Shown: positions 1 to 64,000 of the stretch, piece by piece
Position numbering within the stretch: position 1 is the first letter of the stretch
Layout of the letters: every line of letters starts with the position of its first letter
Source of the DNA: Amphritea japonica ATCC BAA-1530
Lineage (GTDB): Bacteria; Pseudomonadota; Gammaproteobacteria; Pseudomonadales; Balneatricaceae
Direction of reading: 5' to 3'
NCBI RefSeq assembly: GCF_016592435.1
Contig: NZ_AP014545.1
Span: 1,930,693 to 1,994,692, forward strand
DNA length: 64,000 nt
The notes under the pieces: model-generated
Told to the model about the DNA's origin: nothing
What the model saw: only the letters and a program-made list of their open reading frames with translations
The model's database searches: none
Program-made: the position numbers and the translations under genes

Positions 1-1057
1 TCGGAGTATTAAAATCATCATCCATTGCTGCATAAAAGCGCGCGTCATAATCGTTATCCAGTTCCGCAGCTACAACATCTACACCATTAAGCGCCTGGTA
101 AAAACGTTCCAGCGCACTGCGTGCCTCTTTCAGACTGCTCTCTGAATAATCGATATAGCTACGGTAATGTACGGATGAAAGGAAGTAACGGACCACCTCA
201 GCATCATATTTTTCTAATACATCCCGGATCGTAAAGAAATTACCCAGAGACTTAGACATTTTTTCAGCGTTTACACGAACAGCCCCCGCATGCATCCAGG
301 TATTAGCAAATTTAACCCCGTTCGCAGCTTCGGACTGTGCAATCTCATTCTCGTGGTGAGGGAAAGGCAGATCTGGCCCACCGCCGTGAATATCAAAGGT
401 ATCTCCCAGGCAGCATTTAGACATCGCAGAACACTCGATGTGCCAACCGGGACGGCCAGCCCCCCACGGAGACTCCCAGCTTACCTCACCCTCTTTCGCC
501 GCCTTCCAGAGAACGAAGTCTAATGGGCTTTCTTTTGCATCCTGTACTTCCACCCGGGCACCGGATCGCAAATCATCAACATTTTTATTGGTCAGCTTGC
601 CATAGTCGGCAAATCGCTCAACCCGGTAATAGACATCACCGTTATCTGCAGCATAAGCAAAACCTTTACCTATCAGAACGCCCACCATGTCGATGATATC
701 CTGGATATGAGCCGTCGCACGAGGCTCCTGGTCAGGACGTAACACACTGAGTTTATCTTCATCTTCATGCATAGCATCGATCATGCGCCCGGTCAGTTGA
801 TCCGGACTTTCACCATTGACCGCCGCACGCTTGATAATTTTATCGTCTACATCAGTGATATTTCTGACGTAAGTAACATCCCATCCACGCGCTCGCAGAT
901 AACGAGTAATGACATCAAAAGACACCATAACCCTGGCATGTCCGATATGACAGAAATCGTATACGGTGATACCGCACACATACATGTTGATTTTGCCCTC
1001 TTCCAGTGGTTTAAAGGGGGCTTTCTCTTTAGTCAGGGTGTTATAGATCTGCAGCAT
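1..1057 (-). CDS. cysS: Cysteinyl-tRNA synthetase (CysRS), N-terminal 352 residues; 3' end outside the window
   Basis: Charges tRNA-Cys with cysteine in the cytoplasm. Read on the minus strand from the ATG at 1057, the protein opens MLQIYNTLT and has the class I synthetase HIGH motif at residues 37-40, preceded by Cys28, which matches the first zinc ligand of the family. The KMSKS motif lies at residues 266-270 (about position 250-262). The family is about 460 residues, so roughly the last 110 residues lie to the left of position 1. The gene is divergent from nifJ across about 270 bases that must hold both promoters. In many gammaproteobacteria cysS lies beside glnS; here nifJ and a hemerythrin-like gene separate them. 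The identification is certain; only the missing end is unknown. Confidence 0.97.
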
Positions 1058-1326
1058 CAGGATTCGCTTATGGCTCTGGCAACGTTAAGAATCGAATAAA
1101 AAACAGCTGCCCATTATAGAGGAAACCGGGCAAGAGTTAACAACCCGACGTAAATAACTTTTATAGCTTGTCAGCTTTCTGAAAAAGCAGTCAGGATATT
1201 TGATCCAGAACAATCACTGCACTGATAGTTAATCCATGGCAGCTTTATAAGAATAAACTAATATAAAGCTAGTTCTGATCTGCCGAGTGCAGCCAATAGT
1301 CGCCCTATTTGTTCAGGAGTATCGCC

Positions 1327-4300
1327 ATGAGCACAGCCAGATTTCGTATGATGGATGGTAACGAAGCTGCAGCCTATATAGCCCATCAACTAAATGATGT
1401 TATCGCCATCTATCCGATAACGCCGGCTTCACCGATGGGAGAGATGAGCGATAGCTGGAGTTCAGAAGGGGTTAAAAACCTCTGGGGAGTCGTTCCTGAT
1501 GTTGTAGAACTACAGAGTGAAGGCGGTGCTGCCGGTGCTGTCCATGGTGCATTGCAAGCTGGCGCTAAAACGACCACTTTTACTGCATCACAGGGACTGC
1601 TCCTGAAAATCCCCAATATGTACAAAATTGCCGGCGAACTAACCCCGACAGTCTTTCATATTGCTGCACGCTCCCTGGCAACCCACGCCCTCTCAATCTT
1701 TTGTGACCACAGTGATGTGATGGCTACCCGGGCAACGGGTTTTGCCATGCTGGCATCAAACTCGGTACAAGAAGTGATGGACATGGCCACCATTGCAGAG
1801 ATGGCAACACTCAACGGCCGGGTTCCGGTACTGCATTTTTTTGATGGATTTCGTACCAGTCACGAAGTCAGCAAAGTTGAAGTTGTAACAGAAGCAATGC
1901 TGCGACAACTTGTTGATATGGAGCGGGTGCGCGATTGCCGAAGCCGTGCCCTCTCGCCGGATCATCCTGTGGTGCGAGGCACCTCACAGAATCCTGATAT
2001 CTTCTTCCAGGCCCGTGAAGCCTGTAACCCCTATTACGATGCATTTCCAGAAGTGGTACAGCAGGCTATGGACCATTTTGCCAAAATCACCGGTCGCCAG
2101 TATAAGCTGTACGAATATGAAGGTGCTGCTGACGCAGAGTCGGTGGTTATTCTAATGGGATCCGGAGCTGAAACTGCTGATGAAACTGTCAACTACCTGA
2201 ATAAACAAGGGGCCAAAACCGGCGTATTGAAAGTTCGGCTGTTCCGGCCATTTGATGCAACCCGTTTACTTAATGCCCTGCCAGACAGCGTTAAACAGAT
2301 CGCGGTTCTCGATCGCACCAAAGAACCTGGTGCTGATGGAGAACCCCTGTACAAAGATATTACCACCGCCCTCATGCAATCCATCCTTTCAGGCCAGCAG
2401 TCTGCAACCGAACTGCCTAAGCTGATTGGCGGCCGTTTTGGCCTGTCTTCCAAAGAGTTTACCCCGGCGATGATTAAGGGGGTATTTGATGAACTGAATA
2501 AAACTGACAGCAAGAATCTGTTTACCGTTGGTATTAACGATGATCTGACCCACACCAGCATAACTTACGATGAACAATTCATAACTGACGCCCATAAAGA
2601 CACTTACCAGGCTGTATTCTATGGTTTAGGAGCCGATGGCACCGTCAGTGCCAACAAGAACAGTATTAAAATTATCGGTGACCTGGCAGATTATTATGCC
2701 CAGGGACACTTCGTATATGACTCCAAGAAATCCGGTGCAGTCACCGTTTCACACTTGCGTTTTGGCCCCCGCAAGATTCATTCAGCGTATGAAATACAGA
2801 CAGATCAGGCTGACTTCATCGCCTGCCACCAACCCCGTTTTCTGGATCTCTACCCAATGCTGGACAAAGCACGTAACGGTGCTGTGTTCTTACTCAACAG
2901 CAGCGCATCGCCCGATGAACTTTGGGATACGCTTCCAGAACCGGTGCAACAGACACTGATCAGAAAGCAGATCCGTCTGTTCGCGATAGACGCATATAAA
3001 GTGGCACTCGCCTGCGGCATGGGTAAGCGGATCAACACGATTATGCAAAGCTGTTTCTTTAAGATCTCCGATATCCTGCCAATTGATCAGGCAACAGAAC
3101 TGATCAAAGATGCCGTGCGAAAATCGTACAGCAGCAACCCAAAAGTGATCGAGCTTAATCTGAAAGCGATCGATGCCAGCCTGAATGAGCTTCATTCAAT
3201 ACCCTTACAGGCGAAAGCGACCAGCCGAATTCCAATGCATGAACTCAGCGCCAATAGCGCCAACGATTTTGTCCGTCAGCTAACGGCCGAATTAATAGCC
3301 GGTCATGGTGATAAGGTGCCTGTAAGCGCCCTGTCAGCAGACGGCACCTGGCCGACTGGGACTACCGCTTTTGAAAAACGGGATCTGGCCACCGAACTCC
3401 CTCTTTGGGATGAAGAGCTTTGCACCCATTGTGGTAAGTGTGTGCTGGTCTGCCCGCACAGTGTTATTCGGAGTAAGATTTTCGATCGTTCTTTACTGCA
3501 ACAAGCGCCCGATGGCTTCAGAGCAGTACCCATTAAGGGCGCAAAGGACTTCCCTGAAAACAGCTATATGAGCTATCAGGTTTCTCCTGAAGACTGTACC
3601 GGGTGCACTCTCTGTGTTGATATCTGCCCTATAGTCGATAAACAGCACCCGGAACATAAAGCGATCAACATGGTGCCAAAAGATCAAACCTTTGACATCG
3701 AAAAAGACAACTGGAACTTTTTCCTGTCACTGCCGGAGTTCGACCGTACCACCCTGAAAAATGCAACACTAAAAGGTTCTATGGTGTTCCAGCCTCTTTT
3801 TGAATTCAGTGGGGCTTGCTCCGGCTGCGGAGAAACCTCCTATATTCGCTTAGCCAGCCAACTGTTTGGTGACCGGATGCTGGTCGCTAACGCAACCGGG
3901 TGTTCATCTATATATGGCGGTAACCTGCCCACAACACCCTGGACCAAAAATGCTGATGGCCGGGGTCCGGCCTGGAACAACTCATTGTTTGAAGACAATG
4001 CAGAATTTGGGCTGGGCATGCGAGTCGCATTAGATAAACAAAAAGAATACGCAGGCACTCTGTTGCTCGAACTCCAGCCACAGCTGGACTCAGAACTCGT
4101 TCAAAACCTCATAGAAGAGAAAGAGACAGATGAGGCGGGTATTGAACGCCAGCGCCAATCAATCGAGAAACTGAAACTGGCGCTGGATAGTCTGAGCGAC
4201 AATGACAGCTTTGGTAGTCAGGCAATAGAATTGCGACATCTGGCCGACCAGCTCAGCCGCAAGAGCGTCTGGATCATCGGAGGCGATGGCTGGGCTTATG

Positions 4301-4929
4301 ATATCGGCTTTGGCGGTCTGGACCACGTGCTGGCATCAGGCCGCAATGTAAATATTCTGGTACTGGATACTGAGGTGTACTCCAATACAGGGGGGCAAAC
4401 TTCAAAAGCAACACCGGTTGGCGCGGTAGCTAAGTTTTCCGCCTCAGGAAAGTCGGTGGCTAAGAAGGACCTGGCTCGCATCGCCATGGATTATGAACAT
4501 GTGTACGTCGCTCATGTCGCGTACGCTGCAAAGGATGTACAAACACTGCGGGCATTTCTTGAAGCAGAATCCTATGACGGCCCTTCCCTGATCATCGCGT
4601 ACTCCCCTTGTATAGCGCACGGGTTCGAGATGAAAGACAATCATCTACATCAGAAATTAGCCGTCGACAGCGGCCACTGGCCACTGTTTCGCTATGATCC
4701 ACGGCGAGCAGATGAGCACCAGAACCCCTTGAAACTGGATTCAAAGCAACCCTCTATTCCCTATGCTGAATTTGCCAGTAAAGAAACCCGCTTTAGTTCA
4801 CTACAAAAGGCCCACCCAGCAGAAGCCGCAGCTTTCCTGGATAAAGCTCAGCATGATGTCAGTGAACGATTCAAACGCTACCAACAAATGGCAGAGATGG
4901 ACTGGGAGGAAGCCCCAATACCTAAGTAA
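1327..4929 (+). CDS. nifJ: Pyruvate:ferredoxin (flavodoxin) oxidoreductase
   Basis: Oxidatively decarboxylates pyruvate with CoA to acetyl-CoA and CO2, passing electrons to ferredoxin or flavodoxin. The 1200-residue single chain matches the fused homodimeric family. The N-terminal pyrimidine-binding domain opens with DGNEAAAYIAHQ and the family's YPITPASPMGE. Two 4Fe-4S motifs follow, with cysteines at about 699/702/705/709 and 757/760/763/767, then a CSGCGE segment near 830 and the thiamine diphosphate site (GGDGWAYDIG) near 985. The ATG at 1327 has CAGGAG at 1314-1319; a TTG 18 bases upstream is less likely. The enzyme is oxygen-sensitive in most bacteria, which makes the hemerythrin-like gene just downstream a plausible partner. 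A hairpin follows the stop. Confidence 0.96.
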   Translation: MSTARFRMMDGNEAAAYIAHQLNDVIAIYPITPASPMGEMSDSWSSEGVKNLWGVVPDVVELQSEGGAAGAVHGALQAGAKTTTFTASQGLLLKIPNMYKIAGELTPTVFHIAARSLATHALSIFCDHSDVMATRATGFAMLASNSVQEVMDMATIAEMATLNGRVPVLHFFDGFRTSHEVSKVEVVTEAMLRQLVDMERVRDCRSRALSPDHPVVRGTSQNPDIFFQAREACNPYYDAFPEVVQQAMDHFAKITGRQYKLYEYEGAADAESVVILMGSGAETADETVNYLNKQGAKTGVLKVRLFRPFDATRLLNALPDSVKQIAVLDRTKEPGADGEPLYKDITTALMQSILSGQQSATELPKLIGGRFGLSSKEFTPAMIKGVFDELNKTDSKNLFTVGINDDLTHTSITYDEQFITDAHKDTYQAVFYGLGADGTVSANKNSIKIIGDLADYYAQGHFVYDSKKSGAVTVSHLRFGPRKIHSAYEIQTDQADFIACHQPRFLDLYPMLDKARNGAVFLLNSSASPDELWDTLPEPVQQTLIRKQIRLFAIDAYKVALACGMGKRINTIMQSCFFKISDILPIDQATELIKDAVRKSYSSNPKVIELNLKAIDASLNELHSIPLQAKATSRIPMHELSANSANDFVRQLTAELIAGHGDKVPVSALSADGTWPTGTTAFEKRDLATELPLWDEELCTHCGKCVLVCPHSVIRSKIFDRSLLQQAPDGFRAVPIKGAKDFPENSYMSYQVSPEDCTGCTLCVDICPIVDKQHPEHKAINMVPKDQTFDIEKDNWNFFLSLPEFDRTTLKNATLKGSMVFQPLFEFSGACSGCGETSYIRLASQLFGDRMLVANATGCSSIYGGNLPTTPWTKNADGRGPAWNNSLFEDNAEFGLGMRVALDKQKEYAGTLLLELQPQLDSELVQNLIEEKETDEAGIERQRQSIEKLKLALDSLSDNDSFGSQAIELRHLADQLSRKSVWIIGGDGWAYDIGFGGLDHVLASGRNVNILVLDTEVYSNTGGQTSKATPVGAVAKFSASGKSVAKKDLARIAMDYEHVYVAHVAYAAKDVQTLRAFLEAESYDGPSLIIAYSPCIAHGFEMKDNHLHQKLAVDSGHWPLFRYDPRRADEHQNPLKLDSKQPSIPYAEFASKETRFSSLQKAHPAEAAAFLDKAQHDVSERFKRYQQMAEMDWEEAPIPK

Positions 4930-4958
4930 CTGTTTATTTTGAACAATTTCACCTAGTT

Positions 4959-4982
4959 ACAAGCCCTTTCCAGGGCTTGTTT
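4959..4982 (+). terminator. Probable terminator of nifJ
   Basis: A 9-base stem, ACAAGCCCT (4959-4967) paired with AGGGCTTGT (4972-4980), has a TTCC loop and runs into a short T stretch. It lies 30 bases after the nifJ stop. The T run is short, so read-through is possible. Confidence 0.6.
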
Positions 4983-5131
4983 AAAGTTGTCTGATAGCCA
5001 TTAGTAAATATAGCTGCTGATTATTGACGAATATCAGTAAAGTATTAGAGCAAGCGTACTACTATAGTTTTATCATTCCGTGAACATTTGCTACGCAGTA
5101 GCCTATGCGCGTACAGCCTACAGGTGAATAT

Positions 5132-5680
5132 ATGAGTACAGAAGCACAAAGCCCCGTTAATGATTTTTCCCAGTGTCACGTAGGCATTATTCAGAATTTT
5201 GAAGCCCTGAAAGCACTTGGTACGTCCGATATATCTGACCCTGTGTCGCCTGAAATTCAGACGAGCGCAAAAAGACTGGTACAGTTTTATAAAGAAGTGG
5301 TCCTCAATCACCACCAGGAGGAAGAGCAGGAGCTCTTTAATGTCGTTCTGGATTGCGCTAAACCTGGAAGTGAGCTGACTCAGGCTAAAGCAATGGTTGA
5401 GCGGCTTACCCAGGAACACCGCAATCTGGAAAAGCAGTGGAAAGGTATAGAAGCTGATGTGAAGAAGCTGGCAAAGGGAAAGTTCTCAAAGCTGGACAAA
5501 GATGCGTCGGTGAGTATGGCTGAGAACTATCTGGCTCACGCTCACTACGAAGAGGATGCCTTTCTTCCCTTGTCTGCAGAGATACTCAAAGACACCGGTT
5601 TAGAATCTTTAGGCATCACCCTGCATACCCGGCACGATATGCAAAAAAATCTCTGCCTATATTTAAGGCTAACTACGTAG
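5132..5680 (+). CDS. Hemerythrin-like (HHE cation-binding) protein, C-terminus probably frameshifted
   Basis: Four-helix proteins of this family bind a di-iron centre and carry or sense oxygen, or store iron. Candidate ligands are His16, the HHQEEEQE segment from residue 60, the QEHRNLE segment and HAHYEED near the C-terminus. The ATG at 5132 has CAGGTG ten bases upstream. As read, the protein is 182 residues and ends in LYLRLTT. A seven-A run at 5643-5649 suggests one extra base: with six A the frame would end in KISAYI and stop at 5666, which looks more natural. No oxygen-sensing partner domain is present. Its place after nifJ suggests oxygen or iron protection, but that is inference. A bidirectional terminator separates it from glnS. 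Confidence 0.85.
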   Translation: MSTEAQSPVNDFSQCHVGIIQNFEALKALGTSDISDPVSPEIQTSAKRLVQFYKEVVLNHHQEEEQELFNVVLDCAKPGSELTQAKAMVERLTQEHRNLEKQWKGIEADVKKLAKGKFSKLDKDASVSMAENYLAHAHYEEDAFLPLSAEILKDTGLESLGITLHTRHDMQKNLCLYLRLTT

Positions 5681-5706
5681 CCCATATTGGTAGCAGTCTG
5701 CACTAA

Positions 5707-5740
5707 ACAAAAAACGGTCACCCAGGGTGACCGTTTTTTT
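5707..5740. terminator. Bidirectional terminator between the hemerythrin-like gene and glnS
   Basis: AACGGTCACCC pairs with GGGTGACCGTT, with an A run on the left and a T run on the right, so it can work on both strands. It sits between two converging genes. Confidence 0.92.
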
Positions 5741-5762
5741 ATACGAATGACCAGTAATCAGC

Positions 5763-7445
5763 TTACTTTTTCCAGGTATCACGCAACCCAATGGTCTTGT
5801 TAAATACCGGTGTCTGAGCTGAATGCTCATAGCGGTCAGCCACAAAGTATCCTTCTCGCTCAAATTGAAAACCGGTTTCCGGTGCTGCGTCTACCAGACC
5901 CGGTTCAATCCAGCAGTTTTCAATAACAGAGTAAGAATCCGGGTTGATGTTATCAAGGAAGTTACCTTCGCCTTTGTCAGGTGACTCAACGTTAAACAGG
6001 CGGTCATACACCCGCACAACAGCCTGCTTACCTTCAGTAGCAGAAACCCAGTGCATGACACCCCGAGGCTTCATACCTTCCGGTGGATTTTCACCAACGG
6101 TACCAGGAATCAGTTCAGCATGAACCTCGGTGATTTCGCCGGTTGCGTCTTTAACCAAATCGGTTGCTTTGATCACATAAGCACCGCGCAGACGCATAAA
6201 GTCGCCAGGTACCAGCTTCTTAAATTTCTTCCGGGACAGTGTTGAGTCTTCGTTATAATCGTTACGATCAATATAGAGCTCACGGGTAAATGGCAGCTCA
6301 CGGGTCCCCATCTCTTTCTGAGGGTGCACCGGTGCGCTCAGTGTCTCAACCTCGCCTTCGGGGAAGTTAGTAATAACCAGTTTCAGTGGATTAAGCACGC
6401 ACATAGCGCGGGCGGCATTATCGTTCAGATCTTCACGGATAAAGAACTCGAACTGCGCCATATCAACCACACCGTCAGTCTTAGAAACGGCCAGGCTGTC
6501 ACAGAAGTTACGCACGGCATCAGCCGTGTAACCACGGCGACGCATACCCTGAATAGTCGGCAGACGCGGGTCATCCCAACCGCTTACATGATTTTCATCA
6601 ACCAACTGCTTCAGCTTACGCTTACTGGTGACCGTATAATTGATGTTAAGACGACCAAATTCATACTGGCGCGGCGTACTGGGTACCGGCAGGTTCGCCA
6701 GAAACCACTCATACAAAGGCTGATGATCGGCAAACTCAAGGGTACAGATCGAGTGGGTTACCCCTTCAATCGCATCTTCCTGACCATGAGCAAAATCATA
6801 GCTTGGATAGATACTCCATGTATTACCTGTCTGGTGATGGGTTGCTTTACGAATACGGTAAAGAATTGGATCGCGGAGATTCATGTTCGGTGATGCCATA
6901 TCAATTTTGGCACGCAATACCCGACTCCCCTCCTCAAACTCACCGGTTTTCATCCGTTCGAGCAGATCAAGATTCTCTTCAACGGTACGGCTACGGAACG
7001 GGCTATCTTTACCCGGCGTGGTCGCCCAGCCGCGATATTCACTGGCTTCTTCAGGACTCAGATCACACACATAGGCGTTACCTTCCCGAATCAGGTGCTG
7101 TGCCCATGAATAGAAAGTATCAAAATAATCAGAGGCATAACGCACTTCGCCTGCCCAGTTAAACCCAAGCCAGCGCACATCATCTTTAATGGCATCAACA
7201 AACTCCTGCTCCTCTTTTGACGGATTGGTATCGTCAAAACGCAGGTTACATTCACCGCTGTACTTATTCGCTGTGCCGAAGTTCACACAGATCGATTTGG
7301 CATGACCAATGTGCAGGTAACCATTCGGCTCAGGTGGAAAGCGTGTTACTACTTTTTCCAGTCCCTGCTGCAAATCCTGTTCGATAACCTGATGAATAAA
7401 ATTGGTAGGCTGCTTAGCAGTATTAGTTGCGTCGTTGTTGCTCAT
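5763..7445 (-). CDS. glnS: Glutaminyl-tRNA synthetase
   Basis: Charges tRNA-Gln with glutamine. The 560-residue length is normal. The class I HIGH motif is at residues 45-48, inside the PPEPNGYLHIGHAK signature typical of GlnRS/GluRS, and the KMSKS-equivalent appears as VTSKRKL. The C-terminal anticodon-binding beta-barrels end in TIGLRDTWKK, as usual for GlnRS. The gene converges on the hemerythrin-like gene and diverges from ppiB over about 320 bases. Nothing is missing. Confidence 0.98.
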   Translation of the reverse strand: MSNNDATNTAKQPTNFIHQVIEQDLQQGLEKVVTRFPPEPNGYLHIGHAKSICVNFGTANKYSGECNLRFDDTNPSKEEQEFVDAIKDDVRWLGFNWAGEVRYASDYFDTFYSWAQHLIREGNAYVCDLSPEEASEYRGWATTPGKDSPFRSRTVEENLDLLERMKTGEFEEGSRVLRAKIDMASPNMNLRDPILYRIRKATHHQTGNTWSIYPSYDFAHGQEDAIEGVTHSICTLEFADHQPLYEWFLANLPVPSTPRQYEFGRLNINYTVTSKRKLKQLVDENHVSGWDDPRLPTIQGMRRRGYTADAVRNFCDSLAVSKTDGVVDMAQFEFFIREDLNDNAARAMCVLNPLKLVITNFPEGEVETLSAPVHPQKEMGTRELPFTRELYIDRNDYNEDSTLSRKKFKKLVPGDFMRLRGAYVIKATDLVKDATGEITEVHAELIPGTVGENPPEGMKPRGVMHWVSATEGKQAVVRVYDRLFNVESPDKGEGNFLDNINPDSYSVIENCWIEPGLVDAAPETGFQFEREGYFVADRYEHSAQTPVFNKTIGLRDTWKK

Positions 7446-7769
7446 AGAGGCGTCTTAAATTCCGGCTTAAATCGAGTAGGCGAATATTATAGACAGATGC
7501 CCTGAAGACAACCATAAGTAAGCTGAAATTAATGGTACAGATAACGAAATAAACACAGACTGTTAACCTCCCTTCACCTGCGTCAATAACAGCATCAGGC
7601 AGGTCGCGCATGAAACCGCTCATGAAATATAGTACTCATCTAACCGGGCAAGACTAAAAATCGTTACTAAAGAATCGACACGAAAGAACTTAGACTTGTT
7701 ACGCCGCCTCTGATTCTTTAGTATAATCGCCCCTACACTCAAAAAAGCTTCAGCAGAGGAAACGTAAGT
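7446..7769. promoter_or_regulatory. Divergent glnS / ppiB control region
   Basis: This 324-base stretch holds no gene I can support. It must carry the glnS promoter (leftward) and the ppiB promoter (rightward). A perfect -10 hexamer, TATAAT at 7722-7727, points to ppiB; no convincing -35 box lies at the right distance. AGAGGAAACG about 10 bases before the ppiB ATG is its ribosome site. Confidence 0.45.
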
Positions 7770-8279
7770 ATGATCGTACTGCACACTAACTTCGGCGATA
7801 TCACAATCGAACTGGATTTTGAAAAGGCACCGGGGAGCGCAGCTAACTTCGAAAAATACGTTAAAGACGGTTTCTATGACGGTGTTATTTTTCACCGTGT
7901 TATCGACGGTTTCATGATTCAGGGCGGCGGCTTTGAACCTGGCATGGTCAGTAAGAAAACCGGCGCGTGCATTGAAAACGAAGCCGATAATGGTCTGAGC
8001 AACAAACGTGGTACGCTGGCGATGGCCCGCACTATGGACCCACATAGCGCCTCTGCTCAATTCTTTATCAACGTTAGTGATAACACTTTCCTTGATCATA
8101 CCGCTAAGACTACTGAAGGCTGGGGCTACGCCGTATTTGCCAAAGTAACCGACGGTATGGATATAGTCGAACAAATTAAAGCGGTATCTACCACTTTCCG
8201 TGGCGGACATCAGGATGTACCAGCAGAAGATGTCATCATCACTTCTGCAGAGATCGTGGAAGCAGATACCGCTGAATAA
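7770..8279 (+). CDS. ppiB: Peptidyl-prolyl cis-trans isomerase B (cyclophilin)
   Basis: Speeds cis-trans isomerisation of proline peptide bonds during folding. The 169-residue protein is one cyclophilin domain without signal peptide, so it is the cytoplasmic type. The [13 protein letters not shown] segment with the catalytic arginine, the SAQFFINV segment and the conserved tryptophan in [10 protein letters not shown] are all present. The stop overlaps the lpxH start by one base (TAATG), so the two genes are translationally coupled. The glnS / ppiB-lpxH order is common in gammaproteobacteria. Confidence 0.97.
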
Positions 8280-8995
8280 TGCGTAAACTGTTCATATCAG
8301 ATCTACACCTCTATAGCGGGCGCCCGGATTTAACCCGGGCGTTGCTGCATTTCCTTTCAACGACCGCTCAAGACTGTGATCAGTTGTATATTCTCGGCGA
8401 CCTGTTCGAAGCCTGGATTGGCGATGACTTTATCCCTGACGATCTTCAACCGGTTATTGATTCCCTCAGCAAACTTTCCCATTCCGGCTGCCAGATTTAC
8501 TTTCAGCATGGTAACAGAGACTTTCTGATCGGCAGTCAATTCGCAGAACTGACTGGCGCTAAATTGCTGGGCGATAGCGAAATTATCCAACTAGCCTCCG
8601 GCAGCGCATTATTAATGCATGGCGACCAGCTGTGTACCGATGACTTGGAATATCAGGCGCTGCGCCAGCAATTAAGAAGTCCGCAATGGCAGGCGGCAGT
8701 ATTAGCCAAATCAGTCCCAGAGCGCCTTGAGATGGCAAAGCAACTGCGCATGGCCAGCGATACCCATACCGCTGGAAAAGCCATGACGATAATGGATGTC
8801 AATCCACAGGCGGTAGCTGATGCGATGACAGCAGCGACAACTGACCTCCTGATTCATGGACACACACACCGCCCTGCTGTTCATCAGCTGGATAACAACA
8901 AGCGTCGTATCGTTCTGGGTGACTGGGATAGAACCGGATGGTATCTGGAAGCATCAGAACAGGGTGAACAGCTGATCGAGTTTGATCTTAATTAA
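8279..8995 (+). CDS. lpxH: UDP-2,3-diacylglucosamine diphosphatase (lipid A synthesis)
   Basis: Hydrolyses UDP-2,3-diacylglucosamine to lipid X and UMP, the fourth step of lipid A synthesis, at the inner face of the inner membrane. The 238-residue metallophosphoesterase shows all the metal motifs: SDLHL, GDLFEAWIGDD, HGNRDFL, MHGDQLCTDD and HGHTHRP. The ATG overlaps the ppiB stop. A hairpin at 9012-9038 follows the gene. Confidence 0.97.
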   Translation: MRKLFISDLHLYSGRPDLTRALLHFLSTTAQDCDQLYILGDLFEAWIGDDFIPDDLQPVIDSLSKLSHSGCQIYFQHGNRDFLIGSQFAELTGAKLLGDSEIIQLASGSALLMHGDQLCTDDLEYQALRQQLRSPQWQAAVLAKSVPERLEMAKQLRMASDTHTAGKAMTIMDVNPQAVADAMTAATTDLLIHGHTHRPAVHQLDNNKRRIVLGDWDRTGWYLEASEQGEQLIEFDLN

Positions 8996-9375
8996 TCACC
9001 CTCTTTAACACAGTAATCAAAATCTCCTTTTGATTACTCAGTCTTTTCTATGTTTACTTTGTGATTTGCTTAAAGATTCAACCCCTTTTCTGCACCACAG
9101 AGAACACAGAGAAAAACACGAAAGCCGGTCTAACCCTTTGATATAAAGATACGTTGATATTATTATTCAGGTCATATTGTTAGCACGGATGCGGCCATTT
9201 CTACTGATAAGTCGGTACTATATCTCTTTATTGCTCGCCTTTAACACCTGCTATCCTGCTGATTTATAATACAAATATGTTCTTTTGGTTATTAGATTCC
9301 CAGAACTATAGTGCCTGGGAGTTATAGTGCCAAAGGGCGCAATAAGTAGCTGTTATACGTAATCAAGGAACTAAG
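8996..9375. other. Intergenic region from lpxH to the first gene cassette
   Basis: No gene is supported here. An 11-base perfect inverted repeat, AGTAATCAAAA (9012-9022) with TTTTGATTACT (9028-9038), may terminate lpxH although it lacks a clean T run. A tandem-like CACAGAGAACACAGAGAA stretch lies near 9098-9115. GTTATAC at 9352-9358 fits the insertion point (core GTTRRRY) in front of the first cassette. No integrase or convincing attI was found. Confidence 0.5.
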
Positions 9376-9762
9376 ATGATCGTAATATTCGGGATAAGGG
9401 AAAAGTTAAATCCAATAAAAACAGAGTTATCCGATGTTATTCATAACTGTATGCAATTGGTTCTAGGCATGCCAGAGGATAAGCGAGCACATCGTTTTAT
9501 TCCCATGGAAAAAGAAGACTTCTACTATCCTGGTGGTCGAAGTGATTCTTACACAGTCATAGAAATAAATATGATGGCTGGTCGGCAGGCAGAAACTCAG
9601 AAAAAGCTGATTAAAGCTCTTTTCCAAGAGATAGAAAATAAACTTTCAATCTCGCCAGTAGACATTGAGATTACCATTAAAGAGCAGGCGCCTCACCAAT
9701 GGGGTTTTCGTGGTATGACAGGTGATGAAGCTAATGACCTTAAGTACAAAGTTAACGTATAA
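9376..9762 (+). CDS. Tautomerase-family protein (cassette gene)
   Basis: The 128-residue protein resembles the longer single-domain tautomerases (Tautomerase_2 type): a beta-strand start, helix HNCMQLVLGMPEDKRAHRF, then VIEINMMAGRQAETQKKLIKALFQEIE and a second beta-alpha unit ending in WGFRGMTGDEAND. Classical tautomerases use an N-terminal proline as the catalytic base after Met removal; here residue 2 is isoleucine, so the usual chemistry is doubtful. GGAAC lies before the ATG, and the stop codon overlaps the R'' core of the attC at 9757. First cassette of cluster 1. Substrate unknown. Confidence 0.8.
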   Translation: MIVIFGIREKLNPIKTELSDVIHNCMQLVLGMPEDKRAHRFIPMEKEDFYYPGGRSDSYTVIEINMMAGRQAETQKKLIKALFQEIENKLSISPVDIEITIKEQAPHQWGFRGMTGDEANDLKYKVNV

Positions 9763-9816
9763 CAAAACGCACAAGCAAGGACGCAGCAAGCTGCGCTGCT
9801 TAGCCTTGCGTTATGG
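9757..9816 (+). repeat. attC site of the tautomerase cassette
   Basis: R'' is GTATAAC (9757-9763), followed by AAAACGC; the far end is GCG plus GTTATGG (9810-9816). Between them the arms AAGGaCGCAGC and GCgCTGCttagCCTT pair around AAGCT with unpaired bases, as attC strands do. Confidence 0.85.
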
Positions 9817-9829
9817 CTTTTGAGGAAAC

Positions 9830-10174
9830 ATGGTCTTTTTAACTTGTTGGGTAGTCGGCATATTATTCGTAGCCATTGGTTTTCACTTTCATGGTAAATT
9901 CTTAGAGCGGTTGAAAAATAGCCACGCTCAGCTATATAGCGATCTTGGTGGGCCTAGAGTGTTTACAATGTATCCGATATCTACAAAATTAATTATCCGA
10001 GATCTTAGCCCAAATAAGTCGTTTACGAAGTACACGGAGTTTATGGCAAAGAAACAATGGGAAGAATTAAGTGATAATCAGCTTAATAAATACGCATCTT
10101 ACAGAAGGTATACGCAGTATATTCTGGGGGTTTTATTCTTTGTTGTAATTATCAGCGCTGGAACTAAGCCATAA
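9830..10174 (+). CDS. Small two-helix membrane protein (cassette gene), UspB-like layout
   Basis: The 114-residue protein has a hydrophobic helix at residues 3-18, a soluble middle of about 70 residues rich in lysine and aromatic residues, and a second helix near 95-110. Size and layout recall UspB (universal stress protein B), but I see no sequence match strong enough to name it. GAGGAAAC stands just before the ATG at 9830. The stop lies in the R'' core of the attC at 10169. Probably an inner-membrane protein of unknown role. Confidence 0.65.
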   Translation: MVFLTCWVVGILFVAIGFHFHGKFLERLKNSHAQLYSDLGGPRVFTMYPISTKLIIRDLSPNKSFTKYTEFMAKKQWEELSDNQLNKYASYRRYTQYILGVLFFVVIISAGTKP

Positions 10175-10246
10175 CAAGCGCAGGCTGTCGAAACGCCTTT
10201 CCGCTCCTTCGTCGCTACAAGTCGTCCGCAGCTGCGGGCGTTATAT
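10169..10246 (+). repeat. attC site of the membrane-protein cassette
   Basis: R'' CCATAAC (10169-10175) followed by AAGCGC, and GGGC plus R' GTTATAT (10240-10246). The 78-base site holds GC-rich inner arms. Confidence 0.8.
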
Positions 10247-10269
10247 TTTCCTCAAGAACGGAGTCCTGC

Positions 10270-10839
10270 ATGGAATACACCGCTGATTATTTTATAAATG
10301 ACATATATGATCTTGAGTCTTCGGGTATGCTCTCAGACTTAGCTCTAAGCCCGAGCCTTTTTACACATTTCATTACGTTTGATGAAGGTGATCGTGAAAA
10401 CGCATTGGCCTACATAATCTCGGTGTTGGATGAATGCTATAAGGCCGGCCACTTGCGAATTGCAATTTCTCACAATGATCTAGAACTATATGGTTATGCC
10501 ATGCTCTTTGTGCATCCAGACCCTAAGTTTCCAAAATATCTCCATAAAATATATGTAAGAGAAGAGTTCCGTGGACATGGTATAGGTGAGCAAATACTAA
10601 TGTCTCTTGCAGAAAATGAACCCAAGATCTGTCTGCTCTGTCCTTCGGACAAAGTAGCCTTCTATGAAAAGTACGGTTTTCACTTCGCGCAACCCTTTGA
10701 GGTTCCCGAAGACGAAAACTTTCTCTTGTCTGAAGGACTATATTCTGGGTTATGCGTCATGAACAACCATAATGAAGCACTTGGCGCCCCAATATTTTTC
10801 CTCAATGACAGAGATATTAAGAATATTGTTGGCATATAG
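10270..10839 (+). CDS. GNAT-family N-acetyltransferase (cassette gene)
   Basis: Transfers an acetyl group from acetyl-CoA to an unknown amine. In this 189-residue protein the acetyl-CoA-binding motif A is YVREEFRGHGIGEQIL, with R101-G-H-G-I-G106, following the beta-strand YLHKI; FYEKYGFHF near residue 130 matches motif B. The N-terminal 90 residues are a substrate-side extension I do not recognise. AGAACGGAG precedes the ATG. The attC-like site at 10841 follows two bases after the stop. The substrate cannot be told from the sequence. Confidence 0.85.
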   Translation: MEYTADYFINDIYDLESSGMLSDLALSPSLFTHFITFDEGDRENALAYIISVLDECYKAGHLRIAISHNDLELYGYAMLFVHPDPKFPKYLHKIYVREEFRGHGIGEQILMSLAENEPKICLLCPSDKVAFYEKYGFHFAQPFEVPEDENFLLSEGLYSGLCVMNNHNEALGAPIFFLNDRDIKNIVGI

Positions 10840-10840
10840 A

Positions 10841-10894
10841 ATATAACAAGGTGCCGTAGTCGCTTCGCTTGGCCCCTTAAGCACGGCGTTATGT
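10841..10894 (+). repeat. attC site of the first GNAT cassette
   Basis: R'' ATATAAC (10841-10847) then AAGGTGCCGT; the far arm ACGGC plus R' GTTATGT (10888-10894). GTGCCGT pairs with GCACGGC apart from one end base. Confidence 0.82.
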
Positions 10895-10917
10895 GAAGCA
10901 GCACGAGAGAGAAATTA

Positions 10918-11838
10918 ATGAAGCTAGCAGATGAAATTGTAGAAATATTAAGCTCTAACGATGGTGTATTGACCGAGGCGCTGGTAAAAACAAAAGTTCT
11001 GTTGCATAAAATTGGCCACAAAGAACTAGTGGCTTGGGTGAACAAAGAGCTGAATGGGTACAGTGAAGGTGATGAACTTCCTGACTATCGAATAATTCCA
11101 GCCCAAGTACTTGTGTCCGCAACAAATGGTGCATACGAAGTAAGATCGCATCCAGTCCCGATGTCTCATATTGATAAAAAGTTTAGGGATATGTGGGAAC
11201 AGGCTAAGTTAAACCATTCACTTGCTGTAATAGAAAAAATTGTAACTTCCAACGATGGTGACACACTTGAATCACCAATCCCAATGGAAGCGAACGGAAT
11301 GTTAGGTAAAGGTTTGGCCAATTCTTATATGGTTCAAAGAGCTTGGTCTGAAATACCAGTCGCTGGTGTATCAAATATTATGATGCAGGTGAGATCACGT
11401 CTTTTGGATTTTATTCTTGAGCTGAGTTCGGAATTTTCTGATCTAGAATCTGATAAAGATGTTAAAGAAGCAGCCGGAAAATTTGATGCCTCAAATCTCT
11501 TTAACAATGCAATATTCGGAGACAACGTCACCATATTGTTAGGAACAGAAAACCTTCAAAAGGTAACTAACAGTATCGTAAAAAATGACTTCGAATCACT
11601 AGCGAGAACTCTGAAAGATAAGGATGTTTCCGATGATGACATCACTTTACTTAAAGACGCTATTGATAGTGATTCGAGTTTTCCGGTAACTGAAAAGGAT
11701 AAATTCGGCCCCTCGGTAAAATCGTGGATGCGGTCTATGTTATCTAAAGCAATTGATACCAGTTGGCAGATTGAGTTGGGGGTAGCGGGAAGTTTGATTG
11801 CCACAGCATTAAACAACTACTACGGACTAATCACATAA
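10918..11838 (+). CDS. AbiTii-domain protein, candidate phage-defence factor (cassette gene)
   Basis: The N-terminal region of this 306-residue protein matches the AbiTii (abortive infection) family as I know it: a helical start, LVKTKVLLHKIG, then WVNKELNGY at residues 40-48 and DELPDYR. The middle (about 60-170) continues with a helix-rich section. The last third has IFGDNVTILLG near residue 198, like the strand found in several AbiTii-associated C-terminal domains, then an acidic helical part. Family members are linked to phage resistance, but the mechanism is not established and none can be inferred here. Its place in an integron cassette fits cargo for defence. A truncated attC follows the stop. 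Confidence 0.8.
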   Translation: MKLADEIVEILSSNDGVLTEALVKTKVLLHKIGHKELVAWVNKELNGYSEGDELPDYRIIPAQVLVSATNGAYEVRSHPVPMSHIDKKFRDMWEQAKLNHSLAVIEKIVTSNDGDTLESPIPMEANGMLGKGLANSYMVQRAWSEIPVAGVSNIMMQVRSRLLDFILELSSEFSDLESDKDVKEAAGKFDASNLFNNAIFGDNVTILLGTENLQKVTNSIVKNDFESLARTLKDKDVSDDDITLLKDAIDSDSSFPVTEKDKFGPSVKSWMRSMLSKAIDTSWQIELGVAGSLIATALNNYYGLIT

Positions 11839-11858
11839 CAAAGCGCTGCTAGGAGAGT
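11833..11858 (+). repeat. Truncated attC after the AbiTii-type gene
   Basis: ACATAAC (11833-11839) followed by AAAGCGC is a normal R''-L'' start, but no L'-R' end (GCGTTATNN) follows; the next gene starts at 11862. The AbiTii and GNAT cassettes are therefore probably fused by deletion and should move as one unit, if at all. Confidence 0.65.
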
Positions 11859-11861
11859 GAA

Positions 11862-12317
11862 GTGTTTAAGGTAGTAAGAGCAGTTTTTCCTGATGACTTA
11901 AAAGAAGTCCTTGATTTGTACCGCGAGTATATTGCCAGCACCTCTGTAGATCTTTCTTTCCAAGATAATGATCAGGAATTTACTCATTTGCCTGAAAAGT
12001 ATAGCTCTGAAGAGTCGAAGATTTTTTTGGTGAAGAAAGGCAGAAAATCTGTTGGGTGTGCTGCCTTTCGGAGATTGGATGAGTCTGTCTGTGAAATGAA
12101 GCGGGTTTATATCCAACCAAGTGCTCGTGGTCATAAGTTGGGTAACAAGCTAGTTGACAGAGTGCTGCAAGAGGCTGTTCTCAGTGGCTACAAGAAAATC
12201 TGTTTAGATGTGCTGCCAGAGTTCAAAGCTGCCTTGAAATTATACAGGTCATATGGATTTGTTGAGCACCCCCCCATAACGAACAACCCAATTTCAGGAA
12301 CATCTTTTTGGGTTTAA
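11862..12317 (+). CDS. GNAT-family N-acetyltransferase (cassette gene)
   Basis: The 151-residue protein carries the GNAT fold: CEMKRVYIQPSARGHKLGNKLVDRVL, with the acetyl-CoA loop R89-G-H-K-L-G94, and ALKLYRSYGFVE near the C-terminus as motif B. The start is GTG at 11862 with AGGAG at 11851-11855, a good distance. Its own attC follows at 12328. Because the attC upstream of it is truncated, it is probably linked to the AbiTii-type gene. Substrate unknown. Confidence 0.85.
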   Translation: MFKVVRAVFPDDLKEVLDLYREYIASTSVDLSFQDNDQEFTHLPEKYSSEESKIFLVKKGRKSVGCAAFRRLDESVCEMKRVYIQPSARGHKLGNKLVDRVLQEAVLSGYKKICLDVLPEFKAALKLYRSYGFVEHPPITNNPISGTSFWV

Positions 12318-12327
12318 ATTTATAGCA

Positions 12328-12375
12328 ATATAACCAAGCATTGCAGCGGACGAGCCCCTTAACGCAGTGTTATTT
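12328..12375 (+). repeat. attC site of the last cassette of cluster 1
   Basis: R'' ATATAAC (12328-12334), CAAGCATTGC, then GCAGT plus R' GTTATTT (12369-12375). It ends the recognisable cassette region. Confidence 0.75.
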
Positions 12376-12489
12376 CTGCCAGCGCCCCCTTCCCCCTATT
12401 TGTAGATACTTTCTATAGCCAGACTTAACTGCAAATACTACATGGCAGGTAAAAGCCCAAACCACCCCCTATACGCTAATTTCACGCTT

Positions 12490-12550
12490 TTCTAGCAAGC
12501 GACGCAGTCGCGTCTCGCCACGAGTAAGCGCGAAGCGCGTCCTAGCTACT
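12490..12550. repeat. Dispersed palindromic repeat, copy 1
   Basis: Begins TTCTAGCAAG and ends CCTAGCTACT, with two short stems (GCGAC-GCA-GTCGC and GCGC-GAA-GCGC) between. The reverse complement of 27615-27677 matches it closely at both ends and in the first stem. It lies 115 bases after the last attC of cluster 1. Confidence 0.7.
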
Positions 12551-12622
12551 GATTACCTATAAGTGTTAGCATAGCGCCCATATCTACAAATAAACCTTTG
12601 AAATAACAGCCACTTATTTATT

Positions 12623-14227
12623 ATGGACTTTATCTGGATTCTGTTTGCTTATCTGTGCGGCCTGTCTGTAAGAATGACAGGAATGCCACCTCTCATCGGT
12701 TTTTTGCTAGCCGGGTTTCTCCTTCATTTCCTTGGCGTTGAACCCAGCGCCAGTCTGGAAACCCTCGCCGACCTTGGCATTACTCTGATGCTTTTCACTA
12801 TCGGCCTTAAACTCCATATTGATGACCTGCTTCGACGCGAAGTATGGGCCAGCACACTCACCCATATGACGGTATGGATTGTTCTGTTTGGCTCTTTCGC
12901 ATTACTGATGGGCGCTATAGCAGTGCCCTATTACACTGAGATCGATCTCACTACCGCCGCCCTGATCGGCTTTGCTCTGAGTTTCAGTAGTACCGTATGT
13001 ATCGTAAAACTGCTGGAAGAAAATGGTGAGATGCAAACCCGGCATGGACAGGTGGCCATCGGCGTTCTGGTTATGCAGGATATCGTCGCTGTGCTTTTCC
13101 TGGTAGTAGCGACCGGAAAGCTGCCCTCGCTTTGGGCGTTGCTGCTGTTCGGCCTTATCTTTGCCCGACCTCTGCTATACAAGCTACTGGATAAAGCCGG
13201 TCACGGTGAGATGCTCCCGCTAACGGGTTTTTTCTTTGCCTTAGGGGGTTATGAGCTTTTCCAGCTGGTCGGCGTCAAAGGCGACCTGGGCGCACTGGTA
13301 TTTGGTATTCTGTTAAGCCAGCACGCTAAAGCTACCGAGCTGACCAAGTCTCTTCTCAGTTTCAAGGATCTGTTCCTGATCGGTTTTTTCCTGTCTATTG
13401 GCTTTACCGCACTACCTACCTGGTCAATGCTAGCAACCGCCAGCCTGATCACATTACTGATTGGTATTAAATTCATCCTGTTTTTTGCCCTGTTTACCCG
13501 TCTCAAACTGCGCAGCCGTACCGCTTACCTTGCATCATTAGCGCTAAGTAACTTCAGTGAGTTTGGCCTCATTGTTGCTGCGCTGAGTGTCGATTCAGGT
13601 TGGCTCAGCCGTGAATGGCTGGTGATTCTTGCATTAGCAGTCTCACTCTCATTTATTCTAACCAGCATTTTATATCCGGCGGCTCACCGGTTCTATATGC
13701 TGCACAAAGACCGTCTGAAACGATATGAAAGCAGTGAGCGCCTGAAAACGGACATCGTTCAGCAGCTACCGGATGCAGAAGTATTGGTAATAGGCATGGG
13801 CCGTGTTGGTAAAGGCGCCTATAAATCACTACAGAATATGCTGGATTACCGTGTTGCGGGCCTGGACTCCGACCGTTTTCGTACCTCTGATCTACAGGAG
13901 AAAGGTATGAACATCTGTTTTGGCGATGGAGAAGATGCCGATTTCTGGGAAAGTTTCGACACTTCTGACATTAAGCTGATACTGCTAGCCCTCCCCTCAA
14001 TTCAGGACAGCCGGAATATCACCGTGCAATTACTTAATGCAGGCTATGAAGGCCGTATCGCAGCCATTGCTCGCTACGAAGATGACCGCAAAAAGCTGCT
14101 GGATACCGGTATCCATAAGGTATTTAATTTCTATAAAGAAGCCGGTACCGGCTTTGCTGAAGACAGTTTACAGCTGATTGCACAAGAGTATCCGCCCGAA
14201 GTATTAGGCCAGAAGAAGTCAAAATAA
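12623..14227 (+). CDS. Kef-like cation:proton antiporter with C-terminal NAD-binding (TrkA-N type) domain
   Basis: An integral inner-membrane protein of the CPA2 family, which exchanges K+ or Na+ for protons. The first 360 of 534 residues form about 11-12 hydrophobic helices, with family segments such as GFLLAGFLLH, FTIGLKLHIDDLLRRE and FALSFSSTVCIVKLLEE. From about residue 385 a Rossmann domain starts with VLVIGMGRVGKGAY and continues with a typical GDGEDADFW. The C-terminal TrkA-C domain seems to be absent. It is monocistronic between the repeat and a convergent VOC gene. The transported ion cannot be told. Confidence 0.9.
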   Translation: MDFIWILFAYLCGLSVRMTGMPPLIGFLLAGFLLHFLGVEPSASLETLADLGITLMLFTIGLKLHIDDLLRREVWASTLTHMTVWIVLFGSFALLMGAIAVPYYTEIDLTTAALIGFALSFSSTVCIVKLLEENGEMQTRHGQVAIGVLVMQDIVAVLFLVVATGKLPSLWALLLFGLIFARPLLYKLLDKAGHGEMLPLTGFFFALGGYELFQLVGVKGDLGALVFGILLSQHAKATELTKSLLSFKDLFLIGFFLSIGFTALPTWSMLATASLITLLIGIKFILFFALFTRLKLRSRTAYLASLALSNFSEFGLIVAALSVDSGWLSREWLVILALAVSLSFILTSILYPAAHRFYMLHKDRLKRYESSERLKTDIVQQLPDAEVLVIGMGRVGKGAYKSLQNMLDYRVAGLDSDRFRTSDLQEKGMNICFGDGEDADFWESFDTSDIKLILLALPSIQDSRNITVQLLNAGYEGRIAAIARYEDDRKKLLDTGIHKVFNFYKEAGTGFAEDSLQLIAQEYPPEVLGQKKSK

Positions 14228-14248
14228 CGCTGCATAATGCCGGACTAA

Positions 14249-14605
14249 TCAGGTACCTGACCACACCGCAAACTCATTACCGCCAGGCTCTGTAAAGTGA
14301 AACCGTCTTCCTCCGGGAAAATCAAATACATCTTTGCAGATCTTACCGCCATTAATTTCGACTTTTAACAGCGTTGATTCAAGATCATGGCTGTAGAACA
14401 CCAGCAGTGCACTCCCCAGTTCCTGGCTGGCTACCCGATCTGAAGAAAAAAAGCCGCCTTCTAGCCCCTGAAAATCAAATGCGGTGTATTCCGGGCCATA
14501 GTCGGTAAAGTTCCACTCAAATGTCGCTGCAAAGAAAGCCTTAGAGCCTTCCAGATTAGTGGAGCCAAACTCCACATAATTCAGTTTCTCATGCTGATGA
14601 TCCAT
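14249..14605 (-). CDS. VOC / glyoxalase-superfamily protein
   Basis: The 118-residue protein shows a paired beta-alpha-beta-beta-beta fold: LNYVEFGSTNLEGSKAFF at the start and FPGGRRFHFTEPGGNEFAVW at the end, the usual VOC signature. Such proteins bind a divalent metal and act on small molecules such as methylglyoxal-glutathione adducts, or give antibiotic resistance; the substrate is unknown here. The gene converges on the antiporter and stands alone. Confidence 0.9.
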   Translation of the reverse strand: MDHQHEKLNYVEFGSTNLEGSKAFFAATFEWNFTDYGPEYTAFDFQGLEGGFFSSDRVASQELGSALLVFYSHDLESTLLKVEINGGKICKDVFDFPGGRRFHFTEPGGNEFAVWSGT

Positions 14606-14703
14606 AGGGACAATCTCCAGTGATTTGCATAAGCAGTATAACTAATATCCTTCTGACCCGGCGTCGCTTAACTAATATTTTATGGCAGAGCTAACAAATG
14701 TAA

Positions 14704-15621
14704 TTAGCCCGGCATTAATTGCTCTGTAACCTCTAATACCTCTGCACACTTCACTCGCAATAGATCTCTAAGCATCAATACAGCAGGGGTTACCTGTTTT
14801 CGGCTATGACAGATTAGCCAGATACCAAGAGGCTCGGTCTCATACTCAGTTAATAACCTTACAACCCGGCCAGCTTTCAAATCAGAACTAATATCTAATA
14901 TCGATTTATAACCTATACCTTTCCCAGCCACTACCCAGCGTCGAACAATATCAGCATCATTACACTCCCTATCACCCGAGACCTGTACTTTCTGTCGCAC
15001 CCCGCTTTTTATGAACTCCCATTGATTGTAAGCACGGCTATTAATCAGGTAACTCATACAGTTATGCTGAAGCAGGTCTTCAGGCTGATCAGGAGTGCCG
15101 CAACGAGACAGATACTCGGGAGAGGCAAATACCACCCGCTTCACGGTGGCGATCTGAAACGCCACCATAGACGAATCTTCAGGCTCGCCGTAGCGCAGCG
15201 CAACATCGACACGATCAAGATAAAAATCTGACAGGCTATCCCCTACACTCAGCTGCAAAGTTAATTCAGGATGATCATCCATCACATCGTTCAACCAGGG
15301 TAATACAATATTCCGCCCCAGATCTGATGACACAGAGAACCGTAGTTCACCTGCAATTTTACCCCGCATCGAATTAAGTGAAGCTTTACCCTCGTCGATC
15401 GCTGCCAGTGCCTGACGGCAATAGAGCAGAAAGCGCTCGCCTTCTGACGTGATACGAAGCTGTCGGGTTGAGCGGATAAAGAGCTGTGAATCCAGCTGTT
15501 TTTCTAAGCGCTTCAAAGCAGCGCTGGCCGCAGCGGGCGTCATATCCAACTGCTTTGCAGAGGCAGTAATACTGCCGCTATCCGCGATTCGGACAAACAG
15601 AGAAAGATCTGAAATATTCAT
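14704..15621 (-). CDS. LysR-family transcriptional regulator
   Basis: The 305-residue protein begins MNISDLSLFVRIADSGSITA and carries the winged helix-turn-helix (AAASAALKRLEKQL) of LysR regulators, then a periplasmic-binding-like effector domain. A GTG twelve bases upstream could also start it, but the ATG gives the standard family N-terminus. It diverges from the oxidoreductase gene at 15782, about 160 bases apart, so it probably controls that gene and perhaps those after it. The effector is unknown. Confidence 0.92.
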   Translation of the reverse strand: MNISDLSLFVRIADSGSITASAKQLDMTPAAASAALKRLEKQLDSQLFIRSTRQLRITSEGERFLLYCRQALAAIDEGKASLNSMRGKIAGELRFSVSSDLGRNIVLPWLNDVMDDHPELTLQLSVGDSLSDFYLDRVDVALRYGEPEDSSMVAFQIATVKRVVFASPEYLSRCGTPDQPEDLLQHNCMSYLINSRAYNQWEFIKSGVRQKVQVSGDRECNDADIVRRWVVAGKGIGYKSILDISSDLKAGRVVRLLTEYETEPLGIWLICHSRKQVTPAVLMLRDLLRVKCAEVLEVTEQLMPG

Positions 15622-15781
15622 TGCTAGAGACACTCATTAACAAAGCCACTAAATATGAAGCTTATTAAATACCAAAAGAACTTATTATCAAATAAATATT
15701 GAAAGTAATTACATCTTTAGCCTGTTTTTAGTTTAGGCAGTATTCGACACAATGCCTCTATCAAAACACAGGAGACAGATC

Positions 15782-16822
15782 ATGAAAGCAATTGGATACC
15801 TTAACTCTCTCGAAATAACACAACAGAATTCACTGGTTGATATTGAATTGCCGGTACCTACACCCACAGGTCGGGACATATTGGTTAAGGTCGAAGCCAT
15901 TTCCGTAAACCCTGTCGATACCAAGATTCGCGCTAACGTTGCACCGGAAGATGAACAATACAAAATATTGGGCTGGGATGTCGTCGGTGAAGTTGTTGAT
16001 GCCGGCGATCAAAGTCAGTTTTATAAAAAAGGCGATAAGGTTTGGTATGCTGGCGATCTGACCCGCCCCGGTGCAAATTCAGAATACCACCTGGTTGATG
16101 AACGCATCGTAGGGCGAAAGCCCTCCTCTATCGCTAACGCTGAAGCCGCAGCCTTTCCTCTCACCGCGATTACTGCCTGGGAGCTACTGTTTGATCGTCT
16201 GGGACTGCAACAAAACACAACCATGCAGCCGGATAACCAGTCGAATAAACCTAAAGAGCGCATATTAGTGATTGGGGCTGCCGGTGGCGTAGGGTCAATT
16301 TTAGTTCAACTGGCAGCACAACTAACCAACGCCACAGTGATCGGTACCGCCTCCCGACCTGAAAGCCGCCAATGGGTAACCGACCTTGGGGCAGATCATG
16401 TTATTGATCACCGCCTGCCTTTAAGTCAGGAACTCAAACGCATCGGTATAGATCAGGTATCGCATGTGATATCCCTCAACGCTACCGACCAGCACTTCGA
16501 CGAGATTGTTGAAAGCCTGGAACCCCAGGGGAAAATCGCACTGATTGACGACCCGCAAACGCCACTCGATATTATGAAGCTGAAAGTTAAAGCGATCTCG
16601 CTGCACTGGGAGTTTATGTATACCCGCTCGATGTTTAACACCCATGACATTGAGAAACAGCACGAACTGCTTAACAGCGTTGCAGATCTGATTGATGCCG
16701 GAAAGATAAAAACAACACTGGGTGAAAATTATGGCCGAATCAACGCCGATAATTTGAAGCGAGCCCATGCAACCTTAGAAAATGGCCAGACCATCGGAAA
16801 GATAGTGCTGGAAGGATTCTAA
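15782..16822 (+). CDS. Zinc-type alcohol dehydrogenase-like NAD(P)H:quinone oxidoreductase
   Basis: A medium-chain dehydrogenase of 346 residues. It has the GroES-like N-domain (PTPTGRDILVKVEAISVNP and GWDVVGEVVDAG) and a Rossmann domain with the dinucleotide site ILVIGAAGGVGSI. The catalytic-zinc ligands of true alcohol dehydrogenases are not evident, so it probably reduces quinones or enones. GGAGA at 15771-15775 sets the ATG at 15782. It is divergent from a LysR gene, its likely regulator. Substrate unknown. Confidence 0.9.
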   Translation: MKAIGYLNSLEITQQNSLVDIELPVPTPTGRDILVKVEAISVNPVDTKIRANVAPEDEQYKILGWDVVGEVVDAGDQSQFYKKGDKVWYAGDLTRPGANSEYHLVDERIVGRKPSSIANAEAAAFPLTAITAWELLFDRLGLQQNTTMQPDNQSNKPKERILVIGAAGGVGSILVQLAAQLTNATVIGTASRPESRQWVTDLGADHVIDHRLPLSQELKRIGIDQVSHVISLNATDQHFDEIVESLEPQGKIALIDDPQTPLDIMKLKVKAISLHWEFMYTRSMFNTHDIEKQHELLNSVADLIDAGKIKTTLGENYGRINADNLKRAHATLENGQTIGKIVLEGF

Positions 16823-16881
16823 GCTGCGCTTCAGAGTCAGCATTAATAACGTTAACCAAGCACCCATAAATGAGGCAAACC

Positions 16882-17175
16882 ATGACAACACAGCTAACCA
16901 TCGTTGCCCGCATCGAAGCAAAGCCAGAGCACACAGAGCGGGTCAGGTCAGCATTAATAAAGCTGCTTGAGCCCACCCGTAACGAAGATGCCTGTATCAA
17001 TTACGACCTGCATCAGGATATTAATAACCCCTCACTGTTTCTCTTATATGAGAACTGGAAATCTCGTGAGCTCTGGCTCGCGCACATGGAAACTCAGCAT
17101 ATCAAAGCCTATGCTGCAGCTACAGAGGGTGCAGTAGACAACTTCACCGTCAACGAAATGTCTATAACAGGCTGA
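16882..17175 (+). CDS. Antibiotic biosynthesis monooxygenase-domain protein (putative quinol monooxygenase)
   Basis: The 97-residue protein is a single ABM domain of the YgiN kind: LTIVARIEAKPEHTERVRSAL at the start, then INYDLHQDINNP and FLLYENWKSRELWLAHMETQHI. Such ferredoxin-like dimers oxidise quinols or small aromatic compounds without a cofactor. GAGG at 16872 serves the ATG at 16882. It follows the oxidoreductase by about 60 bases, so a shared transcript and a quinone-related role are plausible. Confidence 0.88.
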   Translation: MTTQLTIVARIEAKPEHTERVRSALIKLLEPTRNEDACINYDLHQDINNPSLFLLYENWKSRELWLAHMETQHIKAYAAATEGAVDNFTVNEMSITG

Positions 17176-17271
17176 TAGAACTTATCATTACAGCGCGGAT
17201 ATCAGCGCGCGCTGTAATGATAAGCACCCTTTTCGCTGTCAGAATTTAGCTTATTACAGGAAAACATAAGC

Positions 17272-17817
17272 ATGCTCCTGGATACTCCAATCTGTGACTT
17301 TGGCTGGAAGGCCCCCGACTTCAGGTTACAAGACCCTTACGGTGAAAGCTTTGCGATGCGAGATCACCTCGGCGATAAAGGACTACTAATCCTTTTTATC
17401 TGCAATCATTGTCCCTATGTGCAGCGTATTGCGCAGCGGCTATCGGAAGACTCTCGCACACTGATGGCAGAAGGTATCAATGTCCTGGCGATTATGTCGA
17501 ACGATTACCACCTCGTTGAGGCGGACTCTCCGGAAAACATGAAGCAATTTTCTAAATCACACGACTTTCCTTTTCCCTATCTGGTCGATGAAGACCAATC
17601 TGTGGGAAAACAGTACGGTGCCGTCTGTACGCCTGACTTTTTTGGTTTTAACCACCGGGGAGAATTACAGTATCGAGGCAGGCTTGATGATGCGCGTATG
17701 GGTGATGCATCTGAGCGAATACCTGAACTCCTGAATGCAATGCGTCAGATAGCAGAGACAGGTCGAGGACCTGAGACTCAAACAGCAAGCATGGGATGTT
17801 CAATAAAATGGGCATAA
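17272..17817 (+). CDS. Thioredoxin-fold (AhpC/TSA-like) family protein
   Basis: The 181-residue protein carries a thioredoxin fold with GLLILFICNHCPYVQ near residue 40; CNHC stands where the redox motif is expected. The APDFRLQDPYGESF start and the C-terminal DARMGDA segment are typical of the family annotated 'thioredoxin family protein'. No signal peptide, so cytoplasmic. It may reduce peroxides or disulfides; the substrate is unknown. It is the last plus-strand gene before the convergent prp operon. Confidence 0.85.
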   Translation: MLLDTPICDFGWKAPDFRLQDPYGESFAMRDHLGDKGLLILFICNHCPYVQRIAQRLSEDSRTLMAEGINVLAIMSNDYHLVEADSPENMKQFSKSHDFPFPYLVDEDQSVGKQYGAVCTPDFFGFNHRGELQYRGRLDDARMGDASERIPELLNAMRQIAETGRGPETQTASMGCSIKWA

Positions 17818-17829
17818 ATTTGATGATAA

Positions 17830-17859
17830 AAAAAGGCCCCATACTTTCATATGGGGCCT
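17830..17859 (-). terminator. Terminator of the prp operon
   Basis: AGGCCCCATA (17834-17843) pairs perfectly with TATGGGGCCT (17850-17859); the A run before it reads as a T run on the minus strand, so it should stop leftward transcription. It lies about 140 bases after the prpF stop. Confidence 0.88.
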
Positions 17860-18000
17860 AAGGTGTGAAGTGAAACGTCCAGCCCTTGATAGGGAGGGAT
17901 GAACGCCTGACTGCCACTTCGACATCGGTAGTCCCCGGGCAGGCAATGAAGCTGCCCGGAAGCTAATAATTCAGAATGAGTTGCGTATGCTTAAGCGTGG

Positions 18001-19182
18001 TTAAAATGTATCCCCTGGAATGCGCACGAAGCCTTCCATCAGAACACGCGCGCTTCGACTCATAACAGCTTTGGTCGCCGTCCAGTCACCATTGGCTTTC
18101 TTCTCGGCCGCAGCACCTACTTTCAGAGTGCCTGAAGGATGACCGAAGGTTGCTGAATCGCGGTCACCGCCACCAGCGGCCAGATTAACCAACGTGCCAG
18201 GTGCAGCCGCTGCGGTTGCAATCGCGACCGAAGCGGTACCCATCATGGCGTGATGCAGCTTACCCATAGACAGGGCGCGGACGCACAGATCGATATCAGA
18301 TTCGTTGATCTGCTTACCACTTGAAGCGACATAGGAAGTCGCTGGGGCAACAAAAGCGACCTTAGGGGTATGCTGACGCGCAGCAGCCTCTGAGATATCG
18401 CTGATCAGGCCCATCTTGACTGCGCCATAGGCACGGATAGTCTCGAACCGTTCAAGGGCAGCAGCATCAGAGTTAATATCCTTCTGCAGCTCAGTTCCGG
18501 TGTAACCGATATCTTCCGCATTAAGAAAGATAGTCGGGATACCCGCATTAATCATGGTTGCCTTGAAGGTACCTACTCCCGGCACCTCAAGATCATCGAC
18601 CAGATTCCCCGTTGGGAACATGGAGCCTTCGCCATCAGCCGGATCCATAAACTCAATCACAACTTCAGCCGCAGGGAACGTAACACCATCCAGCTCAAAA
18701 TCACCGGTTTCCTGAACTTCACCGTTAGTAATCGGCACATGGGCGATAATGGTTTTCTTAATATTCTTCTGCCAGATACGAACGGTGCAGATACCATTGT
18801 CAGGAATGCGCTCAGGATCTACCAGACCATTGGTAATCGCAAAGGCACCCACAGCACCCGTCAGGTTACCGCAGTTGCCAGACCAGTCGACAAACGCCTT
18901 GTCGATCGCTACCTGACCAAACAGGTAATCAACATCGTGATCTGGCTGTTCACTCTTATCCAGCGTAACGGTCTTACTGGTACTAGAAGTCGCACCACCC
19001 ATACCATCGATCTGCTGGCCATATGGATCAGGACTTCCGATCACCCGCATCAGAATTTTATCGCGTGCTTCACCCGGCTGCTGGGCCGCTTCAGGAAAAT
19101 CCTGACGACGGAAAAATACACCCTTACTGGTACCGCCACGCATGTAGGTCGCGGGAATTTTAATCTGAGGAACAAAAGCCAT
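18001..19182 (-). CDS. prpF: 2-methylaconitate cis-trans isomerase
   Basis: Works with AcnD in the 2-methylcitrate cycle by isomerising the methylaconitate that AcnD forms. The 393-residue protein has the PrpF-family start YMRGGTSKGVFF, the GMGGATSSTSKTV segment and the GNCGNLTGAVGAFA active-site region with its cysteine. It is the last gene of gntR-prpB-prpC-acnD-prpF, 204 bases after acnD, with a hairpin in the gap. AAAATCC-type sequence only weakly suggests its ribosome site. Confidence 0.95.
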   Translation of the reverse strand: MAFVPQIKIPATYMRGGTSKGVFFRRQDFPEAAQQPGEARDKILMRVIGSPDPYGQQIDGMGGATSSTSKTVTLDKSEQPDHDVDYLFGQVAIDKAFVDWSGNCGNLTGAVGAFAITNGLVDPERIPDNGICTVRIWQKNIKKTIIAHVPITNGEVQETGDFELDGVTFPAAEVVIEFMDPADGEGSMFPTGNLVDDLEVPGVGTFKATMINAGIPTIFLNAEDIGYTGTELQKDINSDAAALERFETIRAYGAVKMGLISDISEAAARQHTPKVAFVAPATSYVASSGKQINESDIDLCVRALSMGKLHHAMMGTASVAIATAAAAPGTLVNLAAGGGDRDSATFGHPSGTLKVGAAAEKKANGDWTATKAVMSRSARVLMEGFVRIPGDTF

Positions 19183-19327
19183 AATATTTAATCCTGTATC
19201 GCTGAGCAGCTTTTAGCTACTCTTTTGGTTCAGAAAAACCTTAATAAAATCATCTATCTAGATGAATATATTAAGAACTCTCATTAACTTGCTTTAATTA
19301 AAAAAGATTCCAATGTACGCCACCGCT

Positions 19328-19357
19328 CTTAGTGCCAGCCTGCAGGCTGACACTAAG
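19328..19357 (-). repeat. Hairpin in the acnD-prpF gap
   Basis: CTTAGTGcCAGCC (19328-19340) pairs with GGCTGaCACTAAG (19345-19357) with one mismatch and a TGCA loop. There is no T run on the minus strand, so it is more likely an mRNA-stability or processing structure than a terminator. Confidence 0.7.
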
Positions 19358-19386
19358 GACTTCCGACGGCGTACACCGGAAATCTA

Positions 19387-21996
19387 TTATGCGTTCGCTT
19401 CCAGGAAGTCCTGAGCAAAGCGCTGCAGTACACCACCGGCGCCGTACACATGAACCTCTTCAGCAGTATCCAGACGACAGGTCACTGGGATCTCAACAAC
19501 TTCACCATTACGGCGAGTCATCACAACCGTCAGATCACTACGCGGACTGATATCACCAATCACATCGTAGGTTTCAGTTCCGTCAATCGCATAGGTATTG
19601 CGGTTATCACCGGCTTTAAACTCCAGTGGCAACACGCCCATGCCTACCAGGTTGGTACGGTGAATACGCTCGAAGCCTTCAGCAACAATCGTTTCAACAC
19701 CCGCAAGACGTACGCCTTTAGCAGCCCAGTCGCGGGAAGAACCCTGACCGTAATCTGCACCGGCAATGATGATCAGCGGTTGCTTACGATCCATGTAGGT
19801 CTCAATTGCTTCCCACATACGGCTTTCAGTACCTTCTGGCTCAATACGCGCCAGAGAGCCCTGCTTCACTTCACCGCTGGCATCACGACACATCTCGTTA
19901 AGCAGCTTAGGGTTAGCGAAGGTTGCACGCTGTGCAGTCAGGTGATCACCACGGTGAGTTGCGTAAGAGTTGTAGTCCTCTTCCGGCAAGCCCATCTTGG
20001 CACAGTATTCACCGGCCGCACTGGACGCCTGAATCGCATTAGAAGGCGACAGGTGATCCGTAGTAATGTTGTCACCCAGCACTGCCAGAGGCACCATACC
20101 CTTCATGGTACGCTCCCCTGCCAACGCGCCTTCCCAATAGGGAGGACGACGAATGTAGGTGGTCTGTGGACGCCAGTCGTATAGAGGGCTTGGCGATTTA
20201 GCTACATCACCGAGGTCAAACATCGGGATATAAACCTGATTAAACTGTTCAGGCTTAACTGCCTTAGCAACAATTGAATCGATCTCTTCATCACTTGGCC
20301 AGATATCTTTCAACGTCACTGCGTTACCGTCTTTATCGGTACCCAACGCATCTTTTTCGATATCAAAACGCATAGTACCGGCAATCGCATAGGCCACAAC
20401 CAGTGGTGGTGACGCCAGGAACGCTTGCTTGGCGTGCGGATGGATACGTCCATCGAAGTTACGGTTACCCGACAATACTGCGGTCGAGTAAAGGTCACGG
20501 TCGATGATCTCTTGCTGAATCTTAGGATCCAGCGCACCACTCATACCGTTACAGGTAGTACAGGCATAACCAACGATACCGAAGCCCAGCTGTTCCATCT
20601 CTGACAACAGATTCGCTTCTTCAAGGTACAACTTGGCAACCTTAGAACCGGGAGCAAAAGAGGTCTTAACCCAAGGCTTACGTACCAGCCCCAGCTCGTT
20701 AGCTTTCTTAGCAACCAGGCCAGCAGCAACAACGTTGCGCGGGTTGGATGTGTTAGTACAGCTGGTAATAGCAGCGATAATCACAGCACCATCAGGCATC
20801 AGGCCATCGGCCTCTTCTGCTTTAGCGGCAGCCAGCAAGTCATCACTCGCAATACCACGCTCATTCAACGCAGTGGTTGGCAGACGACGATGCGGATTTG
20901 ATGGACCTGCCATGTTGCGGACAACAGTCGACAGATCGAATTCCAGCACTCGGCCATACTCAGCTTCAACCAGATCATCTGCCCAAAGGCCAGTTTCTTT
21001 AGCGTACTGCTCAACCAGTGCTACCTGGTCAGGCTCACGACCGGTCAACTTCAGGTAATCGATTGTCTGCTCATCGATATAGAACATACCAGCAGACGCA
21101 CCAAACTCAGGCGTCATGTTAGAGATAGTGGCACGGTCACCGATAGTCAGTGCTTTAGCGCCTTCACCGAAGAACTCAAGGTATGATGAAACGACTTTCT
21201 CATTACGCAGGAATTCGGTAATCGCAAGTACCATATCGGTAGCGGTAATACCTGGCTGACGCTTGCCAACCAGCTTAACGCCGATGATGTCCGGTAGGCG
21301 CATCATTGAAGGACGACCCAGCATGACGGTTTCAGCTTCCAGACCACCGACACCAATGGCGATAACACCCAGTGCATCAACGTGTGGCGTGTGGCTATCG
21401 GTACCAACACAGGTATCCGGGTAAGCAACACCATCACGCGCCTGGATCACCGGAGACATCTTCTCCAGGTTGATCTGGTGCATGATGCCGTTACCCGCAG
21501 GAATCACATCAACGTTATCAAATGCGGTTTTACACCACTCGATAAAGTGGAATCGGTCATCGTTACGACGATCTTCAATATCACGGTTTTTCTGGAAGGC
21601 ATCCGCATCAAAACCCGGCGCTTCTACTGCCAGCGAGTGGTCAACGATCAACTGGGTAGGTACAACCGGATTTACTTTAGCCGGATCACCGCCCTGGTCA
21701 GCAATCGCATCACGCAGACCGGCAAGGTCTACCAGTGCTGTCTGGCCAAGTATATCGTGGCACACAACCCGCGCCGGATACCATGGAAAATCAAGATCTT
21801 GCTTGCGTTCTATCAGCTGCTTCAATGAGTCAGTCAGAGCCGATGGCTCACAACGACGTACAAGCTGCTCCGCCAGTACACGTGACGTGTAAGGCAATGT
21901 AGCGTAGGCACCAGGCTTAATCGCTTCGACAGCCGCACGGGTGTCGAAGTAATCCAGGCCGGTACCGGCTAAGGATTTACGGTATTCAGTGTTCAT
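19387..21996 (-). CDS. acnD: Fe/S-dependent 2-methylisocitrate dehydratase
   Basis: Dehydrates 2-methylcitrate in propionate breakdown; an aconitase-family enzyme with a 4Fe-4S cluster. The 869-residue chain has the AcnD-style start MNTEYRKSLAGTGLDYFDTR, the cluster ligands in SCTNTS and YACTTCNG, and the swivel domain with GADYGQGSSRDWAAKG. It sits between prpC and prpF, which distinguishes it from AcnA. An upstream in-frame start would add 15 residues, but the ATG at 21996 with CAGGTG before it gives the normal N-terminus. Confidence 0.95.
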   Translation of the reverse strand: MNTEYRKSLAGTGLDYFDTRAAVEAIKPGAYATLPYTSRVLAEQLVRRCEPSALTDSLKQLIERKQDLDFPWYPARVVCHDILGQTALVDLAGLRDAIADQGGDPAKVNPVVPTQLIVDHSLAVEAPGFDADAFQKNRDIEDRRNDDRFHFIEWCKTAFDNVDVIPAGNGIMHQINLEKMSPVIQARDGVAYPDTCVGTDSHTPHVDALGVIAIGVGGLEAETVMLGRPSMMRLPDIIGVKLVGKRQPGITATDMVLAITEFLRNEKVVSSYLEFFGEGAKALTIGDRATISNMTPEFGASAGMFYIDEQTIDYLKLTGREPDQVALVEQYAKETGLWADDLVEAEYGRVLEFDLSTVVRNMAGPSNPHRRLPTTALNERGIASDDLLAAAKAEEADGLMPDGAVIIAAITSCTNTSNPRNVVAAGLVAKKANELGLVRKPWVKTSFAPGSKVAKLYLEEANLLSEMEQLGFGIVGYACTTCNGMSGALDPKIQQEIIDRDLYSTAVLSGNRNFDGRIHPHAKQAFLASPPLVVAYAIAGTMRFDIEKDALGTDKDGNAVTLKDIWPSDEEIDSIVAKAVKPEQFNQVYIPMFDLGDVAKSPSPLYDWRPQTTYIRRPPYWEGALAGERTMKGMVPLAVLGDNITTDHLSPSNAIQASSAAGEYCAKMGLPEEDYNSYATHRGDHLTAQRATFANPKLLNEMCRDASGEVKQGSLARIEPEGTESRMWEAIETYMDRKQPLIIIAGADYGQGSSRDWAAKGVRLAGVETIVAEGFERIHRTNLVGMGVLPLEFKAGDNRNTYAIDGTETYDVIGDISPRSDLTVVMTRRNGEVVEIPVTCRLDTAEEVHVYGAGGVLQRFAQDFLEANA

Positions 21997-22031
21997 ATAA
22001 CACCTGTATGAGTAATTATTGTCTTCAGCAA

Positions 22032-22050
22032 GAAGGGGCATAACCCCTTC
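22032..22050 (-). repeat. Hairpin in the prpC-acnD gap
   Basis: GAAGGGG (22032-22038) pairs perfectly with CCCCTTC (22044-22050) around CATAA. It lies in the 73-base space between the prpC stop and the acnD start. Confidence 0.65.
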
Positions 22051-22069
22051 CCTGTCTAGCTAAACGCGA

Positions 22070-23200
22070 CTATGGGCGATCAGCAATATCGATCCATTCA
22101 GCGGACTCTGGACCAGAGTAATCAGCAGATGGACGGATGATACGGTTATTAGCACGCTGCTCCATCACATGAGCTGTCCAGCCTGCGGCCCGAGAGCAAA
22201 CAAAGATTGGCGTAAACAGCTCAGTCGGAATACCCATGAAGTTGTAAGCAGAAGCGTGGAAGAAGTCCGCGTTACAGAACAGTTTCTTTTCACGCCACAT
22301 AACAGCTTCTACACGCTCAGAAACAGCGTATAGGTATTCATCGCCGACCTGGGCAGACAACTTCTCAGACCACTCTTTGATAATCGCATTACGCGGATCA
22401 GATTCGCGGTAGATAGCATGGCCAAAGCCCATGATCTTATCTTTACGTGCCAGCATACCCATGATTTCTGCTTCAGCTTCATCAGCTGAACGCCAGTTCT
22501 CAATCATCGCCATCGCCGCTTCGTTAGCGCCACCGTGCAGTGGGCCACGCAAAGAACCGATTGCTGCAGTAACACAGCTATGGATATCAGACAGAGTCGA
22601 TGCACAAACACGCGCAGTAAAGGTTGAAGCGTTGAACTCATGCTCTGCATACAGAATCAGAGACGCATGCATTACATCAACATGCAGAGGCTCTGGCTTC
22701 TTATCATGCAGCGTCCAGAGGAACTGTTCACCGATAGAATCCGCATCAGTTTCAACGTTAATACGCTTACCGTTGTGGCTGAAGTTGTACCAGTAGTTAA
22801 TCATTCCCGGGAACACAGCCAGCATACGATCTATGTGATCATGCTGTTCAGAAAAATCTGCTTCAGTTTCCAGGTTACCCAGCATTGAACAACCGGTCCG
22901 CATCACATCCATCGGATGAGCGTCCGCAGGAATCTGCTCAAGAACTGTTTTCAGCGCGTCAGGTAAAGAACGCATACCTTTCAGGCGGGCTTTATAAGCA
23001 GTCAGCTCGCCCTGGTTTGGCAATTTTCCGTACAGCAGCAGATACGCAACTTCTTCAAACTGTGCTTTATCAGCCAGTTCTTTAATGTCGTAGCCACGGT
23101 AAGTAAGACCTGCACCGGTCTGACCTACTGTACAAAGTGCAGTCTCACCTGCGGACTGTCCACGCAAGCCAGCGCCGCTTAATTTCTTAGCTTCAGCCAT
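22070..23200 (-). CDS. prpC: 2-methylcitrate synthase
   Basis: Condenses propionyl-CoA with oxaloacetate to 2-methylcitrate. The 376-residue protein is of the short citrate-synthase type: LSGAGLRGQSAGETALCTVG start, GPLHGGANEAAM around the catalytic histidine, and MGFGHAIYRESDPRN. Its place between prpB and acnD marks it as PrpC rather than GltA. AGGAGAGA stands just before the ATG. Confidence 0.96.
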   Translation of the reverse strand: MAEAKKLSGAGLRGQSAGETALCTVGQTGAGLTYRGYDIKELADKAQFEEVAYLLLYGKLPNQGELTAYKARLKGMRSLPDALKTVLEQIPADAHPMDVMRTGCSMLGNLETEADFSEQHDHIDRMLAVFPGMINYWYNFSHNGKRINVETDADSIGEQFLWTLHDKKPEPLHVDVMHASLILYAEHEFNASTFTARVCASTLSDIHSCVTAAIGSLRGPLHGGANEAAMAMIENWRSADEAEAEIMGMLARKDKIMGFGHAIYRESDPRNAIIKEWSEKLSAQVGDEYLYAVSERVEAVMWREKKLFCNADFFHASAYNFMGIPTELFTPIFVCSRAAGWTAHVMEQRANNRIIRPSADYSGPESAEWIDIADRP

Positions 23201-23283
23201 CCTATCTCTCCTCTATCTCTGCTTTCGGGCTTAATAATAATGCTTACCCGTTACAGTATTTTTTGCTGTAATTCTGTATATAT

Positions 23284-23306
23284 TCCCGCTGAACAGATCA
23301 GCGGGA
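23284..23306 (-). repeat. Hairpin in the prpB-prpC gap
   Basis: TCCCGCTGA (23284-23292) pairs perfectly with TCAGCGGGA (23298-23306) around ACAGA. It follows the prpB stop by about 20 bases and has no strong T run, so it looks like an intercistronic stability or attenuation element. Confidence 0.7.
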
Positions 23307-23323
23307 GATAGCTCTGCGGCTAA

Positions 23324-24214
23324 TTACTTGTTCTTGCCTTCTTCGAACAACGCATCCAATTTCTGCTCGAAATCGTGGTAGTTCAAGAAATCATATAGAT
23401 CCATACGTGTCTGCATGGTATCGACAACAGCTTTCTGATCGCCATCGCGTAACAGCGCTTCGTAAACATTCAATGCAGCCAGGTTCGCAGCACGGAACGC
23501 TGACAGCGGGTACAACACCATAGTTGCGCCGTTTTCAGCCAGCTCTTCTACGTTGAACAGTGGCGTAGCGCCGAACTCAGTGATGTTCGCCAGCAGGTGT
23601 GAACCGTTGATACCGTCAGAAAACGCTTTGTAATCATCCAGCGTGTGTACAGCCTCAGCGAAGATGCCGTCAGCACCCGCTTCAAGACATGCCTGCGCAC
23701 GTTCAACTGCAGAGTTCAGACCTTCCATCTGGAACGCATCGGTACGCGCGATTACAAAGAAGTCATCATCAGTCTTAGCATCAACCGCTGCTTTAACACG
23801 ATCAACCATCTCTTCCAGAGTAACGATCTCTTTGTTAGGACGGTGACCACAACGCTTTTGCGCTACCTGATCTTCAATATGGCAACCTGCAGCGCCATAC
23901 TTAGTCATCTCTTTAACGGTACGGGAGATGTTAAAAGCACCACCCCAACCGGTATCGATATCAACAATAAGAGGGGTTTCAACAGCACTCGTGATACGGG
24001 CAACATCAGCCAGTACATCGTTCATAGACGTCATGCCCAGATCTGGCAGACCGTATGAATGGTTAGCAACACCACCACCTGAAAGGTAGATCGCTTTGTG
24101 GCCTACACGCTCAGCCATCATGGCGTGATATGCGTTAGTTGTACCAACAATCTGTAGTGGATTTGCTTCTTCTAGTGCTTTGCGGAAACGGCCGCCTGCG
24201 GTCAGTTTGCTCAT
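23324..24214 (-). CDS. prpB: 2-methylisocitrate lyase
   Basis: Splits 2-methylisocitrate to pyruvate and succinate, the last step of the cycle. The 296-residue protein of the PEP mutase/isocitrate lyase family has the Mg2+-binding DID at residues 85-87 and the signature KRCGH at residues 120-124. It follows the gntR stop with three bases between, so it is translated from the same message. Confidence 0.96.
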
Positions 24215-24217
24215 GGG

Positions 24218-24922
24218 TTACTCCCTCTCTTCTTTGTTCTTTGGATTCAGACTTTCTTCAATATTACGACGGGCCCGACCTATATGGCGGCGCATCAACA
24301 TTTCCGCCAGTTCGCCATCCCTTTCTTCAATCGCATCAAGTATGCGATGGTGTTCCTTCAGGGCGCGCTGTGGACGTGATTTAGAAACGCTGAATTGATA
24401 ACGGTACATGCGTACCAGGTGATAAAGTTCGCCACCCAGCAACTCGAACAGTTTTGTGTTCTTGCTGGATTGAACAATGCGGTAGTGGAAATCCAGATCG
24501 CCCTCTTTCTGGAAGTAGGCACGTCCGTCAATTTCCTCAATATTCTTTTCATGCTGATAAAGCAGCTGCCGTAAGCTATCAATCTCGGCTGTCGACATAT
24601 TTTCAGCGGCCAGACGACACGCCATGCCTTCAAGTGCTTCACGAATACGGTAAATCTCAACCAGCTCTTCCGGGCTCAGTGATACAACGCGGGCACCTAC
24701 ATGTGGAATCCGGACTACCAGTCGAAGACCTTCAAGGTGACGAATAGCTTCACGAAGCGGCCCCCGGCTAATACCGTAAGTGCGCGCCAGCTCGGGCTCA
24801 CTGATCTTCTGACCCGGGGGAATATCACCCCGCACAATCGCTGTTACCAGTTGCTCACAGACTTTGTCTGCAAGGGTACGTAATTCACTGGTGCTTTCTG
24901 TTATTTCTATGATCTCTGCCAT
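24218..24922 (-). CDS. GntR-family (FadR subfamily) regulator of the prp operon
   Basis: First gene of the propionate operon. The 234-residue protein has a winged helix-turn-helix (ISEPELARTYGISRGPLREAIRHLEG) and a C-terminal FCD effector domain with EALEGMACRLA, HYRIV and EHHRILDAI; the histidines are the usual metal/ligand positions. The ATG at 24922 has AGAAGG upstream, better than a start 16 codons earlier. A perfect 14-base palindrome at 24939-24952 is a likely operator. It plays the role PrpR plays in enterobacteria; the effector is probably 2-methylcitrate or a related acid, by inference. Confidence 0.93.
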   Translation of the reverse strand: MAEIIEITESTSELRTLADKVCEQLVTAIVRGDIPPGQKISEPELARTYGISRGPLREAIRHLEGLRLVVRIPHVGARVVSLSPEELVEIYRIREALEGMACRLAAENMSTAEIDSLRQLLYQHEKNIEEIDGRAYFQKEGDLDFHYRIVQSSKNTKLFELLGGELYHLVRMYRYQFSVSKSRPQRALKEHHRILDAIEERDGELAEMLMRRHIGRARRNIEESLNPKNKEERE

Positions 24923-24938
24923 TACAACCTTCTCTCTG

Positions 24939-24952
24939 GATTGTCGACAATC
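24939..24952. promoter_or_regulatory. Candidate operator of the prp GntR regulator
   Basis: GATTGTCGACAATC is a perfect 14-base palindrome 17 bases upstream of the gntR start codon. FadR-subfamily operators often have GT and AC half-sites around a short centre, as here. Binding would control the whole operon, including the regulator itself. Confidence 0.6.
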
Positions 24953-25066
24953 TGAATCTTGAACTAACAATACAGCCCAATAAGACCAGCGTCAACTCGA
25001 CTAAAGGCAAAAACTGTCAACATACTACAAAAGTATAGGGGTTTGCCCTGATCAGTACTACTGTTA

Positions 25067-25093
25067 TAAAAAAGCCCCGTTATCCGGGGCTTT
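25067..25093 (-). terminator. Terminator after the alpha/beta hydrolase gene
   Basis: AAAGCCCCG (25071-25079) pairs with CGGGGCTTT (25085-25093). The A run on the left reads as T on the minus strand, so it ends leftward transcription of the hydrolase gene before the prp promoter. Confidence 0.88.
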
Positions 25094-25115
25094 CAGTCTA
25101 GACGATTATCATAAA

Positions 25116-25979
25116 TCAGGCGAGGAAGCGCAGCAACTCAGCCTCCATAACACGGGAGATCTGACGCGGTTTCTGAAATGGCAACGAATGATCAGTGCCC
25201 GGCACCATGAAGTAATGCCAGTTGGGCAGGCGCTCAGCGAGGTCTCGCTGATACTGGTGCATCAGATCAATGCTGTGGCCGCCGATAAAACTGGTCACAT
25301 CACCCTGAGCGGCCACCAATGCTTCCCGATCGATACTATTAATCGCTTCAGTCACGCAGTTAAGCGCATTAGCAAAGCCTAACGGCCGCTCGCCCAAACG
25401 CTGGATTGTCAACAACTCGGCTTGAGGAGCAACTTTTCGGTTCGGCGATATCGTATCCAGAAAAGCTTTAATTCCAGTTTCAGCCTGATTACCCTTCAAC
25501 TGTTCGGCTGCGGTACTAAACTGTTGGCGCAGACTGACGGTTGATTCCCAGCTCGGACGATCCAGCACGGCTGCCTCCATCAGGTACTGCTTCTTGACCC
25601 GATCGTGATAGCGTTGCTTATAAAGCAATGAAACCATCCCGCCCATGGAATAGCCGGCCAGATCAAAGTGCCACCAACCCAGGTGGTCCACCAGCGATCC
25701 TATATCATTGACCAACTCATTCACGGTAAACGGATGTTCTTCGCCGTCAGGATAACGCGTATTACCGGTACCCCGCTGATCAGGAATCAGAATTTCATCC
25801 CACTGTGTCAGCATCATGGCAATCGCTGACCAGGTGTCCTCTCCGGCCACCCCCGCACCATGTAACAGTACAAGACGGCGAGGAGCCCCCTCACCGGCTT
25901 TCTTATAAAGCTGATAACTAACCTGCTGATCAGAAAGGTTAAGCTGGTGCTGAGTAATCTTATATGGGTGCTTCATCAT
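25116..25979 (-). CDS. Alpha/beta hydrolase
   Basis: The 287-residue protein has the oxyanion-hole HGAGVAGEDTW, the nucleophile elbow GYSMGG around residue 114, an acidic residue region near IGGHSIDLM, and the catalytic histidine in VPGTDHSLPF near 267. No signal peptide, so cytoplasmic. Substrate unknown. Two consecutive Met codons begin the frame; either could start it. The gene stands alone, divergent from pabB. Confidence 0.9.
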   Translation of the reverse strand: MMKHPYKITQHQLNLSDQQVSYQLYKKAGEGAPRRLVLLHGAGVAGEDTWSAIAMMLTQWDEILIPDQRGTGNTRYPDGEEHPFTVNELVNDIGSLVDHLGWWHFDLAGYSMGGMVSLLYKQRYHDRVKKQYLMEAAVLDRPSWESTVSLRQQFSTAAEQLKGNQAETGIKAFLDTISPNRKVAPQAELLTIQRLGERPLGFANALNCVTEAINSIDREALVAAQGDVTSFIGGHSIDLMHQYQRDLAERLPNWHYFMVPGTDHSLPFQKPRQISRVMEAELLRFLA

Positions 25980-26219
25980 GAATTAGGCGTTCTAGTCAGG
26001 TTGCGAATTAAAACATCGATATTATCCTGTTGTGCGTGAGAATTCCCCCTCCCACACTGACTAAAAGAGAAATATCAGCGTTCCACCTCGCTTTAAGTCT
26101 AATGGCTCGCTACAATCCATTTTTGAGCCATCCTGTATATCGTTTTTTGTAGTTACATCAGGCAGGCAACCTCTAACGGCCTATCTTATCTAAGCAAGGC
26201 AAGTATTAAGGGTTATCGG

Positions 26220-27623
26220 GTGTATAGACTTTTCCCACTCCCATATCTGGCACACAGCACTCTCTATTTCGAACGCATCCGTCATCTGCCTGCGCCGGTC
26301 TATCTCGACAGCGGAAAACCAGCGGGGCGTTATGGCCGCTACGACATCATTGCCGCTAATCCCACTGTTAAACTGAGTTACAGCGATAAGCTCACCCGCA
26401 TTACCCGTGACACCGGTGAAGAGAAACTGAGCGGAAACCCATTCACGCACCTGCAAGCGGTGTTTGAACAGTATCAGCAACGCTCTCCTGCGCCTAAAGA
26501 GCCAGCAATAAAAGCACTGCCATTCTGTGGTGGTCTGCTGGGTTACTTCTCCTATGACTTAGGCCGCTGTCTTGAAGCCCTGCCTGATGAGACCCTGTGC
26601 GATATTGATCTGCCTGACATGCAGGTAGGTATCTACAGCTGGGCTGTCGTGGTTGATCACCTGAAACAACAAACCGTCCTTGTGACCTCTCCCCTGGTCG
26701 ACGAAACAGACGCTCAGCACTATCTAGCGCTGCTTCAATCTCCCCCGGCAAAAGGGAATGATGACTTCACGCTCAAATCACGCTTCAAGAGCAATATGTC
26801 TGAGTCAGAGTATTACCATTCGCTCAGCCGTATCAGCGACTACATTCAGGGTGGCGATTGCTACCAGGTTAACTTTTCACAGCGTTTTACGGCAGAGTGC
26901 CAGGGAGACCCCTGGAGCGCGTACAAACAATTGCGTGAACACGCCCCGACACCCTATTCCGCCTTCATCGAAACCGAATCAGGTGCAATACTGTCGCACT
27001 CACCCGAACAGTTTCTTGAAGTCGATAAAGGGCGCGTTACCACTAAACCGATCAAAGGCACCCTGCCCCGGGGAGCCAACCCGGCAGAAGACGCACAGCT
27101 AAAACTTGCACTCCATGACAGTGAAAAAGATCGCTCTGAAAACCTGATGATAGTCGACCTGATGCGTAATGATGTCAGTAAAGCCTGCGAGCATGGCAGC
27201 GTCAGAGTACCTAAACTGTTTGCTGTAGAATCCTACGCCAATGTTCATCACCTGGTCAGCACCATCACCGGTAAGCTTTCCAGCGACCAGAACCCACTCA
27301 GTCTTCTCGAGCACAGTTTTCCCGGTGGCTCTATCACCGGCGCGCCCAAGATTCGCGCGATGGAGATCATTGAAGAACTGGAACCCCACCGCCGCTCCAT
27401 CTATTGCGGCTCGATCGGCTACCTGAGTTTCTCAGGCAAACTGGACACCAGCATCACCATCCGCACGCTGATCTGCCAGAACGATAAGATTCACTGCTGG
27501 GCTGGTGGCGGCATCGTCGCTGACTCCATCACAGCAGATGAATATCAGGAAACTTATAACAAGGTGAACAACTTGTTACATGGGCTGGAAAAGACGATGA
27601 AAGACAATAAAAGCAGTAGCTAG
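26220..27623 (+). CDS. pabB: Aminodeoxychorismate synthase component I
   Basis: Converts chorismate and ammonia to 4-amino-4-deoxychorismate for folate synthesis, together with the glutaminase PabA. The 467-residue protein has the chorismate-binding domain in its second half (HSPEQFLEVD, DRSENLMIVDLMRND, SFPGGSITGAPKIRAME, GGGIVADS). PIKGT, with the lysine specific to PabB where anthranilate synthase has PIAGT, decides the identity. The start is GTG at 26220. The last codons (SSS and the stop) are formed by the edge of a dispersed repeat at 27615, so the C-terminus may have been remodelled by it. Confidence 0.95.
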   Translation: MYRLFPLPYLAHSTLYFERIRHLPAPVYLDSGKPAGRYGRYDIIAANPTVKLSYSDKLTRITRDTGEEKLSGNPFTHLQAVFEQYQQRSPAPKEPAIKALPFCGGLLGYFSYDLGRCLEALPDETLCDIDLPDMQVGIYSWAVVVDHLKQQTVLVTSPLVDETDAQHYLALLQSPPAKGNDDFTLKSRFKSNMSESEYYHSLSRISDYIQGGDCYQVNFSQRFTAECQGDPWSAYKQLREHAPTPYSAFIETESGAILSHSPEQFLEVDKGRVTTKPIKGTLPRGANPAEDAQLKLALHDSEKDRSENLMIVDLMRNDVSKACEHGSVRVPKLFAVESYANVHHLVSTITGKLSSDQNPLSLLEHSFPGGSITGAPKIRAMEIIEELEPHRRSIYCGSIGYLSFSGKLDTSITIRTLICQNDKIHCWAGGGIVADSITADEYQETYNKVNNLLHGLEKTMKDNKSSS

Positions 27624-27677
27624 ACCGCCGCTTCGCGGCTAGCTAGTTGTTAAACGCGACTGCGTCGCTTGCTATAA
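27615..27677. repeat. Dispersed palindromic repeat, copy 2
   Basis: Begins AGTAGCTAGACCGC and ends CGTCGCTTGCTATAA; read in reverse it matches copy 1 at 12490-12550. It overlaps the last codons of pabB and lies about 110 bases before the first gene of cassette cluster 2. Confidence 0.72.
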
Positions 27678-27739
27678 AAAACACTGATTCAGTGGAGATA
27701 ATAAATTGAGGGGGCAAGAAACAGATATGCCCTCTTTTC

Positions 27740-27778
27740 CTCTGCTTTTCTAGATTGTTAAAAGCGGCTTAAGCAGAG
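27740..27778. repeat. Inverted repeat at the left edge of cassette cluster 2, possible attC remnant
   Basis: CTCTGCTT (27740-27747) pairs with AAGCAGAG (27771-27778). GTTAAAA inside it resembles a core site, but no full R''/R' pair is visible, so this may be a broken attC of the lipocalin-like cassette or an unrelated terminator-like structure. Confidence 0.35.
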
Positions 27779-27785
27779 ACAGTAT

Positions 27786-28190
27786 TTATGAGAACCGTTT
27801 CCAGATAAGCTTTGTTTCATAAACATTCCCTGAGGGGGATGTTTCAGGTGCTGTAGAAAGTTCGAGTTCATTTTCATTGATGAATCGAATACTGCGAACA
27901 AAAGTCGTCCCTATCTTTGACGGCGCAGAACAAAATTCAACAAAGTGATGTATTTCATCCCCCTTTACTTCCCATTGGCCAGCATAGGAAAAGAACAAGT
28001 CGGCTTGTTTTGATGCGTTTACACCCTCTTTTTTCCAGCATGGGTCCATTAGAAATGCAGACATACGCCCATCATTCGTATATTGAATCTGGCCTGACGG
28101 CGGATCGCCAAATGTTTTAGATGCGATACCGTTCCGAGATTGAACCGAAGAAAACAGTGACCACGCACCGACTAATTTATTTTCATTCAT
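27786..28190 (-). CDS. Lipocalin-like domain protein (cassette-cluster gene)
   Basis: The 134-residue protein opens NKLVGAWSLFSSV, then GQIQYTNDGRMSAFLMDP, FSYAGQWEVKGDEIHHFVE and a C-terminal KLIWKR, the pattern of Lipocalin_5 domains found in other cassettes and in secondary metabolism. No signal peptide. A TTG four codons upstream is possible, but the ATG at 28190 is preferred. The next attC (28238-28327) lies just upstream, so this is the last cassette of cluster 2, though its own attC is not clear. Ligand unknown. Confidence 0.75.
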   Translation of the reverse strand: MNENKLVGAWSLFSSVQSRNGIASKTFGDPPSGQIQYTNDGRMSAFLMDPCWKKEGVNASKQADLFFSYAGQWEVKGDEIHHFVEFCSAPSKIGTTFVRSIRFINENELELSTAPETSPSGNVYETKLIWKRFS

Positions 28191-28237
28191 AGCTTTACTC
28201 AAACATTTGTTGTTGATTCAAACATAAGGGGCAAGAC

Positions 28238-28327
28238 TTATAACGCCGAGTTAACGGGCTGGAAAACCGCGCAGCGGTTTGGAAGTCCAAGCCTGCTTGC
28301 TGGCTGAAGTTGAACGCCTTGTTATGA
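28238..28327 (-). repeat. attC site of the 28346-28804 cassette
   Basis: On the minus strand it runs from R'' TCATAAC to R' GTTATAA (28238-28244 on plus as TTATAAC), 90 bases. By eye about 75 of its 90 positions match the attC at 29681-29770, without gaps. Confidence 0.88.
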
Positions 28328-28345
28328 GCGTGTTCAAACACCTTG

Positions 28346-28804
28346 CTACTCTTTAAATTTCTTAATTAGAAGTTCGACTGGCATATTGCCCACTGCTGGA
28401 ATTATTTCATTATAAGCATGCCATGTTGTAGTTGGAGAGTCTGTATCACTCATAAACAGTAATATTGATGCAGACCGGTTCTCATCATTGCTCAGAGGGT
28501 AATAGTTCGCTTTAGGATAAAGTTGGCCGACTTTGAGGTCGGTGGAGGCGCTTGAAGGCTTAGTGTAGATATTAGAAATTGATGCCAATCTAACATTATC
28601 TTCACCCTCAGAGAATCTAACTACGATGATTGCAGATGAGGCCTTTATTTTTCCTTCTTCGGTAAGGCTATTCCATATTTCAAGTTTTTTATTTATATCG
28701 GCAAGGTCATTACTGAAATAGTTTAAACCAACATATCCCGCAATGAATATTGCTGTAATAAAGCCTATCCCAAAGATAAGCCCTTTCAGGAGAGTCTTAA
28801 TCAT
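28346..28804 (-). CDS. Membrane-anchored cassette protein of unknown function
   Basis: The 152-residue protein has one hydrophobic segment near residues 8-28 (IFGIGFITAIFIAGYVGL) and a soluble remainder, probably periplasmic. The soluble part holds a strand-rich section (SAIIVVRFSE, ASILLFMSD). I recognise no family. GAGGTAAAT stands before the ATG at 28804. It is bounded by attC sites on both sides, so it is a complete cassette. No function is inferred. Confidence 0.6.
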   Translation of the reverse strand: MIKTLLKGLIFGIGFITAIFIAGYVGLNYFSNDLADINKKLEIWNSLTEEGKIKASSAIIVVRFSEGEDNVRLASISNIYTKPSSASTDLKVGQLYPKANYYPLSNDENRSASILLFMSDTDSPTTTWHAYNEIIPAVGNMPVELLIKKFKE

Positions 28805-28819
28805 TATTTACCTCGAAGC

Positions 28820-28881
28820 TCATAACGCCTAGCCTAGTGGTGAGGAGCGCAGCGACGATCCACTACAGCGACTTGTTAAAT
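28820..28881 (-). repeat. attC site of the 28891-29190 cassette
   Basis: On the minus strand, R'' ATTTAAC (28875-28881) to R' GTTATGA (28820-28826), 62 bases, with GCAGCGA-type inner arms. Confidence 0.82.
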
Positions 28882-28890
28882 GTTTGCCTG

Positions 28891-29190
28891 CTAATTGCCA
28901 CATAGAGATTGGCTTATCTTTTTAGTGGCGGCCTCAATTTCTTTATCGAAAATAGTACTACTTGAACCACTGAATGGAAAAGCCAAGATATACGACTTTT
29001 CTTTGGTTAATCCATCGATCGAAGTGAATGCCTCAACCGTTGCGTACTTTCCATGCCAAGAATAAGTTGAAGCCACAGGAGTAATACAGTCACCTCGTTG
29101 GTATTTAGGCGAGCTATCTTTTGCCCACGTAACTACCGATAGCTGGAGCAATATCCCTATGATTAGCAATTTACTCACCGAACTCTCCAT
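28891..29190 (-). CDS. Small exported cassette protein
   Basis: The 99-residue protein begins with a typical signal peptide (MESSVSKLLIIGILLQLSVV, then TWAK, cleavage probably after Ala23), so about 76 residues reach the periplasm. The mature part has two cysteines, YQRGDC and SLCGN, that could form a disulfide. No family recognised. It is bounded by attC sites at 28820-28881 and 29194-29266. Confidence 0.6.
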   Translation of the reverse strand: MESSVSKLLIIGILLQLSVVTWAKDSSPKYQRGDCITPVASTYSWHGKYATVEAFTSIDGLTKEKSYILAFPFSGSSSTIFDKEIEAATKKISQSLCGN

Positions 29191-29193
29191 GAC

Positions 29194-29266
29194 ATTTAAC
29201 GCCCAAAGCAGCGGCGCGCGTTAGCGCGTCCAGCCCAAAGGGCGATGCTGCCTTTGCTTGTTAAGC
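29194..29266 (-). repeat. attC site of the 29269-29661 cassette
   Basis: On the minus strand, R'' GCTTAAC (29260-29266) to R' GTTAAAT (29194-29200), 73 bases. It begins right after the stop of that gene. Confidence 0.83.
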
Positions 29267-29268
29267 AT

Positions 29269-29661
29269 TTAGCCGCTGACTGATTTATAAAGTATGTCAC
29301 CATACCCCCAAACAACTGTACCCAAAACGATTAGTACTACATTACTCACGTTTGCAATTTTTTCGACTGGCTCAATATAAGTGTCAGATATTTCCTGTTC
29401 TGCCTCAAGGCGATACGGTGACTGCTTATGGACAATGCTACATTGTTGCACCCACTTGTGATGCCTCTTGATTCTATTTAGAAGCCACAACTCTGAAAGC
29501 GCCGCAGTTATAGCAACAAGGGAGCCGGACCGAGAAAACCAGTTCGTAGTATTAATTAATTCCAGAACATTTAACTGCCAAGATACGACCAGCAGAAAAA
29601 TACAGATACACCATGTAAGTATGCACTTGTTTCTAATTTCTTTGGGAAAAGCTAATTCCAA
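29269..29661 (-). CDS. Small membrane protein (cassette gene)
   Basis: The 130-residue protein has hydrophobic helices at about residues 12-28, 43-60 and 106-124, with a charged loop (NRIKRHHKWVQQ) between. An inner-membrane protein of unknown role; no motif recognised. Bounded by attC sites. AAAAGC-type sequence gives only a weak ribosome site before its ATG. Confidence 0.6.
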   Translation of the reverse strand: MELAFPKEIRNKCILTWCICIFLLVVSWQLNVLELINTTNWFSRSGSLVAITAALSELWLLNRIKRHHKWVQQCSIVHKQSPYRLEAEQEISDTYIEPVEKIANVSNVVLIVLGTVVWGYGDILYKSVSG

Positions 29662-29680
29662 TGCTCAGTGTTCCTTTGAT

Positions 29681-29770
29681 GCTTAACGCCGCGTTAACGG
29701 GACGGAAAACTGCGCAGCAGTTTGGAGTTCCAGGCCAGCTTGCTGGCCGAAGTTGAACGCCTTGTTAGCA
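29681..29770 (-). repeat. attC site of the DUF2199 cassette
   Basis: On the minus strand, R'' TGCTAAC (29764-29770) to R' GTTAAGC (29681-29687), 90 bases; about 83 percent like the attC at 28238. It starts five bases after the stop of the frame-corrected DUF2199 gene. Confidence 0.87.
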
Positions 29771-29775
29771 GTTGG

Positions 29776-30268
29776 TTAGTGCTGCAAAACTTGATGAACG
29801 ATTTCATGAACACGCTCCATTGTAATGCCCGACTGCTGCTCTTTTGATAAAGGGTGGTCAGATGGCTCCAGAGAAACTAGTGGGACTTGCCCAACAGGCT
29901 GAGATTGAACACTGGTTTTCAGTGTGCATAGTTTCTGGGTAGCAGGGGAGATTAGTCATTAACCACCCAAAATATGCTTCGCAGTTTTCCCTTCCTTCTG
30001 ACTCCCAATGCTCGCTCATATGGTCAAAACTCTGCTCGCTTAATGAAACCCAAACCGACCATATAAAGGGTTCATCTGCTCCAGCAACTGGAAGCTCTAT
30101 GTGACCTCGAACAAAAAAGTGCTCACCATCAACGATACACTGATCAGAGTTTTCTTCGACTCGCACCGAAAGCTCTTCAGGGGCAACCATAAGAGTTGCA
30201 GGAGAACCGCTGCCAAAGCACATGGGTACAGGGCCTAGATCGCAGTTACATACTTTACATTTGCTCAT
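29776..30268 (-). pseudogene. DUF2199-family protein gene with a single-base frameshift (cassette gene)
   Basis: As read, translation from 30268 stops at 29858 after 136 residues. The first 115 match DUF2199: CKVCNCDLGPVPMCFGSGSP, EHFFVRGHIELPV, WSVWVSLSEQSF, YFGWLMTNLPCYPET. After ETMH the frame turns to unrelated residues. Shifting by one base near 29921-29927 (an extra T in plus-strand AGTGTGCAT) restores MHLKTSVQSQPVGQVPLV, SLEPSDHPLS and ITMERVHEIV up to a stop at 29776-29778, the normal family C-terminus. That stop lies just before the attC, as for intact cassettes. Either a recent mutation or a sequencing error. Function of DUF2199 unknown; four N-terminal cysteines could bind metal. 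Confidence 0.85.
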
Positions 30269-30278
30269 AATTTAATAC

Positions 30279-30359
30279 TGCTAACGTCGCAATAAAATGC
30301 AAGCGTTAGCGAGTCCAGCCCACGTCTTTTGTGGGCGATTTTTCATTGCCTTGTTATGT
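30279..30359 (-). repeat. attC site of the 30354-30626 cassette
   Basis: On the minus strand, R'' ACATAAC (30353-30359), which contains the stop of the gene, to R' GTTAGCA (30279-30285); 81 bases with a GCCCAC / GTGGGC inner stem. Confidence 0.83.
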
Positions 30360-30626
30360 GTTTTCATTACTGCGTACTTTGTTATAAACCACAGGTACAA
30401 ATAAGGAGGCTATTGATATGATAAAGCCTACACTCATGCCCCATAAACCAACTGGGTGAAACACTCCGAGAGATAATAAAGCGACCCATGAAGCAACCAA
30501 AATAGCCAAAGTGAAAACCGCTATTTTGATCCTGCTACTTTTGTCGCCAGCTCCACCGCGAGACCAGAGCACAAGAATGACTGAGGCTAAAGCACTCAAA
30601 ATAAACAGTGGTATTCCTGCACTCAT
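30354..30626 (-). CDS. Small three-helix membrane protein (cassette gene)
   Basis: The 90-residue protein has hydrophobic helices at about residues 4-21, 34-53 and 60-81, with a basic loop (SRGGAGDKSSRIK) after the first. Inner-membrane; no family recognised. Its stop codon lies in the R'' core of the attC at 30279-30359. Confidence 0.6.
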   Translation of the reverse strand: MSAGIPLFILSALASVILVLWSRGGAGDKSSRIKIAVFTLAILVASWVALLSLGVFHPVGLWGMSVGFIISIASLFVPVVYNKVRSNENT

Positions 30627-30649
30627 AATTATCTACATGACCTCATGAC

Positions 30650-30739
30650 ACATAACGCAAAGCTAAGGGGCAAGCTGCGCAGCAGCTTGTCCCGTGAAGG
30701 CCGTATGCGGCCGGAACGTACTTGAGCAATTTGTTAGGT
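30650..30739 (-). repeat. attC site of the 30742-31083 cassette
   Basis: On the minus strand, R'' ACCTAAC (30733-30739) to R' GTTATGT (30650-30656), 90 bases, with AAGCTGCGCAGCAGCTT as inner hairpin. Confidence 0.85.
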
Positions 30740-30741
30740 GG

Positions 30742-31083
30742 CTATGCATCAGAATCATCACTGAAATCGGCAGAACCGTAAACAATAGGGCGCCCTCTTA
30801 AGGCACTTTGCAGCAAGCACATGTTACAGACTGCGTATAAAAAGCAACCTGCAGAAATAAGTGGCAACAATAAAAACTCAACCCATGAATTTGACGAGAA
30901 AATTGTGTAATGCCATGAAGCAAAGCCGATAAAACATATTAGGGTGGTAACCAAACCATATTCTAAGAAAATGCAAAATAACATGCCAAATATGGATAGA
31001 TAATATGTATCTGAGTCTGCTTCAGCAAAGAGAAAGTATAAAAATGAAGCCAGCCCTAAAATTGATAGCACCACAGCTTTCAT
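30742..31083 (-). CDS. Small three-helix membrane protein (cassette gene)
   Basis: The 113-residue protein has hydrophobic helices at about residues 3-20, 27-54 and 68-92 and ends in an acidic tail (SADFSDDSDA). Inner-membrane; no family recognised. Bounded by attC sites at 30650-30739 and 31092-31158. Confidence 0.6.
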   Translation of the reverse strand: MKAVVLSILGLASFLYFLFAEADSDTYYLSIFGMLFCIFLEYGLVTTLICFIGFASWHYTIFSSNSWVEFLLLPLISAGCFLYAVCNMCLLQSALRGRPIVYGSADFSDDSDA

Positions 31084-31091
31084 ATACAGAC

Positions 31092-31158
31092 ACCTAACGC
31101 CTCAATAAATGGCGCGCAAAGCGCGTCCAAGCGAAGCGATTTAATTGACTTGTTATAT
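31092..31158 (-). repeat. attC site of the lipoprotein cassette
   Basis: On the minus strand, R'' ATATAAC (31152-31158) overlaps the stop of the lipoprotein gene, and R' is GTTAGGT (31092-31098); 67 bases, with a GCGCGC-type inner stem. Confidence 0.84.
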
Positions 31159-31601
31159 TAAGACCGTTCATCAAACATTGTCTTAGTAACTGGTCTAAGA
31201 GAAGAGCTATCTGACATGACAAAAGCTACGCCAGTATGGTACATACTCGTTAAATTCTTAGAGTATCTGAAGTAGTAAGTTTTACCTGACTCGAACTCCC
31301 CTTGTAAATTTCCGCTCTCACGGCCAGGTGCAAATACCACGGATTCTCTTGAAGTAAGGGTGTGACTCCCAGGCTCGACAATGAATCGTACAAACTGCCC
31401 TGTACCGAGTTTGTCGACCAACTTACCATCTACGAAGAAAAAAGGTTTTTCAGGGTTCATAGAATGATAAGCAACATCTGTTCGATATATATAAACAACA
31501 GATGCGTTGCTTTCATTTAACGTCGATGAAGGAACATATGGACTTGTTGATGCGCAACCAGATAATAAAAGAATAATTAATGTAGAGATTAGTAATTTCA
31601 T
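31158..31601 (-). CDS. Lipoprotein, DUF2846-like (cassette gene)
   Basis: The 147-residue protein starts with a lipoprotein signal (MKLLISTLIILLLSGC, lipid-bearing Cys16). The mature part has ASVVYIYR, FFVDGKLVDKLGTGQFVRF and SGKTYYFRY, the pattern of DUF2846 proteins, which look like a beta-sandwich. The second mature residue is Ala, so it probably goes to the outer membrane. AAGGAG just before the ATG at 31601 decides the start. First gene of cluster 2. Function unknown. Confidence 0.78.
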   Translation of the reverse strand: MKLLISTLIILLLSGCASTSPYVPSSTLNESNASVVYIYRTDVAYHSMNPEKPFFFVDGKLVDKLGTGQFVRFIVEPGSHTLTSRESVVFAPGRESGNLQGEFESGKTYYFRYSKNLTSMYHTGVAFVMSDSSSLRPVTKTMFDERS

Positions 31602-31618
31602 TTCCACTCCTTGGTAAT

Positions 31619-32078
31619 ATAACATTTTAATACTACGCCGGCGCATATGCATGCCGAGCTAAAGTCACAAAAGGAATGATAACTATCAGATCTTAGAGAG
31701 GAAATTATGAACATTGCGATCTCCTTTAAGACAAAAACGAGAATGCGCATATGCATTCTTTACCCGGCATGCTATCTCACCAGCGTTTTTTACCTATCCC
31801 TTTGTATTTCTATCGTTTTGCAAAACTTACTCAGCAGCAAAACGAGCCTTTATCTAACGATAAAACGAGCATAACTGCTGGAAGAGACAAAATATACTGT
31901 AAATACAAACAGTTTTCTTTCAGCGTACTTAACTTAAACGGTTGCTGATAAAGCGATTAAAACGGCTCCTTCAAGCCACCAGCAAGTCACGCTTTTTTGT
32001 GACGTTCGAGCAACGATCAATAGCCTTTAAAGACTAAAGGGATCATAGCCCTTTAATTACTCACCCCTTTGCAAAGAT
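31619..32078. other. Region between cassette cluster 2 and the DTW gene
   Basis: No integrase lies here. Similar sequences CGCATATGCATGCC (near 31644) and GCGCATATGCATTC (near 31748) recur about 100 bases apart, each followed by a CCGGCATGC or CCGAGC match. A 55-codon frame at 31707-31874 is listed separately. A small hairpin, TAAAGGG / CCCTTTA, lies near 32036-32056. No attC was found after the DTW gene. Confidence 0.4.
31707..31874 (+). CDS. Possible 55-residue membrane peptide
   Basis: ATG at 31707 follows AGAGAGGAAATT, a good ribosome site. The frame gives a basic start (MNIAISFKTKTRMR) and a hydrophobic stretch (YLTSVFYLSLCISIVL), then stops at 31874. No family recognised and codon use is not persuasive, so it may be chance. 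Confidence 0.25.
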   Translation: MNIAISFKTKTRMRICILYPACYLTSVFYLSLCISIVLQNLLSSKTSLYLTIKRA

Positions 32079-32549
32079 TTATTTACTTGTATCAGCGACA
32101 AACTCTATCAGCTTTAACTGTAATTCATCCGCCGTCTCTGCAAAGCCCTTTGCTTTATGCAGCTCGATAACACTTTCAGCCGTACATAAACAATTAGGGC
32201 GTTGGTTACGTCTTAGCTTATATATTGATTCAATGGATGTTTCGATTTTTACTTTAGGAAGGTCTTTAAGATACGGACTTTTATTGTATATTTTTTGTGC
32301 TTCTTGCCACGTACCGTCTATGACAATATAACTTTCAAAATCACATTCCGCAGAGACGGCTTTGCTATCATCAGTTGGATAAAGCAATGCAACTTTACCT
32401 TTTTCTATTGCTTCCATTATTCCAGAATCTGGATTTTTCCTTTCCCAGATAACAACGCTTGCGTTTTCTCCCAGCACGTCAGCAACCAAAGATCCTGTAT
32501 TGGTCTTTTTAGACACCTCTCGCTGGTGAGTTAAGAGAACTATATTCAT
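32079..32549 (-). CDS. DTW-domain protein, likely tRNA-uridine aminocarboxypropyltransferase-like
   Basis: DTW proteins transfer an aminocarboxypropyl group from S-adenosylmethionine to a tRNA uridine. The signature appears as VIDGTWQEAQKIYNKSPYLKDLP (shown only in part here) followed by YKLRRNQRPNCLCTAESV, near residues 75-125. At 156 residues it is much shorter than E. coli TapT (about 230), because the N-terminal cysteine-rich segment is missing. A cassette-like half-site (ATTTAAC at 32581, reverse GTTAAAT) lies right upstream, so the gene may be a stray cassette; no attC follows its stop. Confidence 0.82.
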   Translation of the reverse strand: MNIVLLTHQREVSKKTNTGSLVADVLGENASVVIWERKNPDSGIMEAIEKGKVALLYPTDDSKAVSAECDFESYIVIDGTWQEAQKIYNKSPYLKDLPKVKIETSIESIYKLRRNQRPNCLCTAESVIELHKAKGFAETADELQLKLIEFVADTSK

Positions 32550-33091
32550 ATATTTAGGGGGAATTACCTTCCAATTATTGATTTAACGCCGTAAATCACG
32601 GCGAAGAGCACACAGTGCCACAATCCGCGGCTTTGCCTTTTTTAGCTATGCCTCAAACTGTTTAATGATTGAGTTACATTTGAATAATACAAATTCGGCT
32701 GCAGCTTTGTCGATTTCTTCACCGTGAGGCCTGTTTTCTGGCCTCTTATCCACCCTAGCCTACGGACAAATGCTTTTTCGAACAACGAGCTACGACTTTT
32801 AATCTTTCTCTAGCAAGTGGCGAAGCCACGCCTGACCACTCGCAACTTACGCGTAAACCCCACTCGCTGACGGTACTTGATAATTATCATTGTTTTAATT
32901 GTGGGTATAATGAATACTCGCTTTTTGACTCATTTGACCTGTCAGTATCAGTGTACAGAATCCGACAACAGTAGAGCTGTGAAACATCCTTCACCCTCTT
33001 GCGCTCAGGCCTTAGCCGCCGGTCATTCGAGAAAAAGCACGGAAGTAGATGATCATTTGTTAGAGTACGGAATTCTAAGGATAACAGCGGT
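32550..33091. other. Region upstream of the EAL/GGDEF gene
   Basis: Holds a half attC-like site (GGCGTTAAAT on the minus strand, 32581-32590) beside a GCCGT-AAATC-ACGGC hairpin, then repeat copy 3 at 32807-32855. TGATAATTATCA at 32878-32889 is a perfect 12-base palindrome resembling iron-regulator half-sites; TATAAT at 32906-32911 could be a -10 box. No gene is supported here. Confidence 0.45.
32807..32855. repeat. Dispersed palindromic repeat, copy 3
   Basis: TTCTCTAGCAAG followed by the hairpin GTGGC-GAA-GCCAC shares the CTAGCAAG start and stem position with copy 1, but the second half has diverged. It lies on the right edge of cassette cluster 2. Confidence 0.55.
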
Positions 33092-35851
33092 TTGATCAAT
33101 TCGGTTTTTTTGGTTCTATCCCAGAATGCAGCATTGCTAATAGCAATGCTGTTTATCTATGACTTTATCTCTCGCCAGTGGGATACAGAAAACCAGCGCC
33201 TCAGAGACCTGGTCACAGGCGTCATTGCTGGCTTGGTAGTCACCATCATCATGTTGACATCATGGCAATACGAAGAGGGTATCATCTTTGATGCCCGCTC
33301 TGTCTTACTGGGTGTCTCAGGCCTCTGTCTTGGTGTAATACCCACGTTTATTGCTATATTGATGGCCGTCGTCGTCAGAATCTTTTTAGCCGGAGACGGT
33401 GTTATTCCAGGTATCGGCATTATTGTTTCGTCAGGAATTATTGGCGTGCTCTGGCGTACATACCGACTTCCGAAAGGCTTAGTAAAACTCTCACTTACAG
33501 AACTGTGGTGCTTTGGCTTCGCTCTTCAGTTCGCATATTTTGCTTCAGTATTTTTATTCCCTCTCGACAAGGCGTTACAGATTTTTGAGCTTATCCTCTT
33601 ACCGGTTTTAATCCTGTATCCACTCGCAACAATGATGCTCAGTTATCTGTTTATAGATCGTTTAAAGCAAGCACAGCTGTCCAAAGCATTGGTTCTCAGC
33701 GAAGAGCGCACGAAGGGACTTTACTATCATGCCCCTGCGGCTATTTGGGAGGAGGACTGGTCAGCAGTGAGTAACGCTCTGAAAAATATCCAGCGCGACC
33801 ACCCTGCTGTTTCTATATCCGAATACTTTAAACAGCATCGAGACCAGGCCTGGGAGCTGGTTAGCTCAATTAAAATAGTCGGCGTAAATGACGCGGCGCT
33901 AAAACTCTCAGGTGCTGCATCGAAAGACCAGCTGACCGATGGTATAACTCAATTTTTTGATCAGTCCACCATTGAGCAGTTTATTGACGTCATTGAGACC
34001 TTTGCTCAGGGCGAGCAGGTCAAAGAGTGCGAATCCATTTTTGTCGATTTGAACGGTGAGCGACGATGGATTGAAGTTCGTCATGCCCTTATGCCTGGCT
34101 ATGAAGATTCGATGGGCATTGTGTTAATTACCACGCTGGACATTACCAGCCTAAAGCAAAAAGAAGATGCATTGCGACTCTCCTCTTCCGTATATGAGAA
34201 TAGTCAGGAAGCGATGAGTGTAACGGATGAGTCGGGCACTATATTGAGCGTCAACGCGGCTTTTTCAACAATCACAGGCTACTCTCAAGAGGAAGTACTG
34301 GGAAAAACCCACAGTATTTTGAAATCCGGCAAACATGACAAACGCTTCCATCAAAAGATGTGGCATGAAATTATTACGACAGGACGTTGGGAAGGTGAGA
34401 TATCAAATCGGCGTAAAAATGGTGAGATATACGCCGAATGGCTATCAGTTAACACTATTTGCGATGAGAACAACCAACCCTATCGGCGCATCGCGCTCTT
34501 CAGTGATATCTCACAGCGTAAAGCGTCTGAAAGCTTGATAGAACGACAAGCAAATTTTGATAATCTTACCGGCCTGCCTAACCGGCGCATGTTTATTGAG
34601 CATTTGAATCGCCAAATAGATCTTGCTCTCATACTAGAAGATCCAATCCAGCTGTTACTGATCGATTTAGATCGCTTGACTGACATTAATGACAGCCTCG
34701 GATACCTTGTGGGTGATGAACTGATAAAACAATCCGCGGTAAAAATTCAAGATTGCCTGCAGGCTCCCCATTTGGTGGCACGTATTGCGGGGGATGTATT
34801 TGCGGTTATTCTGCCCGGCGAAGAGCGTCAGGATGAAATAGATCGTATTGTAGAATGCATTCAGGCAGCACTGGCAACCGCATGCGAAATCGACAATCAT
34901 AATATCTATCTGACCAGCAGCATCGGCATCGCCGCTTTCCCGACCCATGCCTCTACTTCTGAAGTATTGATTCAATGCTCTAATCTGGCGCTGGAGAACG
35001 CAAAACAACAAGGCCGTAATCAACGCAGTCATTACGTACCGCTAATGAAGCAATCCACGCAATATAAGTATGCAGTGAGCACCGACTTGAGAAAGGCACT
35101 GGCCTCCGATCAGTTTCGTCTCTTCTATCAGCCGATCATTGATTTAAAAACACAGAATGTACATAAAGCCGAGGCATTGATCCGTTGGTACCACCCAGTG
35201 CAGGGGATCATCAGCCCGGCTGACTTCATTCCTGTGGCAGAAGCGACGGGAGCGATTATTGAGATAGGTAACTGGGTATTTACTGAGGCCGTAAAACAGG
35301 TCGAGTCCTGGCGCGAAACGATTGCCTCTGACTTTCAAATAAGCATCAACAAGTCACCGATTCAATTCAAGAGTGAGGACGTTCATCTATCAAACTGGTT
35401 TGACTATTTAGCCCAACACGGGCTATCGGGCGAGGCCATTGTGGTTGAGATGACCGAAGGATTATTGATGGATTCAGGCCCTGTTGTCGCGAGTAAATTG
35501 TTTGCCATGAGTGATGCAGGCATGCAGATTGCCCTGGACGACTTTGGTACCGGTTACTCCTCACTTTCGTATATCAAAAAATACGACGTGGATTACCTCA
35601 AAATTGATCAAGCCTTTGTCAGCAACTTAACCGCTGAGAGTGATGATTCCGCCATCTGTGAGTCAGTTATCGCCATGGCGCATAAACTCGGCATCAAAGT
35701 GATTGCCGAAGGGATTGAAACTAAAGAGCAATTGGAATTGCTGACTCAGTGGGGCTGTGACTATGGTCAGGGTTATTACTTCTGTAAACCGATACCTGCC
35801 GATCAGTTTGAGCAGAAATATGCAGGTTTAAAAGCTGATCAGGACTACTAA
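33092..35851 (+). CDS. Membrane PAS-GGDEF-EAL protein, c-di-GMP phosphodiesterase candidate
   Basis: A 919-residue signalling protein. About five or six N-terminal helices (residues 1-195) resemble the LytS-type 5TM receptor domain (QNAALLIAMLFIYDF start). PAS-like domains follow at about 215-350 and 365-485, then a GGDEF domain at about 490-645 whose motif is AGDVF (566-570) instead of GGDEF, so cyclase activity is probably lost. The EAL domain (about 660-905) keeps EAL (694-696), TEGLLMD, DDFGTGYSS and KIDQAF, so c-di-GMP hydrolysis is likely. The start is a TTG at 33092; the first ATG would cut the first helix. Confidence 0.9.
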   Translation: MINSVFLVLSQNAALLIAMLFIYDFISRQWDTENQRLRDLVTGVIAGLVVTIIMLTSWQYEEGIIFDARSVLLGVSGLCLGVIPTFIAILMAVVVRIFLAGDGVIPGIGIIVSSGIIGVLWRTYRLPKGLVKLSLTELWCFGFALQFAYFASVFLFPLDKALQIFELILLPVLILYPLATMMLSYLFIDRLKQAQLSKALVLSEERTKGLYYHAPAAIWEEDWSAVSNALKNIQRDHPAVSISEYFKQHRDQAWELVSSIKIVGVNDAALKLSGAASKDQLTDGITQFFDQSTIEQFIDVIETFAQGEQVKECESIFVDLNGERRWIEVRHALMPGYEDSMGIVLITTLDITSLKQKEDALRLSSSVYENSQEAMSVTDESGTILSVNAAFSTITGYSQEEVLGKTHSILKSGKHDKRFHQKMWHEIITTGRWEGEISNRRKNGEIYAEWLSVNTICDENNQPYRRIALFSDISQRKASESLIERQANFDNLTGLPNRRMFIEHLNRQIDLALILEDPIQLLLIDLDRLTDINDSLGYLVGDELIKQSAVKIQDCLQAPHLVARIAGDVFAVILPGEERQDEIDRIVECIQAALATACEIDNHNIYLTSSIGIAAFPTHASTSEVLIQCSNLALENAKQQGRNQRSHYVPLMKQSTQYKYAVSTDLRKALASDQFRLFYQPIIDLKTQNVHKAEALIRWYHPVQGIISPADFIPVAEATGAIIEIGNWVFTEAVKQVESWRETIASDFQISINKSPIQFKSEDVHLSNWFDYLAQHGLSGEAIVVEMTEGLLMDSGPVVASKLFAMSDAGMQIALDDFGTGYSSLSYIKKYDVDYLKIDQAFVSNLTAESDDSAICESVIAMAHKLGIKVIAEGIETKEQLELLTQWGCDYGQGYYFCKPIPADQFEQKYAGLKADQDY

Positions 35852-35952
35852 GACGCCAACACGGGCTCGCACAATCACTTAATACAGCCCAGACTCTCCC
35901 CTGACCTATCCTCCTTCTCGGCCTTCTCTTCGGGACCGGCTAATTTAAAAAA

Positions 35953-36261
35953 TCATATCTGCCGATACAGCGCCGCTGCAAGTATGCCCAAAGCAATCGC
36001 TGGCAGTGGTTTTTTAATCAGCAATATAGTGATTGCTGTGGTCAATAACGCTAACCGAGCGCCGTTATCACCGCTCAGCGCCAATGGCGCAAGCAGTGCT
36101 ATCAGAACAGAGCCGGACATGGCGCTAATAAACTGTTTTACTCTGTAGCTAATGGGTACGTATGACATTACATAAACACCACCCCAGCGGGTTATCAATG
36201 TCACAATCGCCATCACCAGCACGATGATCAGGACACCGAAGCCAGTCGTTTCAACCATCAC
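35953..36261 (-). CDS. azlD: AzlD-type branched-chain amino acid exporter subunit
   Basis: The small partner of AzlC in export of branched-chain or similar amino acids across the inner membrane. The 102-residue protein is four hydrophobic helices, with TLITRWGGVYVM and IKKPLPAIALGILAA typical of AzlD. Its start overlaps the azlC stop by 11 bases, so the two are made together. Confidence 0.9.
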   Translation of the reverse strand: MMVETTGFGVLIIVLVMAIVTLITRWGGVYVMSYVPISYRVKQFISAMSGSVLIALLAPLALSGDNGARLALLTTAITILLIKKPLPAIALGILAAALYRQI

Positions 36262-36967
36262 TGCTCTTCCCCATCCATACGGCGCCTAAAATCCCCCCCG
36301 CTAAAGCGCCAATAACCACATGGCTGTTGGCTGGCAGGTACCAGTATGCCAGCAGCGATGCGACCGCAGCGACTATCCAGATGATGATAATGCGCAGATT
36401 TTTTTCACCCCCCAATACCATCGCCAACAGAAAGCAGCCCATGACCATATCCAGTCCCAGACTGACCGGGTCCTGAATGGCGCTGCCAAAATAGATACCC
36501 AGCCATGTACCCAGTATCCAAAAAAGCCAGATCGCAATACCGCCCCCGAATAAAAGCCCCATAGCAGGCTCTATGCGATTGAAGGCTTGCATCGACATCG
36601 CCCAGTTAGCATCTGTGACAAACAACATCACACCATAACGTTTTACCGGAGGAAGATGACATAACCAGGGATACAAGGTAGCACCCATCAACAAGTGCCG
36701 GGCATTGATGGCGAATACCGTCATAGCCAGGGGAATAATAGCTATCTGTGCTCCCCAGAGTTCCAGCGCAGCAAATTGTGACGCCCCAGCAAAGACAAAT
36801 GCACTCATCGCAATGATTGAAGGATTATCCAGACCGACCTGAGTCGCAGCCAACCCAAAAGCCAGCCCGAACACCGCAACAAAAAGAGAAATCGGCACCA
36901 ACTGTTTAAAGCCAGCCCATATATTCTGGTGATTTAATTCATGCAAATTCGCATCAGAATCTGACAA
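36251..36967 (-). CDS. azlC: AzlC-type branched-chain amino acid exporter subunit
   Basis: Large subunit of the AzlCD exporter. The 238-residue protein has about seven to eight membrane helices and the family's GLAFGLAATQVGL, FAGASQFAALELWGA and INARHLLMGATL segments. The gene overlaps azlD, with which it forms a two-gene unit. Substrate in this organism unknown. Confidence 0.9.
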   Translation of the reverse strand: MSDSDANLHELNHQNIWAGFKQLVPISLFVAVFGLAFGLAATQVGLDNPSIIAMSAFVFAGASQFAALELWGAQIAIIPLAMTVFAINARHLLMGATLYPWLCHLPPVKRYGVMLFVTDANWAMSMQAFNRIEPAMGLLFGGGIAIWLFWILGTWLGIYFGSAIQDPVSLGLDMVMGCFLLAMVLGGEKNLRIIIIWIVAAVASLLAYWYLPANSHVVIGALAGGILGAVWMGKSSDG

Positions 36968-37507
36968 ATACTACTCCCTCAACAACACTATTTACGCCCA
37001 GATTTCCTGTAATAGATAGATACAGGCTGAGGTAATGATTGCAAATTTCATAAGCAATTAAACAAACTAACTCTTCAAAAATAACAGACAAAAAATATAT
37101 AAAATCAAAAAGTTAACCAAGCACAGTTAAAGCAAACTATTACATCTATAAATAACCTGTCATCCTATATTTTCTTTCGTCGTAGTGCTCGACCGACTCC
37201 CTGAAGAAGCTTCGTGATTTTGATGGCGGCCGACTCTTTTCTGAGAAGCGAAAGAACCGTTTACAAACGATCAACAATTCCTGCACATGCTCGCTGGTCT
37301 CTTCATTTATACTCAATGTTAGCTCGACCAGGACGGGTGATTACCGAGACAAGTGATGATATATGAAACTATGATATTAGCATCTAATTAAGCTATTCTT
37401 TTCTCGTGCTATCGCACTCAAGCCATTAACTGATGCAGCCCCCTTCAACGGCTTAAGTTTTCTTAATACAAGCCTTAGCCAGCTTCTCATGACAGGACGA
37501 TATATTG
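36968..37507. other. Intergenic region, azlC to the SnoaL-like gene
   Basis: AT-rich, about 540 bases, holding promoters for both divergent genes. I see no reliable gene, RNA or repeat. A short open stretch around 37190-37345 has no recognisable product. Confidence 0.5.
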
Positions 37508-38272
37508 ATGCCATCAACACGGAAAGATCAAATTCAAGCACTGCTTAAAAGCCTTGAAAACGGTAATACTGAAGCGGTAGCGGTTGTGAATGAAGCCAAA
37601 TATATTCAGCACAACCCTGAGACTCATGAAGGCAGTGAGGGGCTGGCGGCCCTATTCAAACGAATTTCAAAAACCTCACCCCGGGTCAATATTGTACGTA
37701 TTTTTGAAGATGGTGATTATGTATTTGGTCATACTGAATATGATTTCGCCAACTCCAACATTGGCTTTGAGGTTTTTCGTTTTGAAGATGGCCAGGCGGT
37801 AGAGCATTGGGACAACATTCAAAAACGGCAAGGCCCTAATGCATCTGGTCACAGTATGGTTGACGGGGAAAGCGAGTTAACTGATCGTCATCTGACCGAG
37901 ATTAACCGGGAGATGGTGAAATCTTTCGTTGAAAACATTCTGATTAAACGACAACTGGATAAGCTGGATAACTACCTTTCTGATGGCAAACTAACGCAAC
38001 ACAGTCCCTATTTAACGGATGGTGCAGAGTCGCTTAGCTCAGCCCTGAACTTTAAATCAGAACAGGGCTATACCCTGAGATATGATCGCCTCCACCGAAT
38101 ATTAGCAGAGGGCAATTTTGTCCTGACTGTCAGTGAAGGCTCCAGAGAAGGCAATCACTCATCATTTTATGATCTGTATCGTGTCGCAGAAGGCTGTATC
38201 GCTGAGCACTGGGATACCGTTGAAACAGTACCGCCGCGCAGTGAATGGAAAAATAACAACGGCAAATTCTGA
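37508..38272 (+). CDS. Tandem SnoaL-like (NTF2-fold) protein
   Basis: The 254-residue protein has two copies of a SnoaL-like fold. In the first: YIQHNPETHEGSEGLAALFK, then VFGHTEYDF and FRFEDGQAVEHWDNIQ. In the second: LTQHSPYLTDGAESLSSAL, then VLTVSEG and YRVAEGCIAEHWDTVE. The EHWD motif ends each copy at about residues 101-104 and 234-237. Such domains act on small cyclic or polyketide substrates or have no known activity. The ATG at 37508 with AGGACG upstream is chosen. It is monocistronic with its own terminator. Confidence 0.87.
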   Translation: MPSTRKDQIQALLKSLENGNTEAVAVVNEAKYIQHNPETHEGSEGLAALFKRISKTSPRVNIVRIFEDGDYVFGHTEYDFANSNIGFEVFRFEDGQAVEHWDNIQKRQGPNASGHSMVDGESELTDRHLTEINREMVKSFVENILIKRQLDKLDNYLSDGKLTQHSPYLTDGAESLSSALNFKSEQGYTLRYDRLHRILAEGNFVLTVSEGSREGNHSSFYDLYRVAEGCIAEHWDTVETVPPRSEWKNNNGKF

Positions 38273-38301
38273 CTGTCATTAGCCCACTGACAGAAACAAA
38301 A

Positions 38302-38333
38302 AAAGGCTGATGTATAAACATCAGCCTTTTTCT
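38302..38333 (+). terminator. Terminator after the SnoaL-like gene
   Basis: AAAGGCTGATG (38302-38312) pairs perfectly with CATCAGCCTTT (38319-38329) around TATAAA, followed by a T run. Confidence 0.93.
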
Positions 38334-38430
38334 TTATGCCTTCAACTCAGGCTAACTTTGCAATCAAGATTAAAACTGCCGTGCTTTCCAGTGATAAATC
38401 ACGGGCTAATGCGAAGCTGATTCGGACAAA

Positions 38431-39048
38431 TTAGAGCGAAAGGTCCCGATTACTGGCTTTGATAAACTCTTTCTTCAGATCTTCAAAGGTCTGCACCGCT
38501 GGAAACTGCGGGAATTCATCAATTACGTTCTGCGGCGAATGAAACAATACCCCGGCTTCAGCCTGAGTCAGCATCGTCGTGTCGTTATAGGAATCACCCG
38601 CAGCAATCACGCGGTAGTTCAGCAGCTGAAAAGCACGAACAGACTGACGCTTAGGGTCTTTCTGACGCAGGGTGTAGTCAGTAATGCGACCACTCTCGTC
38701 CACTTCCAGTTTATGGCACAGCAGAGTCGGATAACCCAACTGCTTCATCAATGGTGCGGCAAACTCATAGAAGGTATCTGACAGGATCACGACCTGGAAA
38801 CGCTCACGCAACCAATCGATAAATTCAACGGCACCTTCCAGAGGAGACAGACGATCAATAGTCGCCTGAATTTGTGGCAGTGTCAGTCCATGTTCATCCA
38901 GGATACGCAGACGCTGCTTCATCAGCACATCATAGTCAGGAATATCACGGGTAGTCGCTTTAAGCTCTTCGATTCCGGTTTCTTCAGCGAAAGCGATCCA
39001 GATCTCAGGGATCAGTACACCTTCCAGGTCAAGACATGCGAGTTCCAC
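38431..39048 (-). CDS. thrH: Bifunctional phosphoserine phosphatase / phosphoserine:homoserine phosphotransferase
   Basis: A HAD-family enzyme that dephosphorylates phosphoserine and can pass its phosphate to homoserine. The 205-residue protein matches ThrH of Pseudomonas: DLEGVL in motif I (D-x-E with the nucleophile Asp), SDTFYEFAAPLM as motif II, and GDSYNDTTML as motif IV. The start MELACLDLEG is the family's. It stands alone, links serine and threonine synthesis, and no regulator is near. Confidence 0.93.
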   Translation of the reverse strand: MELACLDLEGVLIPEIWIAFAEETGIEELKATTRDIPDYDVLMKQRLRILDEHGLTLPQIQATIDRLSPLEGAVEFIDWLRERFQVVILSDTFYEFAAPLMKQLGYPTLLCHKLEVDESGRITDYTLRQKDPKRQSVRAFQLLNYRVIAAGDSYNDTTMLTQAEAGVLFHSPQNVIDEFPQFPAVQTFEDLKKEFIKASNRDLSL

Positions 39049-39405
39049 AAGCGACTCCAGTATTTTTAGTTATTTAGCAAAAAGCGCTATCAAATTATGT
39101 GCGCCAGATTCTACCGGATTGAAGCACTACTCAACAAGTAGCTGATATAGCTATAAGCAAGCCCCCTGCACATAGCTCGCTTTTGGAGAACAGGTTTTGA
39201 AGATTTTTTGAATCGACCCTCTGCCAGGAAATGCAGCTACTCTGCTAGTAAAATGCGAAAACGTTAATTTCTGCTCTGATCGTTCAGATACACACTTGGG
39301 TACGTAGCATTGATCATCTGGGCTTCGAGTCTTACTTCAGCCTACGAACTCAATTTAGCTTATTCTAGCGGCTAACAGCCGCAATGCGACGTTCTAGCAA
39401 CTTTA
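39049..39405. other. Intergenic region, thrH to the GFA gene
   Basis: About 350 bases without a supportable gene. It carries the thrH promoter and, at 39363-39401, dispersed repeat copy 4. Confidence 0.5.
39363..39401. repeat. Dispersed palindromic repeat, copy 4
   Basis: TTCTAGC-GGCT-AACAGCC-GCAATGCGACG-TTCTAGCAAC: TTCTAGC stands at both ends in the same direction, with GCGGCT / AGCCGC pairing inside. The ends match copies 1 and 3; the body differs. Confidence 0.5.
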
Positions 39406-39867
39406 TTAACCTTCAGGCTTATATCGACTCATATCGTCAGCATAATCTTCGGTCCAGTCACCTGCTCCTTCAAAGATACGATGCTCTTGCGGCAGAATAA
39501 TCCAGGGGAGTTTTCGTTTAACCCAGATATGCGCACTTACCTCCACGCTCTCGGGGTTGTCTAAAGTACCGGCATAGAGTGTCCTGATACGCGGGCGAGC
39601 TGAGTTCTGTGCAAACAATGCCGAGCCGCAGGCGGTACAAAACCAGCTTGTCAGTTCATTGCCCGAATCTGCCACCCTGACTCTGCTAGCGGCATTCCCC
39701 TGAGAGATAGCCAGCGCTTCAGCCGGTACCTGCATACAGAGATTAAAAGCGCTCGACGAAAGCTTCTGGCAGGCACGGCAATGACAGGTATAAGCGACGA
39801 AAGCCGGCTTTGTCAGCTCGTACTTCACCTGACCGCACTGACACTCCCCTTGCATTGGGTTGACCAT
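39406..39867 (-). CDS. GFA-family (CENP-V / formaldehyde-activating-like) zinc protein
   Basis: The 153-residue protein has the GFA zinc motifs: CQCGQ near residue 9, CHCRACQ near 29-35 and CTACGSALF near 80. Family members bind zinc; some react with glutathione and formaldehyde, most are uncharacterised. No neighbour suggests a substrate. A start at the Met of MQGECQCG, four codons later, is also possible. Confidence 0.9.
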   Translation of the reverse strand: MVNPMQGECQCGQVKYELTKPAFVAYTCHCRACQKLSSSAFNLCMQVPAEALAISQGNAASRVRVADSGNELTSWFCTACGSALFAQNSARPRIRTLYAGTLDNPESVEVSAHIWVKRKLPWIILPQEHRIFEGAGDWTEDYADDMSRYKPEG

Positions 39868-40092
39868 GATTCAGAACCTCTATTACTTGGAGTCTAATTG
39901 GCTAAGACGGATAACGATCTCACTCTCGCATATTTTTACATCTCCCTCCAGACGTATTCTGGCTCGATGTTAAGCGAGAAACAGCGTCGCTAGCCTTCCT
40001 ATTTTCCAATAAAATAATTAACATGCTAATTAAATAAGCTCTTATCAAAATAAAACGGCCTTCATACCCTGAGAGGCGCTTGTAGGAAGAAG

Positions 40093-41286
40093 ATGTTTAA
40101 ACCTCAATCGATTTCAGTCATTATCATTCTCGCAGCAGCCGTTGCACTGGGGCCTCTGTCGACGGACATGTATCTGCCGAGCCTGCCAGGGTTGACTGCG
40201 GTATTTGATACGACGATCGATCGAGTACAGGTAACACTTTCCGTCTACCTTTATGGATTTGCCTTCGCTCAATTAGTCTACGGCCCTTTGGCGGACCGTT
40301 TTGGCCGAAAACCCATCATGCTCGGCGGACTGATACTGTTCATTTTCAGCTCTATCGGCTGCGTTCAGTCAACCACCATCGACGAGCTGATAGTGTTTCG
40401 CTTCCTTCAAGCCCTTGGCGCTTGCGGTGGACAGGTACTGGCCCGAACCATGGTGCGTGATATTCATGGCCCCGTTAATGCCGCTAAAGCGCTCTCAATG
40501 ATGGGGAGTATTATGGCGCTTGCACCGGTGATAGCCCCGATTATTGGCGGCTGGATGATTCTCTGGTTTGAATGGACCTCTACTTTTATCTTCCTCACTA
40601 TCTACGGTGTTTTAATCACTATACTGATTGTGTTCAAAGTGCCCGAATCCCTGACCGCTGAAAATCGTAGCTCACTCAATCCCTGGACTATCTTAAAAAA
40701 CTTCGGCTCTCTTTTAAAAAACCCTGTCTTCATGGGTTATACGCTCAGCTGTAGCTTCATTTTCTCCGGCTTGTTTGCGTTTCTTTCAGGCGCCCCTTTC
40801 GTCATCATCGACTACTTTGGGTTTCCAGCGGAACACAGTGGTATCTTCTATGCTATTGCCTCCTGCGGTTTTTTAACCGGCACTATCATTGCCCAGCGCA
40901 TCGGTTCTCGAGTGGGTATTAATGGCGTTATTAAACGCGGCTCATTATTTGCTGTTGTTGCTGGAATAACGATGCTCATTCCCGCCCTGCTTAACTTCCA
41001 CAACCTCTGGCTAACAGCGCTAACTCAGATCATCTATATGATCGGTGTCGGTATGATAATGCCCCAGGCGATGGCAGGCGCACTGATACCTTTCCCTAAA
41101 ATAACCGGCACCGCTTCTTCCCTGCTGGGTTTCACCCAATCAGTAATCGCCGCCACTACCGGTATGCTGGTCGGGCATTATCATAGCGGCACACCAACCA
41201 CCATGGCAGTGACGATTGCGTTAATGGGAAGCCTTTCTCTGTTGTGCTTCGTGCTACTGGTTAAACCCTCAATAAGCAAAAACTAA
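40093..41286 (+). CDS. Bcr/CflA-family drug:proton antiporter (MFS)
   Basis: A 397-residue inner-membrane protein with 12 helices. LSTDMYLPSLPGL near the start is the Bcr/CflA signature, and YGPLADRFGRKP between helices 2 and 3 is the MFS motif A. Members export bicyclomycin, chloramphenicol or related compounds, or sulfonamides; the substrate here is unknown. It is followed by an isochorismatase-like hydrolase gene 124 bases on. Confidence 0.93.
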   Translation: MFKPQSISVIIILAAAVALGPLSTDMYLPSLPGLTAVFDTTIDRVQVTLSVYLYGFAFAQLVYGPLADRFGRKPIMLGGLILFIFSSIGCVQSTTIDELIVFRFLQALGACGGQVLARTMVRDIHGPVNAAKALSMMGSIMALAPVIAPIIGGWMILWFEWTSTFIFLTIYGVLITILIVFKVPESLTAENRSSLNPWTILKNFGSLLKNPVFMGYTLSCSFIFSGLFAFLSGAPFVIIDYFGFPAEHSGIFYAIASCGFLTGTIIAQRIGSRVGINGVIKRGSLFAVVAGITMLIPALLNFHNLWLTALTQIIYMIGVGMIMPQAMAGALIPFPKITGTASSLLGFTQSVIAATTGMLVGHYHSGTPTTMAVTIALMGSLSLLCFVLLVKPSISKN

Positions 41287-41410
41287 CTTTGGCCTGAACC
41301 CAACATCAAAGTTTTATTAAGGGTTTATCTTTACGAATATTCATGTGAAAGTAACGCCTGTTGTACGACTGTTCGCTACTCTATTGGTATCTTTTCGCTG
41401 GAGAATATTT

Positions 41411-41956
41411 ATGTTGATCTATCCAAACTCATCGTGCTTGCTGGTTGTTGATATACAAGAGAAACTGGCCCCGGCGATACACGAGTGCGAAACAGTCGTT
41501 GCAAACGCACGCTGGCTGGTGGAAGTCGCAAAGCTGGCTAATGTTCCTATCCTGACTTCGGAGCAATACCCTAAAGGCTTAGGAAGGACCGTTAAGGAAC
41601 TTCGCGATGTGCTCCCTGAAGATAGCTATATGGAAAAGCTCCATTTCTCCTGTATGTCTGATCCTGGCTGTAACGAGAAGATCAATAGCATTCGCCCTAA
41701 TCAGGTGGTCATTGTCGGCATGGAGTCTCATGTTTGTGTACTGCAGACCGCTATCCAGATTAAACAGCAGGCCCGCGAAGTGTTTGTCGTAGCTGACTGT
41801 GTTTCTTCTCGCAACCCAGCAGATAAGGCGATGGCCCTCGAGCGAATGCGTCATTGTGGCATTCATATTGTAACCAAAGAGATGGTTGGCTTTGAGTGGA
41901 TACAGACAGCAGGTACCGATCAGTTCAGAGAATTCAGTATCAACTACGCGCGTTGA
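41411..41956 (+). CDS. Isochorismatase-family cysteine hydrolase
   Basis: The 181-residue protein has the cysteine-hydrolase fold: Asp14 in VVDIQEKL, a lysine in YMEKLHFSC, and the nucleophilic cysteine in GMESHVCVLQTA near residue 115, giving the D-K-C triad. It resembles YcaC-type hydrolases. The ATG at 41411 starts the family N-terminus; an upstream ATG would add 22 residues that do not fit. Substrate unknown. Confidence 0.9.
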   Translation: MLIYPNSSCLLVVDIQEKLAPAIHECETVVANARWLVEVAKLANVPILTSEQYPKGLGRTVKELRDVLPEDSYMEKLHFSCMSDPGCNEKINSIRPNQVVIVGMESHVCVLQTAIQIKQQAREVFVVADCVSSRNPADKAMALERMRHCGIHIVTKEMVGFEWIQTAGTDQFREFSINYAR

Positions 41957-41991
41957 TATAGCTGTACGGATTAGATACTGCTACACCCGCT

Positions 41992-42020
41992 AAGCCACCG
42001 TTTGATACGGTGGCTTTTTT
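41992..42020. terminator. Terminator after the isochorismatase-family gene
   Basis: AAGCCACCGT (41992-42001) pairs perfectly with ACGGTGGCTT (42007-42016) around TTGAT, followed by six T. It lies between converging genes. Confidence 0.9.
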
Positions 42021-42044
42021 ATATTTTGCGTATTCACTTAAAGA

Positions 42045-42959
42045 CTATAGCTTTACCCGCTCAGAAAGATCGGCAGCAGCCCCTTGAATAATATCAACCA
42101 GGCTGACGGCTGCTTTAGACAGAGGGTAACGTTTGCGGGTTAAAATCCCTACCGGCCGTGACATAACCGGCGTATCAAGTTCTCGGCATATAGCACCTGA
42201 TTCACGCATCTGCTGAATACAGAGAGAAGGAACGGCGCTCACCCCTAACCCGGTTGCCACCATCCGGCCAATAGTGGCCAATTGATGCGTTTCAAATTCA
42301 GGCAATACCTGTAAGCCCAACTGCCGCAACTTAGCTTCGATCAATAAACGGATACTGGACGGCCGCTGCAACGCGATAAAATCGTTGTCTAACAGCGCCT
42401 GCCAGGCCACCCTTTCCTGAAGAGCTAACGGATGATCCGGATAGACAACCGCTACGAACCGATCATCAAATAACGGTGTAAAACTCAGATCATCAAACCG
42501 ACCCGGATCGAAGGTTACACCGACCTCAACCTGCCCGTTTCTTACCATATCTACGACATCTTCAGCGATAACGTCATTCACTGTCACGCTTACATTAGGA
42601 TAGAGCGAACGATAATCGCTGATAATACCCGGCAGTAAACTACTTGCAAATGACGGCATCGCAGCTAATACCACCCGCCCACGATTCAGTGCAAAGCGCT
42701 GCGTCAGATCGTCAAGTGCAGCATCATAATCATGAATCATCTTCTGTGCGACCGGATAAAACTCTTCACCCTCAGGCGTCAGTGCAATTGCTCTGGTCGT
42801 CCGGCTGAATAATGCACCGCCCGCCTCCTCTTCAAGGTTTTTAATCGTAATACTCAATGCTGGCTGGGACAGATGCACCTGAGCACAGGCTTCAGTGAAG
42901 CTCTGCGTACGGGCAACTGCGACAAAAGCTCTTAACTGCTTCAGGGTAATATTGGCCAT
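42045..42959 (-). CDS. LysR-family transcriptional regulator
   Basis: A 304-residue LysR protein. The helix-turn-helix region is in LKQLRAFVAVARTQSFTEAC and LSQPALSITIKNLEEEAGG; the effector domain follows from about residue 90. The gene is divergent from the CoA-transferase pair at 43187 and is the likely regulator. The effector is unknown; related regulators in such positions respond to short-chain acids or intermediates, by inference. Confidence 0.93.
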   Translation of the reverse strand: MANITLKQLRAFVAVARTQSFTEACAQVHLSQPALSITIKNLEEEAGGALFSRTTRAIALTPEGEEFYPVAQKMIHDYDAALDDLTQRFALNRGRVVLAAMPSFASSLLPGIISDYRSLYPNVSVTVNDVIAEDVVDMVRNGQVEVGVTFDPGRFDDLSFTPLFDDRFVAVVYPDHPLALQERVAWQALLDNDFIALQRPSSIRLLIEAKLRQLGLQVLPEFETHQLATIGRMVATGLGVSAVPSLCIQQMRESGAICRELDTPVMSRPVGILTRKRYPLSKAAVSLVDIIQGAAADLSERVKL

Positions 42960-43186
42960 TTCACGCTATCCAACTAAATCACAATCAACCTATATATAAA
43001 CAAATTTTATAAATAGTTTAAATCATTAAATTTGCTAAATAATACAACCTATAAGAGACTAAACCTATTCGCAAAACAGGTATCCGGTGTTCCGGGAACG
43101 GAATTGTCCCAGCCGGATGCCAACTATAAAGCGTTTAAAAAAGTGCAGGTCTAAGATAACAAAACCAAAAAAGCGGAGTTACACCG
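42960..43186. promoter_or_regulatory. Divergent control region, LysR gene and CoA-transferase genes
   Basis: The 227 bases hold two AT-rich stretches and a nested palindromic element: ATCCGG (43082-43087) and CCGGAT (43113-43118) flank GTTCC-G-GGAAC (43089-43099). GGAG stands before the subunit A ATG. The palindrome could be a regulator site or a leader hairpin. Confidence 0.45.
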
Positions 43187-43888
43187 ATGTCAGGTTTCAA
43201 TAAAGTTGTAAACAGCTATGAAGAAGCGATGGAGGGCCTTGAAGATGGCATGACAGTCATCGCCGGGGGTTTCGGCCTTTGTGGTATTCCAGAAAACTTG
43301 ATCGCACAGATCAAGACTATGGGCACCAAGGAGCTAACCTTTGTCTCTAATAACTGCGGTGTCGATGGCTTTGGTCTGGGCATCCTGCTTGAAGATCGTC
43401 AGGTCAAAAAGATGATCTCTTCCTACGTCGGTGAAAACGCACTGTTTGAAAAACAGTTGTTAGCAGGTGAGCTAGAGGTTGAACTTACACCTCAGGGCAC
43501 TCTGGCTGAGAAAATGCGTGCGGGTGGTGCAGGTATTCCAGCATTTTATACAGCTACTGGCTACGGCACTCCCGTCGGCGATGGCAAAGAAGTTCGTGAA
43601 TTCAGTGGTCGCAAGTACATTATGGAAGAGTCCATCACCGGAGACTTTGCCATTGTAAAAGGCTGGAAGGCTGATACTTACGGCAACGTGGTTTACCGTG
43701 ATACCGCACAAAACTTCAACCCAATGGCAGCAACAGCTGGCAAGATTACGGTGGTAGAAGTGGAAGAAATTGTCGAGCCTGGTGAATTGAACCCAGCCGA
43801 AATTCACACACCTGGCATCTATGTCAATCGTGTGATTAAAGGCAGTTTCGAAAAACGTATTGAGCAGCGCACTGTGCGTCAGGGCTGA
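43187..43888 (+). CDS. scoA: 3-oxoacid CoA-transferase subunit A
   Basis: With subunit B it moves CoA between succinyl-CoA (or acetyl-CoA) and acetoacetate or another 3-oxoacid. The 233-residue protein has [19 protein letters not shown] near residue 25, [26 protein letters not shown] and [12 protein letters not shown], the pattern of the A subunits. The two genes are 73 bases apart and clearly form one unit. The exact acid is not decided by sequence. Confidence 0.93.
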
Positions 43889-43961
43889 TACGACACTCCG
43901 GTAAACATATTTAATTTCGGATAGCGGCAGAATTGCGCTATCAGGAAGAAGAGGAAAGACA

Positions 43962-44621
43962 ATGGCACTCTCACGTGAACAGATAGCACAGCGTATTGCC
44001 CGCGAATTACAAGACGGTTTTTACGTTAACCTGGGTATTGGTATCCCAACGTTGGTGGCTAACTATATTCCGGATGGAATAGAAGTAATGCTGCAATCAG
44101 AAAACGGCTTACTCGGAATGGGTCCCTTCCCTACCGAAGATGAAATCGATGCGGATATGATTAACGCGGGTAAGCAAACCGTTACCGCAGCCACTGGCGC
44201 ATCAATATTCTCATCTGCTGAATCTTTTGCAATGATTCGTGGCGGCCATGTAGACCTGACCGTACTAGGTGCATTTGAAGTCGATGTAAACGGCAACATC
44301 GCTTCCTGGATGATTCCCGGCAAACTAATCAAAGGCATGGGCGGCGCAATGGATCTGGTAGCCGGTGCTGATAACATCATCGTCACCATGACCCACGCAT
44401 CCAAGCATGGCGAATCTAAACTTCTGACAGAGTGCTCACTGCCGCTGACAGGTTCCGGTTGTATCAAGAAGGTACTCACCGATCTCGCCTATATGGAAAT
44501 TAAAGATGGCGCGTTCCATCTGAAAGAGCGTGCTCCTGGCGTTTCAGTTGAAGAGATCGTATCGAAGACTGAAGGCAAGCTGGTAGTACCCGATAACGTT
44601 CCAGAGATGGTCTTCTCTTAA
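43962..44621 (+). CDS. scoB: 3-oxoacid CoA-transferase subunit B
   Basis: Catalytic subunit: the glutamate in SENGLLGMGP, near residue 47, forms the CoA thioester. The 219-residue protein also has NLGIGIPTLVANY and GGHVDLTVLGAFEVD. The stop is followed three bases later by dispersed repeat copy 5 and then a strong terminator. AGGAAAGAC lies before the ATG. Confidence 0.94.
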   Translation: MALSREQIAQRIARELQDGFYVNLGIGIPTLVANYIPDGIEVMLQSENGLLGMGPFPTEDEIDADMINAGKQTVTAATGASIFSSAESFAMIRGGHVDLTVLGAFEVDVNGNIASWMIPGKLIKGMGGAMDLVAGADNIIVTMTHASKHGESKLLTECSLPLTGSGCIKKVLTDLAYMEIKDGAFHLKERAPGVSVEEIVSKTEGKLVVPDNVPEMVFS

Positions 44622-44623
44622 AG

Positions 44624-44668
44624 GCAGTAGCTAGTTGTTAGCGGCTAGAAAAAGCCGCCCGGTAGTGA
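44624..44668. repeat. Dispersed palindromic repeat, copy 5
   Basis: GCAGTAGCTAGTTGTTAGC, then GCGGCTAGAAAAAGCCGC as a hairpin. GCAGTAGCTAG is shared with copy 2 at 27615, and AGCTAGTTGTTA with its middle. It lies directly after scoB. Confidence 0.6.
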
Positions 44669-44705
44669 TCAACAGACTATCGTGCTAATAACAACGGTTC
44701 GACAG

Positions 44706-44739
44706 AAAAGGCTGATGCTTGATGCATCGGCCTTTTTTA
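44706..44739 (+). terminator. Terminator after the CoA-transferase genes
   Basis: AAAAGGCTGATGC (44706-44718) pairs with GCATCGGCCTTTT (44723-44735) with one G-U pair, followed by T. Confidence 0.9.
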
Positions 44740-45023
44740 TTTGAAGATTGGTCTCAGCCTGCTTCAAGCTGACCTTTAAACGCTACAGAGTCATAGCAAG
44801 CTGAATTAGTCTGACACTTGAGTTTCGCCCCCCCCATGGTCATTCCTCCTGCAAATACTGCCCGGTACCCTTAGATAATCGTTATAAAACAACCCCAAAC
44901 CCACCATTCAACTATCTGCATCAAAGGTTTACGACTAAATAGTGACTTTACGCATAGATCCTAGAATCATGATGAAATAGAATGTAAAGCTTGAATAAAC
45001 TCTCCAGCATTAGGGCTTACCAG
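44740..45023. other. Intergenic region before the binding-protein gene
   Basis: About 280 bases, with no gene, repeat or convincing promoter I can support. Only a run of seven or more C near 44830 stands out. Confidence 0.4.
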
Positions 45024-46178
45024 ATGTATCGTGGTCTATCCGTAGGTGTGGTGTACGTACTTCTGTTGCTTTTAGCGGGTTGCTCCTCTCCTCCGAATGA
45101 TCCTGTAAAAATTGGTGTCGTACTGCCTTTATCCGGCCCCTTCCAGATTTATGGAGAGCAGGGACTTAAAGGTGCGATGCTTGCTGTAGACCAGATTAAC
45201 GCCTCTGGTGGCGTTCTGGGCCGCCCCCTGGAACTTATTGTTCGAGACAACCAAACTAACCCCACGCTAGCCGTTCAGCACTCTCGAGAACTGATTCAGG
45301 CAGACAATGTTTTTGCGCTAATGGGCCCCGTTAGCAGCGCTGCCCGCTTCGCCATGAGCGAAGTTGCAGAACAGCATAAAACCCCTTTACTCTATGGCAT
45401 CGATTATGAGGGTCACCATTACAACCGTTATCTGATTAACTACAGTATTGTACCTGAGCACTATATCTGGCCGGTCGTCCCGTACTTAGTTAAAAACTCC
45501 GGCAAAAAATACTTTATTTTTGGCTACGATTATATCTGGCCCCATAACATGGCTGAAGAAATCAGCAGGCAGGTCGGCATACATGGTGGAGAGATCAAAG
45601 GCGTCGAATTTACTCCCTTCGATGTCACCGACTACACCCCGGTTTTCACTCGGATAAAAGCATCCGGCGCTGATAATCTCATGCTAATTCTGCCGGGAAA
45701 AGATGGGTTTAATTTTTTAAACCAGATGGCGGCCTTTGATTTTGAACGGGACATAAAAACAGTAGCTTTTGCGGCTGATGAAACTTATTTAAGCCAGGTT
45801 GAGCCTGAAGCATTGGAAGGCGTGATGACCGCGCTACATTTTTTTAGCAGTTGGTCAAATCCGGTATTTGATAAATTTGTAAAAGAGTACGGGATAAAAT
45901 TTGGTAAAGACAAGCCGGTCACCTACGCAAGCAAGTCTCACTACGACCTCGTATACTTTCTAGAATCAGCGATTAAAAAAGCTGGAACTATTGAGCAGGA
46001 AAAAGTTGTCGATGCTTTTGAAGACCTTACTTTATATGCAAATGAAGCAGAAGTAAGGCTCAGACCTGATCATCATTTTGACCTGCCAATGTTTCTGGCT
46101 AAGTTCTCTGTCGGGGAGCTGAATGTTATCGAAACGCTGAATACTGTAAGCCCTAAAGACCAGCGACATAAACGATAG
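45024..46178 (+). CDS. Periplasmic-binding lipoprotein, branched-chain amino acid / amide type
   Basis: The 384-residue protein begins with a lipoprotein signal (hydrophobic segment ending LLAGC, Cys20) and a two-lobed type I periplasmic-binding fold: VKIGVVLPLSGPFQIYGEQ, AVDQINASGGVLGRPLEL, ALMGPVSSAARFAMSEVAE. The ATG at 45024 gives a proper lipobox; a TTG 33 bases earlier would not. No permease or ATPase gene lies near. One base after the stop comes a diguanylate cyclase gene, so it may be the sensor partner rather than a transporter subunit. Confidence 0.9.
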   Translation: MYRGLSVGVVYVLLLLLAGCSSPPNDPVKIGVVLPLSGPFQIYGEQGLKGAMLAVDQINASGGVLGRPLELIVRDNQTNPTLAVQHSRELIQADNVFALMGPVSSAARFAMSEVAEQHKTPLLYGIDYEGHHYNRYLINYSIVPEHYIWPVVPYLVKNSGKKYFIFGYDYIWPHNMAEEISRQVGIHGGEIKGVEFTPFDVTDYTPVFTRIKASGADNLMLILPGKDGFNFLNQMAAFDFERDIKTVAFAADETYLSQVEPEALEGVMTALHFFSSWSNPVFDKFVKEYGIKFGKDKPVTYASKSHYDLVYFLESAIKKAGTIEQEKVVDAFEDLTLYANEAEVRLRPDHHFDLPMFLAKFSVGELNVIETLNTVSPKDQRHKR

Positions 46179-46179
46179 A

Positions 46180-48009
46180 ATGCACTCTATACGCAGCAAA
46201 GTTTTTCTATGGCTCTTGCCATTGATATTAACGACGCTCTTTCTGGCAAAGAGTTACTATGATGTGCGAGAAGCACAGGCAACCAGCACCGTACAACAAC
46301 TAGCATTGATGACAGCAACGTTGGGGGCCAGAGAGTTAGAGCATTTTTTTCACCTGCGTGAACAAGAATTTGAATTGCTCAGCTCTGCCATTAACTTGTG
46401 TGATAAAGAGAGCCACCCTTTTGAGGAAACTGTAACATCGGCCCTACGTTTAACTTCGGGGCTTTCCGCTATTATCAGTTCAGGCCCGGACGGGCTAGTC
46501 ACCCATGTTCAACTCTCATCAAACCATAGTAATCGTCACGTCCTGCAAAAGAATATCAAAGGTCAGTACATTCTCCCTGAAGCTGAGTTAGATGATCTGT
46601 TTCATCGCTATCAAACATGGACCGCAAAACAAAGTACATACACAAACCAGCAAGTAGCACTACTGACAGATGAAGCAGAACTAAAAGCCCGTGGCGAGAA
46701 TAATTCGGAAAGATATCGACACGTTCAGCGAAAGCTCCTGGATGTTCGGGAGCGACTCAAGTCACCCTATACTCAGGTAATTCTGGGCGGGGCCAGTCAA
46801 GCCGTCAGTCTAGGCCTGCCTTTTAATATGGATACTTATATTTTTTCCCGACCCATACTCAATTGCGACTCTGGCAACCTTGAGGGTTACTATTCTGCCT
46901 TCATGGACCGCACCTTATTAGAAGACTTCGTATACAGTTTGAAGGAAGAGCTTCTCAGTAACGGTATAGTTTTATCTGAAATTGCACTCATCAATGAGCG
47001 TTCGGGGGAGTTCCTCACTCAGAGCAGCACGCTGAATCCCGAACTATTAAAAACATTAACCCCTGAGCTTTCAGATAGCGTAAATGTCAGGCAAGACATA
47101 GAAGGTATTGCGCTTCGTTTACCGATAGAAACATCACGCACCCTGATAACTAAAACCCATGATCACATCAACAATCGTTTGCATAACCCGGAAGAACTGG
47201 CTAAGAGTGACCCTAAAAGCGGAATAAGCCTGCTCATGTATATTCCCGCAGCAGAGCTCCAGCGCCGGTGCGATCAAATCCTTGCTGAAGTCGTTATTTG
47301 GGCCTCTGTTATCGCCCTGGTATTTACATTATTGATCTTCCTGTTAGCACAAAGCATTGCCGGCCCTATTATTCACTTAACAGAACAAGCGGAATCTTTA
47401 GCCCGGGGGCAACATCGTCATAAGAGCGTCAAATCCCGTAACGATGAAATAGGCAGGCTATTGCATACGTTCGAGAATATGGCCGCTACGATTAAAACAA
47501 AAGAGAATGATTTATTCGAGCAAGCTACACACGATACGTTAACAGGCTGCGCTAACAGAAGAGCATTATTTACATATGCAGCAGAAGAGAAACGACTCGC
47601 AGAACAATCAGGAGGCAGTCTTTTTGTCTTCATGCTGGATCTGGACCATTTCAAGAATGTAAACGACTTATATGGCCATAAAACTGGCGACTACGTCTTG
47701 CTCGAGTTCGCCCAGACGGTGAGAAAACTCCTCAGAACAGAAGATAAATTTTGCCGCATAGGTGGAGAAGAATTTTCTCTATTAATAGCTGAAACAGATC
47801 TTAGCAGTGCTCGAATAATTGCTGAGAGAATAAGACAACGCGTGGAAGATTTGATTCTTACCGATCCACAGAATAACGAGTTTAAAATAACGGTGAGTAT
47901 TGGTTTATCTGAATGGTTACCTACAGAAAGCTTTGACCAAGCCCTTCTACATTCTGATGAAAGATTGTATACAGCAAAAAGAGCCGGCCGAAACAGAGTG
48001 ATAAGCTAG
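46180..48009 (+). CDS. Membrane diguanylate cyclase with periplasmic sensor and HAMP
   Basis: Makes c-di-GMP from GTP. The 609-residue protein has a first helix near residues 8-23, a periplasmic domain of about 350 residues, a second helix near 370-390, a HAMP region near 390-445, and a GGDEF domain with GGEEF at 528-532, the active form. DHFKNVNDLYGHKTGDY precedes it. It starts one base after the upstream binding-protein gene, so the two are coupled. The inference is that the lipoprotein's ligand controls c-di-GMP output. Confidence 0.92.
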   Translation: MHSIRSKVFLWLLPLILTTLFLAKSYYDVREAQATSTVQQLALMTATLGARELEHFFHLREQEFELLSSAINLCDKESHPFEETVTSALRLTSGLSAIISSGPDGLVTHVQLSSNHSNRHVLQKNIKGQYILPEAELDDLFHRYQTWTAKQSTYTNQQVALLTDEAELKARGENNSERYRHVQRKLLDVRERLKSPYTQVILGGASQAVSLGLPFNMDTYIFSRPILNCDSGNLEGYYSAFMDRTLLEDFVYSLKEELLSNGIVLSEIALINERSGEFLTQSSTLNPELLKTLTPELSDSVNVRQDIEGIALRLPIETSRTLITKTHDHINNRLHNPEELAKSDPKSGISLLMYIPAAELQRRCDQILAEVVIWASVIALVFTLLIFLLAQSIAGPIIHLTEQAESLARGQHRHKSVKSRNDEIGRLLHTFENMAATIKTKENDLFEQATHDTLTGCANRRALFTYAAEEKRLAEQSGGSLFVFMLDLDHFKNVNDLYGHKTGDYVLLEFAQTVRKLLRTEDKFCRIGGEEFSLLIAETDLSSARIIAERIRQRVEDLILTDPQNNEFKITVSIGLSEWLPTESFDQALLHSDERLYTAKRAGRNRVIS

Positions 48010-48185
48010 AGTATCAGAACAGGATAGCCCTTTTTTTGACATTAAATGTATAGCGTTCCCTGTTACCTCTTTTATTTCTGTGAGTTGAAATTACTACTTA
48101 ATCACCCATAAAAAAAGCTACTGCAGTAAACATTAGCCTTTCAATTTTGACCATAGACAGAAGCTGAAATCGCCGCCTCAGCACT

Positions 48186-48515
48186 CTACTCAGGAGGCGG
48201 AAGTTGATAAAACTCATTGTTCATATACGCCGTCACATCAGCAACGTCCTCTGGGAACCAACCTACGTCGAGATTAGTATTACAGCCTTCAACCATCGCC
48301 TCGAGTTTGGCATAAGTAGTCACCTTGCGGTCACTTCGGGTAAAGAAATCAGTGTCATGGCAGGTTTCGCAGTCGATATCGGTACGATGCTCACCCTGGT
48401 AAGTCCGCTCAATTTGCACTTCATCGTACAGTTCTTTGCCCGTATCCGGGTCGGCAGCCAATACCGGCCCAGAGGCTAAACAGAATGCAGTCGCAGCAAG
48501 TAGAATTTTTTTCAT
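48186..48515 (-). CDS. Small periplasmic monohaem cytochrome c
   Basis: The 109-residue protein has a signal peptide (cleaved near Ala20-Ala21) and one CETCH haem-binding motif at residues 49-53. The C-terminal CNTNLDVGWFPEDVADV segment resembles the small Rhodobacter-like SHP family or soluble cytochrome c. GGAGG just before the ATG at 48515 decides the start. It is followed by dsbD on the same strand, 90 bases upstream. The electron partner is unknown. Confidence 0.9.
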   Translation of the reverse strand: MKKILLAATAFCLASGPVLAADPDTGKELYDEVQIERTYQGEHRTDIDCETCHDTDFFTRSDRKVTTYAKLEAMVEGCNTNLDVGWFPEDVADVTAYMNNEFYQLPPPE

Positions 48516-48604
48516 AGAGTCCTCCATAGACTTTTTATTATATTGAGGGAGGCATTTATGATCTGCTTCGCTGTGCTGTTATTAACTCAGCACAACACTC
48601 CCTA

Positions 48605-50473
48605 TCAATTCAGTACAGCAATATGGTTTACAAATACCTGAGGGTCTATGACCCCGATCAGTGTCATACCTGGCTGTAACTCGCCCGCCCTGTCATAAAA
48701 GATCAGCGCAGGTGGACCTATAACACTGTAAAGGCGATTTAACTCTTTAGCCGCCTCATCATTAGCTGTCACATCGACCTTAATACGTGAAAACCCACTC
48801 AGTCCTGCCTGTACTCTGCTATCGGCAAAGGTGACATAATCTAATTCAACACAGGAAATACACCAGTCAGCATAGAAATCCAACATTACCGGCTGTTGTT
48901 TAGACTTCGCTTCGTCGAGTAATTGATCCAGTTGTTGTTTACTGGTCACCCTGGCAAAGACCATCTCAGAAGAAGCCTGAAGCTGACCACCAGCGATACC
49001 GTTCAATGGCTTTAACAGACTCTTTCCGCCCGTCAAACCACCGATAAACAGAATGCCGCCATATAGCAGCAATACAACGCCTATCCCTTTCCAGAAATAG
49101 CTCCAACCAGCGGCTTTATCTTTTAAACGGTCCAGCGCTTTCATATGCACAGCGGCCACCAGCAGGATAACGGCGTAAAGCAGCAAAGCGATATTATCGG
49201 CAATGACCCTATCCAGCATCCACACAGCCAGTAACAGCAACATCACACCGAAGCCCGCTTTAACACTTTCCATCCAGGCACCGGCTTTAGGTAACAACTT
49301 ACCCGCTGAAGCACCAATCACCAGTAACGGTACTCCCATACCGACACTCAGGCTGAACAAGGCTGCTCCACCTAATAGTGGATCACCACTCTGACCAATA
49401 TAAATAAGAGCGCCAGCCAAGGGAGCGGCCATACAGGGCCCCACAATCAAAGCCGACAAGAACCCCATTACCGCGACACCCATTACCGTGCCGCCTTTCT
49501 GACTACTGCTCAGATTGTTTAATCGATTCTGCAAAGCGGAGGGTAGCTGAAGCTCATAGAAGCCGAACATCGATAACGACAGTAAAACGAAAATAAAGCT
49601 GAAGAAACTGATAATCCAAACATTCTGAAACGCTGCCTGTAAGTTCTCACCAAACAACCCGGCAATCACACCTGCAACGGTATAGGTTACCGAAACCGCT
49701 AATACGTAGACCAGCGACAACATAAAACCGTGAGCGGCGGTGGTTTTATGCCCGTGACCCGCAATGATACTAGAGAGAATCGGAATCATCGGGAACACAC
49801 AAGGCGTTAGCGCCAATGCGAGACCGGCAACAAAGAAAGCACCAAGCGTAAGAAACAGACTACTGCCGGAAATAAGTGCCGCAAATCTGTCTTGCTCACT
49901 GAGTTGAATAGAAGCAGGCTGACTGAATTGTGCCGGTATTACCCCAGAAGCATTCTCACTGGTCGCTGTCGTACTGGCGGGCTGAGTTTGAAGCGGTATC
50001 TGACTCAGGCTGATCGTCTTAGTTACCGGGGGATAGCAGATCCCCCCTTCCCAGCAACCCTGATAATTAATGGTAACCACTGAGTCTGCCGGCTGGCCGG
50101 TGGTACTTGAGAGTGCAACATTAACAACAGCCTGATTATGGAAAACCCAGACCTGACCAAATAGGGGATCTTGTTTCTCAGTCGCTGGAGAATAATCGCG
50201 ACTCAGCTCTCTGATTTCTGGCCCGTAATTTAACTCAATTTTGTCCCGATACAGATAATAGTCATCCGGAATCGTCCAGATCAGTTTGAGGCTACCGTCA
50301 TTCTGTTCAGTATCAAAGACAAACGCCTTCTCAACCGGAAGAGGCCCCTCCTGAGAAGAAAAAGGATTAGCGTTATCAAACAGCCCCGCCCGTACGGGCA
50401 GGCTGAACTGCAGCAGTGCTAACATCAACACTGCTATCATAGGAACTGTTAGACGATGAAAAACTTCAGGCAC
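48605..50473 (-). CDS. dsbD: Thiol:disulfide interchange protein DsbD
   Basis: Carries electrons from cytoplasmic thioredoxin across the inner membrane to periplasmic disulfide isomerases and cytochrome c maturation. The 622-residue protein has a signal peptide, an alpha domain with YQGCWEGGICYPP near residues 134-146, an eight-helix middle with FFVAGLALALTPCVFPM, and a C-terminal thioredoxin-like gamma domain with WCISC. All the cysteines are in place. Beside a cytochrome c gene on the same strand. Confidence 0.96.
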   Translation of the reverse strand: MPEVFHRLTVPMIAVLMLALLQFSLPVRAGLFDNANPFSSQEGPLPVEKAFVFDTEQNDGSLKLIWTIPDDYYLYRDKIELNYGPEIRELSRDYSPATEKQDPLFGQVWVFHNQAVVNVALSSTTGQPADSVVTINYQGCWEGGICYPPVTKTISLSQIPLQTQPASTTATSENASGVIPAQFSQPASIQLSEQDRFAALISGSSLFLTLGAFFVAGLALALTPCVFPMIPILSSIIAGHGHKTTAAHGFMLSLVYVLAVSVTYTVAGVIAGLFGENLQAAFQNVWIISFFSFIFVLLSLSMFGFYELQLPSALQNRLNNLSSSQKGGTVMGVAVMGFLSALIVGPCMAAPLAGALIYIGQSGDPLLGGAALFSLSVGMGVPLLVIGASAGKLLPKAGAWMESVKAGFGVMLLLLAVWMLDRVIADNIALLLYAVILLVAAVHMKALDRLKDKAAGWSYFWKGIGVVLLLYGGILFIGGLTGGKSLLKPLNGIAGGQLQASSEMVFARVTSKQQLDQLLDEAKSKQQPVMLDFYADWCISCVELDYVTFADSRVQAGLSGFSRIKVDVTANDEAAKELNRLYSVIGPPALIFYDRAGELQPGMTLIGVIDPQVFVNHIAVLN

Positions 50474-50749
50474 GGTAACCCCTTAAATTATAAGCAATAT
50501 CAGACAGTTTTATGGACAGCAATCTATCAAAGGAGTTCGATAAACGGTACGAAAAACGATCAAACAAACTTATTTATATATCTTAATAACCTTAAGTAAT
50601 ATAAAAGATCAATAGCTTTAAGACGATTGTATCATCTGATCACTTAGCTCAGCACTTAAACCTTTCCGCTTAATATGTTACAAAGTACCTCCTTTACGAA
50701 AGCGCTAACGGGTGTACAGAGTAAAGGCTGTGCACTTTAGGAAATTGAG
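50474..50749. promoter_or_regulatory. Divergent control region, dsbD and DAHP synthase
   Basis: About 276 AT-rich bases. No clear operator, such as a TyrR-type TGTAAA-N6-TTTACA box, was seen. Confidence 0.35.
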
Positions 50750-51817
50750 ATGTCTGATAACCGAGTCGAAAACCTCAATATTGAGAGTAATACGGTTCTG
50801 GTCACACCTGACCAGCTAAAAACTAAGCTTCCCCTGTCTGAATCTGCAACAGCTACTGTTATGGAAGGCCGCCAGGTAATAAAGAACATCCTTAAGGGTG
50901 AAGATAAGCGTTTGTTTGTTGTGGTGGGCCCCTGCTCTATCCATGACACCAAAGCGGCAATCGAATATGGCCAGAAGCTAAAACAGCTTGCTGCGCAAGT
51001 ACAAGACACTCTCTATCTGGTTATGCGCGTCTATTTTGAGAAGCCTCGCACCACTGTTGGCTGGAAAGGCTTGATCAACGATCCACATATGAATGACTCA
51101 TTTGAGATCGAAGAGGGTCTGCACATAGGCCGTGAGCTGCTGATTCAACTATCAGAAGCCGGGTTACCTCTTGCGACTGAAGCATTGGATCCAATCTCAC
51201 CGCAATACCTGCAAGACCTGATCTCCTGGTCCGCAATTGGCGCCCGTACCACTGAATCTCAGACGCACCGGGAGATGTCCAGCGGACTGTCTGGCGCTGT
51301 CGGCTTCAAAAATGGTACTGACGGCGGCCTGACCGTTGCGATCAATGCTTTGGAATCTGTTTCTCACCCGCACAATTTTCTCGGTATTAACGAAGAAGGC
51401 CAGTGTTCCATCGTCCGCACTAAAGGTAATAAGTACGGCCATGTTGTTCTTCGTGGTGGTAATGGCAAACCAAACTATGACTCTGTGAATGTCGCCGTTT
51501 GTGAGCAAACACTTGATAAGGCAGGCCTGAAGAAGAACGTAATGATCGACTGCAGCCATGCTAACTCTAATAAAGATCCAGCACTGCAGCCTCTGGTAAT
51601 GGAAAATGTCACCAACCAGATTATTGACGGAAATAAATCAATCATCGGACTCATGGTTGAGTCTAACCTGGGCTGGGGTAACCAGAAGATGACTGCAGAT
51701 CCTTCAGACCTTCAATATGGCGTATCAATCACTGATGCCTGCATTGACTGGGATACAACTGAGAAAACACTGCTGGATATGCATAATAAACTGAAAGTAG
51801 TTCTCCCAACTCGCTAG
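50750..51817 (+). CDS. 3-deoxy-7-phosphoheptulonate (DAHP) synthase, type I
   Basis: Condenses erythrose-4-phosphate and phosphoenolpyruvate, the first step of aromatic amino acid synthesis. The 355-residue protein has VVVGPCSIHD, RVYFEKPRTTVGWKGLINDP, WSAIGARTTESQ and IDCSHANSNKDP, as in AroF/AroG/AroH. The feedback amino acid cannot be told from these motifs, so no symbol is given. A terminator follows the gene. Confidence 0.95.
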   Translation: MSDNRVENLNIESNTVLVTPDQLKTKLPLSESATATVMEGRQVIKNILKGEDKRLFVVVGPCSIHDTKAAIEYGQKLKQLAAQVQDTLYLVMRVYFEKPRTTVGWKGLINDPHMNDSFEIEEGLHIGRELLIQLSEAGLPLATEALDPISPQYLQDLISWSAIGARTTESQTHREMSSGLSGAVGFKNGTDGGLTVAINALESVSHPHNFLGINEEGQCSIVRTKGNKYGHVVLRGGNGKPNYDSVNVAVCEQTLDKAGLKKNVMIDCSHANSNKDPALQPLVMENVTNQIIDGNKSIIGLMVESNLGWGNQKMTADPSDLQYGVSITDACIDWDTTEKTLLDMHNKLKVVLPTR

Positions 51818-51831
51818 TTCAACTAAGCGTT

Positions 51832-51861
51832 AAAAAAAGAGACCTTCGGGTCTCTTTTTTA
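51832..51861 (+). terminator. Terminator after DAHP synthase
   Basis: AAAGAGACC, loop TTCG (51845-51848), GGTCTCTTT, then T: a perfect stem with a tetraloop. Confidence 0.95.
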
Positions 51862-52103
51862 TTGCCACAAGCGATAAAACGCTAAATTCTATGCTGCACT
51901 GCGGTAATAAAACTACAGCAACACTATCATTTAGTCGATACTTCCCAACTGAGTCGGCCTTACTACTTCAGTATTGGTAATTTTTTAACGTATAATGCCC
52001 CGCGGAATAAAAAATTAAAAAGGCTTACGCAAAGATGTAACGGACAGCCACAAGCTGCCCTGTTAAGCCTCTGGCTTATCTGCCAAAAATACAAGGGGAT
52101 AAA

Positions 52104-54332
52104 ATGACTACAACTAATCAAACTATTTACTGGACCCTGACCGACGAAGCTCCATCACTGGCAACATGTTCTTTTCTACCGATTGTCAGAACATTTACCG
52201 GCGCTGCAGGCATCGACGTTAAGATCAGCGACATATCTCTGGCAGGCCGTGTACTGTCTACTTTCCCCGATAATCTAACCGACGATCAAAAAGTTGAAGA
52301 TGGCCTGGCCTTTCTGGGTAAGTTAACCCAGGACCCACATGCCAATATCGTTAAACTGCCGAATATCTCTGCCTCAATTCCCCAGCTAAAAGCCTGTATC
52401 GAAGAACTACAATCTCAGGGCTACGATATTCCTAATTATCCCGAGGCGCCAAAGTCTGATGAAGAAAGCCAGATCCAGGCTCGCTACTCCAAGATTCTGG
52501 GTTCTGCTGTAAACCCTGTACTGCGTGAAGGTAACTCTGATCGCCGCGCACCGGGTGCAGTAAAAGCCTTCGCTAAAAAATTCCCTCACTCTATGGGCAA
52601 GTGGAGCAAAGCATCCCGCACCCATGCAGATTACATGCGCGATGGCGACTTTTTCTCCAGTGAGCAATCTTTCACTATGGAAGAAGCTGGCGATGTACGT
52701 ATTGAATTCGTAGCTCCTAACGGCGACGTTACTGTTAAGAAAGAACTGAGCCTTGAAAAAGCCGAAATTCTCGACAGCATGCGTATGAGCTGCACAGCAC
52801 TGCGTGACTTCTTTGAAGAATCTCTGAACGATGCTCAGGAAACTGGCGTCATGTGGTCTTTGCACGTTAAAGCAACCATGATGAAGGTATCTCATCCAAT
52901 CGTATTCGGCCACGCGGTTACAGTGTTCTACAAAGAACTCTTTGAAAAGTATGCTGACCTGTTTACAGAGTTGGAAGTTAACCCGAATAACGGTATCGGC
53001 AGCGTCTACGACAAGATTGCTACTCTGCCTCGCTCTAAGCGGGAAGAGATTGAAGAAGCGATTCACGCTTGTCACGAACACCGCCCTGAAATGGCGATGG
53101 TTGACTCCGTTAAAGGCATCACTAACCTGCACGTCCCTTCTGACGTCATCGTTGACGCATCTATGCCAGCAATGATCCGTAACGGCGGTAAGATGTGGGG
53201 ACCTGATGGCCGTCCTAAAGATACGAAAGCGGTAATGCCAGAAAGAACCTACGCACGTATCTATCAGGACATGATTAATTTCTGTAAAACCAACGGTGCA
53301 TTCGATCCTACTACCATTGGTACCGTACCAAACGTTGGCCTGATGGCTAAGAAAGCTGAAGAATACGGTTCACACGATAAGACATTTGAAACTGAAGATG
53401 GCGTAATGCGTGTTGTAGCAGCAGATGGCACTATTTTGACAGAACATGAAGTCGAGAAAGGCGATATCTGGCGCGCATGTCAAACTAAAGATGAGCCTGT
53501 CCGTGACTGGGTTAAGCTGGCCGTGACTCGTGCACGTCAGTCTGACACTCCTGCGATCTTCTGGCTGGATCAGGAACGTGCTCACGATCTGGAGCTGACT
53601 AAGAAGGTTAAAGAGTATCTGAAAGATCACGATACTAACGGCCTGGACATCTCCATCAAGTCTTACAGTCAGGCAATCCGTTACACTATGGACCGCCTGA
53701 TTCGTGGTAACGATACTATCTCCGTAACCGGTAACGTGTTACGAGACTACCTGACTGACCTGTTCCCAATTCTTGAACTGGGCACCTCTGCTAAGATGCT
53801 GTCTGTCGTACCTATGCTTAAGGGCGGCGGTATGTACGAGACTGGCGCTGGCGGCTCTGCACCTAAGCACGTTCAACAGGTAGAAGAAGAGAACCATCTT
53901 CGCTGGGACTCTCTGGGTGAATTCCTGGCATTGGCCGTATCGCTTGAAGAACTGGGCATCAAAGAAGAAAACGGGCGCGCTTCAGTCCTGGCTAAATGCC
54001 TTGATAAAGCAACCGGAACTCTGCTTGAAAACAACCAGTCTCCATCTCGTAAAACCGGCGAACTGGATAACCGTGGCAGCCACTTCTATCTAGGTATGTA
54101 CTGGGCACAGGAAGTTGCAGCTCAGACTGAAAACCCAGAGCTGGCAGCTATCTTCAGCCCACTGGCAAAAAATCTGACTGAAAACGAAGCTCAGATTGTT
54201 GGTGAGCTAAGCGCTGTACAAGGCACTCCTGCAGAGCTGGGTGGTTACTACCACGCCACTCGTGAGAGAGTTAAGAAAGTTATGCGTCCAAGTGAAACCT
54301 TGAATAACGCGTTAGCTTCGCTAAATTCTTAA
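52104..54332 (+). CDS. icd: NADP-dependent isocitrate dehydrogenase, monomeric type
   Basis: Converts isocitrate to 2-oxoglutarate with NADP+. At 742 residues it is the long monomeric form, not the common 415-residue dimeric one. Family segments seen include [60 protein letters not shown]-like text, [25 protein letters not shown] and [26 protein letters not shown] stands before the ATG. A strong terminator follows. Confidence 0.97.
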
Positions 54333-54358
54333 TACCTGAATAAGGTATAAAGCGTATA

Positions 54359-54388
54359 AAAAAACCGGGCATTCGCCCGGTTTTTTAT
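54359..54388. terminator. Terminator after icd
   Basis: AAAACCGGGC (54361-54370), loop ATTC, GCCCGGTTTT (54375-54384), with A and T runs on both sides, so it may also end ndh, which converges on it. Confidence 0.94.
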
Positions 54389-54409
54389 TTCTACACCTTT
54401 AGATTAAAA

Positions 54410-55699
54410 CTAGTGGAGTTTCATCTTAGGCTTCACACTACTGCTAATCTTCTGGGCAAAATATACAGCCGAAGCTTTCAGCCAACCGTGAATAGCAATC
54501 TGATGCATTCGGTATAATGAGACATACACCAACCGGGCTATTCGGCCTTCGATAAACATAGATCCTTTTGTCAGATTTCCCATCAAACTCCCTACCGTGC
54601 TGTAGCGACTTAAATTTACTAATGAGCCATGATCTTTATACAGGTACTCATGCAACGATTTGCCCCGTTCTGTCATCAGGATATTCTTATATACCAAACT
54701 AGCCATCTGATGCGCTGATTGCGCCCGCGGTGGCACCCAGCTGCCATCTGGCTGTTCGCATGCACAACAATCACCAATCACAAAGATGGAATCGTCAACT
54801 GTGCTCAACAAACTTGGCTTTACGACGATCTGTCCATTCCTGTTTGTCTCAAACAAACCAATCGTTTCTATAAAGTCAGGTGCCTTAACACCTGCGGCCC
54901 AGACCTTAAGATCCGCCTTTATCGGCTCACCATCTAAAGTAATGAAACTATCTTTATCGGCACTGGTTACCCGCACATTTTCATGAATAGTGATACCCAG
55001 GGCATTCAGCTCTTTTTTAGCCGCGGCCGCAATGCGCTGAGGCAGCGCTGGCAAAATACGGGGGCCTGCCTCAATCAGATCAATTCTGAGACGCTTAGCA
55101 GACATATCAGGCATACCATAGATCCTGAGCAGGTCTGCAACATGATTAAGCTCAGCAGCCAGCTCAACGCCTGTAGCGCCCCCACCTACAATCGCTAAAC
55201 GAAGCTCCGCTTCAGCAGACTTCTGATTGATACGCAAAAACTGATTGAGCAAAGCCTGATGAAAGCGCTGAGCCTGCTGATGAGAATCGAGGAAATAACT
55301 ATGTTCTGCCACTCCGGGCGTACCAAAATCGTTACTTACACTTCCAACAGCCATAACCAGCGTATCATAAGCTATCTCTCGCTCAGGCAGGACTTCATTT
55401 TCATTATCATCAAGCAACGACTGCAAACAGATTGTTTTAGTCTCATGATTCAAACCGATCATGGTGCCTAATTGAAACTGATAGTGATGGGCAGCAGAAT
55501 GCGCACGATAGATAACCCCGTCGCTGTTGATATCCAGCGAGCCCGTCGCAACCTCATGCAGAAGCGGCTTCCAGATATGCTGTCGATTACGATCGATCAG
55601 AATAATTTGCGCCCGCTTCTTTTTACCTAACTTATGACCCAGTCGGGTTGCCAGCTCGAGACCTCCGGCGCCACCTCCTACGATAACAATAGTTTTCAT
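54410..55699 (-). CDS. ndh: Type II NADH dehydrogenase
   Basis: Passes electrons from NADH to quinone without pumping protons, at the inner membrane. The 429-residue flavoprotein has the FAD-binding VIVGGGAGGLELATRLG at the N-terminus, the NADH-binding IVGGGATGVELAAELN near residue 170, and the second FAD contact VFVIGDCCACE near 305. A hydrophobic tail with LYRMHQIAIHGWLKAS is typical of Ndh. Confidence 0.95.
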   Translation of the reverse strand: MKTIVIVGGGAGGLELATRLGHKLGKKKRAQIILIDRNRQHIWKPLLHEVATGSLDINSDGVIYRAHSAAHHYQFQLGTMIGLNHETKTICLQSLLDDNENEVLPEREIAYDTLVMAVGSVSNDFGTPGVAEHSYFLDSHQQAQRFHQALLNQFLRINQKSAEAELRLAIVGGGATGVELAAELNHVADLLRIYGMPDMSAKRLRIDLIEAGPRILPALPQRIAAAAKKELNALGITIHENVRVTSADKDSFITLDGEPIKADLKVWAAGVKAPDFIETIGLFETNRNGQIVVKPSLLSTVDDSIFVIGDCCACEQPDGSWVPPRAQSAHQMASLVYKNILMTERGKSLHEYLYKDHGSLVNLSRYSTVGSLMGNLTKGSMFIEGRIARLVYVSLYRMHQIAIHGWLKASAVYFAQKISSSVKPKMKLH

Positions 55700-55989
55700 T
55701 TTAAGTCCTCAAAAAAGTTAGGTTAGTACTCCACAAAAGCACTAACCTGATTTATCTGAAAACAGGAGAACAGCAGATGCTAACTAAACCATCTGCTAAC
55801 AGTCTTGCATATAAAACATTAGGACAGATCAACAGGTACTTAAGGCGGTATCGTTATTTCAAATACGGACAGCAATTATACATAAAAGAAGGCCCCTGAA
55901 AGCGCCGCTCTTATAATCGTCAGGGCGCAGCGGGAAAAGTAAGGAGGTGCATGTTGTTTGAATAAAAAAAGCCCCTTACGGGGCTTTTT
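55700..55989. other. Intergenic region upstream of ndh, with a short unit before a terminator
   Basis: Holds the ndh promoter side and a compact pattern at 55941-55991: AAGGAGG, an ATG at 55951, three more codons, a stop, then a strong terminator. Only a tetrapeptide would be made. TATAAT at about 55911-55916 could be a -10 box for a short plus-strand RNA. Confidence 0.4.
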
Positions 55990-55991
55990 TT
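55964..55991. terminator. Bidirectional terminator ending the signalling gene cluster
   Basis: GCCCC (55971-55975), loop TTAC, GGGGC (55980-55984), with long A and T runs on both sides. On the minus strand it lies just inside the end of the PhnD-like gene. Confidence 0.92.
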
Positions 55992-56736
55992 AGTCAATAA
56001 GTGTATCTATCAGATCGATCATAAACTCCGTTTGTTCAGAGTCCATCGGCTCCCAGTTGCTGACATCCATACTCTCCAGCACACTTTTACCTTTATCGTT
56101 ATCCTGCATTGTCAGTAAAGCTTGTTGTATAGCAGGAATATACTCCGCCATACGCGGACCAACCAACAAGGAGTGATGCACAACGCTAATCTGACTACTA
56201 ACTAGAACTCGCATTTTTGAGCGAATCAGATCAGACATCTCATCATACGCTTCCTTTAAAAAGAACCCCGCATCTGCGCCACCATTGAGTAAATTTTTGG
56301 CGACTACGATATAGCTGCTTTGCTCTTTTATCTCGGTATTGGTTTTATCCAGATCAGCAGACTCCAACATAATCATACCCATGGTATGAACATCAGGATC
56401 ATCTGTCGTAGCAATCCGCGCACCTGCTTTAAGGTCTTCTACAGATTGATAATCAGATTCAACATTAACCGCAATCACTGTTTCATCAGACTTACTGGCA
56501 GGTCTTGCTACCGCCTGGAACCCCAACTCACGCACCAACATAGAAGCGTCATATGGATTTGCATAGATAAGATCAAATTTTTCAGCGCGAATATCAGTAC
56601 GTTGCGCATCAAAGCTATCATAGAGCTCCAGATGAATACCGGTTTCCAGCTGACGCTGAAGCCAGGTATTAAAAAAATACCACCCGGAGATATGGTCAGG
56701 CGCGAAATCAGGGCTGACCGTCAAGTTGAACGTCAT
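55990..56736 (-). CDS. PhnD-like substrate-binding protein without signal peptide
   Basis: The 248-residue protein has the two-lobed PhnD (phosphonate-binding) fold: TFNLTVSPDFAPDHISGW, FDLIYANPYDASMLVREL, ESDYQSVEDLKAGARIATTDDP and the hinge GGADAGFFLKEAYDEM. It has no signal peptide and begins directly with the fold, so it stays in the cytoplasm. The ATG at 56736 follows GAGGAG, which also overlaps the PAS gene stop. It is the last of six genes with Roadblock and PAS proteins; a ligand-sensing role is more likely than transport. Confidence 0.82.
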   Translation of the reverse strand: MTFNLTVSPDFAPDHISGWYFFNTWLQRQLETGIHLELYDSFDAQRTDIRAEKFDLIYANPYDASMLVRELGFQAVARPASKSDETVIAVNVESDYQSVEDLKAGARIATTDDPDVHTMGMIMLESADLDKTNTEIKEQSSYIVVAKNLLNGGADAGFFLKEAYDEMSDLIRSKMRVLVSSQISVVHHSLLVGPRMAEYIPAIQQALLTMQDNDKGKSVLESMDVSNWEPMDSEQTEFMIDLIDTLID

Positions 56737-56741
56737 AGGTC

Positions 56742-57212
56742 TCACTCCTCAGCCAACAAAGTTTTATAAAGCGCTTCACTCTCTTCTATCTTGCTACGTG
56801 AAGGCTTACGCCGGACTGAGGTATAGCCCATCAGCTCTCCATTACGAATATTGGGGATTACTGTAGCCTTTACCCAGTAATAAGCGCCATCTTTACGTAG
56901 GTTTTTAACATAACCATGCCATTTCGTCCCCTCTCCAATCGTATCCCAAAGCCCTTTAAAAGCGACTGCTGGCATATCAGGGTGACGTAAAATGTAATGG
57001 TTAACACCGATCAACTCATCTTCACTGTAACCAGACATGTCAATAAATGCCTGATTTGCGTGGGTTATAATTCCCTTTGGATCTGTCCGCGATACAATCA
57101 GCTTACCATCAGGGTATGGAACTTCCCTGTTGACGATCGTGGCTGTACGCACAGTTCCATCAAAATACGCTATTTCAACACTACGGGTTTCACTTGTGTC
57201 TTGATCAGACAT
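56742..57212 (-). CDS. Single-PAS-domain protein (Aer-type)
   Basis: The 156-residue protein is one PAS domain with THANQAFIDMSGYSEDELIG, HYILRHPDMPAVAFKGLWDTI, KNLRKDGAYYWVKATV and a C-terminal short helix. The PAS style is like Aer, where FAD sits in the fold, but I cannot confirm a cofactor. No output domain is present, so it must act on other proteins, most likely others in this cluster. Its stop overlaps the ribosome site of the PhnD-like gene. Confidence 0.88.
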   Translation of the reverse strand: MSDQDTSETRSVEIAYFDGTVRTATIVNREVPYPDGKLIVSRTDPKGIITHANQAFIDMSGYSEDELIGVNHYILRHPDMPAVAFKGLWDTIGEGTKWHGYVKNLRKDGAYYWVKATVIPNIRNGELMGYTSVRRKPSRSKIEESEALYKTLLAEE

Positions 57213-57294
57213 ACTTCAAGCCTTCTTCGTTCGGGCACATTTTATTGCACAGCCAATGACGGCTTCTACAATATATGGGAACCTATGTTAACGA

Positions 57295-57657
57295 TTAAAG
57301 GATCTTACCGATCGCCTCTGCCGCACGCTTAACATCCAGAAATATCAAACCCAGACGAGCATTTGGTTTAGCAACAACAGTCAGTACAGAGTCCTGGTTT
57401 GCATGGGTCATCAGGATATATCCCTCATCACCTTTAACCAGTACTTGCTCAAGCTCTCCACGGGCCAGCTCTTTAGCTGTTCGCTCGCCAAGAGAAAGCA
57501 TAGCAGCACTCATCGCACCGACACGGTCTTCATCCATACTAGATGGCAACAACGCCGCAATCATCAGACCATCTGTAGAGATAACTGCAGAGGCTTCGAT
57601 ATCAGCTGATGTACCGTTGAGATCACTCAAAATTGAGGTAAGCATCTCAGAACGCAT
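57295..57657 (-). CDS. Roadblock/LC7-domain protein
   Basis: The 120-residue protein is a single Roadblock/LC7 domain: LSDLNGTSADIEASAVISTDGLMIA at the start (first part), DRVGAMSAAMLSLGERTAKEL, and LVKGDEGYILMTHAN, followed by a helix. In bacteria such domains (for example MglB) usually act on small Ras-like GTPases, or hold protein assemblies together. No GTPase lies in this window. Five genes with related roles surround it. Confidence 0.88.
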   Translation of the reverse strand: MRSEMLTSILSDLNGTSADIEASAVISTDGLMIAALLPSSMDEDRVGAMSAAMLSLGERTAKELARGELEQVLVKGDEGYILMTHANQDSVLTVVAKPNARLGLIFLDVKRAAEAIGKIL

Positions 57658-57715
57658 AGAACACTCCTTCAGTAATGTCTCCCTTTATGGGAGCAAAAAA
57701 CAATTAGTTAATTTA

Positions 57716-58351
57716 TTAATAATCGAGATAACGACGCGCCAAACAACTCAGCAATTCTGCAAATGCCTGCTGATTAAGTTTTGGCATATCTGAGATCACC
57801 AGACTAAAACGCTGATGACCAATGTGAACAACCCAGAACCCCACCTGACTCTGCCCTGCTGCATTCATAATGCCCCAGGAATCTCCCGCCAGTTCCAGAT
57901 CGTTACTGATAACCTTTTTATGACGCTCCTGGAGCGAGATAAGGTCTGCGGCCAAAGCGGCCAGAGTTTCAGCATGCTCTGAGGGGTAACCTGTCGATGA
58001 AAGGCAAAAACCCTGATCATCTGCAAGTAACGCTTTTCCACTGTCAGATAACTGCATTAACAGATCAGGCAAAGCATCTTCAAGAGGCCCTCGTTTAATC
58101 TCAGGAGGCGTTTCTGATAACGACACAAACCCCCTGTCTAGCAACTGTTGAAACAACCCCATAGCCTGTACTTCTTCAAGATCTGCAAGCTCAGCAATCA
58201 ATTCGAGAGAATACAGTAGCTCGAAATCAGTCGACAACAACTGCAATAGCATCGCTCTCGCGTCATCAGGGGCCGAATTCAGGGTTGCAAAAAAAGCACC
58301 GCTAGGGGTTATTGCGATATAACGAATGGAGTCCTGATTGAAATCTCCCAC
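57716..58351 (-). CDS. Roadblock-like protein with N-terminal extension
   Basis: The 211-residue protein has an N-terminal half that is helical (AELADLEEVQAMGLFQQLLDRGF), perhaps a small winged-helix domain, and a C-terminal half, from about residue 90, that looks like a divergent Roadblock fold: GKALLADDQGFCLSSTGYPSEHAETLAALAADL. It follows the 430-residue gene by about 100 bases and precedes the LC7 gene by 58. No exact family recognised. Confidence 0.65.
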   Translation of the reverse strand: MGDFNQDSIRYIAITPSGAFFATLNSAPDDARAMLLQLLSTDFELLYSLELIAELADLEEVQAMGLFQQLLDRGFVSLSETPPEIKRGPLEDALPDLLMQLSDSGKALLADDQGFCLSSTGYPSEHAETLAALAADLISLQERHKKVISNDLELAGDSWGIMNAAGQSQVGFWVVHIGHQRFSLVISDMPKLNQQAFAELLSCLARRYLDY

Positions 58352-58448
58352 CTATTACTCTCCGGATACTTTTAGTCATTATTTCATAGCCCTTATAATC
58401 CACATCACTGTGCGGAACTCTTCTCAGGGCTACCCTATTTCATCGAAC

Positions 58449-59741
58449 TTATTTGAATGCACCAACAGCATTTGCTGCGGTCATAAACGAAAACACATAA
58501 CGTTGATTAATCTTAAGCACTTTAACCACTTCTAAAACCGATAAACTATGACGTCCCCATAAACTGGCAATAGTCGTTGCATGGGGAATTGCCAGTAAGT
58601 CATCAAAATCAAGCTTCTTCGATAAGCGATATGGTTTTTCAGGATCAATACTACGATTCAACCGACCCTTAGATGTCCAGAGTGCTAATTTCCATATCAG
58701 CTCATCACTATTAATAACGACCACCTTGGTGCCCGATATACTCGGACGATCAACATCGAGGTCAGGACGCACTTTAAGTGTCAACTCCTGATAACCAAAG
58801 CGCGTCAGCGCCAAAGGCACGAGTAACTCTTCACTAAAATCGAATAAAAACTTTTTATGCTCAGGCAGGTAAGCCAAAGTCCCCGGCAACCCTGTTATCT
58901 CAACAGGTATTCCCTGAGTTTCACCTTCGTCTATCACTTCAAGGAGAATAGCCAGCAAGGTTGAGTCATCTTTAAAAAAGACCCGGCGGCGCTGGTCTGG
59001 CTCATGCATATTGACATCAGGGGCATTACCACAGCACTCATACACCATTTGATAGGAAAGCTTAGCCTTCACTTCTTCAGGTTTTTTCTGAGGTTTTTTC
59101 TGCTGCTGCGGAGTAGCTGCTTTTGCCTTAGGGCGCGCAGCGGTAACACTCTTAGTTTCAGTCGCCTTGTTCACAGAACCCAGCGGTGAAGCCGTAGGTT
59201 CTGGCGTTGCCGAAGCTGGTTGAGAATCACTTAGCTGGAAGCGGCTACGCACGTGCTGAGAAACATCATCCCGCTCCGCTGTAAGGTCGTTGTAATCAGA
59301 CATCGCCTGGCGGCCAGCAGCAACTCGCTTTTGATATTCCTGAAACGCCTTCTCCCCTTCATTAGTCACACTTGGAGAGCTTGCCTGTTCGTTTTTAACC
59401 GGTACAAAATTTTCCGCTGCCTGTTTAATGGCTTTAATCAGGCGCTTGCCTTCCAATGGTTTGCTCAATGTTTCAAAACCATCAAACTTACGCTCGGTCG
59501 AGGTTACAGCAATGATTGGACGACTATTTTGATAAGTCTCAATGACCGGCTTAACGGCAGGATGTTCCATGTCAATTATCAATACTTCAGCCTGCTCAGT
59601 CGGCACCATACGGTACTCCTCCTGATGCTGCATAAAGAACAGATCAATCGCTGATTTGGATTGCAACTCAAAGCCAACCACACCCAGCTTGATAACTTTG
59701 CTTGCTGCACGCTTGTTTAGTTTGATATGAGATACTCCCAC
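58449..59741 (-). CDS. Unrecognised protein with a receiver-like N-terminal segment
   Basis: The 430-residue protein has an N-terminal 115 residues that look like a response-regulator receiver fold: VIKLGVVGFELQSKSAIDLF, AEVLIIDMEHPAVKP and RPIIAVTSTERKFDGFETLSKPLEG. The aspartate after VLIID could be the phosphorylation site, and KPLEG fits the end of the fold. A long, charged, low-complexity linker (about 120-225, QQQKKPQKKPEE) follows, then a 200-residue C-terminal domain with no match I know. It may be an adaptor. No function is inferred beyond a link with the neighbours. Confidence 0.55.
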   Translation of the reverse strand: MGVSHIKLNKRAASKVIKLGVVGFELQSKSAIDLFFMQHQEEYRMVPTEQAEVLIIDMEHPAVKPVIETYQNSRPIIAVTSTERKFDGFETLSKPLEGKRLIKAIKQAAENFVPVKNEQASSPSVTNEGEKAFQEYQKRVAAGRQAMSDYNDLTAERDDVSQHVRSRFQLSDSQPASATPEPTASPLGSVNKATETKSVTAARPKAKAATPQQQKKPQKKPEEVKAKLSYQMVYECCGNAPDVNMHEPDQRRRVFFKDDSTLLAILLEVIDEGETQGIPVEITGLPGTLAYLPEHKKFLFDFSEELLVPLALTRFGYQELTLKVRPDLDVDRPSISGTKVVVINSDELIWKLALWTSKGRLNRSIDPEKPYRLSKKLDFDDLLAIPHATTIASLWGRHSLSVLEVVKVLKINQRYVFSFMTAANAVGAFK

Positions 59742-59779
59742 AACTAGTCCCGCCCTGTTTAGTCAGTTTCAATAATCAA

Positions 59780-60232
59780 TCAATGCAGTGAAAAACGACC
59801 GTTAATGACAACAGACTTCTGCGGACTCAATGATAACAATCTGGTGTTATCACCCTCTTCTATGACTAACTTAAACAGTTCCAGATCATCAGGATTAAGT
59901 AGTGGAGCCCCCTGATCTAACAAACGCTGCTTCAACGCCAGCCCCCGCTCTTCCAGGATGAGAAAAAGATCCATTAGCGCGCCCGTTAACTCAACGCCAT
60001 CCTGACAAAGAACAGATAAGTAGACCCGTTGAACATGGCTGCGCAGGTTATTCGGAGCAGACGCGACTAAGCGATTATAGTGATGAAGTAATACTGACTT
60101 GTGCGGCCCGTCGTAGATCAGCCCTTTACCTTCTAACGCAGTAAAAAGAGTCTCAATATTAAGGGCATTTAGCCCCTCAAGCTCTGCATTGAGTTCCCAA
60201 CCGGAAACTGCTGCCCAAATAGGTGAATTCAC
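59780..60232 (-). CDS. Hypothetical protein, first gene of the Roadblock cluster
   Basis: The 150-residue protein is helical, with LFTALEGKGLIYDG, LLHHYNRLVASAPNN and LTGALMDLFLILEERGLALKQRLLDQG, and ends in SLSPQKSVVINGRFSLH. No family recognised, no signal or membrane segment. Co-directional with the five following genes; 38 bases before the 430-residue gene. Confidence 0.6.
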   Translation of the reverse strand: MNSPIWAAVSGWELNAELEGLNALNIETLFTALEGKGLIYDGPHKSVLLHHYNRLVASAPNNLRSHVQRVYLSVLCQDGVELTGALMDLFLILEERGLALKQRLLDQGAPLLNPDDLELFKLVIEEGDNTRLLSLSPQKSVVINGRFSLH

Positions 60233-60651
60233 AAGTCCGCCCTCTACTACTTTAATGTCATCTCATCCGTCAGCGATATATATAAATGGCCGACATCTTA
60301 TAATCAGGAACTAAAGATAATATATAAACATGCGTTTGAGTAATCCAAACTACACATTTTAGGTAATGAAAACGCATCATACCTATTTTGTTACACCTTG
60401 CACTTCAATAGAGGTATAACTTTGATCTGCATCATGTAGGCAAAGTTATACAAACGTATGAATAAAGACTAATAATCCGCACTATTACCACCCTGTCCAG
60501 ACAGAAAGCACTTGCGATCAAAACGCCCAATACCACACCCAATGATGCGATTGGTTGCATTGATCAATGTGCGTTCTCATATCATCCCTGATACTCAATA
60601 CGGTCCGTATCACCTGGAGCTCTCCCCCCTTAGCGGAGACCTTCATCGGAG
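60233..60651. promoter_or_regulatory. Control region between the Roadblock cluster and the small basic gene
   Basis: About 420 bases. CATTGATCAATG (60558-60569) is a perfect 12-base palindrome and ATACGGTCCGTAT (60598-60610) a 13-base one with a central T. An AT-rich TATATATAAA stretch near 60275 could be the promoter area of the cluster. No gene supported. Confidence 0.4.
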
Positions 60652-60909
60652 ATGAGGTCCGATCATTCAACTCTGCTGGATATAGGCTTTTGGAGCGCTG
60701 ATCTGTTGTATATATTTTCACAACAGGATAAACAGCGTTACTTGCTGTTGCCGAAACAAAAAAATCGAGTTAAAGAAAAGATTAAACACCATGAACAACA
60801 TGATCGATTAGTCCGAATCAAGGCCTCTCAACAGGCGCGTAAGAAGAGTTCTGATCTACTTGAATACTGGGGCAGTTATAAGAAAAAACGGGGGTTAGAA
60901 GCGTTCTAA
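60652..60909 (+). CDS. Small basic protein of unknown function
   Basis: The 85-residue frame gives a basic, lysine-rich protein with YIFSQQDKQRYLLLPKQ and a helical tail DLLEYWGSYKKKRG. No family recognised. The ribosome site is weak (GGAG too close to the ATG), so the start is uncertain; a later start is possible. It could be a real small gene or a chance frame. Confidence 0.45.
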   Translation: MRSDHSTLLDIGFWSADLLYIFSQQDKQRYLLLPKQKNRVKEKIKHHEQHDRLVRIKASQQARKKSSDLLEYWGSYKKKRGLEAF

Positions 60910-61106
60910 CATCACTTGATGAAGAGACATACAATATATTGCTGTACAGCTAAGAGTAATGACTGGTAGCAACACAGATCAAGCACAAGGCGGTGGTTCC
61001 AGAAGTATTCATGCTACGGCAGGTTCGGCTAAAAGCCGCGGTTTACGATGATTTAAATCACTTACTTCAGAATTAAAAGCTCAGAATGAAAAACTAACCC
61101 GTAAAC
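60910..61106. other. Intergenic region before acnB
   Basis: About 200 bases without a gene; CGGCT-AAA-AGCCG forms a short hairpin near 61028. Nothing else recognised. Confidence 0.4.
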
Positions 61107-61137
61107 AAAAAAAGCCCTGAATAATCAGGGCTTTTTG
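61106..61137. terminator. Terminator of acnB
   Basis: AAAAGCCCTGA (61110-61120), loop ATAA, TCAGGGCTTTTT. On the minus strand it ends acnB 20 bases after the stop, with the A run reading as T. Confidence 0.92.
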
Positions 61138-61156
61138 TTAGTCACGTTATCAGTAA

Positions 61157-63952
61157 TTAGATACGTGCAGCTGGGATAGCTGTAGACGCTACACTCAAGT
61201 CTTCACTAGGTGGAGCAAAAGTAGTCAGGTCAATGCCCTCAACCGCTTCTTTGTACTCTTCCAGAGTCGGGAACCGACCCAGGACACAAGATAGAACTAC
61301 CATTGGGGTAGAGCCCAGCAAAGACTCACCTTTCTTCTCTGCAGTATCTTCCACAACACGGCCCTGGAACAGACGAGTAGAAGTAGCCAGCACGGTATCA
61401 CCCGCTTCAGCTTTTTCCTGGTTACCCATACACAGGTTACATCCAGGACGCTCAAGGTACAGAATGTTTTCGTACTTGGTACGCGCTGCTTCTTTTGGAT
61501 TCTCGTCAGAGAATTCAAAGCCAGCGAATTTCTCCAGCAGTTCCCAATCGCCTTCTGCTTTCAACTCGTCAACGATGTTGTAAGTCGGTGGCGCAACAAC
61601 CAGTGGTGCTTTAAAGGTGATAGGACCTTTCTTCTCAAGGTTACGCAGCATCGCAGCGATGATCTGCATATCGCCCTTGTGAACCATACAAGAACCAACG
61701 AAGCCCAGATCTACCTTACGGCCATCGTAGTATGAAGCAGGACGGATCACATCGTGGGTGTAACGCTTAGAGACGTCTTCGTTGTTTACATCTGGGTCAG
61801 CAATCATTGGCTCTTCGATTACGTCCAGATCAACAACAAGCTCAGCATAGTACTTAGCGTTGTCGTCCGGAGCCAGAGCAGGCGCTTCGCCTGATTTCAC
61901 TTCAGCGATACGCTTGTCAGCCAGATCGATCAGACCTTGCAGCATACCCGCTTCGTTTTCCATACCTTTGTTGATCATGATCTGGATACGGGACTTAGCC
62001 AGTTCCAGAGACTGAATCAGCGTGTCGTCAGTAGAAATACAGATAGAAGCTTTCGCCTTCATCTCTGCAGTCCAGTCAGTGAAGGTAAAGGCCTGGTCAG
62101 CCAGTAGAGTACCGATCTGTACTTCTATTACACGACCCTGGAATACGTTTTCACCACCGAACTTCTTCAGCATTTGTGCTTGAGTCGCGTGAACGATGTC
62201 ACGGAAATCCATGTGAGGCTTCATAGAACCTTTAAAGGTTACCTTCACAGACTCTGGGATTGGCATTGCAGACTCACCAGTCGCCAGTGCGATCGCAACG
62301 GTACCTGAGTCAGCACCGAACGCGACACCTTTAGACATACGGGTGTGAGAGTCACCACCGATGATGATTGCGCGGTCGTCAACTGTGATGTCATTCAGTA
62401 CTTTGTGAATAACGTCAGTCATTGAGTGGTAAACATGTTTCGGGTCACGTGCTGTGATTGCGCCGAACGCGTTCATGAACGCCATCAGCTTAGGCGTGTT
62501 TGCCTTAGCTTTGTTATCCCATACAGATGCTGTGTGACAACCAGATTGGAAAGCACCATCAACGCTTGTAGAGATAGTAGAAGCAGCCATGGCTTCCAGT
62601 TCCTGACAGGTCATAGGACCCGTAGTATCCTGAGAGCCTACGATATTCACTTTAACGCGAACATCAGAACCCGTGTGCAGAGGAGTCTTAGAAGTAACAC
62701 CCACTGCATTGCGGTTGAAGATCTTCTCAACAGCAGTCAGGCCCTGACCTTCATGAGAAATCTCTTTGGATTGTGCGTATACAGCCGGAGCTTCAACGCC
62801 CAGAGTTTCAGCTGCGAACGTTTGCAGCTTCTTACCGAAGGTTACCGCGTAAGAACCGCCAGCTTTCATGAATTCCACTTTTTGTGGCGTGAAAGCATCC
62901 GCTATATCAACCAGTTCCTGGTCACCGTTGTACAGTTTCTTAGCTTTAGTATCGATGGTCAGAACGGTACCCGTAGCAACTGAGTATGCTTCTTCCAGTA
63001 CTGGGTCGCCGTTTGCGTCACGAACAACTTCGCCGTTTGCGTCAGTTTTCTTAACCCAGTTTTTCAGGTCCAGACCGATACCGCCGGTCACACCAACAGT
63101 CGTCAGGAAGATAGGAGCGATACCATTAGTACCTGCAACAACCGGGTTGTTGTTGATGAACGGGATGTATGGAGACGTTTTTTCACCAGCCCACAGTGCA
63201 ACGTTGTTAACACCAGACATACGGGAAGAGCCTACACCCATGGTGCCTTTTTCAGCGATCAGCATCACTTTAGCATCAGGGTTTTGCTTGCCCATCTCAG
63301 CGATTTCCTGCTGAGCCTCTGGCGAGATCATGCACTTGCCGTGCAATTCACGGTCAGCACGCGAGTGAGATTGATTACCCGGAGACAATAAGTCAGTCGA
63401 GATATCACCCTCACCTGCAATGTAGGTAATAACTTTGATGGTCTCTGGAATGTCAGAGAGCTTGGTGAAGAATTCAGCTTTTGAGTAGCTTTCCAGGATG
63501 TCTTTAGCAATGGCATTGCCCGCTTTGAAAGCGTCAGCCAGACGAGCGCTGTCTGCGTCGTACAAGAATACCTGAGACTTCAGAACTTCAGCCGCAGCAG
63601 CCGCCTGAGCATCGTCAGACAGTGCGATATCCAGCAGTGCTTCAACAGAAGGACCGCCTTTCATGTGAGATAGTTGCTCAAGAGCAAACTCAGCAGAAAT
63701 CTCTGCAACAGTTTCTTTACCCAGAGCGATGTCTTTTAGGAAAGTCGCTTTAACGCCAGCCGCTGGAGTAGTACCGGGTAGAATGTTGTAGATGAAGAAG
63801 TTCAAAGATGCTTCGCGATGCTCATTACCAACGTCTTTAATCTGGGCAATGATTTCAGAAAGTAGCTCAGCGCTATCAATCGGTTTTGGATTCAGGCCAA
63901 GGTCCTTTTTACGAACCTCTATTTCTTCTAGGTAGTCAGAATAATAACTCAT
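61157..63952 (-). CDS. acnB: Aconitate hydratase B (bifunctional with 2-methylisocitrate dehydratase), long type
   Basis: Interconverts citrate and isocitrate in the TCA cycle with a 4Fe-4S cluster. The 931-residue protein is longer than the 865 of E. coli AcnB. It keeps the cluster ligands: a cysteine in FVGSCMVHKGD and both in RPGCNLCMGNQ, near residues 845-855. The swivel segment GEGDISTDLLSPGNQSHSR and the inserts KKTDANGEVV and KKLYNGDQELVD read like the Bacteroidetes form as I remember it, not like usual gammaproteobacterial AcnB. That suggests acquisition by transfer. A terminator follows. Confidence 0.94.
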   Translation of the reverse strand: MSYYSDYLEEIEVRKKDLGLNPKPIDSAELLSEIIAQIKDVGNEHREASLNFFIYNILPGTTPAAGVKATFLKDIALGKETVAEISAEFALEQLSHMKGGPSVEALLDIALSDDAQAAAAAEVLKSQVFLYDADSARLADAFKAGNAIAKDILESYSKAEFFTKLSDIPETIKVITYIAGEGDISTDLLSPGNQSHSRADRELHGKCMISPEAQQEIAEMGKQNPDAKVMLIAEKGTMGVGSSRMSGVNNVALWAGEKTSPYIPFINNNPVVAGTNGIAPIFLTTVGVTGGIGLDLKNWVKKTDANGEVVRDANGDPVLEEAYSVATGTVLTIDTKAKKLYNGDQELVDIADAFTPQKVEFMKAGGSYAVTFGKKLQTFAAETLGVEAPAVYAQSKEISHEGQGLTAVEKIFNRNAVGVTSKTPLHTGSDVRVKVNIVGSQDTTGPMTCQELEAMAASTISTSVDGAFQSGCHTASVWDNKAKANTPKLMAFMNAFGAITARDPKHVYHSMTDVIHKVLNDITVDDRAIIIGGDSHTRMSKGVAFGADSGTVAIALATGESAMPIPESVKVTFKGSMKPHMDFRDIVHATQAQMLKKFGGENVFQGRVIEVQIGTLLADQAFTFTDWTAEMKAKASICISTDDTLIQSLELAKSRIQIMINKGMENEAGMLQGLIDLADKRIAEVKSGEAPALAPDDNAKYYAELVVDLDVIEEPMIADPDVNNEDVSKRYTHDVIRPASYYDGRKVDLGFVGSCMVHKGDMQIIAAMLRNLEKKGPITFKAPLVVAPPTYNIVDELKAEGDWELLEKFAGFEFSDENPKEAARTKYENILYLERPGCNLCMGNQEKAEAGDTVLATSTRLFQGRVVEDTAEKKGESLLGSTPMVVLSCVLGRFPTLEEYKEAVEGIDLTTFAPPSEDLSVASTAIPAARI

Positions 63953-64000
63953 AGCGTAAAGCGTCTCGTCTCAATTAATTCTAATTATGAATCTGTAACA

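Follow-up and report, generated by a model that had tools for sequence, protein, structure and literature searches.

The window considered here is a stretch of 64,000 nucleotides from the genome of Amphritea japonica ATCC BAA-1530 (3.83 Mb, single contig), and the gene cluster under study lies on its minus strand at positions 55990-60232. All six open reading frames have been confirmed at their coordinates and are presented under working names in the order of transcription. H150 (59780..60232) encodes a protein of unrecognised fold, without a single Pfam match, and is followed by REC (58449..59741), encoding a 430-aa protein in which a variable linker joins a receiver-like N-terminus to a conserved C-terminus. 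RblB (57716..58351) combines a conserved N-terminal region with a divergent Roadblock domain, and RblA (57295..57657) is a 120-aa Roadblock protein of the MglB type. The last two genes encode a stand-alone PAS protein of the Aer type (PAS, 56742..57212) and a PhnD-like binding protein that lacks a signal peptide (55990..56745). The genes are separated by spacers of 38, 97, 58 and 82 bases and, in one case, overlap by 4 bases. A terminator-like hairpin with a perfect stem and a T run (55964..55991, minus strand), read from the sequence itself, overlaps the last stop codon of the cluster. The arrangement proposed in the sequence-only reading of this DNA, six genes running in one direction to a single terminator, is thus borne out by the reading frames, the spacers and the hairpin. 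A consensus scan does not contain this hairpin in its output and provides no evidence either way: it lists 6 terminator-like sites where 4.0 are expected, and 4 promoter-like sites where 8.9 are expected. NCBIfam assigns no name above its cut-off to the six proteins except for a generic PAS domain model on the PAS protein, and the nearest named relatives of the cluster belong to Amphritea.

The domain calls of the sequence-only reading stand with different degrees of support, as Pfam identifies the Roadblock domain of RblA, the PAS domain and the PhnD domain directly, while RblB and the receiver are recovered by weaker profile matches. RblA matches Robl_LC7 at 7.6e-17 and, among solved structures, the conservon Roadblock protein cvnB5 at 5.1e-11, with weak matches to MglB chains (2.1e-3). 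As a single sequence RblB reaches Robl_LC7 only at 6.5e-4, below the cut-off. Nevertheless, 17 of 56 aligned orthologues match this model at E 0.01 or better, and the best solved match of the RblB profile is again cvnB5 (E 0.0017). REC has no Pfam match at 0.01, and its profile matches solved receiver domains with a best E of 0.0011. In the REC alignment of 58 rows both ends are conserved and the middle is not; D57 is present in 53 rows, T or S80 in 52 and K94-P95 in all 58. The acidic pair of the receiver is poorly kept (D23 in 11/58, D or E25 in 28/58), which makes phosphorylation of REC doubtful. At the other end of the protein, a C-terminal winged helix-turn-helix (wHTH) has been predicted with Phyre2 for the counterpart of REC in the published Group 3 MglA system (PMC4316618). 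Only one of the 58 REC orthologues matches a model of the wHTH type (TrmB, 0.0011). Given the published prediction, the earlier statement that no known output domain is present is doubtful as regards DNA binding.

The PAS protein matches Pfam PAS_3 at 1.1e-15, and its best solved match is the aerotaxis receptor Aer (5.2e-34). Seven FAD contacts have been named for Aer: T27, H53, R57, M69, W70, N85 and R115 (PMC9668731). By alignment, H72, R76, W89, N104 and R134 of the PAS protein correspond to Aer H53, R57, W70, N85 and R115, and at least 97% of 56 rows retain each of them. L88 takes the place of M69 and T27 falls outside the alignment fit, so that five of the seven contacts are kept. These residues mark the protein as Aer-type and as a candidate flavin binder. 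The PhnD-like protein matches Pfam Phosphonate-bd at 2.8e-41, and sequence comparison at E 0.01 yields no relative of solved structure; at least 97% of 53 rows retain Y61, N63, P64, D87, E88 and H191. Inspection by eye of the host protein and of 12 further starts revealed no hydrophobic N-terminus, and Pfam detects no transporter among the six proteins of the cluster. The proposal that the PAS and PhnD-like proteins are cytoplasmic sensors is supported in the sense that they look like such sensors. An open-access literature search found no Roadblock protein in one operon with either a PAS or a PhnD protein.

To what extent these genes belong together has been addressed in a set of loci that comprises the best 80 of 538 matches to the RblA of a relative and is not a random sample. 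It includes 22 loci assigned to the host family; 65 of the 80 loci are fully flanked, and the other 15 have too little flank for an order count. Additional stretches were chosen by hand from search matches at the genus, family, order and class levels, and near-copies and odd lengths were excluded from the alignments. H150, REC, RblB and RblA occur together in 64 of the 65 fully flanked loci from the best 80 of 538, and most of these loci share one gene order. Within these 65 loci, drawn from the best 80 of 538, the most frequent arrangements are H150-REC-GTPase-RblB-RblA-PAS-PhnD (20 loci) and the same order without the GTPase, H150-REC-RblB-RblA-PAS-PhnD (also 20), followed by H150-REC-GTPase-RblB-RblA (13) and REC-GTPase-RblB-RblA-H150 (4); the remaining 8 loci are single or double variants, among them an RblA that stands apart from the core with a PAS gene. 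The same gene order in many genera is no chance neighbourhood, and the six genes form one kept unit, as the sequence-only reading had supposed. At the class level some loci retain just REC and RblA, or RblA alone. RblA is present in 13 of the 17 genomes searched within the genus, in 53 of 99 genomes of the family sample and, at E 0.001, in 70 of 369 genomes of the class sample, many of these last being more distant Roadblock proteins. With REC as a single query, no more than 9 of the 194 genomes searched within the order give a match, the host genome included. REC diverges fast; profiles built over 67 sources recover the cluster. In some relatives a protoglobin gene, called from a Pfam check on one gene, adjoins RblA, and two of these loci also carry PAS and PhnD.

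The distribution of the last two genes bears on whether the cluster senses anything at all. It is conceivable that PAS and the PhnD-like protein are passengers, and that RblA, RblB, REC and H150 form a structural polarity scaffold that positions, for example, type IV pili. Both genes are indeed absent from 17 of the 65 fully flanked loci (best 80 of 538), the genome G254 carries the core and an RblA-PAS-PhnD piece at two separate places, and the Roadblock paralogue MglC has been described as sandwiched between MglB dimers (PMC7949163). On the other hand, PAS and PhnD are each found in 47 of the same 65 loci (best 80 of 538), mostly ordered RblA-PAS-PhnD, the five FAD contacts are kept in PAS, and REC resembles a regulator. 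We regard a scaffold without sensing as quite improbable.

The host cluster lacks a GTPase gene that the clusters of relatives outside its family contain. In relatives such as Thiothrix, Leucothrix and Methylococcales, a GTPase of about 180 residues is encoded between REC and RblB. It matches Pfam ATP_bind_1, with weaker matches to Ras, and its solved matches include Rab and MglA. Its G3 motif reads YGTPGQ, without the aspartate, its G5 contains DAR, and the lysine of G4 is often missing and kept in some rows; judged by these motifs, it fits the description of MglA and of Group 3. Among the best 80 of 538 matches, none of the 22 host-family loci has a gene in this slot, whereas the GTPase is found in 54 of 58 loci from outside the family. 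The four exceptions are one truly empty slot (L185), one locus cut by the end of a contig (L232) and two with RblA but neither REC nor RblB (L248, L255). In 21 of 21 further family stretches holding both genes, the gap between REC and RblB does not exceed 104 bases. The earlier observation that no Ras-like GTPase lies in the cluster therefore holds for the spacers here and for the family loci read. A fusion of the GTPase with a protein kinase occurs at two loci.

An MglA-like GTPase elsewhere in the genome, which the sequence-only reading had suggested looking for, does exist. The host genome contains one strong homologue, of 331 residues, located 0.9 Mb from the cluster, which matches at 47% over query residues 2-171 (E 1.8e-45) and carries MglA-type motifs, with a G4 lacking the lysine and the sequence VDAR. 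The system might thus still be run by a GTPase that acts in trans, its gene having moved away from the operon and acquired an additional C-terminal part. In the family sample of 99 genomes, MglA-type GTPases are detected in 33, all of which bear RblA (33/53 versus 0/46 others), an association that could mean joint work and is confounded by kinship. Moreover, 18 of 20 distal GTPases form a single group (99/73) that the tree does not place firmly among the in-cluster GTPases. However, 20 of the 53 RblA-bearing family genomes have no detectable MglA-type GTPase, including two that consist of one contig each (G037 and G270), so relocation is insufficient as a full explanation. A profile search of those 20 genomes adds a GTPase in none, returning just short P-loop noise (best E 0.02). 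Where the cluster was read in 12 of the 20, H150, REC, RblB and RblA are present in 12/12, and PAS and PhnD in 11/12. Two further lineages (G608 and G393; G438) likewise show no GTPase anywhere in their three genomes, G608 being only 79% complete; 14 of 14 chosen GTPase-bearing control genomes do show it. Finally, in 10 of 18 stretches, but not in the host genome, the neighbour of the distal GTPase is a small gene from a single recurrent family. Two members of this family give weak matches to the RblA profile (4e-5 and 3e-5) and no Pfam match at 0.001, and it is possible that GTPase and small gene form a cassette of their own. Taken with the genomes lacking the enzyme, this renders a system run in trans by the distant GTPase unlikely in our view.

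The number of changes between clusters with and without the GTPase has been approached with a quick tree of RblA, RblB and REC. It comprises 78 rows, skipped 19 of the 80 loci and any without all three genes, and has no outgroup; the GTPase label needs three changes on it, all forced by starred branches. Since MglA belongs to the published Group 3 system, these changes are read most simply as three losses. One gain and two losses would be a possible alternative, given that the tree is unrooted and quick.

The absence of the GTPase is mirrored in H150. The host protein stops at consensus column 144 of 239, and the C-terminal extension of the longer orthologues, which carries TPR-like matches, is missing from it. 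The commonest Pfam model of this kind is matched by 8 of 59 orthologues, and the end of the H150 profile finds TPR-like matches in solved structures. Of the 34 entries without the GTPase, 33 have an H150 shorter than 200 aa, versus 6 of the 65 entries with it. These 99 entries come from the host locus, the 80-locus set (best 80 of 538) and 27 hand-picked stretches out of 67 sources, with related loci counted repeatedly and some genomes twice. As exceptions, L185 has a long H150 without a GTPase, and in four of the six short cases with a GTPase H150 lies after RblA. A short H150 thus mostly accompanies the absence of the GTPase, and the C-terminal tail is likely to be a contact for it. In Myxococcus, the partner of MglA in its action on pili is reportedly a TPR protein, SgmX.

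The genes that remain show no sign of decay. RblA is the most conserved gene of the cluster: against 10 loci assigned to Amphritea (from the best 80 of 538) its pN/pS is 0.000-0.069, versus 0.050-0.389 for the five other genes and the same loci, silent sites being saturated in many pairs. Mean pairwise identity in 18 GTPase-less family loci versus 20 Thiotrichales loci with the GTPase amounts to 0.96 versus 0.90 for RblA, 0.66 versus 0.70 for RblB and 0.42 versus 0.41 for REC. As the two groups differ in age and sampling, the comparison indicates that constraint on RblA has not slackened in loci devoid of the GTPase, rather than that it has become stronger. High expression of RblA was also considered from codon use and discarded, its value of 0.51 versus 0.36-0.45 for the five neighbours being far below that of AcnB (0.73), itself part of the codon-use reference.

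The gene content and order, the kinship of the parts, the empty slot, the absence of the GTPase in separate lineages and the unrelaxed RblA lead us to consider it, on balance, probable that the cluster derives from the Group 3 MglA system, has no GTPase in its operon and acts as a GTPase-independent Roadblock complex signalling to a receiver-wHTH protein. In such a complex, RblA dimers together with RblB would build a Roadblock platform to which the receiver-wHTH protein binds. The flavin redox state would be read by the Aer-type PAS protein and a small cytoplasmic ligand by the PhnD-like protein, and both would act on the platform. The receiver-wHTH protein would be the output, probably through gene expression tied to surface behaviour, e.g., type IV pili. 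The GTPase would represent an optional second input or switch, and where it is gone the H150 tail is mostly gone too. The MglA-type GTPase encoded far from the cluster in the host genome might still make contact with the complex, or might no longer do so. The simpler reading first offered for this cluster, a cytoplasmic complex in which PAS and PhnD-like proteins sense and Roadblock proteins assemble, survives insofar as the genes are one module and the sensors plausible. It fell short in that the core is known, the clusters of relatives hold a GTPase and a wHTH output is predicted, and it was also incomplete as to the MglA-type GTPase elsewhere in the genome and the absence that recurs in separate lineages. 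Co-occurrence with type IV pili was explored and set aside as weak and confounded: PilQ is found in 52 of 53 RblA-bearing versus 31 of 46 other family genomes, and 10 of the 15 others without PilQ belong to one genus.

A bolder version of the GTPase-independent complex is that a pathway without any MglA-type GTPase, in which a FAD-redox PAS protein and a PhnD-like receptor in the cytoplasm influence the receiver-wHTH protein by way of the Roadblock platform, arose separately in three gammaproteobacterial lineages. We put this forward tentatively, as somewhat less probable than not. Most work on bacterial Roadblock proteins has concerned their regulation of MglA-type GTPases. Natural strains in which a Roadblock protein stays under strong constraint although no GTPase of this type can be detected allow the role of the Roadblock protein alone to be asked directly, and raise the question of what Roadblock partners do without their GTPase switch. 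The cluster also names candidate inputs for Group 3 systems, namely flavin redox, a PhnD ligand and, in relatives, a haem protoglobin; an open-access search found no report of the signals of a Group 3 system.

Among known systems, PhnD-type binding proteins share their domain with the last protein of the cluster, which differs in having neither a signal peptide nor a transporter encoded alongside. The PAS domain of Aer is the closest solved match of the PAS protein and shares the five FAD contacts, but the host protein is stand-alone, without receptor domains. The actinobacterial conservon (CvnA-D, Group 2) shares the Roadblock protein and, with relatives of the host, a GTPase with the DAR motif; however, the CvnA-type histidine kinase is absent among the six host proteins according to Pfam, and the host cluster contains no GTPase. 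The Myxococcus polarity module of MglA, MglB, MglC and RomR also has Roadblock proteins and a receiver protein, but, unlike the host cluster, a Group 1 GTPase and another gene arrangement. In Snodgrassella, an mgl operon of Group 3 type with a 121-aa MglB has been described, in which mglB-3 has been linked to altered pilus-dependent motility, a precedent for an effect of a Group 3 MglB on such motility (PMC11112851). There mglB-3 is an orphan and, in contrast to the host cluster, mglA is present in its operon; the likeness lies in the Group 3 type and the size of MglB. The closest system is Group 3 MglA itself, from beta- and gamma-proteobacteria (Wuichet and Sogaard-Andersen 2014, PMC4316618), which consists of a receiver-like protein with a predicted wHTH, MglA and one or two MglB. 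The core of the host cluster is this published arrangement, so that the module is not undescribed, as first supposed. Both share a protein with a receiver-like N-terminus and a variable linker, represented here by REC with its poorly kept acidic pair and a putative wHTH-like C-terminus, and two MglB-type proteins, here RblA and, via its orthologues, RblB. H150, PAS and PhnD-like genes are absent from the Group 3 description in section 18 of that paper. Relatives of the host cluster hold MglA with Group 3 motifs, whereas the host operon encodes none. An MglA with deviant G4 and DAR in G5 exists elsewhere in the host genome, as the 331-aa GTPase, but in none of 20 of the 53 RblA-bearing family genomes. 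Because the coupled MglA that defines the group is missing, the cluster is best filed as a GTPase-less variant of the Group 3 system rather than as one of its members.

A. japonica encodes an MglA-type GTPase of 331 aa at a distance of 0.9 Mb from the window (stretch L146:1048-2043), and this protein carries a C-terminal region of about 140 residues. Across the window's family, copies of this distal GTPase often have a small gene as their neighbour, and in 10 of 18 stretches it comes from a single recurring gene family. At L289:7091-8611, the immediate neighbour of a 175-aa GTPase is a protein weakly matching the REC profile (2e-12), and the two may constitute a second mini-module. Within the window itself, the profile of the cluster's PAS protein also matches a 919-aa ORF (33092-35851, 7e-42).

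One genome has the cluster divided between two places (L094 and L095), with the core, including one RblA, at one site and a second RblA together with PAS and PhnD at the other. A protoglobin gene adjoins RblA at L119:9847-10437, as it does in L113, L114, L124, L128, L218 and L255, possibly providing an alternative or additional sensor. Finally, two clusters contain a protein kinase domain fused to a GTPase of the type found in the published Group 3 MglA system (L123:10344-11846 and L131:7033-8622).
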